24,438 bases of DNA from a virus. How positions within the stretch are numbered: the first letter of the stretch is position 1; each line of letters starts with the position of its first letter. A model generated the notes under the pieces. The model was not told where the DNA came from, made no database searches, and was given only the letters and a program-made list of their open reading frames with translations. The translations under genes and the position numbers were made by a program. Below are positions 1-24,438 of this stretch, one piece after another. The stretch lies in IMG/VR virus record IMGVR_UViG_3300022933_000023, positions 1-24,438 of that record; one strand, given 5' to 3'.

Positions 1-2
1 AC

Positions 3-977
3 AGCCTTGCGATGAGTATTCATCCAAGAATGGCGATAGTGGAGGGGCAGGTCAACCTCGACGACTGCCTTAACACCGAGGTTGGAAGTTTGATCCGCCA
101 ACGGTCAGCCGGTATGGTCACCCCGTTTGCTATGCCTTTCGTAGGGCGTGAAGCCTTTCCAATGATGCAGTATCTCGATGAGCTGAAAGAGAATCGCACC
201 GGGATCTCTAAAGCAGCCGCTGGACTAGACGCTTCAGCGCTTCAATCAAGCACCGCATCAGCAGTTCAAGCGACGGTCAGTCAGGCTCAACAGCACATCG
301 AGATGATTGCTCGCATCTTTGCCGAAACCGGCATGAAACAATTGTTCAAAGGGATATTGAAGCTGACCATTAACCACCAGGACGAGGAAAGGATGACCCG
401 GTTGAATAACCAGTTTGTCCCAGTCGATCCTCGCTCATGGAATGCTGACATGGATGTTTCTTCAAATATAGCCCTCGGTAAGGGAACGGACACAGAGCGG
501 ATTGCAGCGCTATCGCAGATCGCGGGCAAGCAAGAAGAGCTGATGAAGTTGCTCGGACCGGTGAACGCGCTAGTGTCACCTAAACAATATAGTCATACGC
601 TGGCTAAGATCGTCGAGTTGAGTGGATTTAAAGACCCATCAATGTTCGTCAACGCGCTGCAAGATGGCCAACCATTAGTGCCACCAGAAGCCGCGCAGAA
701 CAAGAAGAAGTCAGCAGAAGAATTACTGGCTGAAGTTCAAGCGCAAAGCATCCAAGCGGATATTCAGAAGAAAGCAGCAGAGCTGGAACTGAAGCGTGAC
801 GAGATGATGCGTAAAGATGATCTAGAACGTGACAAGCTCGATGCTGATATCCATCTTAAAGCAGCCGAGATCCAAGGCAAGCACGGCACCTCAGTCAATA
901 TTGCTCAGATCAAAGCTGACGTAGATCGGGACCGCGAGATGATCAAAGGCATCCAAGCTGGAAGAGGTGTTCGGTAG
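3..977 (+). CDS. Portal protein, C-terminal part (cut by window start)
   Basis: This is the dodecameric ring protein at the capsid vertex through which DNA enters and leaves. The frame is open to base 3 with no stop, and the first Met (base 12) lies inside conserved portal-like sequence (SIHPRMAIVEGQVNLDD), so I treat it as an interior residue of a gene that begins upstream. The visible 325 residues hold a Gly/Pro-containing region, then an Ala/Gln-rich helix (ALQSSTASAVQATVSQAQQ), typical of portal stem and wing helices in short-tailed phages. A long charged coiled coil follows from about residue 230 (ADIQKKAAELELKRDE), fitting a C-terminal helical barrel. The stop abuts the ATG of the next gene, and scaffold and capsid genes follow, the usual place for a portal. 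The family is assigned by recall of sequence patterns; the missing N-terminus limits certainty. Confidence 0.82.
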   Translation, partial: SLAMSIHPRMAIVEGQVNLDDCLNTEVGSLIRQRSAGMVTPFAMPFVGREAFPMMQYLDELKENRTGISKAAAGLDASALQSSTASAVQATVSQAQQHIEMIARIFAETGMKQLFKGILKLTINHQDEERMTRLNNQFVPVDPRSWNADMDVSSNIALGKGTDTERIAALSQIAGKQEELMKLLGPVNALVSPKQYSHTLAKIVELSGFKDPSMFVNALQDGQPLVPPEAAQNKKKSAEELLAEVQAQSIQADIQKKAAELELKRDEMMRKDDLERDKLDADIHLKAAEIQGKHGTSVNIAQIKADVDRDREMIKGIQAGRGVR

Positions 978-2213
978 ATGTCTGGGTTGTTGGTCAATAA
1001 CTATAGCCAGCGCAACCCACCAGCGTTAGGTGATGCGTTGTCAGGTCTGTTGGGTAACTGGGGCGATAATATTGAGCAAGGGCTATTAACTTCTTTCCCA
1101 TTTTTAGCAGAAAACGATCCTTATAAGATCGGGCAAGAGTTGTTGAGAGAAGGAGCCGGACTAGGAACCATAGCTGGAGTTAAAGCTAAGACACTAAACC
1201 CTAAGACTTTAGAACTAGCCGAGCAGATGCGTGGCGCTGGTGCAAGTAGAGATGATATTTGGAAAGCAACTGGAGAGCAGTTTGGACAACCGTCATACTT
1301 TGACCCAGTAGATAACAGCTTTAGGTGGGAGATAGATGATCTACAGATGAAATATCTCCCGCAAAAGCTGTCGGAGACTGAGTGGAGAGGGAGTAATTAT
1401 CTTACTGGGCGAGTAGATCAAGCGGTAGGGGATACCGATAAATGGATAGCACCAAATATCCCAGGGTATGACCCTACATCAGTATCTAGGTTGACGGAGG
1501 CATATCCAAACCTCGGCGGCGTGAGCCTCACAGACTACCCTAAAACTTCACCGAGCGGTATGTATGGGGCATATAGCGATAGTGTTGTAGGTCCGCGAAT
1601 TACGTTGTGGGATCAGAAGCATCCAAGGGATTTAGTTACCCCGCCAAGTAAAGGCACACAGCTTGCTAGAAGAAGATCCACCCTTCTGCATGAATTAAAT
1701 CACGCAATACAAGACACCGAGGGTTTCCCTGGTGGGGGAAATCCCAAGATGTTTAATCAACAGAGCGAGGCTGAGTTGATGAGGGACGCTCTCAGCTGGA
1801 ATAAGGAGATGGATGGTTATATAAAGCGTCATCCAGGTTCAGAAAAATTGGATAGGTCGGGCGTTGAAAATCTCCTACATGAAGAGTTTGACGCTATCGA
1901 GGCGAGAGACTGGGTTCCTAGTAGGGAAGCTAGAGAGTTGGCTGGACAACCCTATTTATACAATCCTGATCTTAATCCGACAGCTAGGAAAAACGCGGCC
2001 GACCTAGTTAGATTGTATGGTCTTGACAGAAAAACGTCTGCCTACTCTGGAAGAGATATATATGACAGGTTATTGGGCGAGGTTGATTCGAGAGCGGTAC
2101 AGGCTAGAAGGGATTTGCCCCTAAGTCGCCGAATAGCGAAACCCTTCTGGAAGGATTACGACGTTCCCGAAGAGCAGATCATTCGACTGCACCCAACTAA
2201 GGGACTCCTGTGA
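978..2213 (+). CDS. Polyvalent-type protein with HExxH zincin domain
   Basis: A 411-residue protein with two parts. Residues 1-66 form a module nearly repeated at the start of the next gene (GLLVNNYSQRNPP, then SGLLGNWG, then ENDPYKIGQ). The body carries a zinc-protease signature, HELNH at 238-242, followed by AIQDTEGFPGGGN. Near the C-terminus GEVDSRAVQARRD (from residue 367) could supply a third metal ligand, E368. The HELNHAIQ..EGF pattern is known to me from metallopeptidase-like domains of large phage and plasmid 'polyvalent' proteins, thought to act on host targets after co-injection with DNA. Substrate and activity here are inferred. Beyond residue 67, 21 of 28 Arg codons are AGA/AGG by hand count, against 5 of 18 in the scaffold gene, which suggests the body was acquired separately. 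It starts directly after the portal stop and its end overlaps the next start (GTGA). Confidence 0.72.
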   Translation: MSGLLVNNYSQRNPPALGDALSGLLGNWGDNIEQGLLTSFPFLAENDPYKIGQELLREGAGLGTIAGVKAKTLNPKTLELAEQMRGAGASRDDIWKATGEQFGQPSYFDPVDNSFRWEIDDLQMKYLPQKLSETEWRGSNYLTGRVDQAVGDTDKWIAPNIPGYDPTSVSRLTEAYPNLGGVSLTDYPKTSPSGMYGAYSDSVVGPRITLWDQKHPRDLVTPPSKGTQLARRRSTLLHELNHAIQDTEGFPGGGNPKMFNQQSEAELMRDALSWNKEMDGYIKRHPGSEKLDRSGVENLLHEEFDAIEARDWVPSREARELAGQPYLYNPDLNPTARKNAADLVRLYGLDRKTSAYSGRDIYDRLLGEVDSRAVQARRDLPLSRRIAKPFWKDYDVPEEQIIRLHPTKGLL

Positions 2214-3634
2214 CCGGCCTTTTAGTTAACGACTACTCCCAACGCAATCCACCGTCACTCGGTGAGGCCATGTCTGGTCTGCTTGGTAACTGGGGTGGCA
2301 ACATCGAGCAAGGGTTGCTGTCTGCGCTTCCAGTGTTAGCTGAGAATGATCCCTATAAGATCGGGCAACAACTACTGCGCGAAGGTGCGGGTGTTGGTGG
2401 GATAGCGTGGCACGGTTCACCTCATAAATACCTCAAACCTGACCTGTCGAAGATCGGGACCGGTGAGGGAGCGCAAGCCTATGGGCATGGATTCTATTCT
2501 GCCGAGGCGAGGGGTGTTGCCGAAGAGTATCAACACTCAGCAGATTGGAGAACAAAATCATCTCGTGAAATGACGTATAAGGTTAACGGTAATGAGGTTT
2601 CTCCAGGGGGGATAGAGGAAAATCGACTACTGAACTATGCTATGGGTGACCGTGAGTTATTCGATAAGCAAGTAAAGTTCCATCGAGAGAGTGCTGAGAT
2701 GAGCGAGGTTCAATCTCAGAAATACCTTGATAGTTCAGTATCAGCAGTATCGCCCGATGAAGCGGCCTCATATAAGCGAATGTCAGAAAATAGTAAAGCA
2801 AGAGCGCATCGAGAGCGTGAATTTGCTGATTTCGGTGGGTTATTGCGTGATGCAGAGGTAAAACCCGCAACCGGCCACCTCTACAAGATGAACATCCCAG
2901 ACGAAACCATCGGCAAGATGTTGGATTGGGATAAGCCTCTTTTCCAGCAATCAGATCAGGTTAAACAGATATTGGATACCGTATCAGATCCAGAATCTAT
3001 ACAGAAGAAGATCGATGCACTGCAATCTAGTTTGCAGAAATTCGATGGTGATGATGATTTATTGGGGCTGCTCACAGGGACCGTAAAAACACCCCCAATA
3101 AACCAAAAGATATATAAAGAGATCGAGCGGTTAACAAACGAAAGACTGCAAGCCGAGAATCTTAGAAATAGGTTGTTGGAATTTAGAAAAAAAGACAACA
3201 GAGAAGGATCGCTTGATGAGAGGTTAATGAGGGTAAGAGGTCAAGATTTTTATAACCATCTCGGAGGTGGTATCTCACCTAAGAAACTCACCCAGAGATT
3301 CAACAACAGAGATGAAGCGGTAGAGTTCTTTAAGGCAGAGAAACAAAGATTTAAAGATTCACCGATGTCATCGGGTAAAGGCACTTATGAGCCGGTAGCA
3401 AAATTAGATGGTGATGAGTTCACGGTAGAAACTTATGCCCAGTTTGGCAAGACTTACGGTCAACAGGCCGCATCCGAATACCTCAATTCACTCGGAATAC
3501 CCGGCATCAAATACCTAGACGGTATGTCAAGAGCAGCCGGTCAGGGATCACGCAACTTCGTATCGTTCACACCCGATCACATCGAGATGTTAGAGCGTAA
3601 TGGCATACCTATGAAGGGGTTACTCGGTGAGTAA
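2210..3634 (+). CDS. Polyvalent-type ADP-ribosyltransferase (ART-PolyVal-like)
   Basis: A 474-residue protein with a GTG start overlapping the previous stop. Residues 1-66 match the N-terminal module of the upstream zincin protein at 53 of 66 positions without gaps. The body opens at residue 67 with WHGSPHKY, then IGTGEGAQAYGHGFYSAE and a Tyr-containing VAEEY. I recognise this as the NAD-binding start of ADP-ribosyltransferases found in phage polyvalent proteins (H of HGS and Y of YGHGFY as the H-Y part of the H-Y-E triad). The catalytic Glu cannot be placed by eye. A long charged helical insert (about residues 140-380) separates this from a C-terminal strand-rich end (NFVSFTPDHIEML) typical of the same family. 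Likely role: modification of a host target on infection; this is inference. Both neighbours' bodies end in KGLL-type residues. The start is supported by its GTGA coupling and by alignment with the paralogous N-terminus. Confidence 0.78.
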   Translation: MTGLLVNDYSQRNPPSLGEAMSGLLGNWGGNIEQGLLSALPVLAENDPYKIGQQLLREGAGVGGIAWHGSPHKYLKPDLSKIGTGEGAQAYGHGFYSAEARGVAEEYQHSADWRTKSSREMTYKVNGNEVSPGGIEENRLLNYAMGDRELFDKQVKFHRESAEMSEVQSQKYLDSSVSAVSPDEAASYKRMSENSKARAHREREFADFGGLLRDAEVKPATGHLYKMNIPDETIGKMLDWDKPLFQQSDQVKQILDTVSDPESIQKKIDALQSSLQKFDGDDDLLGLLTGTVKTPPINQKIYKEIERLTNERLQAENLRNRLLEFRKKDNREGSLDERLMRVRGQDFYNHLGGGISPKKLTQRFNNRDEAVEFFKAEKQRFKDSPMSSGKGTYEPVAKLDGDEFTVETYAQFGKTYGQQAASEYLNSLGIPGIKYLDGMSRAAGQGSRNFVSFTPDHIEMLERNGIPMKGLLGE

Positions 3635-3866
3635 ATCAAAACAACAAATCCGCGACGAAGGACAGAAGGCAACGACCATCGTCGATGATGAACTATTCAA
3701 TACCGTCGTGGAAGAAGTCAAACATGATCTTTTCCACGAATGGATGCGAACAGAAGACACCAAGGAAAGAGAAGCACTGCATGGACTCGCAATCTCGATG
3801 GAAGTGATTCTAACGAGACTACGCGCGAAGGCAGATAATTTAACAATTGAAAGGAACACCCAATGA
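3627..3866 (+). CDS. Small conserved phage head-region protein
   Basis: A 79-residue charged, mostly helical protein with no membrane segment or signal peptide. The GTG start is preceded by AAGGGG at a spacing of about 9 nt and overlaps the ART gene by 8 nt; its stop overlaps the scaffold ATG by 4 nt (ATGA). The central stretch HEWMRTEDTKEREALHGLA and the following MEVILTRLRAKADN recall a small protein often found between portal and scaffold genes in short-tailed phages. I know no biochemical role for it. Its size and position would suit a head-assembly or packaging accessory protein, but that is only context. The real gene status is supported by tight coupling on both sides and a good ribosome site. 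Confidence 0.7.
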   Translation: MSKSKQQIRDEGQKATTIVDDELFNTVVEEVKHDLFHEWMRTEDTKEREALHGLAISMEVILTRLRAKADNLTIERNTQ

Positions 3867-4891
3867 CAACACCCAACACACCAGCAGATTCTGGAATTGG
3901 ATTGTACGACGGAGTCGAACAAATATCTAACTTGGCGGGCTTAATGGACCCAGAGATGGACACACCAGAAGAGCAAGTCGAAGCGGTGACCGAAGAGGTA
4001 TCCGTGACTGACGAAGAACTCGTTTATGAAGCGAGTGAAGAGACAGTCGAGACAGACGAACAAGAACAAGAGCTTTCGGCAGAAGAAGAGCAACCTGATA
4101 TCTACACCGTTCGAGTGAATGGTGAGGATGTTGAGGTCACGTTCGATGAGCTGACGAAGGGTTACTCTAGGGAATCTGATTACCGACGGAAGACCCAGGA
4201 AGTGGCAGAGCAACGCAAAACTGTCGAGAGACAGATTCAAGAGGCTCAAGCCCAATTCCAGAAAACACAGCAGATGGAACAGCAGTACGCTGAACTCTTA
4301 CCTAAACTTGCACAACAGCTACAGGCAGACAATATGCCGGAGCCTAATTTCGATGAAGCGTATGCCGCAGACCCGATAGAGGCCAGCCGACTTGAGCGCC
4401 AGTACCGAGTGCAAAAAGAGGATAGAGCGAAGAAACTGCAAGCGATTCAATCTGAACAGCAGCGACTGATGCAAGAATCCCAGCAGGGTCAACAAGCCAG
4501 ATACCAACAACACCTTGCCGAGCAAGCACAGTTGTTGCCGGACCTGATTCCAGCGTGGGCAGATGAAAAAGTCAAAGCAACCGAAGTTGAAGCAATGCGA
4601 AAGTGGGCAGTTGAAAGCGGTAGGGTTAGTCCTGATCAGATTAATCAAATCGCAGACGCTGGTCATGTTGCATTATTGCATGATGCTTGGAAATTCGGAA
4701 TTGGACAAGCGAAAGTGCAAGCCAAGCGTAAACCGGCCACATCGAAAAAGGGCAAAGCGGTTCGCCCAGGATCGAAAGCCGGAACGCCAAACGCACAACG
4801 CACTGCTGTGAAGAACGCCGCCGGTAAATTACAACAGACCGGGAGCTACCGCGACGCGGCAGATCTCCTAATGAACTTAGACCTAGACTAA
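3863..4891 (+). CDS. Capsid scaffolding protein
   Basis: A 342-residue, very hydrophilic protein that should guide assembly of the procapsid and then leave the head. The N-terminal third is strongly acidic (runs of Glu around residues 35-75). A short beta segment follows (IYTVRVNGEDVEVTFDEL), then SRESDYRRKTQEVAEQR and a long Gln/Glu/Ala coiled coil (about residues 110-225). The C-terminus is Lys-rich and basic, as expected for the part that binds the capsid protein. This build and its position immediately before the major capsid gene are typical of scaffolds of short-tailed phages. The VNGEDVEVTFDEL and DYRRKTQ pattern is common in this group. The start overlaps the previous stop (ATGA). No protease domain is visible, so removal of the scaffold by self-cleavage is not suggested. 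Confidence 0.85.
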   Translation: MTTPNTPADSGIGLYDGVEQISNLAGLMDPEMDTPEEQVEAVTEEVSVTDEELVYEASEETVETDEQEQELSAEEEQPDIYTVRVNGEDVEVTFDELTKGYSRESDYRRKTQEVAEQRKTVERQIQEAQAQFQKTQQMEQQYAELLPKLAQQLQADNMPEPNFDEAYAADPIEASRLERQYRVQKEDRAKKLQAIQSEQQRLMQESQQGQQARYQQHLAEQAQLLPDLIPAWADEKVKATEVEAMRKWAVESGRVSPDQINQIADAGHVALLHDAWKFGIGQAKVQAKRKPATSKKGKAVRPGSKAGTPNAQRTAVKNAAGKLQQTGSYRDAADLLMNLDLD

Positions 4892-4904
4892 AAGGAAATT
4901 AACA

Positions 4905-5855
4905 ATGGCTATCGTAGCAAATACTTTTACTCGTTATGGAAGCGTCGGCATCCGTGAAGAGCTATCAAATGTAATCAAGAACATCTCACCGGAGGATACT
5001 CCGTTTCAAAGCAACATCCGCTCTGAAAGCGTAAGTAACACTTACTTCGAGTGGCAAGAAGACGCACTTTCGGCAGCGGCTGCAAATGCACAATTGGACG
5101 GCGACGATATTTCGTCATTCTCTGCGGTCACTCCGACTACTCGCGTAGGCAACTATACGCAAATCATGCGTAAAGATTTTGTACTTGCTGATAGCTTAGA
5201 ATCTATCGACGCGGCGGGTAGAAAATCAGAATTGTCCTACAACCTTGCTAAGGTAGGAAGTGAGCTTAAAAGAGACGTAGAATTTAATCTACTGAGCAAC
5301 CAAGGACAGGCTGCAGGATCAACGACTGTTGCTAGAAAATCAAGAGGCTTGCCCGCTTGGATTTCGACCAACGTAAGCAAAGGGACTTCGGGCGCGAACG
5401 CTACGGCGGCGACTGCTGCGCGTACCGACGGTACTCAACGTGCCATGACGGAAGCAATGCTGAAGTCAGTGGTTCAGTCTATGTGGAACGAAGGCGGCAA
5501 GCCATCGATGGTTATGGTTGGCCCACACGTTAAAACTGTTATCTCAGGGTTCTCTGGAATCGCGGGGCAGCGTTTTAATGTTGATGGCAACAAGCCAGGC
5601 ACTATCATCGGTGCTGCTGACATTTACGTTAGTGACTTCGGTAACTTGGAAATCGTACCTAACCGTTTCCAACGCGCAAGAGACGCTTTTGTGCTTGATC
5701 CAGATCTATGTTCGGTTGCGACTTTACGTCCAATCAAACAGGTGAAACTCGCTAAAACTGGTGATGCTGAGAAACGTATGGTTATCACTGAGCTTGGTTT
5801 AAAAGTGGATACCGAAAAAGGATTAGGCTTGATTGCTGATCTATCAACTTCTTAA
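4905..5855 (+). CDS. Major capsid protein, SU10-like (DUF5309 type)
   Basis: A 316-residue protein that forms the icosahedral shell. The N-terminus (NTFTRYGSVGIREELSNVI, then ISPEDTPFQSNI) and the middle stretch TPTTRVGNYTQIMRKDF are the pattern I associate with the DUF5309 or SU10 major head protein family with the HK97 fold. Ala/Gly/Thr-rich turns lie around residues 155-180, and conserved strand motifs (MVMVGPHVKTVISGF; IYVSDFGNLEIVPNRF) are present. Length is normal for the family. A ribosome site AAAGGA precedes the ATG, and the scaffold gene ends 13 nt upstream. Codon use for Arg is mainly CGN, unlike the effector genes upstream. A GC-rich hairpin with a T-rich tail follows directly, so transcription is probably reduced after this highly expressed gene. 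Confidence 0.92.
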   Translation: MAIVANTFTRYGSVGIREELSNVIKNISPEDTPFQSNIRSESVSNTYFEWQEDALSAAAANAQLDGDDISSFSAVTPTTRVGNYTQIMRKDFVLADSLESIDAAGRKSELSYNLAKVGSELKRDVEFNLLSNQGQAAGSTTVARKSRGLPAWISTNVSKGTSGANATAATAARTDGTQRAMTEAMLKSVVQSMWNEGGKPSMVMVGPHVKTVISGFSGIAGQRFNVDGNKPGTIIGAADIYVSDFGNLEIVPNRFQRARDAFVLDPDLCSVATLRPIKQVKLAKTGDAEKRMVITELGLKVDTEKGLGLIADLSTS

Positions 5856-5872
5856 TTTAGGAGATGAGGTGC

Positions 5873-5900
5873 GGTGGGGGCAACCCCACCCCATTTTAAT
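5873..5900 (+). terminator. Hairpin terminator after the capsid gene
   Basis: A perfect 7-bp GC-rich stem GGTGGGG / CCCCACC (5873-5879 with 5884-5890) closes a GCAA tetraloop of the stable GNRA class. CC and then ATTTTAATTT follow. This is the form of a factor-independent terminator, although the T run is interrupted. It sits in the 47-nt gap between the major capsid gene and the next gene. Partial termination here would give higher capsid mRNA than downstream tail genes, as in other short-tailed phages. Confidence 0.7.
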
Positions 5901-5902
5901 TT

Positions 5903-6214
5903 ATGGCTAAACGACTACTAAGTGAAAATCAGATGACCGGCACTAAAACGTATCACGATTATGATGCGTCGAGTGATCAGTCCGTCATTACGACATCAGC
6001 AGATGTCACAGACATTATTGAGTCGAACAAAGCACAGTTCAACGACACCGACGAGCGGGCGCGATACGGCGACATGAGTAAGGTCGCAAGTATCCCGATG
6101 AACGTCTATTTCGACTTGAAGAAAAGAGGGATTCTGAACGACCAGAAGAAGATGAAAGCCTGGTTGAACGATCCCGACAATCGCTATTTTCGGACTAGAC
6201 CTGGAAGAGTGTAA
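5903..6214 (+). CDS. Small conserved protein of the head-tail junction region
   Basis: A 103-residue soluble protein of unknown function. The N-terminal half is polar (NQMTGTKTYHDYDASSDQS). The C-terminal half is basic and helical, ending in LKKRGILNDQKKMKAWLND and NRYFRTRPGRV. Proteins with the same closing pattern (KKWLND..NR.FRT.PGRV) occur after the capsid gene in many short-tailed phages; I know of no assigned role. The ATG lies right after the terminator and has no clear Shine-Dalgarno sequence (upstream bases are ATTTTAATTT). An AGGAG lies before the hairpin, 40 nt away. The stop overlaps the next start (TAATG), so the two are probably translated together. A start at the internal ATG of residue 11 is possible but has no better ribosome site. 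Confidence 0.75.
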   Translation: MAKRLLSENQMTGTKTYHDYDASSDQSVITTSADVTDIIESNKAQFNDTDERARYGDMSKVASIPMNVYFDLKKRGILNDQKKMKAWLNDPDNRYFRTRPGRV

Positions 6215-6831
6215 TGGCAATAACGAATTACGGAGAACTGAAAACAGCAGTCGCAGATTGGCTCAATCGTGACGACCTGACTTCAGTGATTCCAACCTTT
6301 ATCGACCTCGCTCATGCGAAGTTAAATCGACGGTTAAGAGTGCGGGAAATGATACAGCGCACAACGGCTGGTATTTCTGGGCAATTTAGCAATTTACCAG
6401 AAGATTTCTTAGAGCTGCGGAACATTCAACTGAATGGAAACCCTCCGCGATCCATTGAGTATATGACAATTGAGCAGATGGATCAGGAGCGCCGACTAAA
6501 CAGCACTCCCCGCACTCCGGTCTATTACACCCTGATGGGATCACTGCTCGAATTGTTCCCGACTCCCGATCAGGATTACACGCTGGAACTCGCGTACTAC
6601 AAGACTATTCCAACGATGGCCGCAGATGCCGACACCAACTGGTTGCTGACTAAAGCACCAGACACTTATCTTTATGGCGCTCTGCTTCAAGCCGCACCTT
6701 ACTTGAAAGATGCTGAAGAAACCGGATTATGGCTGCAAGCACATGACATGGTTGTCGCTGAGTTAGAGACAGAAGACATCGGTGCGCGATACGGTGCATC
6801 AACTCTCAAAGCGAGACATAGGACGTACTAA
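6214..6831 (+). CDS. Head-tail adaptor protein
   Basis: A 205-residue protein likely to form the adaptor ring under the portal. Its features match the adaptor family of SU10-like phages. It begins with a helical N-terminal segment (YGELKTAVADWLNRDDL) and IPTFIDLAHAKLNRRLR, continues with a beta region (FSNLPEDFLELRNIQLNG and the YYTLMGSLLELFPTP strand pair), and ends with a helical stretch with LLTKAPDTYLYGALLQAAPYL. The TYLYGALL.A..YL motif is a recurrent mark of this adaptor group. It overlaps the previous gene by 1 nt, and the next ATG starts immediately after its stop. Its position after the capsid gene and before the tail genes agrees. I am confident of the family, less so of its exact place in the neck. 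Confidence 0.8.
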   Translation: MAITNYGELKTAVADWLNRDDLTSVIPTFIDLAHAKLNRRLRVREMIQRTTAGISGQFSNLPEDFLELRNIQLNGNPPRSIEYMTIEQMDQERRLNSTPRTPVYYTLMGSLLELFPTPDQDYTLELAYYKTIPTMAADADTNWLLTKAPDTYLYGALLQAAPYLKDAEETGLWLQAHDMVVAELETEDIGARYGASTLKARHRTY

Positions 6832-8082
6832 ATGGCTAGAGGTTCGTGGGCAGCATCGACTGACACTTGGGCAACGATCACTGGTGGTGATTGGGATGCC
6901 GCAGCCGGAGGTACGACCTACGCCGACACGATTACATTAGCCTGTACGGGGGGATTCACCGATAGCGCGAGTATGTTTGCGCCAGAGAGCATCACCGCAG
7001 CCTCAACGCTGGGTGGCGCGATGTCTGGGGCAAATGCTTTGACGGAATCCACTATTATTTCTGGATCTTACAGTGCGACAGACTCAGCCAGTTTAGCTTT
7101 ATCTGAATCTTCTAGTCTTACAAATACGTTAAGTTTTACAAACTCAGCCAGTTTAACTTTGGCCGAAGCTACCAGCATATCAAATACGCTCGGCATGACC
7201 GACAGCGTACTGTACAAATTATTAGCTACCGGAAGTCTCGGTCAATCCCTGTCGTCAAGCATCTCTGAAAATGCGGTGATGCCAGGCTCGATTACGATGA
7301 CCGGTGAGTTGGATTTCAGAGATGGTGCGGCTAAAACCTTTGCCCGTACAATCACAATGTCTGGGTCTTTGGGTGTATCAGAAAGTAACACCGCAATCTT
7401 TGATGCGGCAGCAGCGCTCACCACTTCGATATCGACTCTTTCCGACGCAAGCGCCGTTATTAGTTCTAGTGGTTCACTGACTAATACGCTGTCAGCATCG
7501 GTACTGCCCGCATTCCAGTTTGCAGAAGCCCTCAGCACACAAATAACACTTAGTAGCGCAACGTCGGTTCAAATTTCTATGCCTGTGGCTCCGGCATACG
7601 GTGTGTCGTTAGGTTTCTTAGATCGTGGAGATGAGAACTTTTTGTTCTCGGCAACGGCCACATTCTCGGCGGGGGTTTCGCTAACAGATTCCGCTTCGGT
7701 GGGGGTGAGTGTTTCTGGCGATATCGCCACAGCTTTATCAGCCACAATCGTACCCGCGTACCAGTTAGCTGGAACATCGAATTTTAGTTTAAATCTTGAT
7801 TCCACCGCTGGCTCGGTAGCCTATCTGTCTGCGACTGCGCTGATGCCGATGGGTGTTGGGACAGAAATTGCGGGGGCCGGTTTTGGCTACATCGACAGCG
7901 TGGTGTTAGGCGCTGAGATTGTGATGAGTAGCACCGGTGACTATTTGTGGAGCAAGGAAGAAATGAACGACGTACAAAATCCCACTTGGGGCGAGGCCGT
8001 AGACGATGTGACTACACCGACTTGGGCAACCCCAACAGAGGACTCACAAACAACAACCCAATGGGGAGAAATAATTAAATGA
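6832..8082 (+). CDS. Repetitive Ser/Thr/Ala-rich virion protein
   Basis: A 416-residue low-complexity protein rich in Ser, Thr, Ala and Leu, with no predicted membrane helix. Residues about 40-130 contain imperfect 20-residue repeats (TDSASLALSESSSLTNTLSF, then TNSASLTLAEATSISNTLGM). Later units look alike (LSASVLPAFQFAEALS and LSATIVPAYQLAG), so the whole body seems built of diverged strand-forming repeats, as in fibrous beta-solenoid or beta-prism virion parts. Both ends carry Trp-Thr motifs: WAASTDTWATITGGDW at the start and PTWGEAV, PTWATP and TTQWGEI at the end. It lies between the adaptor and fibre genes with zero spacing from the former. I recognise no family. A structural or decoration role is inferred from composition and position. 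Confidence 0.75.
   Translation: MARGSWAASTDTWATITGGDWDAAAGGTTYADTITLACTGGFTDSASMFAPESITAASTLGGAMSGANALTESTIISGSYSATDSASLALSESSSLTNTLSFTNSASLTLAEATSISNTLGMTDSVLYKLLATGSLGQSLSSSISENAVMPGSITMTGELDFRDGAAKTFARTITMSGSLGVSESNTAIFDAAAALTTSISTLSDASAVISSSGSLTNTLSASVLPAFQFAEALSTQITLSSATSVQISMPVAPAYGVSLGFLDRGDENFLFSATATFSAGVSLTDSASVGVSVSGDIATALSATIVPAYQLAGTSNFSLNLDSTAGSVAYLSATALMPMGVGTEIAGAGFGYIDSVVLGAEIVMSSTGDYLWSKEEMNDVQNPTWGEAVDDVTTPTWATPTEDSQTTTQWGEIIK
7082..7155 (+). repeat. 60-bp internal repeat units in the Ser/Thr-rich gene
   Basis: The 14-mer ACTCAGCCAGTTTA occurs at 7082-7095 and again at 7142-7155, exactly 60 bp apart. The flanking codons encode matching residues (SASL, then LTNTLSF or ISNTLGM). 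This is the best-preserved DNA copy of the 20-residue protein repeat and suggests fairly recent tandem duplication or gene conversion within the gene. Confidence 0.75.
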
Positions 8083-8109
8083 TTAATACCACAACCACTG
8101 TAGTTGCCG

Positions 8110-8116
8110 AAGGAGG
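8110..8116 (+). promoter_or_regulatory. Strong ribosome binding site that sets the start at 8124
   Basis: AAGGAGG, a near-perfect Shine-Dalgarno sequence, ends 7 nt before the ATG at 8124. The earlier in-frame ATG at 8079 overlaps the previous stop but has only GGGGAGA about 13 nt upstream. The strong site favours 8124 as the main start of the following gene. Confidence 0.7.
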
Positions 8117-8123
8117 CATTAAA

Positions 8124-8612
8124 ATGAGAACAGAAAACAACATAGGTCTTAACTTGAATAACCGTTGGTCAGTGACCTGTGTCGACTCCGATGGTGAAGT
8201 AAAATGGACTGAAGAAAAAGATAACTTAATCACGACAGAGGGATTGAATCACATCCTGGACACTTCGTTCCACGCCGGAACTGCTGTAACGACTTGGTAC
8301 ATTGGTTTGAAAGGCTCAGGGTCACCCGCAGCGGCAGACACATTAGCTTCGCACAGCACATGGACTGAAGCAGCGGGCTATGCGGGAACACGCAAAGAAT
8401 GGACCGAAGGTGCATCCAGCGCAGGTTCGATGACCAACTCTTCGAGCGTCGATTTCACTATTAATGCCTCGGCAACAGTAGCCGGTGCCTTTTTAGCGAG
8501 TGCAACATCTGGCACGACAGGTACGCTTTACGGCATCGTGGATTTTACCGCAGCACGTTCGGTGTTGAGTGGCGACACGTTGCAAATTACTGTGACTGTA
8601 ACAGCAAGCTAA
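8124..8612 (+). CDS. Conserved phage virion protein, probably fibre-associated
   Basis: A 162-residue beta-rich protein from the chosen start (177 residues if ATG 8079 is used). Its pattern is one I know from many phage genomes: a short N-terminus (NNRWSVTCVDSDGEVKWTE), then LITTEGLNHILDTSFHAG, VTTWYIGLKGSG, an Ala-rich middle with WTEAAGYAGTRKEWTEGA, and a Thr/Ser-rich end (GTLYGIVDFTAARSVLSGD, LQITVTV). Family members are usually called hypothetical and lie next to tail-fibre genes. The fold is probably a compact beta-sandwich on the virion surface, but no function is established to my knowledge. The start was set by the strong AAGGAGG 7 nt upstream. It is separated from the large fibre gene by 9 nt with its own ribosome site (AGAGGA). 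Confidence 0.78.
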   Translation: MRTENNIGLNLNNRWSVTCVDSDGEVKWTEEKDNLITTEGLNHILDTSFHAGTAVTTWYIGLKGSGSPAAADTLASHSTWTEAAGYAGTRKEWTEGASSAGSMTNSSSVDFTINASATVAGAFLASATSGTTGTLYGIVDFTAARSVLSGDTLQITVTVTAS

Positions 8613-8621
8613 GAGGACGAT

Positions 8622-11399
8622 ATGGCAACTGAAGACCTAACCGGCAGTGATAAGTTTGTTGACGATTTAGTTGCCGCTAATCCTGTGGCGACAGATAGTG
8701 TCAGCGATGGTGATGAACACATCAGGGGAGTGAAGAATGTACTGAAAAATACACTCCCCAACGTCACTGCTGCCGTCACTGCTACCGCTGCACAACTGAA
8801 TAAAACAGCATCGACTTTTACCGGTGCTGATGGTTCGTCTGCCGGTGCATCGGGGATGGTAACCGCACCGGTTGCAACGGACAATACTAAGTTCTTGAAA
8901 GGCGACGGTACTTGGGCGACACCGAGTGGTTCAGGTGGTGGAGGTTCCGGCGGGACCATTACAGCAGTGGCATCGGGTGCCATTGCCAATGGTGATAAGG
9001 TAATTTTGAAATCTGATGGGAAGGTTGCTACGGTCTCGGAGGCAGTGACAGGAGTTGACACCCCGACCACTATCGGAAGTGAAGTTACTTTTGAGTCGTA
9101 TGCTCTTTGGGGTACCGCAGTTACTTATAATCCTAATCTCGCTGATCAGGTTGTTGTCGCATATATGGATAGAAGCAACTCCAATTACGGCACGGTAAGA
9201 TTAGGCACAATTACTGGCACGACCCCCGCTTTCGAGTCCGAAGTAGTTTTTCATCAAGCGAGAACAAATTGGATACAAATCGCTTTCGACCCAAATACGA
9301 CTGGTAAGTTTGTTGTGGCTTATGAGGCCGAAGGGGATTTAAATAAGTTAAAGGCGGTAGTTGGAACGATAACCAACACAACGGTGACTTTTGGGTCTGA
9401 ATATACGCTGGACTCGACAGGTGCAATTTCGTGGACAAGCTGTGAGTTCGACCCTAACACTGCTGGTAAATTCTTAGTTGCCTACTCAGATGAAGGGAGT
9501 TTGAGCTACGGTCGCGTACTTGTTAGCACGATAAATTATACTACTGGGGTCATAACTCCAGGATCTCCATATACATTCAAATCCTCTAGCACAACTTATA
9601 TTGATGCAGCTTTCGACCCCAACACTGCCGGTAAGTTTGTAGTCGGTTACGCGGCCTCTAGCAACGGATATACGATTGTTGGCACAATTACGACCGGCAC
9701 AACGGTTACTTTTGGGTCGGAGGTATCCTTTTACAGCACTGCCGCGCCTTGGGATGTCGGGGTTGATTTTGACCCCGATACCGCTGGTAGATTCATGGTG
9801 ATCTATCGAGCAAGTGGAATAAACCTAACAGTGTATATTGGCACGGTGACTGGAACAGTGCCATCGTATGGTTCAGCGAATAACGTGTGGGTAGGCACCG
9901 CTTGGGGTGTAGTCGCGAAATTTATAAAAAGTAACGAAATTATATTTGGATATCTGGATTCGGGAAGTTCACCGACTGGACAATTCTCTGTAAATCTCGG
10001 CACAGTTTCTGGGACGACCGTCACAATGGGTACAGCGCAGGTAGTCAATGCGGCATCTACAACCTACCTCGATATAGCGACTGACCCAAACACAGTGGGT
10101 AGGTTTATTACGTCGTATGTTGATGGTGGGGATAGTAGCTACGGAAAAACTGCCGTTGGTCAACTAACAACCTCGACCTTACCAACAAACCTCACCGCAG
10201 ACAACTTCATCGGCATCTCAGACGCAGCATACGCTGACGCGGCAACTGCCACTATTCAAGTCATCGGGTCAACAGATGACGCGCAGTCGGGGATGACGAC
10301 AGGCAGCAACTATTACGTTCAGACTGACGGCACACTTGCTACGACTGCTGGATCTACTTCGGCTTTTGTTGGCGTTGCTCTTTCAGCTACCGAAATACTT
10401 ATTGGTGGAGCAACAACGCTCGCAGATTTAACCGACTCAACCACAGCAACAACTGACCCACTTGTTACATCAAACCAAGCAGTAGGTCACTTCTGGATCA
10501 ACTCAACATCTGGTGAAGCATACGTTTGTACAGATGCGACTACTAATGAGAATGTTTGGACTAATATTGGTTCTGGGAGTGGGGATATTACTTTCGGGTA
10601 TGACATTGATTACCTTGTTATCGCTGGTGGAGCAGGAGGGGGTTATCCAAATCAATCCGGTGGAGGGGGTGCAGGAGGTTATAGATGCTCATACGGTTCA
10701 GAGACTTCTGGTGGTGGAAGTTCTTCTGAGACTAGCGTCGTTGCTGCGCCGGGTGATGTATACACTATCACTGTCGGGGCAGGAGGCGCTTACGATGTGA
10801 ATGGGTCTGATTCAATATTTGCTAGCGTTACATCTACCGGGGGAGGTACAGGGGGGTATTATACCACACCGGCTGGATCGTCCGGGGGGTCTGGAGGAGG
10901 GTCTGGAGCAGGATTTTCATCTACTAGGACATATGGAGGTAACGGCACAGCTGCACAAGGGTATAGTGGTGGAGATGCTTTTGGTTATTCTGGCGATCAT
11001 CGTGCCGGTGGTGGAGGAGGTGCTGGCTCGATAGGGGGTGAGCCGGGAACTTCGGGCGGAGATGGAGGATCAGGCTTAACTTCTTCAATTACTGGAACTC
11101 CGATAATGAGAGCAGGGGGAGGTGCCGGTGGAGCATATTCAGTTAGTGGGGGAAGCGCCACTGGTGGAGGAGGCACAGGGGGATCGAATAATGCACCCGG
11201 AGGTAGTGGATCAGCAAACTCGGGTGGCGGAGCAGGAGGAGGTACAGGACTATCCAGTGGATCAGGTGGATCAGGTGTTGTTATTCTCAGGGTTCCCACA
11301 TTGAAGTATTCAGGAACTACGTCAGGCTCACCTACCGTTACAACAGATGGCGCATACAAGGTGTTGAAATACACTGGCAATGGCACATACACAGGATAA
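8622..11399 (+). CDS. Large tail fibre / adhesin with propeller and polyglycine domains
   Basis: A 925-residue receptor-binding candidate. The N-terminus (SDGDEHIRGVKNVLKNTLPN, then VTATAAQLNKT) is the tail-attachment pattern of many phage fibres. Residues about 155-530 hold seven blade-like units of 51-55 residues, marked by YNPNLADQVVVAY at 169, FDPNTTGKFVVAY at 222, FDPNTAGKFLVAY at 276, FDPNTAGKFVVGY at 331, FDPDTAGRFMVIY at 383, a worn copy at 434 and TDPNTVGRFITSY at 487. This number fits a closed seven-bladed propeller. A linker with TSNQAVGHFWINSTSGEAYVC follows. The last 250 residues are extremely Gly-rich, opening with YLVIAGGAGGG and closing with GVVILRVP, like polyglycine adhesin tips. 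The Gly-rich part probably contacts the host surface. The start has AGAGGA upstream. The minus-strand Pro-rich frames here are shadows. Confidence 0.85.
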   Translation: MATEDLTGSDKFVDDLVAANPVATDSVSDGDEHIRGVKNVLKNTLPNVTAAVTATAAQLNKTASTFTGADGSSAGASGMVTAPVATDNTKFLKGDGTWATPSGSGGGGSGGTITAVASGAIANGDKVILKSDGKVATVSEAVTGVDTPTTIGSEVTFESYALWGTAVTYNPNLADQVVVAYMDRSNSNYGTVRLGTITGTTPAFESEVVFHQARTNWIQIAFDPNTTGKFVVAYEAEGDLNKLKAVVGTITNTTVTFGSEYTLDSTGAISWTSCEFDPNTAGKFLVAYSDEGSLSYGRVLVSTINYTTGVITPGSPYTFKSSSTTYIDAAFDPNTAGKFVVGYAASSNGYTIVGTITTGTTVTFGSEVSFYSTAAPWDVGVDFDPDTAGRFMVIYRASGINLTVYIGTVTGTVPSYGSANNVWVGTAWGVVAKFIKSNEIIFGYLDSGSSPTGQFSVNLGTVSGTTVTMGTAQVVNAASTTYLDIATDPNTVGRFITSYVDGGDSSYGKTAVGQLTTSTLPTNLTADNFIGISDAAYADAATATIQVIGSTDDAQSGMTTGSNYYVQTDGTLATTAGSTSAFVGVALSATEILIGGATTLADLTDSTTATTDPLVTSNQAVGHFWINSTSGEAYVCTDATTNENVWTNIGSGSGDITFGYDIDYLVIAGGAGGGYPNQSGGGGAGGYRCSYGSETSGGGSSSETSVVAAPGDVYTITVGAGGAYDVNGSDSIFASVTSTGGGTGGYYTTPAGSSGGSGGGSGAGFSSTRTYGGNGTAAQGYSGGDAFGYSGDHRAGGGGGAGSIGGEPGTSGGDGGSGLTSSITGTPIMRAGGGAGGAYSVSGGSATGGGGTGGSNNAPGGSGSANSGGGAGGGTGLSSGSGGSGVVILRVPTLKYSGTTSGSPTVTTDGAYKVLKYTGNGTYTG

Positions 11400-11403
11400 T
11401 AAT

Positions 11404-11769
11404 ATGGCACATTTTGCAAGATTAGATGAAATAAATAAAGTAATCGGTGTTCATGTTCTGAACAATGATGTCATTACAGATGATAACGGCAACGAACAGG
11501 AACAAGTTGGTGTTGAGTTCTTAACTCAACATAACGGTGGAGTAGGTTGGTACAAACAAACATCTTACAACGGTAACTTCCGCAAAAACTACGCAGGAGT
11601 CGGGTACTCATACGATAAATCCAGAGATGCTTTCATCCCACCGAAACCATACCCATCATGGGTACTAAACGAAGATACTTGCCGATGGGATGCACCGGTA
11701 GCAATGCCGGACGATGACCAGAGATATACGTGGAACGAAGATACGCAAGCGTGGACTTTACAGGATTAA
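11404..11769 (+). CDS. Small fibre-region protein, marine/cyanophage-type family
   Basis: A 121-residue protein. The start chosen is the ATG at 11404 (MAHFARLDEINKVIGVHVLN), which aligns with the usual beginning of this family and has AGGA about 7 nt upstream. An in-frame ATG at 11380 would overlap the fibre gene and add eight poorly matching residues. Marks seen: AHFARLDEINKVIGVHVL, a variable middle, then WYKQTSYNGNFRKNYAGVGY and FIPPKPYPSWVLNEDTCRWD. I know this pattern from small proteins next to tail-fibre genes of cyanophages and other marine phages, where the role is unproven. The WVLNEDTCRWDAPVAMP and TWNEDTQAWTL units look like two short Trp-rich strands. It is probably a minor tail or fibre-associated component. 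Confidence 0.8.
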   Translation: MAHFARLDEINKVIGVHVLNNDVITDDNGNEQEQVGVEFLTQHNGGVGWYKQTSYNGNFRKNYAGVGYSYDKSRDAFIPPKPYPSWVLNEDTCRWDAPVAMPDDDQRYTWNEDTQAWTLQD

Positions 11770-11771
11770 CA

Positions 11772-12059
11772 ATGAAAACGATTACACGAAAAGAAAACCA
11801 TATTTCACCTTACATCTTTGATGATAGCGCTGAATTAACACTGTCTGCGACTCAAATCACAACACCAGATTTTATTATTGGCGACATGGGTTCTGACAAT
11901 GCTGACGTTCATGAGAACGTAACGCCACCGGATAATTGGCAAGGCAACCGATACACATTTGACGGCACAACTTGGGCAGAAGTTACTGACTGGGTGGACC
12001 CGAAACTCGCAGAAATTGCACGACTTGAAGAAGAAATTGCCGAACTCAGGGGGGCATAA
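11772..12059 (+). CDS. Small fibre-region protein
   Basis: A 95-residue protein starting at ATG 11772, 2 nt after the previous stop, with AGGATTAA as ribosome site. A longer in-frame start at 11730 would overlap the previous gene and give an unrelated 14-residue extension, so I reject it. The body reads [19 protein letters not shown], then a small beta region with [20 protein letters not shown] and [13 protein letters not shown]. It ends in a short coiled coil ([17 protein letters not shown]), which could drive oligomerisation. Similar proteins with KTITR.EN...Y and FDGTTW motifs occur beside the preceding family in marine phages. No function is known to me; a fibre accessory role is inferred from neighbours. 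Confidence 0.75.
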
Positions 12060-12061
12060 CA

Positions 12062-12994
12062 ATGGCCGATGTTATAACACCAAATTATTCGCTCACCCGC
12101 CCAGAGGTTGGGTCATCCAGCAATTCTTGGGGTGGGAAGCTAAATACAGACCTTGGAATTATCGATACCGAGCTTAAAGCGGTATCAGATGTCGCTGATG
12201 CTGCGGTAGTCAAGGCAAGCAACTTGTCTGACTTGGCGAGTGCAGCGACCGCCAGAACTAATCTCGGTATAGCGAACCACGAACTGGTAACGGTGAACTC
12301 ATCAGGGAACCTGACCACCGGTGGCACGATTGACGCGACTAAATTATCGGGCGACTTGCCAGCGATTAGCGGGGCTAGTTTGACTGACCTTCCGTTCCCT
12401 CCTGACGCTCCGTCCTTTCCTTCGGGTACGAAGATGGTGTTTTATCAGGAATCTGCGCCGACAGGCTGGACGCAAGATCTAACCAACGGCGATGCAGCAC
12501 TGAGGGTCATCAACACCCCTCTGACAGATATCACCAGTTCTACGGCACTGGATACAACTAAGCTCTATAAAATAAAGGACGTCGGCACTACCACCGATTG
12601 GACAACTCTTGGGGTCACAAGTGCAACCGTCGGGGTTACCTTCAAGCCCAGTGCCACAGAATGGGCAGGGGACGGAGAATTGACGTTAGGCGCTGGTGGG
12701 GTTGCAGGGGGAACGACAAACTTCAGTTCTGCGTTTCCAGTTCAAAATATTAACTCAGCCTCTGTTGTGGCCCCGCTGCCAGCGCATTCGCATTTTTTTG
12801 CTGGTGGTCAGCAAAATGTGGGATATGATTATGGAACTAATGTTCCTTGGGAACATGGTGAAACGACAAGTGGACAGGAACATAGGTATAACACCTCGTC
12901 AACTGGGGTGACTAACTCGGGTCACTATCATGGAGTGGAAGTGGCTGCGGCAGCGCCGAAGTACATCGATGTCATCGTGTGTAGCAAAGACTAA
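12062..12994 (+). CDS. Tail fibre / collar-domain protein
   Basis: A 310-residue fibre-type protein. The N-terminus ([20 protein letters not shown], then [16 protein letters not shown]) is a frequent attachment motif of phage fibres, followed by a helical and linker region ([16 protein letters not shown]). From about residue 118 the tail-collar pattern appears: [27 protein letters not shown], and much later [10 protein letters not shown]. His-rich strands ([16 protein letters not shown]) and the usual ending [13 protein letters not shown] close it. Between ALRVI and the FSSAF strand sits a roughly 45-residue insert ([17 protein letters not shown], then [17 protein letters not shown]) that resembles a free-standing module seen in other phage tail proteins. 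The His cluster may bind metal, as in long-tail-fibre tips. It starts 2 nt after the previous stop, and its stop overlaps the next ATG. Confidence 0.83.
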
Positions 12995-13278
12995 TGGAAG
13001 TCAAAATTACTTGCCCACTAGGTAGTCAGTGCGAGGAAATAAAAGATAACCAGATGCACCGCTGCGCTTGGTATACCAAGCTGGTCGGCAAGAACCCCAA
13101 CACCGGTAAAGATGTGGATGACTGGGCCTGCGCGATTGCTTGGATGCCGACGCTACAAGTTGAGATGTCACAGACAAATCGAGGGCAGACCGCAGCGCTG
13201 GAGTCGTTCAGAAACGAAACTGTTTCGGGCCAAGCGCAATTTAATCAAATTATGTCTCAAGCCCGACTGGAGAATTAG
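12994..13278 (+). CDS. Small Cys-containing conserved phage protein
   Basis: A 94-residue protein that overlaps the collar fibre by 1 nt (TAATG) and is followed at once by the nozzle gene. It has four Cys: CPLGSQCEEI near the start, HRCAWYTKL and WACAIAWMP. This spacing suggests a small metal site or disulphides. The second half is helical (NRGQTAALESFRNETVSGQ). I recognise the CEEI.DN..HRC.WYTKL and NRGQTAALESFRNE pattern as a conserved protein in tail-gene regions of many short-tailed phages of proteobacteria, always of unknown function. Possibly a minor tail or assembly factor. There is no signal peptide or membrane segment. Confidence 0.78.
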   Translation: MEVKITCPLGSQCEEIKDNQMHRCAWYTKLVGKNPNTGKDVDDWACAIAWMPTLQVEMSQTNRGQTAALESFRNETVSGQAQFNQIMSQARLEN

Positions 13279-14754
13279 ATGCCCATCCTACCGATCAAAA
13301 TACCCCCAGGTGTTTATAAAAACGGCACCGAGTACCAGTCAAAAGGGCGGTGGTCCGATGCTGATTTAGTGCGCTGGCATGAGGGTGCGATGCGCCCAGT
13401 CGGTGGTTGGCGACAACACACTACGACAACGTTCAGCGACAAGGCCAGAGCGATGTTGGCTTGGGGCGACAACTCCGGTGACAGGAAGATGGCCATCGGC
13501 ACAGCGTCTAATTTATATGTCATGGGTGAAGATAACACGATGTATAACATCACCCCGACAGGTCTTGCGACTGGCAGCGTGGATGCCTTCAAAGCAACAG
13601 GTTATGGGTCGCAACTGTACGGTAAACACAACTACGGAACAACGCGACCTGATACCGCAACGTACCAACCCGCAACCACCTGGTCACTCGACAACTGGGG
13701 CGAAGATCTAGTCGCCTGTTCAACGTCAGATGGAAAGATCTACCAATGGTCATTGGTACTTGCAACTGTGGCAGCAACAGTAGCCAACGCTCCGGTCAAC
13801 AACCAGGGCATCGTTGTGACTTCGGAAAGGTTTCTGTTTGCGCTAGGCGCTGGTGGTAACAATCGTAAAATCCAATGGTCAGATCAGGAGGACAACACCA
13901 CATGGACACCCAGTGCCACTAATCAGGCGGGCGACATCGACCTGATTACTGATGGAGCTATCCAGTGTGGTGCTAGAGTGAGAGGGCAGACATTAATTCT
14001 TACCTCAACCGATGCTCACGCAGCAACCTATCAGGGTGCGCCGTATGTGTATGGTTTCGAGCGAGTCGGCTCATCATGTGGAATCATCGGGCCTAAAGCA
14101 GTTGTCAGCGTTGACACCTTCGCTGTTTGGATGGGGAAAAAGTCATTCTTCTATTATGACGGTTACGTCAAAGCGTTGGAGTCTGATGTCGCTGATTTTA
14201 TCTTCAACGACCTCAACGAAGACCAACGCTCAAAAGTATACGGTGTACTCAATAATCAATTTAACGAGGTCTGGTGGTTTTACCCATCAGATGGGTCTAT
14301 CGAGTGCGACAGTTACGTCACCTGGAACTGGCTTGAAAATCATTGGAACGTCGGTAAGTTAGCCCGCACCGCTGGTGTGGACAGGACCGTATTCCGGTCA
14401 CCACTCTTTGCTGGTACGGATAACTACATCCATGAGCATGAAACTGGATTCACCTACGATTCCAGAACACCCTACGCGGAGACTGGGCCACTGGAAATCG
14501 GCAATGGTGAGAGTGTGTTGAATATCACTGGCATGATTCCAGATGAAAATACACTGGGCGATGTAGAGGCGAAATTCAAAACACGATTTCATCCAACCGA
14601 TACCGAGCGAGAATATGGACCTTTTACGATGGCCAACCCGACATCGGTCAGGTTTACTGGGCGACAAGTGAAGATGCGCGTTCAGTCGGTTCGTAACACG
14701 GATTGGCGTGTGGGTGAAATGCGACTAGAAGGTAAAATCGGAGGCCGTCGATGA
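13279..14754 (+). CDS. Tail nozzle-like protein (beta-propeller)
   Basis: A 491-residue protein with an N-terminus (PIKIPPGVYKNGTEYQSKGR, then WSDADLVRWHEGAMRPVGGW) that I know from the conserved large tail protein of short-tailed phages with SU10-like heads. The rest is made of strand-rich, Trp-containing repeats (VTSERFLFALGAGGNNRKIQ; WSDQEDNTTWTPSATNQAGD; WMGKKSFFYYDGYVKALE), consistent with a beta-propeller, the fold of nozzle or tail tubular B-type proteins. The role is probably the exit tube below the adaptor and the platform for fibres. It abuts the previous stop and overlaps the next ATG by 4 nt. Alternative names in other phages are stabilisation or gp10-like protein. The fold and exact position are inference. 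Confidence 0.78.
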   Translation: MPILPIKIPPGVYKNGTEYQSKGRWSDADLVRWHEGAMRPVGGWRQHTTTTFSDKARAMLAWGDNSGDRKMAIGTASNLYVMGEDNTMYNITPTGLATGSVDAFKATGYGSQLYGKHNYGTTRPDTATYQPATTWSLDNWGEDLVACSTSDGKIYQWSLVLATVAATVANAPVNNQGIVVTSERFLFALGAGGNNRKIQWSDQEDNTTWTPSATNQAGDIDLITDGAIQCGARVRGQTLILTSTDAHAATYQGAPYVYGFERVGSSCGIIGPKAVVSVDTFAVWMGKKSFFYYDGYVKALESDVADFIFNDLNEDQRSKVYGVLNNQFNEVWWFYPSDGSIECDSYVTWNWLENHWNVGKLARTAGVDRTVFRSPLFAGTDNYIHEHETGFTYDSRTPYAETGPLEIGNGESVLNITGMIPDENTLGDVEAKFKTRFHPTDTEREYGPFTMANPTSVRFTGRQVKMRVQSVRNTDWRVGEMRLEGKIGGRR

Positions 14755-14957
14755 AGCTGCCGCGTCCACCAAACGCTTACTCTGTACAACACGAATCGCA
14801 ACGTAATCTGTTGCTCGAACTAGACGCTCAGGGCAACTTGAAAAGTAACCGCGACATTGAGGTGGGCGATGGAAGGCTAATTTTAACTTCTGCCAACGGA
14901 ACGCGGTATGCGCTGTCTGTTAATAATTCCGGCACACTTTCAACGGTGGTTGTGTGA
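14751..14957 (+). CDS. Small conserved phage protein
   Basis: A 68-residue, probably beta-structured protein translated through ATGA overlap with the nozzle gene, and itself overlapped by the next GTG (GTGA). Its first half is basic and polar (KLPRPPNAYSVQHESQRNLL). The second half (GDGRLILTSANGTRYALSVN, NSGTLSTVVV) resembles a two- or three-stranded unit often found as a small protein after nozzle genes. I know of no experimental function. Its real-gene status rests on double translational coupling and on the recognisable RYAL.V..SG.LS pattern. Confidence 0.7.
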   Translation: MKLPRPPNAYSVQHESQRNLLLELDAQGNLKSNRDIEVGDGRLILTSANGTRYALSVNNSGTLSTVVV

Positions 14958-15406
14958 GCGAACGTGAACTGATGATGCGTTGGTGCCGAGGAAATGAGAG
15001 TGCGGCTGAGTTTCTTAGTATGCTATCACTCAGCTATCACATTGCGGATGATTTTGTGGATCGAGACAAAGGCCCAGAAAGCTACTCTAGCAAGATGATG
15101 GCAAAATTGATGCACTTGGTATTAGTCGATATTCCAGAGAATACGTTTTACCAGCGCTATCGAACAGAACTCGCGCCAGTGATGAGCGCATCCTTCTTTA
15201 TCTGGAATGCGTCAAACAACTGGGCAGATGGGGATGATAACCAACAACATTTCTCTTACGTTTATCGTGAGATTGGTGAGCAGATCATCATCACCGTTGC
15301 GAGGATAGTTGGTGGGATCGACCACGCGGCTAATGTGACCGAAGAAATCTATCAGACGTTTCACGCGAAGAAGACATTCGAGGGGTGGAAGAATGGCGAA
15401 ACTTAA
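14954..15406 (+). CDS. Conserved all-helical phage protein, function unknown
   Basis: A 150-residue protein with a GTG start inside the previous stop. It looks entirely helical with several Trp and aromatic residues: MRWCRGNESAAEFL, YHIADDFVDRDKGPES, LVDIPENTFYQRYRTEL, SASFFIWNASNNWADG and YVYREIGEQIIITVARIVGG. I recognise this family from tail-gene regions of many phages with short tails, where it is annotated hypothetical. The DDFVDRD run resembles the Asp-rich motif of isoprenoid synthases, but the protein is far too short for that fold and no second Asp motif is visible, so I attach no function. It overlaps the GNAT-like gene by 14 nt. Confidence 0.72.
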   Translation: MSERELMMRWCRGNESAAEFLSMLSLSYHIADDFVDRDKGPESYSSKMMAKLMHLVLVDIPENTFYQRYRTELAPVMSASFFIWNASNNWADGDDNQQHFSYVYREIGEQIIITVARIVGGIDHAANVTEEIYQTFHAKKTFEGWKNGET

Positions 15407-15815
15407 ATTACTTGAGGTTCCAGTCGAACACATACATCGAGCTTGGAAAGATATCGAGCCGTTACTTCAGTCACTAGAACCCTACTGCAACGGTGAGTGC
15501 AGCACGGCACAGGCGAAGGTCGGATTGATAAATGGCACATCCACCACGTTGGTCATCGTCGATGAGTCAACTAGGGTGCTTGGGGCTATAATCGGCGAAT
15601 GGAAGATGACTCCGGGTAAACGGATATTCTTCGTGAGCGGATGGGCAGGATCCAACGCAATGGACGACACTCTGTGGCGAGATGTCCAGCGGTGGGTAAA
15701 GTCAAACGGTGGAACGCACATACAGGGTGCTGGAAGGGATTCAGTTTTCCGACTACACCGACAGAAGCGCGGTTTTGAGAAGGTTTACACAATTTATGAA
15801 AAGGAAATAAGATGA
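15393..15815 (+). CDS. GNAT-like acyltransferase of phage type
   Basis: A 140-residue protein with the order of secondary structure expected for a GNAT N-acyltransferase. It begins with an N-terminal helix (EHIHRAWKDIEPLLQSLE) and strands with STTLVIVDESTRVLGAIIGE. A strand RIFFVSGWAG is followed by a helix (DDTLWRDVQRWVKSNGGTHI) and a final GAGRDSVFRLHRQKRGFEKVY with the usual late aromatic region. The canonical Q/RxxGxG/A acetyl-CoA loop is not clear, so it may be degenerate or bind something else. Similar proteins occur in tail-gene clusters of many podoviruses beside the same helical neighbour; the substrate is unknown. The start overlaps the previous gene by 14 nt (ATGGCGAAACTTAAA, with GAGGGG upstream), and its stop overlaps the next ATG. 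Confidence 0.7.
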   Translation: MAKLKLLEVPVEHIHRAWKDIEPLLQSLEPYCNGECSTAQAKVGLINGTSTTLVIVDESTRVLGAIIGEWKMTPGKRIFFVSGWAGSNAMDDTLWRDVQRWVKSNGGTHIQGAGRDSVFRLHRQKRGFEKVYTIYEKEIR

Positions 15816-17026
15816 AAATGCTGAAGAAATCAATCTACACGCTGCTACCTTCTTTGGCGTTTTTGACGTTCAGGGGTAAAGGGGGCGGTGGAGGCGACTC
15901 AACCCAGACCACTGTTCAGAAGATGGATCCAGAGGTGAGACAGAAGTGGTTAGAGATGTACTCGAAGGCCGATGATGTCGCTAATCAACCTTACTCACCA
16001 TATACTGGGGAAAGGATTGCTCAGTACGATCCGCTGCAACTTCAAGGGTTCGACGCATACGAGAACGCTGTGGGTACAGGTTCCGGCACACTGAATAACG
16101 CGTTAAACATTCTCAATAATCAGAACCTCAACTATACGCCAGATGCCGTGAATACCCGCACGATGGGATCAACTTTTGAGGATTATCTGAATCCTTATAC
16201 TGGAGAAGTGATTGACACAACCATGCAAGACATGGAGCGCCAACGTCAGATGATGATGGGCGACATTGCCGGATCGGCCCAGGCCGCTAACGCATTTGGT
16301 GGATCAAGACATGGCATAGCGGAGGCCGAAACTAATCGAGGATTTGCTGATGAGATGGGGCAAATATCTGCCCAATTAAGGGACCAAGGGTATAACACGG
16401 CGATGCAAGGATTTATGGGCGATTCAGCTTTGATGCAACAAGGTGATGTCGCCAACCAAGAGGCTAACTTAGCAGCGGCGTTGTCAAACTCAGAACTTGA
16501 ACAGAGTGCTGCGGGGATGATGGCAGGGATGTCAGAACAGGAAAGATCGCAAGCCTTCGGGGATGCTCAGATGCTTGTCGATGTGGGTGCAGAGAAGAGA
16601 TCAATGGATCAGGCTCATTTAGATCTAGATTACGCGAAGTTCTTGGAAGAACAGGAACACCCCATGAAACAACTGGAGGTACTACAGAGCGCCTTTGGTA
16701 TTACCCCACAAATCACATCAACAACCGGTGTTACTGACGCAGATAAGAAACCGGATCTCTGGCAGAACCTAGCTGACACGTTCTCAGATGTGCGGTTAAA
16801 AGACAATATCACGAAGCTCAATGGTTACGCATACAACTTCAAGTCGCGGCCAGAAGTTACCACCGGTGGAGTTATGGCCCAAGAGGTCGAGTTGATCGCG
16901 CCACACCTTGTTAACACTGACGTTGAGACAGGCTATAAGCGAGTCAACTATGAAGCGCTGGTTGGCGTATTGCTCGAAGCGGTTAAAGACCTTAAATCAG
17001 AAGTTGAGGGGCTAAAACGTGGCTAA
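15812..17026 (+). CDS. Virion/ejection protein with C-terminal S74 self-cleaving chaperone
   Basis: A 404-residue protein. The N-terminus has a short basic-hydrophobic stretch (KKSIYTLLPSLAFLTF) followed by GKGGGGGDST. It then shows a virion-protein pattern (QPYSPYTGERIAQYDPLQLQ; DYLNPYTGEVIDTTMQDME), a Met/Gln/Ala-rich helical body, and a final 80 residues that match the intramolecular chaperone or peptidase S74 domain. The catalytic Ser-Lys pair is visible in SDVRLKDNI (S325, K330), followed by YAYNFK, GGVMAQEV, GYKRVNYEALVG and a closing coiled coil. In known S74 proteins the domain trimerises its partner and cuts itself off before the Ser. Here that would leave a product of about 324 residues. 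It is unusual on a helical ejection-type protein rather than a fibre. It overlaps the neighbouring genes on both sides. Confidence 0.8.
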   Translation: MKMLKKSIYTLLPSLAFLTFRGKGGGGGDSTQTTVQKMDPEVRQKWLEMYSKADDVANQPYSPYTGERIAQYDPLQLQGFDAYENAVGTGSGTLNNALNILNNQNLNYTPDAVNTRTMGSTFEDYLNPYTGEVIDTTMQDMERQRQMMMGDIAGSAQAANAFGGSRHGIAEAETNRGFADEMGQISAQLRDQGYNTAMQGFMGDSALMQQGDVANQEANLAAALSNSELEQSAAGMMAGMSEQERSQAFGDAQMLVDVGAEKRSMDQAHLDLDYAKFLEEQEHPMKQLEVLQSAFGITPQITSTTGVTDADKKPDLWQNLADTFSDVRLKDNITKLNGYAYNFKSRPEVTTGGVMAQEVELIAPHLVNTDVETGYKRVNYEALVGVLLEAVKDLKSEVEGLKRG

Positions 17027-17525
17027 CGCTTTAGAAGAACTAATCTCTGGTGGCGATGTCTCTACTTTTCGCCACAGCATCCAATCGCTTGAACATGAGA
17101 TGATGAAGCGTGTCGCCTCCGGTGATATTGAGGATTGTTTAAAAGACTGTAAGTTGTCCCACTACTTCGCTCCACCCATCGAGGGTATTAGCCACACGAC
17201 CTACGCGAGAGAGTTATTCATGCCGAAAGGCAGCGTCGTGATCGGTAAGATCCACAAACATTCGCATATCAATATCATCTCTCAAGGGGTGGTATCGGTG
17301 GTTACAGAGCATGGAACCAAGCGACTGAAAGCGCCTTGCACCTTCATCAGTGAGGTTGGGTTGAAGAGAGCAGTTTATATTGAAGAAGATACGGTGTGGA
17401 CAACCATCCACTTAACCAAGTTTAGTAAAGAGGCAGATATGAAAATGATCGAAAAAGAAGTGATAGCTGAGAGCTATGAAGAGTTAGCTCTTGAACATGG
17501 ACCAGCGCAAGGGAGGTTGTCATGA
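17019..17525 (+). CDS. Cupin-fold phage protein
   Basis: A 168-residue protein with a GTG start (GAGGGG upstream), overlapping the S74-domain gene by 8 nt and the next gene by 4 nt. The centre shows a cupin-like beta barrel: YARELFMPKGSVVIGKIHKH, HINIISQGVVSVVTEHGTKR, then PCTFISEVGLKRAVYIEED and TVWTTIH. HKHSH supplies possible metal-binding His residues in the position of cupin motif 1. A helical N-terminus (about 55 residues) with two Cys (EDCLKDCKL) precedes the barrel. I know this family from the structural-gene region of many short-tailed phages. Whether it is a virion part or an enzyme is not known to me. An assembly or fibre role is suggested only by position. Confidence 0.78.
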   Translation: MANALEELISGGDVSTFRHSIQSLEHEMMKRVASGDIEDCLKDCKLSHYFAPPIEGISHTTYARELFMPKGSVVIGKIHKHSHINIISQGVVSVVTEHGTKRLKAPCTFISEVGLKRAVYIEEDTVWTTIHLTKFSKEADMKMIEKEVIAESYEELALEHGPAQGRLS

Positions 17526-18442
17526 CTTGGGCGGTGGTTGGCGCGGCGTTATCCTCTGTGGTCGGGTCTGTCGGTGCAGGGGCTGCGGGTGGTGCGGCTG
17601 CGGGTGCAGTTGGCGCGGGTGCTGCCGGAGCAGCGGGTGCCGGACTTGCCGGAGCGGCTGGGGCTGGGGCCGCTGGAGCATTAGGCGCTGGAGCGGCGGG
17701 TGCTGCCGGAGCCGGAGCGGCTGGGGCATTAGGTAGTGGGGCGCTTGCCGGAACTGCGGCGGGTACGATTGGTGCTGGTGGTGCTGCCGGTGCTGTTGGA
17801 TCTCTAGGAGCCGGTGGAGCGTTATCTGCTGGTAGTGTGTTAGGTTCGGGGAGTGCGTTAGCCGGCGGATCAACTGCCGCTGGTGTGGGAGCATCTGGCG
17901 GGCTACTTAGCGGCACTGGGACCAAATTATTGAGCGGCGCTCCATCAGGGACCAGCGGATTACTGAAAGCTGAAGGGATGATGATGCCGGAATCCTTATC
18001 CGGGTCGCAAAGTTTAGAGGGACTGTCAGGATATAACCCTGGTGGCGCTTCTCTTGATAGTATGTTGAACAAAGCTCCAACACACTCACAGGAGGTTATG
18101 GGGATGCAGAGGACATTACCTAACAACCCAATGGGAGCCTCCAATTCATCCCCATTACAGATGTCTCACAATGATGCTATGGACCCAAGTCTATTTTCAG
18201 AGAGGGGGTTTAATTACTACACGGATCAATTAACTCCATCCAACGACACAATGCAAAAAGCACTTTTAGCCTCGCAAGTTTATGGCGCGTTGAAACCTAA
18301 ACAGCAACAGAAACAACAGCGCCCCTACCCAACTATATCTGCACCTCGGTTCGCCGGAGCGCCTAAAGCCATGAGTAGACGTTCACCGATGCAAGCTGGT
18401 GGGTTGCTGAGTAGTGGAAGACTTGGATCAAGGAGTTACTAA
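17522..18442 (+). CDS. Gly/Ala-rich (silk-like) internal virion protein
   Basis: A 306-residue protein whose residues 5-130 are nearly all Gly and Ala with some Ser, Leu and Val, arranged as repeated AGAAGA, AGAG and GALGAG units. This region could form a membrane-inserting glycine-zipper or a silk-like beta stack. The C-terminal half is ordinary and polar (PESLSGSQSLEGLSGYNPGG; SLFSERGFNYYTDQL), and the end is basic (APKAMSRRSPMQAGGLL; GRLGSRSY). The ribosome site GGAGG lies 6 nt upstream, and the start is coupled to the cupin gene (ATGA). Its place at the head of the internal-protein set suggests an ejection protein acting in the host envelope. The long Pro/Ala-rich minus-strand frame opposite (17422-18144) is a composition shadow. 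No family recognised. Confidence 0.72.
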   Translation: MTWAVVGAALSSVVGSVGAGAAGGAAAGAVGAGAAGAAGAGLAGAAGAGAAGALGAGAAGAAGAGAAGALGSGALAGTAAGTIGAGGAAGAVGSLGAGGALSAGSVLGSGSALAGGSTAAGVGASGGLLSGTGTKLLSGAPSGTSGLLKAEGMMMPESLSGSQSLEGLSGYNPGGASLDSMLNKAPTHSQEVMGMQRTLPNNPMGASNSSPLQMSHNDAMDPSLFSERGFNYYTDQLTPSNDTMQKALLASQVYGALKPKQQQKQQRPYPTISAPRFAGAPKAMSRRSPMQAGGLLSSGRLGSRSY

Positions 18443-18443
18443 T

Positions 18444-19577
18444 ATGGAAGATATGTTTGGTGATGCACCGGATGAGCTTAAGAGTCAATTTGGGCAACTG
18501 ATTGAACAGTTTGGGCCTCCACCTGAGAGTGTTGCGCGTGACCTAGCGACAATTCAGCAGCGGCAGCGGCCCGCCCAACAACCTATCGGTGGCGGATTGT
18601 TCGACGCTTATTCCCAGGAAAACCAAGGGAATCTGAAGATGGCAATGTTTGCTGACATCATCGGTAATCTGGCCGGTAAAGATGTTGGCGCGACGAAAGG
18701 TATGTTGGCACTCGCTGAGAACGCGAGGAAGTTGCGATTGCAGAATGAGCAACGAACTGCCGCACAGAATATGCTGGGTGGTGGGGGTTCTGGGGCTGGT
18801 GGTAGTGAGTGGATGACTCCGCAGCAGAAGGCGGCCATCGCATCTATAGCTAGAACCAATCCTACCGAAGCGATGAAGATGATGGCCACTATGAAGATGC
18901 AGTACGACTCCGCTGGATTGGCCTTGAATAAGAATCTATTCACCCAAGAGTCAGGGTTGCGTGGGGAGTTCCAGAAATTAACTAAAGACTTCAGAGATGT
19001 ACAGGAATCGTTCGGTAGAGTAGTTCAGTCAGCGGAGCCTGGTCCGAACGGTCACCACGCAGCGGGGGATTTAGCGTTAGTTTTTAACTACATGAAGATG
19101 TTAGATCCTGGGTCTGTAGTAAGGGAAGGCGAGTTTGCAACAGCGGCAAAAGCTGCGGGACTTGGTGAGACTATGATAGCCGCGATGAAGAAAGTGGATA
19201 ACGGCGACATACTCACCTCATCTATGCGTCAGGATTTTGTAGACCGGTCGTGGAAATTGTACAGCGAGGCGGCGCGGGGTTTTGATACTACATCTAGCGA
19301 GTACGTTGATCTATCGAAGATGTACCAAGGTGTAGACCCTTCTAAGGTTGTTACGTCAGATCGAAGATATAAGGACGATTGGTTTAAGCCTTGGTTTCAA
19401 GGGTTGGGTGGGAATCCGGCGGATAGTGAGGATGAGCCTGGTTTTCTTGATTCTTTATTTGGAGGTAAACCGTTACCCCCTCCAGCAGTCAAACCTAAAA
19501 ATAACCCTCCATCAAAACTTAACTCAAGATACAAACAGATGATGAAAGATGGATTGCTTAACAGAACAGGAAAATAG
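18444..19577 (+). CDS. Internal virion / ejection protein
   Basis: A 377-residue helical protein. I place the start at ATG 18444 (EDMFGDAPDELKSQFGQL), 8 nt after a good AGGAG. The in-frame ATG at 18414 lies inside the preceding gene and has no ribosome site. Features: Pro/Gln-rich segment (IQQRQRPAQQPIGGGLFDAY), helix LAENARKLRLQNEQRTAAQN, a Gly-rich linker at about 107-117, then a long helical part (LRGEFQKLTKDFRDVQESF). The conserved block DLALVFNYMKMLDPGSVVRE with GEFATAA is a motif I know from internal or injected proteins of many phages. It probably joins the protein set ejected ahead of DNA. A Pro-rich C-terminus (PLPPPAVKPKNNPPSKL) may be flexible. It stands two bases from both neighbours. 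Confidence 0.75.
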   Translation: MEDMFGDAPDELKSQFGQLIEQFGPPPESVARDLATIQQRQRPAQQPIGGGLFDAYSQENQGNLKMAMFADIIGNLAGKDVGATKGMLALAENARKLRLQNEQRTAAQNMLGGGGSGAGGSEWMTPQQKAAIASIARTNPTEAMKMMATMKMQYDSAGLALNKNLFTQESGLRGEFQKLTKDFRDVQESFGRVVQSAEPGPNGHHAAGDLALVFNYMKMLDPGSVVREGEFATAAKAAGLGETMIAAMKKVDNGDILTSSMRQDFVDRSWKLYSEAARGFDTTSSEYVDLSKMYQGVDPSKVVTSDRRYKDDWFKPWFQGLGGNPADSEDEPGFLDSLFGGKPLPPPAVKPKNNPPSKLNSRYKQMMKDGLLNRTGK

Positions 19578-19579
19578 CG

Positions 19580-21442
19580 ATGGCCGCAACTAATATTGAG
19601 CGAGTATCTGATAACATCAGTCGGATGGTTGACGCGGGTCTGTCCGATGCTGAGATAGACGACTACCTAATGGCCGAAGAGGGCTACACACCCGAACGCT
19701 TCCAGAAAACATTAGAGCGAACCACTAAAACTGGTGGCCGCAGTGTTGACGTTGGCGCGGGTAGATTAGCACTTCAAGGATTAACTGTGGGAACAGGGGA
19801 TGAGCTTGAGGCTTTTGCCAAAAACCCGACTATGATCTGGGACGATGCCGCATCGAAGAGCTACGACCAAGATGTCAGCGCTCTTCGCTATGGCATTGAG
19901 GATTATCGAAATAAACATGGGTGGAAAGCTGCCGGAGCAGAGATTGCTGGAGCTTTACCACTAGCACTATTATCTCGCGGAGCTAACTTACCCGCCACTG
20001 GATTGCTTGGAAACCCACTCACCAGAAGCGCTGTTGCTGGCGCTGGATCTGGTGCTGCTTATGGTTTCGGTACAGGTGAGGATACTCTTGGTAATCGACT
20101 ATCCAATGCTGCTGAGTCTGCTCTTTGGGGAACTGCTTTTTCACCCATTATTCCTGGTGCTACAGCGCTCTGGCATGGAGCTAAACGCGCATTGTCTCCA
20201 GTGCTTAACAGCGCCCAGAAAGACATAGCTGGTGATGTGTTAAATCGGATGGCACACGACCCGGCAAAAGCAATTAATAATATGAGGAATGCCAGGGAGA
20301 TTATCCCAGGCAGCGCTCCAATGACTCATCAAATATCGAGAGATCCTGGACTAGCCGGATTCGGATCTGTGGCCCAGAATACTTTAGACACAACCGGACG
20401 AATGGCCGCGCAGAATCTGAACCAGAATACCGCTCGTAGGGAGTTGCTTAATAGAATAGCCGGGGGAGATGATGTCACAGGTCCAGCAAATGTGGCGAAT
20501 AACGAAGCGATAAGAAACAGAATTACTGGGCCAATGAGGGAGACTGCATTTGAAGGTGGGGAGATGGTAGACACCAACCGAGTTGTAGGTGTTATCGATG
20601 CAATGCTCAAAGCTCCCGACAACCAAGGGAAAGTCGTACAGAAAGCGTTGAATAGTTATAGAAGTAGTGTGCTGAGATCCTCAACTAAATTAGATGACGG
20701 AGCCGAAGCATTCATCCATCCAAGAGCGCTATATGCTATCCGCAAGGATATTGGTCCCGATATTGCCGGACTTGGCGCTAAACCAGAGCGTAAGTTCGCA
20801 AAGTCGCAGCTAGTAGATCTTCAGCGAGTGTTTGATGACACTATAGAAGCGTCAGCACCTGGTTACCAAGCATATATGTCGAAATTCAAAGACATGAGCA
20901 AGCCCATATCAGATATGGAATTGCTACAGGACATTCAGCGGAAAGGCGCGGTGGCTACCCCAGATTTGGATCAGTTACCAATACTTTCTCAGGCAAAGAT
21001 GGGTACGTTGTTGAGAGGCAAATCCGCTGATATAGCTAAATTATCTCCGAACCGTCGGGCTAAGTTACAGGCTATCATGGCCGACCTTAATCAGTCCGTG
21101 TCACCGAGGTCTGTCACACCACCAGGGTCTAGCACCGCAAAGAATCTGACGGTGGCGAACCTTATCGGGGATATGTTCGGCAATGGTTTGATGGGTGACG
21201 CAGCCACTAATTTAGTCAAGAACTCCAGAGCGTTGAACTTCTTATACAAAATACCAGAAGACCGAGTACAGGAGTTGATCGTGGACGCAATGTTGGACCC
21301 TAAGCTGGCAGCCGATCTGATGACCAATGCCAGTGCCTCTTCGGTTGAAAGATTCGCAAAAGGATTAAAACGTCTTCAGATGGCCCAAGCATTGGGGGTG
21401 GAGGTCGGAGCAGTAGCTGCAATGGAGAGGGGTGGTAAATAA
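19580..21442 (+). CDS. Large internal virion / DNA-ejection protein
   Basis: A 620-residue protein, the biggest of the internal set. The N-terminus is a small helical unit (ISRMVDAGLSDAEIDDYL, then EEGYTPERFQKTLE) seen at the start of several phage internal proteins. A Gly/Ala-rich, weakly hydrophobic stretch at about 115-200 (GAEIAGALPLALLSRG; SAVAGAGSGAAYGFGTG) may insert in membranes. The remainder is helical and charged (DVLNRMAHDPAKAINNMRN; LYAIRKDIGPDIAGLG; DLQRVFDDTIEASAPGYQAY), a pattern I recognise from DNA-transfer proteins of podoviruses. No lytic transglycosylase motif is visible, so peptidoglycan cutting must come from another protein, if any. AGGAAA precedes the start. It is followed 2 nt later by the first lysis-region gene. 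Confidence 0.75.
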   Translation: MAATNIERVSDNISRMVDAGLSDAEIDDYLMAEEGYTPERFQKTLERTTKTGGRSVDVGAGRLALQGLTVGTGDELEAFAKNPTMIWDDAASKSYDQDVSALRYGIEDYRNKHGWKAAGAEIAGALPLALLSRGANLPATGLLGNPLTRSAVAGAGSGAAYGFGTGEDTLGNRLSNAAESALWGTAFSPIIPGATALWHGAKRALSPVLNSAQKDIAGDVLNRMAHDPAKAINNMRNAREIIPGSAPMTHQISRDPGLAGFGSVAQNTLDTTGRMAAQNLNQNTARRELLNRIAGGDDVTGPANVANNEAIRNRITGPMRETAFEGGEMVDTNRVVGVIDAMLKAPDNQGKVVQKALNSYRSSVLRSSTKLDDGAEAFIHPRALYAIRKDIGPDIAGLGAKPERKFAKSQLVDLQRVFDDTIEASAPGYQAYMSKFKDMSKPISDMELLQDIQRKGAVATPDLDQLPILSQAKMGTLLRGKSADIAKLSPNRRAKLQAIMADLNQSVSPRSVTPPGSSTAKNLTVANLIGDMFGNGLMGDAATNLVKNSRALNFLYKIPEDRVQELIVDAMLDPKLAADLMTNASASSVERFAKGLKRLQMAQALGVEVGAVAAMERGGK

Positions 21443-21444
21443 CG

Positions 21445-21888
21445 ATGTTAGCTGAATTAGCGATAATCAACGCTAGTTTTGAGGTGATAAAAACGGCGTT
21501 AAACAATGGCAAAGAGCTTTTTGAAATGGGCGATCAGTTAGCGCACTTCAGTAATGCCGGAAGGGAGATCGATCAGAAAGCGAAGCTGGCTAAGAAGGGC
21601 TCAGATCAAGAATCGGATCTTGAGATCTTCATGGCTCAAGAGGCTATGCGCGTTAAGCGAGAAGAACTCAAGGAATTGATGATCCGAACGCGCCACCTAC
21701 TTTGGGACGAATTTCTCCGCTTCGAGGGGCAACAAAAACGCGCTAGAGAAAAATCAGCTCGATTAGAAGAGAAACGCAAATCTGATCGCACCGATTTCAT
21801 CATGACCGCACTTGCTTGGATAGTGGCCCTTATGATCCTCGCAGGATCACTGGTTGGTGGACTCAAGATAATTATAGGGATGAAGTAA
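21445..21888 (+). CDS. Small membrane protein with cytoplasmic coiled coil
   Basis: A 147-residue protein. Residues 1-110 are helical and charged (INASFEVIKTALNNGKELFE; RVKREELKELMIRTRHLLWD; RAREKSARLEEKRKSDR). A single hydrophobic segment near the C-terminus (FIMTALAWIVALMILAGS, on to LKIIIG) makes it an N-in, tail-anchored membrane protein. Marine phages carry similar small proteins with an N-terminal AxxxxKTAxxNGKEL pattern and a C-terminal membrane anchor beside lysis genes; the function is not established. It might be a holin-like or lysis-timing protein. It is not a classic inner-membrane spanin, whose anchor is at the N-terminus. It abuts the next ATG. Confidence 0.7.
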   Translation: MLAELAIINASFEVIKTALNNGKELFEMGDQLAHFSNAGREIDQKAKLAKKGSDQESDLEIFMAQEAMRVKREELKELMIRTRHLLWDEFLRFEGQQKRAREKSARLEEKRKSDRTDFIMTALAWIVALMILAGSLVGGLKIIIGMK

Positions 21889-22074
21889 ATGGACGAGCAT
21901 AGGTGCAGTGAAATGGAGACAATACTAAAAGTTCACAGACAGAGGATTGATGAACTGGATACTACGCTAGACGAGATAAATAAGCAGTTGGCTCATATTA
22001 AAGGTGGGGTTTATGGGATATGTCTTTATGCCGTTGCCACGCAACTAGGTATTCTTGAAGCGATCAAACTGTGA
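21889..22074 (+). CDS. Tiny coiled-coil / hydrophobic-tail protein, holin-region candidate
   Basis: A 61-residue protein starting directly after the previous stop. The first 40 residues form an amphipathic coiled coil (METILKVHRQRIDELDTTL; DEINKQLAHIKG). The last 20 are mildly hydrophobic (GVYGICLYAVATQLGILEAI). This layout, coiled coil then one membrane segment, resembles XhlA-type lysis proteins, but the sequence does not match closely enough to name it. The stop TGA is followed in the same frame, with no gap, by a GTG-started membrane ORF, so the two may be coupled. A role in the lysis cassette is inferred from neighbours. Confidence 0.6.
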   Translation: MDEHRCSEMETILKVHRQRIDELDTTLDEINKQLAHIKGGVYGICLYAVATQLGILEAIKL

Positions 22075-22194
22075 GTGAGTTACTACTTTTTCAGATTCCC
22101 AATTTTAATTATATTGCTGGCAGTAGCTGCAATTATAGTTCTGATAGCGATATGCATTTACGAGATGTTTTATGTCATTCAAGATTATCTTTGA
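22075..22194 (+). CDS. 39-residue membrane protein (candidate holin or lysis peptide)
   Basis: A short ORF with GTG start in the same frame as, and immediately after, the TGA of the previous gene. It encodes MSYYFFRFPILIILLAVAAI followed by IVLIAICIYEMFYVIQDYL. Residues about 8-28 form one very hydrophobic membrane helix with aromatic flanks. There is no clear ribosome site, so stop-start coupling would have to provide translation. The only other coding option here, a GTG at 22071 in another frame, gives a polar 46-residue peptide without sense. The strong membrane profile, the fit into an otherwise empty 200-nt gap and the overlap with the next small ORF make a real gene likely. Holin, antiholin or envelope-stress peptide are all possible. 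Confidence 0.5.
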   Translation: MSYYFFRFPILIILLAVAAIIVLIAICIYEMFYVIQDYL

Positions 22195-22282
22195 TCTACT
22201 CACATTTATAGCGTTAGCCGTTGCGGCTGCATCTGTCGCCACATGGCTATTGCACCATTGGTTAGGAGTATATTATGTTTAA
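22172..22282 (+). CDS. 36-residue membrane protein in the lysis region
   Basis: An ATG-started ORF in a different frame, overlapping the previous small gene by 23 nt and the DUF1353 gene by 8 nt. It encodes MSFKIIFDLLTFIALAVAAA followed by SVATWLLHHWLGVYYV. One membrane helix (about residues 6-26) is followed by an aromatic, His-containing end. A weak GAG stands 7 nt upstream. Together with 22075-22194 it fills the space between the coiled-coil protein and DUF1353. Overlapping pairs of tiny one-helix proteins are frequent in phage lysis cassettes, so a holin or regulator role is suggested but not shown. It is too short for default gene finders. Confidence 0.5.
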   Translation: MSFKIIFDLLTFIALAVAAASVATWLLHHWLGVYYV

Positions 22283-22643
22283 AAATAAGTTAAAGATTGA
22301 AGCAGTACCAAGGGAAGATGCTTATTTACTTACCAGCAGACTCTCTTATATCACTAACCTGGGGGATAAAATTATCGTCCCGAAGGGGTTCAAAACCAAT
22401 TTCGCATCGGTTCCAAGACTCGCTAAGTTCTACATAGACGATGACGATTGGCAGATCCGCGCTCCATCTTGTATACACGATTTCCTATATTCGGCTGAAT
22501 CCGCAGAGCTAGGCTTTACCAGAAAACAGGCTGATGAAGTTCTGCTTGAAGCGATGATGGGTTTAGGGATGCGTAAAACCAAAGCCTTACTCATCTATTT
22601 TGTACTAAGATTATTCGGGGGTCCAAATTATGAAAAACGATAA
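22275..22643 (+). CDS. DUF1353 family protein
   Basis: A 122-residue protein with the DUF1353 pattern: IIVPKGFKTNFASVPRLAK, APSCIHDFLYSA, then a helical region with TRKQADEVLLEAMMGLGM. The HDFLY motif and the Asn/Ala-Ser-Val-Pro turn are the hallmarks. DUF1353 genes lie beside endolysin and spanin genes in many phages and prophages. The biochemical role is unknown, and the conserved His-Asp suggests a small enzyme. AGGAG stands 5 nt before the ATG. The end overlaps the lipoprotein gene by 14 nt. The family assignment is confident. Confidence 0.85.
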   Translation: MFKNKLKIEAVPREDAYLLTSRLSYITNLGDKIIVPKGFKTNFASVPRLAKFYIDDDDWQIRAPSCIHDFLYSAESAELGFTRKQADEVLLEAMMGLGMRKTKALLIYFVLRLFGGPNYEKR

Positions 22644-22866
22644 CAGTATCACCCTTCCACGCTATTTTGTTTTAGCGCTGGTATTTATGATAACGGTTCC
22701 ACTTTTGACCGCTTGCTCAACGGTGGCACTTGTCAGTCACGGTGCCAATTTAGCGGTATCTCAATACTGTTCTAAAGCGCCAGGTGCGGCTCGAAGTGTG
22801 ATCAGAAAGGCCGTTAACAAATCATTAGCCCCTAACTCGATAGCGATTACCTGTGCAGAAGATTAG
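22630..22866 (+). CDS. Small lipoprotein, candidate outer-membrane spanin or lysis accessory
   Basis: A 78-residue protein with a clear lipoprotein signal: a short polar start, a hydrophobic helix (YFVLALVFMITVPLL) and the lipobox LTAC with Cys29 as the modified residue. The mature part is only 50 residues, with two further Cys (QYCSKAPGAARSVIRKAVN; ITCAED) that may form a disulphide. It is set between DUF1353 and the endolysin, overlapping both (14 nt each). This is where outer-membrane spanins often sit. However, the mature part is not Pro-rich as in Rz1, and no matching inner-membrane spanin with an N-terminal anchor is seen nearby. Lipoprotein is well supported; spanin is only a guess. 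Confidence 0.7.
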   Translation: MKNDNSITLPRYFVLALVFMITVPLLTACSTVALVSHGANLAVSQYCSKAPGAARSVIRKAVNKSLAPNSIAITCAED

Positions 22867-23227
22867 TCAGCATTTCGCTAGAAGCGAGTTCGCTTGTCAG
22901 TGTGGTAATTGTCCACAGTCGAAAGACCCTACAGTTGATGTGACGCTGATCCAGATATTGGAAGAACTGCGACGGCATTTCGATACACCCATTACCGTCA
23001 CCTCCGGTGTCAGATGTAAATCGCATAATTCTGCATCGGGGGGCAGCGTTTTTTCAAAGCATCTTGAAGGAAAAGCAGCCGACGTACTTTTGAAAGGCGT
23101 AACGCCGGATCGAGTATACAAATATTTATTTGAGCGGTATCCTGATTCCTATGGTTTTGGAAAGTATGAAACCTTCACGCATATTGACAGTAGATCGCTA
23201 AAAGCTCGTTGGGAAATTAAGGGATAA
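22853..23227 (+). CDS. M15-family peptidoglycan peptidase (endolysin)
   Basis: A 124-residue enzyme with GTG start, overlapping the lipoprotein gene by 14 nt. It has the VanY/M15A pattern: FACQCGNCPQ near the start, LIQILEELRRHFDTPITVTS, then GVRCKSHN. The zinc-site segments are SKHLEGKAADV (H70, D77) and FTHIDSR (H110). The family cuts stem-peptide bonds such as D-Ala-D-Ala or L-Ala-D-Glu; here it should degrade peptidoglycan at lysis. There is no signal peptide, so release depends on a holin, for which the tiny membrane genes upstream are candidates. Length is typical for the stand-alone phage form. It is the last gene before the recombinase control region. Confidence 0.88.
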   Translation: MQKISQHFARSEFACQCGNCPQSKDPTVDVTLIQILEELRRHFDTPITVTSGVRCKSHNSASGGSVFSKHLEGKAADVLLKGVTPDRVYKYLFERYPDSYGFGKYETFTHIDSRSLKARWEIKG

Positions 23228-23234
23228 AAATAAC

Positions 23235-23280
23235 TTTACTTCAGATTTACTTCAAAAAAACCTTACTTCACTTTTACTTC
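23235..23280 (+). repeat. Four TTTACTTC boxes in two 11-bp-phased pairs (left arm)
   Basis: TTTACTTC occurs at 23235-23242, 23246-23253 and 23273-23280, and as CTTACTTC at 23262-23269. Starts within each pair are exactly 11 bp apart, one helical turn, so bound proteins would face the same side of the DNA. Such spacing is typical of integrase arm-type sites or excisionase (Cox/Xis-like) boxes. Confidence 0.7.
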
Positions 23281-23307
23281 ACCACCGCTGCAAACCCAGT
23301 AAACTCA

Positions 23308-23415
23308 GGGGGTGGTGGTGTCTCCCATGAGCTTTGGGCGTGTTCTGTGTATTTATGGGTATTTGTGGGTATTTGTAGTAAAAACAAGCATTTAGGCTGA
23401 GTTTTCACCACCCCC
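23308..23415. repeat. 10-bp perfect inverted repeat
   Basis: GGGGGTGGTG at 23308-23317 is the reverse complement of CACCACCCCC at 23406-23415, 88 nt apart. A further CACCACC at 23280-23286 can pair with 23311-23317 around a 24-nt loop. There is no T run, so it does not look like a terminator. It brackets the tandem 10-bp repeat. Confidence 0.6.
23346..23375 (+). repeat. Three tandem 10-bp units
   Basis: TGTGTATTTA, TGGGTATTTG and TGGGTATTTG stand head to tail; the last two are identical. The period of about one helical turn again suggests cooperative protein binding, perhaps by the integrase or an accessory factor, near the middle of the presumed attachment region. Confidence 0.65.
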
Positions 23416-23429
23416 ATTTGTGCTTTTCG

Positions 23430-23458
23430 TTGCAAAACTGGTTAAAAAGCGATATGGT
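23430..23458 (+). promoter_or_regulatory. Possible sigma70-type promoter for the integrase
   Basis: TTGCAA (23430-23435) and TATGGT (23453-23458) are separated by 17 bp; each matches the consensus at four of six positions. Transcription would begin within the right-hand TTTACTTC pair (23458-23476), so whatever binds these boxes could repress the gene. Confidence 0.4.
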
Positions 23459-23476
23459 TTACTTCTAATTTACTTC
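23458..23476 (+). repeat. TTTACTTC pair, 11-bp phased (right arm / operator)
   Basis: Two perfect TTTACTTC boxes at 23458-23465 and 23469-23476 have the same 11-bp spacing as the two pairs on the left side. They lie about 180 bp from the left group and just before the integrase start, giving a two-arm layout around a central segment. Confidence 0.7.
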
Positions 23477-23490
23477 AGTTGGGATCTGAG

Positions 23491-24438
23491 TTGGCGAATT
23501 TTACCAAGGTTGGTAGTCGCTACCGCGCGTCAGTGTGCGTAAACGGAAAGCGAAAATCAAAGACGTTTCGGACCAAGACCGAGGCGCGAGGTTGGGCGCT
23601 ACAAACTGAGATTGAAATAGAAACTGGTGTGGGTGACCCGACGCATTATCTCTTGGAAGATGCGCTGATTCGATACCGTGATGAGGTGACGGTTTTGAAG
23701 AAAGGCTCAAAACAAGAGGGTGATCGAATCAATGCCATGCTGCGTCTTCCACTGGCACAGATGCGACTCGATGATATTACCAGCGATGACATGGGGAAGT
23801 ATCGTGACGAGCGACTGAAGATCAACGGTGGTGGGACCGTGAACCGTGAATTGAGTTTAATATCAGTAATCTTCAATCGCGCCAGGATAGAGTGGAAGTG
23901 GGTGGACCATAACCCAATCTCAGATGTGACCAGGCCAAAGAACCCTAGACCAAGGGACCAACGGATTAACGACAATGAGATCCAGCGAGTGTGTGACGCT
24001 TTGGGTTATGCCGGTGGCGAGATAAATAGTAGTACCGATCTGGTTGCCGTGCTGTTTCTTCTAGCTATCGAAACTGCGATGAGGCTAGGCGAGTTGTGTG
24101 CGGTTGTGCCGAGCAGTGTACATTTGAGTGAGCGGTATGTTGAGGTCACTGATTCTAAAAACGGTGATAAGCGTAAAGTGCCGTTATCTATTAAAGCTGG
24201 TGAGCTATTTGGCAAGGTCATTCATGCTCAAATGAAGATCACTTCAGCCACTGCCGGAGCAATTTACCGTCAGCATCGTGGCGCGGCAGACATGGACCAT
24301 TTCAACTTCCACGACACAAGGCACGAAGCGATCACCCGACTAGCGCAGAAGCTGGATGTGTTGGACCTCGCCCGAATGATTGGGCATAGAGATCCAAAGT
24401 CACTAATGATCTACTACAATGCAACGCCGATTGAAATT
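23491..24438 (+). CDS. int: Tyrosine-type phage integrase (3' end cut by window)
   Basis: At least 316 residues in one frame open to the window end. The best start is TTG 23491 with GGGA 6 nt upstream, giving ANFTKVGSRYRASVCVNGKR, the usual N-terminal arm-binding domain of phage integrases. No ATG occurs until well inside the gene, so ATG-only searches miss it. A SAM-like core-binding domain follows (about 50-150: LRLPLAQMRLDDITSDDM; GTVNRELSLISVIFNRARIE). All catalytic residues are visible: R198 (TAMRLGEL), K223 (SKNGDKRKVPL), H274 and R277 (HDTRH), H299 (IGHRDP) and Y308 (MIYYNAT, nine residues after H299). Only a short C-terminal tail is missing. It integrates the phage DNA at the attachment site, presumably the repeat region directly upstream. 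Same strand as the late genes, an unusual but known arrangement. Confidence 0.93.
   Translation, partial: MANFTKVGSRYRASVCVNGKRKSKTFRTKTEARGWALQTEIEIETGVGDPTHYLLEDALIRYRDEVTVLKKGSKQEGDRINAMLRLPLAQMRLDDITSDDMGKYRDERLKINGGGTVNRELSLISVIFNRARIEWKWVDHNPISDVTRPKNPRPRDQRINDNEIQRVCDALGYAGGEINSSTDLVAVLFLLAIETAMRLGELCAVVPSSVHLSERYVEVTDSKNGDKRKVPLSIKAGELFGKVIHAQMKITSATAGAIYRQHRGAADMDHFNFHDTRHEAITRLAQKLDVLDLARMIGHRDPKSLMIYYNATPIEI

Follow-up and report, generated by a model that had tools for sequence, protein, structure and literature searches.

A shared N-terminal module on exchangeable portal-adjacent proteins is a candidate loading tag for counter-defence cargo in LUZ24/SU10-like podoviruses

Two genes that directly follow an SU10/LUZ24-type portal gene in a viral DNA stretch of 24,438 nucleotides (IMG/VR record IMGVR_UViG_3300022933_000023, positions 1 to 24,438; hereafter the window) encode proteins, A and B, that share an N-terminal module of 66 residues and carry different enzyme bodies (Table 1). 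Comparison of sequences from related phages revealed the same module ahead of further unrelated bodies, an abrupt boundary between module and body, hypervariability confined to this one site, and one cargo protein of the AcrIF11 family. We consider it rather likely, judging from sequence, that the module is a capsid- or portal-loading tag for counter-defence cargo in this LUZ24/SU10-like podovirus, and that the cargo would be ejected together with the DNA.

Table 1. Features of the window and gene content of the corresponding site in related records (positions refer to the window unless a record is named)
Feature	Position	Strand	Evidence or remark
Portal protein, SU10/LUZ24-type, C-terminal part	12..977	+	PF23899 E 2.2e-75; phrog_1216; window begins within the gene
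Gene A, 411 aa, ATG start; module, LPD23 and predicted HExxH zincin	978..2213	+	
Module copy A, residues 1-66	978..1175	+	GLL at residues 3-5, 23-25 and 35-37
LPD23 domain of A, residues 65-125	1170..1352	+	PF18838 E 8.7e-10, exceeds cut-off
HELNH zincin motif of A, residues 238-242	1689..1703	+	HExNH invariant in homologues
C-terminal GLL of A	2202..2210	+	just ahead of B start codon
Gene B, 474 aa, GTG start; module and predicted polyvalent-type ADP-ribosyltransferase (ART)	2210..3634	+	
Module copy B, residues 1-66	2210..2407	+	
ART region of B, first strand residue 64, last 463	2399..3607	+	AlphaFold2 model; PDB matches over 61-466
C-terminal GLL of B (KGLLGE)	3617..3625	+	
79-aa conserved head gene 3' of the cassette	3627..3866	+	kept in cargo-less phages too
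Scaffolding protein	3863..4891	+	phrog_3927 E 1.5e-46
Major capsid protein (MCP)	4905..5855	+	PF17236 E 1.2e-93
Putative internal virion protein, C-terminal GGLLSSGRLG	17522..18442	+	position and tail; without family match
Putative internal virion protein, C-terminal GLLNRTGK, GLFDAYSQEN near N-terminus	18414..19577	+	phrog_13634
AcrIF11-family domain behind the 66-residue module	L003:7554-8375 (also L004, L005)		273 aa; between portal and scaffold genes
Window cassette			zincin; ART
L001 cassette			another zincin; ART, cut by contig end
L003/L004/L005 cassette			third zincin; AcrIF11-type
L006 cassette			ART
L007 cassette			320 aa, no assigned function; SspD/PAPS-reductase-like, untagged
L008 cassette			477, 433 and 130 aa; ART
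L023/L025 cassette			709 and 155 aa
L027 cassette			441 aa
L024 cassette			none

Residues 1-66 of A and B align without a gap, as had been described from the letters of the sequence, with 52 of the 66 positions literally identical, a count that rises to 53 when B's GTG start codon is taken as Met. Counted per ten residues, the identities are 7, 8, 8, 7, 9, 9, 4, 1, 0 and 0, and thus reach the background level directly past residue 66. Searching the window record at the protein level returned exactly two copies of the module (E 8e-43 and 3e-34). The many synonymous changes claimed for its DNA were confirmed, as 31 of the 52 identical residues are specified by different codons. Since synonymous sites are near saturation (pS 0.86, compared with a pN of 0.14), the amino acids of the module appear to be kept under selection. 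The similarity of the two copies is, by these sequence measures, homologous and constrained at the level of the protein, not a product of chance.

If the module were a mere recombination anchor or start region, it would be a piece of conserved 5' DNA permitting the exchange of bodies and having little function of its own. The B-type modules of the different lineages are in keeping with this, being 84-91% identical in DNA with a sharp boundary, and the flanks of the site are conserved head genes. However, copies A and B within the window genome have a DNA identity of 68% at the pS and pN values given above, and the dN/dS of the module in related pairs is mostly 0.04-0.18, near the 0.04-0.08 of the portal, which indicates clear protein-level constraint. 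An anchor with little function is therefore highly improbable.

Of the two enzyme types predicted in the preliminary description, the polyvalent-type ART in B was upheld by profile and fold, and A has the motifs of a candidate zincin. In three homologues of A, a downstream GE..SRAVQ motif is as invariant as the HExNH motif, and the model of A (mean pLDDT 64) gave weak fold matches with Z below 5, several of them to zincins and ArdC. Searched alone against Pfam, B yielded a weak match to DUF3990 (E 0.0013) that stayed under the cut-off, while PF18760 (ART-PolyVal) was matched by 20 of the 33 members of its alignment. The AlphaFold2 model of B matched known ADP-ribosyltransferases over residues 61-466 with Z values of 6-7.7, which lie in a middling range, and matched viral proteins, several of them named ART-PolyVal-like, with E values down to about 2e-12 to 2.6e-14. 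By profile and modelled fold, B is a predicted polyvalent-type ADP-ribosyltransferase. Neither the ART nor the zincin profiles gave a credible sequence match in the PDB. Among sister phages the middle of the ART (about residues 105-220 of B) differs strongly and both ends are conserved; the C-terminal 57 residues of the L006 protein are 95% identical to those of the window ART. The sequences look as if a target-recognition part in the middle region had been swapped between sister phages.

The module has an AlphaFold2 pLDDT of about 40-55 in the models of both A and B, where it is partly helical (predicted helices 17-33, extending to 39, and 48-59) and lies outside the enzyme fold. Because of this low confidence, its mode of binding cannot be read from the models. 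Homologues in other phages bore out that module and enzyme fold are separate: their ART and zincin domains follow different N-termini, which shows the module to be no part of the enzyme. It could still be a duplicated domain that regulates the enzymes, for example by self-inhibition or oligomerization in the producing cell, and that has no link to the virion; two copies are present within one operon, and a helical fold predicted with low confidence would suit an interaction domain. Nevertheless, this one module is joined to zincin, ART, AcrIF11-type and function-unassigned bodies alike, the enzyme homologues elsewhere bear other N-termini, and the cassette is located among head genes, which makes a regulatory domain quite unlikely.

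The exchange of cargo was followed across nine lineages whose portals have 88-100% identity to the reference (88.5% in L007). No two of them agree in the genes that lie at the junction of the portal gene with the 79-aa gene, and one has none there, while the MCP is 85-99% and the scaffold 69-93% identical across the lineage members compared. In sequence, the cassette forms a hypervariable stretch flanked by conserved head genes. Modules of the B type, 91-95% identical to that of window B, head three unrelated bodies (the ART of L006 and L008, the AcrIF11-type domain of L003 and the 320-aa protein of L007), and the identity ends at about the same residue ahead of each of them. Altogether, near-identical modules precede a zincin, an ART, an AcrIF11-family enzyme and one protein without assigned function, and four further proteins are headed by divergent modules (30-43% identical). 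The idea that the cargo is interchangeable was thus substantiated, as the module search shows exchange of C-terminal domains. No function was obtained by PADLOC, Pfam or NCBIfam for the 320-aa protein of L007, the 477- and 433-aa proteins of L008 or the 441-aa protein of L027.

The module is known from one narrow phage clade only. It is present at eight loci in IMG/VR, and a profile that includes the divergent forms found it in 14 of the 34 records searched, always in portal-adjacent cargo genes. A module search of phage records gave chance matches only (E 5 or worse), and a scan of 84,980 bacterial and archaeal genomes for module and portal gave no match. Four records returned for the L027-type module (L119-L122) were discarded as chance matches to WAENDPKAIG in unrelated proteins. 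Likewise, the module and the N-terminus of the putative internal virion protein at 18414-19577 (GLLVNNYSQRN compared with GLFDAYSQEN) were not accepted as homologous; this pairing was the best non-cargo profile match, at a non-significant E of 0.95, and is suggestive only.

Further genes were noted at these sites. The untagged SspD/PAPS-reductase-like gene in the cargo bay of L007 (3409-4206) was recognized by PADLOC with an E of 2.7e-16, and an ORF in another record (L123:300-1160, MKLYISFSGGKTSAF...) looks similar to it. A small gene overlaps the 3' end of the 433-aa cargo gene in L008 (5584-5976) and of the 709-aa cargo gene in L023 (4524-4991), accompanying that cargo in both records; it is possibly a partner, chaperone or immunity gene. 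In the window, the protein encoded at 17522-18442 has an extremely Ala/Gly-rich, repeat-like N-terminal half and measures 306, 250 and 223 aa among relatives. At the window end, an ORF (23479-24438) resembles a tyrosine integrase by eye, so the phage may be temperate.

The AcrIF11 profile scored the L003 cargo at 53.9 bits, compared with a curated cut-off of 50, and reached 54.5 bits in three contigs. Its PDB matches were 6KYF and 8DWQ, both structures of AcrIF11, which ADP-ribosylates N250 of Cas8f (PMC13131331). The catalytic acidic pair is numbered D115/E116 in 6KYF and D146/E147 in 8DWQ (PMC12421852). Counted along the alignments, D240/E241 of the cargo aligns with D146/E147 of 8DWQ and, given a five-residue offset, with D115/E116 of 6KYF. 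By sequence, the L003 cargo is assigned as an AcrIF11-family anti-CRISPR ADP-ribosyltransferase with both catalytic acidic residues. While the AcrIF11 proteins of solved structure are small and stand alone, the L003-type domain follows the 66-residue module in a portal-adjacent gene.

In more distant relatives with readable junctions and portals 49-56% identical, the portal gene leads directly into the small gene, and phiM5, LUZ24 and five further phages likewise have no cargo at this position. The sole cargo-bearing exception among the other portal relatives examined is phiGT1, which resembles the window phage in having cargo-like genes (gp4-gp5), the second an ART, at the portal/small-gene junction. 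It differs in that its portal is only 34% identical and the N-terminus of its ART is unrelated to the module; this protein lacks both the module and a GLL leader. In its main text, the paper on phiGT1 is silent on gp5 in the virion. In relatives such as two records with portals 98% identical (L069:217-2904 and L070:78-1421), cargo lies on the upstream side of the portal, and a 45-residue leader, 78% identical and containing two GLL, precedes unrelated bodies. Counted alongside the 66-residue module, this leader swap means that exchange behind a shared leader took place at least twice in the phage group.

The tripeptide GLL recurs in the module, where the middle GL is invariant in 13 modules, and at the C-termini of both window proteins, A ending in KGLL and B in KGLLGE. 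Among all tripeptides, it shows the strongest excess in the N-terminal regions of 59 ART proteins drawn from a variety of phages, with 70 occurrences compared with 8.8 in shuffled sequences (maximum 19, n = 1000) in a set where some distant kinship remains. With one sequence per similarity cluster, which removes kinship only in part, the counts were 19 and 2.6 (maximum 11). For LGL in the same regions they were 14 and 8.9. At the other end of the protein, 31 of 563 proteins of the portal group have GLL in the last ten residues compared with 2.7 in shuffles, and counted by family, with distant kinship not fully removed, 14 of 220 compared with 2.6. The carriers are nearly all cargo or internal-type proteins; ART and zincin cargo is among them, as are SLT transglycosylases, one family of DNA-ejection proteins and a DUF7178 protein. 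C-terminal GLL was found in none of 45 portals, 24 MCPs, 22 terminases and 26 tail A proteins, and in 1 of 36 scaffolds. Two proteins with such tails are annotated as virion components: gp28 of the Sinorhizobium phage phiM5 ('detected in phage particle proteome') ends in PKGLL, and LUZ24 gp53 ('phage particle protein') ends in GGLLF. The annotation of phiM5 DNA polymerase A (L226:18070-20136) likewise records its detection in the particle proteome. The open-access literature yielded no publication that describes GLL as a motif of phage virions.

The stop codon of A and the start codon of B overlap as GTGA, and the C-terminal GLL codons of A and B overlap a Shine-Dalgarno-like stretch for the next gene (AAGGGA and AAGGGG). 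The GLL tails of the cargo could accordingly be a by-product of translational coupling, in which the Shine-Dalgarno sequence of the next gene encodes Lys-Gly and is followed by Leu codons; the stretches AAG GGA CTC CTG TGA and AAG GGG TTA CTC indeed lie a few bases 5' of the next start. Yet a GLL tail without such an overlap is found on the window protein at 18414-19577, phiM5 gp28 has a GLL tail too, and the N-terminal enrichment is independent of gene overlap. As a full account of the tails, coupling is somewhat unlikely; the overlap could explain part of the C-terminal GLL signal. We tentatively propose, as a possibility, a wider docking code for LUZ24/SU10-like podoviruses, in which GLL in an N-terminal leader, a C-terminal tail or both would load ejection proteins and swappable effectors into the head. 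The 66-residue module would be the universal tag of the window clade, and sister phages would deliver a pre-made anti-CRISPR enzyme along with their DNA before phage expression.

The module might act after ejection instead. As an amphipathic segment rich in GLL, it would ease the passage of the enzyme through the ejection channel or the inner membrane, and packaging would then depend on something else. Its predicted helices and its Gly/Leu-rich composition would fit, and the leaders of portal-adjacent cargo in relatives look hydrophobic, e.g., AVPAAVGAGLLAAPEDAEAG. However, the lytic transglycosylases and ejection-type proteins that also carry C-terminal GLL tails would act outside the cytoplasm, and we regard a post-ejection role as rather unlikely.

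Phage T4 places a capsid-targeting sequence of about ten residues on diverse internal proteins, among them the ADP-ribosyltransferase Alt (PMC9026906), and its IPI-III are inhibitors of the type IV GmrSD nucleases (PMC12373910). The cassette resembles these proteins, which are mostly non-essential, in that one N-terminal sequence is found on unrelated, variable proteins. Both sets include an ADP-ribosyltransferase, and that of T4 counter-defence proteins as well. The T4 tag is shorter than the module and is cleaved by gp21; T4 also differs from the window clade in morphology, and its cargo is encapsidated, which for the cargo described here is a prediction. An S78 prohead protease was not matched in eight related records, some of them fragments, in a search with positive controls; an S77 search was run without a positive control. 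The analogy suggests that the module is functionally like the T4 capsid-targeting sequence; relatedness of the two is not implied.

The comparison with polymorphic toxins made in the preliminary description held only in part. Like the MuF-linked toxins of temperate phages, the cassette combines a constant N-terminus with exchangeable C-terminal enzymes in a head-gene neighborhood. However, those toxins have a MuF domain and a cognate immunity gene and the cassette has neither, and the module is no known structural head protein. No MuF domain occurred among the Pfam matches of A or B up to an E of 1, and no cognate immunity gene was found beside them, A being directly followed by B, and B by the 79-aa gene of cargo-less phages. 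The comparison is therefore a loose one, and by analogy the T4 internal proteins with their capsid-targeting sequence are the closer precedent. Polyvalent-protein effectors share enzyme and associated domains (ART-PolyVal, LPD23, MPTase/zincin) and the phage context with the cassette, but each is one giant multidomain protein, whereas the cassette consists of single-enzyme proteins with a common tag.

In the loading-tag reading, the slot that separates the portal gene from the 79-aa gene would be a cargo bay, and the module would recruit effectors of unrelated kinds to the head during assembly. Its probable binding partner would be the portal, the scaffold or the ejection-protein core, with the GLL motifs as presumed contact points. 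The effectors would then leave the head together with the DNA and, as infection begins, disarm the defences of the host. If this is correct, short-tailed phages would own a T4-like general address label for head-carried proteins and a built-in slot in which counter-defence enzymes are exchanged, and GLL would offer a simple sequence handle for finding virion-borne effectors in metagenomes. The tagged AcrIF11-type enzyme would represent an anti-CRISPR activity that enters the cell with the DNA, which would bear on the survival of the phage in the interval preceding its own gene expression.

Follow-up and report, generated by a model that had tools for sequence, protein, structure and literature searches.

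Phage lambda encodes a three-part tyrosine integrase and carries arm-type sites on both sides of the attP core, an organization that the locus described here shares, and lambda int is not known to be promoted from inside the P' arm. An arm-binding domain has been described as a mark of mobile-element integrases (PMC8138268). In the KplE1 IntS system, one of the P' sites extends over the -10 element of the integrase promoter, and IntS negatively regulates its own expression; the authors of that study predicted the same autoregulation for most tRNA-linked integrases (PMC2951348). Here, we analyzed the window, i.e., the whole stretch of 24,438 nucleotides that makes up virus record IMGVR_UViG_3300022933_000023 of IMG/VR, and we found that positions 23235-23476 are very probably the attP of a temperate SU10-like phage, with a set of short boxes acting as integrase arm-type sites and the P' pair of them lying over the putative int promoter. 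The features are as follows, named according to this reading.

22853-23227, plus strand: Peptidase M15_3 gene, ending 7 bp before the first box
23235-23253, plus strand: outer P-arm pair of boxes, TTTACTTC at 23235 and 23246, kept in all of the 8 related contigs that reach it
23262-23280, plus strand: inner P-arm pair, CTTACTTC at 23262 and TTTACTTC at 23273, located where nine other intact attPs have their only P pair
23317-23333, minus strand: predicted att core, TGGTGTCTCCCATGAGC on the plus strand; the minus strand resembles a tRNA 3' end (...GGGAGACACCA), 35 bp after the P pair
23343-23374, plus strand: second short array, TATTTATGGG-like, with a 10-bp period, between core and P', partially conserved in relatives
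23430-23458, plus strand: weak sigma-70-like putative int promoter, TTGCAA at 23430-23435, 17 bp, TATGGT at 23453-23458, set by eye, 8/12 to consensus
23458-23476, plus strand: P'-arm pair, TTTACTTC at 23458 and 23469, overlapping the -10-like element by one base, the first of the pair
23491-24438, plus strand: tyrosine integrase, start TTG at 23491, cut by the window end
23524-23526 and 23530-23532, plus strand: codons of integrase R12 and S14, within the predicted arm-binding sheet and helix (residues 2-45)

The window encodes SU10-type capsid and portal proteins and appears to be part of a temperate phage genome. The integrases of relatives have 321 residues, so that of the window is short of five residues and the stop codon. 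Its start is probably the TTG at 23491 rather than 23479, because ATG stands at 23491 in five related loci (L003, L004, L005, L007 and L008). The catalytic domain matched PF00589 (E 1.9e-18), and R198, H274, R277, H299 and Y308/Y309, which we take to be the catalytic R...H-x-x-R...H...Y set, were invariant among 49 sequences. In the structural model (mean pLDDT 91), the N-terminus is formed by strands 2-7, 10-17 and 20-26 and a helix at 29-45, and this N-domain gave a weak match to PF14657, Arm-DNA-bind_4 (E 2.9e-4; 20.8 bits, below the 22.3-bit cut-off). The best full-length Foldseek fold match was lambda Int (E 5e-12), and VIA-align placed 1z1b_A among the top matches (Z 19.0, rmsd 8.4, 302 aligned), with several Tn1549 and lambda rows tied. 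Among the structure matches listed, only whole-length lambda Int chains extended over integrase residues 1-49, a segment that these comparisons probed only slightly.

The box TTTACTTC occurs at 23235, 23246, 23273, 23458 and 23469, and the sixth box, at 23262, is the one-base variant CTTACTTC; all six are on the plus strand. The starts 23235/23246, 23262/23273 and 23458/23469 are spaced by exactly 11 bp in each case, and the three pairs reported in the initial annotation are thus borne out by the positions of the boxes, and by shuffling: the observed number of 11-bp-spaced pairs in the 263-bp region (23228-23490) was reached in 0/5000 dinucleotide shuffles. Five copies of some 8-mer appeared in 15/5000 of the same shuffles, and the window as a whole, both strands included, holds 7 exact copies of TTTACTTC against a shuffled mean of 0.70, a number reached in 0/100 shuffles. 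The array had also been called helically phased, and this is correct inside each pair, where the step is 11 bp, but not between pairs, since 27 bp (about 2.6 turns) separate the two left pairs from each other and 196 bp separate the inner left pair from the right one.

Next, the region was compared with eight related IMG/VR loci whose integrases are 94-96% identical to that of the window. All six boxes are kept in 7/8 of them, and five in the eighth (L006), a contig that begins inside the outer P pair. Counting the window and the relatives together, invariant columns amounted to 47/48 in the boxes, 122/177 (69%) between the arms and 83/128 at the end of the neighboring gene. A repeat that arose by chance or low complexity, without function, could be argued from the AT-rich composition of the boxes and from an unrelated AT-rich contig, L018, which has a tandem TTTACTTCGC run; yet the paired layout was absent from all 5000 shuffles and conservation within the region is highest at the boxes, and because of this conservation we regard the chance reading as refuted, with next to no probability left to it. 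In the viral contigs scanned, the double pair was found in seven contigs of the family and in L018, where four tandem TTTACTTCGC units with 11-bp steps lie at 1960-2000 of the reverse complement; no integrase was recognized by eye among the listed ORFs of L018. At the DNA level, the att region gave only short, chance-like matches to known phages.

Lysogens of relatives separate the arms. A strict pattern for a GCC or GAC box pair was searched in 23 lysogen genomes, and it matched in 21/23. Exactly two pairs, on one strand of one contig and 40-48 kb apart, were present in 6/23, and this two-pair signature was absent with the strict pattern in the other 17/23. When both ends were fetched from the six lysogens, P' was located at the int end and P beside the core at the far end. 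The core was the longest shared stretch in 4/6, at 35-46 bp from P and 121-137 bp from P' as measured by script; in the remaining 2/6 the longest shared stretch neighbors the core, and the far tRNA begins at the same place. ARAGORN detected a tRNA gene at the far prophage end in 5/6. The attL and attR junctions called for by the initial annotation are thus available as arms parted to two ends in six relatives, and no lysogen of the phage in the window itself was found. These genomes also bear on whether the boxes serve only to let a repressor or activator control the int promoter, with no role in recombination. The P' pair does overlap a -10-like element, as an operator might, but the other two pairs lie about 200 bp upstream, beyond the core, and in lysogens the P pair cannot serve the int promoter because it is 40-48 kb away from int; we consider this explanation highly improbable. 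Since the strict pair is confined in these six genomes to the two boundaries of a single element, a box with a constant and a variable part can be used as a means of locating prophage ends.

To place the core, we used loci that combine a strict P' pair with 300 bp or more of upstream sequence; there were 85, counting repeat contigs. In 30/85 the same box recurs as another pair, and the mean obtained with another triplet in the box was 0.05. Setting aside repeats, the family of the window and a single three-box overlap left nine other intact attPs. Their P to P' distance is 186-229 bp, and the corresponding values in the window are 196 and 223. A tRNA 3' end lies between the pairs in 9/9, which are not fully independent because some share a host group: it is a reversed TGGTG at a gap of 36 (four) or 46 (one), or a direct ACCA at 51-52 (four). 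The tRNA-derived core is therefore seen in both orientations relative to int within one integrase family (direct in L133 and L207, reversed in L012 and L175), and its offset from the P pair is fixed but orientation-dependent, i.e., 35-46 or 51-52 bp. The window has TGGTGTCTCCC at the place matching the tRNA 3' end of the nine other attPs, and its family shows [TC]GGTGTCTCCC at a gap of 35 (window, L002 and L009 displayed). On the basis of this fixed offset in the nine other intact attPs, the att core of the window is predicted near 23317-23333. The tRNA gene matching this core would end in GGGAGACACC(A); a tRNA gene ending GGGAGAC-N-CC(A) was found in 0/398 Pseudomonadota genomes and in 0/289 genomes of the class sample, and a narrower tRNA pattern, with up to 2 mismatches, in 0/274 genomes. 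The exact ATGGGAGACACCA gave 3 matches in 34 genomes, and these were rejected as the target, none of them being a tRNA.

The initial annotation had the right pair overlapping the expected transcription start of the integrase. Distinct relatives with TTAC boxes numbered 67, and in 29/67 the final base of a -10-like TANNNT coincides with the first P' base, as it does in the window, while the next highest offset accounted for 10 and most for 0-3. The proposed overlap thus draws its support from the relatives, whereas the candidate promoter of the window is weak and was missed by a consensus promoter scan at 9/12, which found none in the window. With the P' pair lying across the -10 and start region of the putative promoter, integrase bound there would be expected to shut down int, and we infer such repression from the P' pair for the integrase of the window.

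As to the protein that would bind the boxes, the initial annotation offered excisionase boxes beside arm-type sites. Excisionases often bind direct repeats one helical turn apart. The Apl sites of phage 186 are reported to be direct repeats of this kind (PMC7498355), and the relatives have, in convergent orientation to int, an AlpA-like gene that weakly matches an excisionase family (phrog_66, E 4.8e-5). This gene, past the window's end in relatives, is likely the directionality factor. Against its binding the boxes stand their presence at both prophage ends and a variable triplet within them that follows residues of the integrase N-terminal sheet (see below); moreover, a separate array with a 10-bp period between core and P' would suit a directionality factor better. 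We consequently find it improbable that an excisionase rather than the integrase occupies the boxes, and keep the integrase as their predicted ligand. The separate array (GTGTATTTATGGGTATTTGTGGGTATTTG; 23343-23374 in the window) may comprise the directionality-factor sites, and other short repeats are seen at a similar place in related attPs. Related contigs such as L009 run on past int into a gene block on the other strand. The gene with the AlpA-like helix-turn-helix is near int in both L009 (6261-6491, minus strand) and L005 (7411-7611, minus strand). In L005, a gene recognized by eye as DNA cytosine methyltransferase-like (5959-7131, minus strand) adjoins int; it is absent from the same place in L009, and such a gene next to the att site may represent variable cargo.

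The layout extends beyond the close relatives. From phages with integrases 38-45% identical, five were fetched, and a TTTACGCC-like pair precedes int in Turba, TRS1, BgVeeders33 and PAN70, the pair of Cr-LKS3 being more degenerate. A further such pair spans a tRNA-like segment in TRS1 and PAN70, and in Turba at the opposite end of the record. In a scan of bacterial genomes, the best 80 of 296 relatives were kept, 79 of them with enough upstream DNA. A pair of 9-mers spaced by 11 bp was found within 75 bp of int in 58/79 at a threshold of at least 7/9, in 44 at 8/9 and in 24 with perfect identity; random segments of the same loci gave means of 3.35 (at least 7/9; maximum 8 in 20 draws), 0.45 (8/9) and 0.1 (perfect). 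The remaining 21/79 of these relatives, from the best 80 of 296, had no pair at the threshold of at least 7/9. The commonest pair spacing in the bacterial relatives was 11, and there were shoulders at 10, 12 and 22. By our own count, 46/80 loci (best 80 of 296) have a tRNA gene that is read in the direction of int and whose end lies 142-236 bp upstream of it, and several other loci, from Pseudomonas and Acinetobacter, have a reversed tRNA end instead. Across the family, the boxes consist of a constant TTTAC half followed by a variable triplet. The search near the integrases of relatives that the initial annotation had proposed thus returned equal geometry with different box letters, and its remark that the motif matches no nameable arm sequence can be refined: the box of the window is the TTC version of this TTTAC-plus-triplet family, whose commonest form is TTTACGCCA.

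We then asked how the triplet varies with the integrase. Scanning covered 390 loci (repeat contigs included), of which 299 had an integrase ORF by motif and 179 had at least 55 bp upstream. These 179 represented 114 distinct N-terminal ends, and 63 passed a strict rule, i.e., both boxes with TTAC and the same triplet; the other 51/114 had different box halves (e.g., CCCC or TTGCC forms) or none, and stand outside the counts. The 63 strict cases formed 35 clusters at 75% N-terminal identity. At triplet base 1, Glu14 went with G in 20/20 clusters; Gln14 with G in 5, A in 1 and C in 1; Phe14 or Ala14 with A in 3/3; Arg14 with C in 2/2; Asn14 with C in 1; and Ser14 with T in 1, the window family, and with G in 1. 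Base 2 was C in 15 clusters, with Arg12 in 14 and His12 in 1. Arg12 was also found with A (6) and with T (1, the window family), Glu12 went with G in 2/2, and the remaining residues had C in 0/11. The window breaks the common pairing, as it has Arg12 yet T, not C, at base 2. A natural contrast is offered by Mannheimia 535AP2 (Gln12, GAC) versus Pasteurella Pm86 (Arg12, GCC).

To address shared ancestry, 1000 histories were simulated on a tree from which the N-domain had been left out. For base 1, residue 14 was the top partner, its score being reached in 0/1000 simulations, and residue 5 was nearly equal. For base 2, residues 7, 22 and 12 stood out (1, 0 and 3 of 1000, respectively), with 7 and 22 scoring above 12. 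A first tree-based test of independent pairs had only 4 well-supported pairs, none of them in the wrong direction (median p 0.25), and the tree-based pair test gave no direction for residue 24 versus box base 8. As an outside check, seven phages with integrases 32-36% identical were used; one had no box and L412 was left out, its box being settable by eye only. In the five others, Glu14 went with G in 3/3 and residues other than Glu14 were without G in 2/2, while Arg12 went with C in 2/2 and residues other than Arg12 were without C in 3/3; in 3/5 boxes the first half departs from TTAC, and their frames were checked by eye. Taken together, we give about even odds to a read-out code in which the N-terminal sheet sets the triplet, residue 14 (strand 2) reading base 1 and residue 12 base 2. 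Its rules, held with the same half-way confidence, would be that Glu pairs with G at both places, that base 2 can be C only with Arg or His at 12, and that at residue 14 Arg pairs with C, Phe or Ala with A, and the Ser of the window with T. Contact by residues 14 and 12 is offered as a proposal, because residues 5, 7 and 22 score comparably or higher. If the code is true, arm sites would be predictable from protein sequence. The co-variation may also reveal how such integrases choose sites, and it makes testable at the level of a family which arm-domain residues choose the arm sites, a question usually settled phage by phage via footprinting.

Collectively, the arm-type reading of the initial annotation is favored by the geometry in relatives, the split in lysogens, the tRNA end at a fixed place and the co-variation between box and N-domain, and its excisionase reading is the less likely one, given that the triplet follows the integrase N-terminal residues and boxes lie at both prophage ends. 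The assignment rests on comparison, i.e., conservation, layout, the split in related lysogens, the tRNA offset of relatives and the box/integrase co-variation; binding by the integrase of the window, its core, its promoter and the repression of that promoter follow from it by inference. In the mechanism that we propose, the N-terminal three-stranded sheet of the integrase would bind the TTTACTTC boxes, as two P pairs and one P' pair, and the catalytic part would act on the core near 23317-23333, which would mimic a host tRNA gene at its 3' end. Upon integration, one prophage end would receive the P pairs and the P' pair would remain with int, where the integrase may down-regulate its own expression in the manner of KplE1 IntS. 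An unexplained repeat thereby becomes an att site with parts that can be named from sequence alone.

Regarding the known systems, the IntS/TorI attL module of KplE1 resembles the layout proposed for the window, with the int promoter inside the att region and a P' site overlapping the -10 element (PMC2951348). Its int is negatively autoregulated at this overlap, whereas in the window repression is predicted by analogy; its P' sites share a conserved TAAA, the complement of which, TTTA, is the start of the boxes in the window; and its target is a tRNA gene, likewise in the relatives of the window family (PMC2951348). Unlike KplE1, the window has boxes that form direct pairs spaced by 11 bp and contain a variable triplet, and its predicted core is reversed relative to int. 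The layout of the KplE1 IntS type is thus already known, and the part that appears new is the co-variation of the triplet with residues 14 and 12; among the titles and openings of abstracts considered, a body of literature with most subscription journals outside it, there was no description of these arm motifs or of such a code. With respect to lambda, the N-domain sequence and the arm letters of the window differ. Also close are Acinetobacter phage vB_AbaS_TRS1 and Pseudomonas phages Turba and PAN70, with related integrases (42-45% identity): like the window, they have one pair before int and one across a tRNA-like core, and unlike it, they carry the box TTTACGCCA or a close form, a single P pair and another core.
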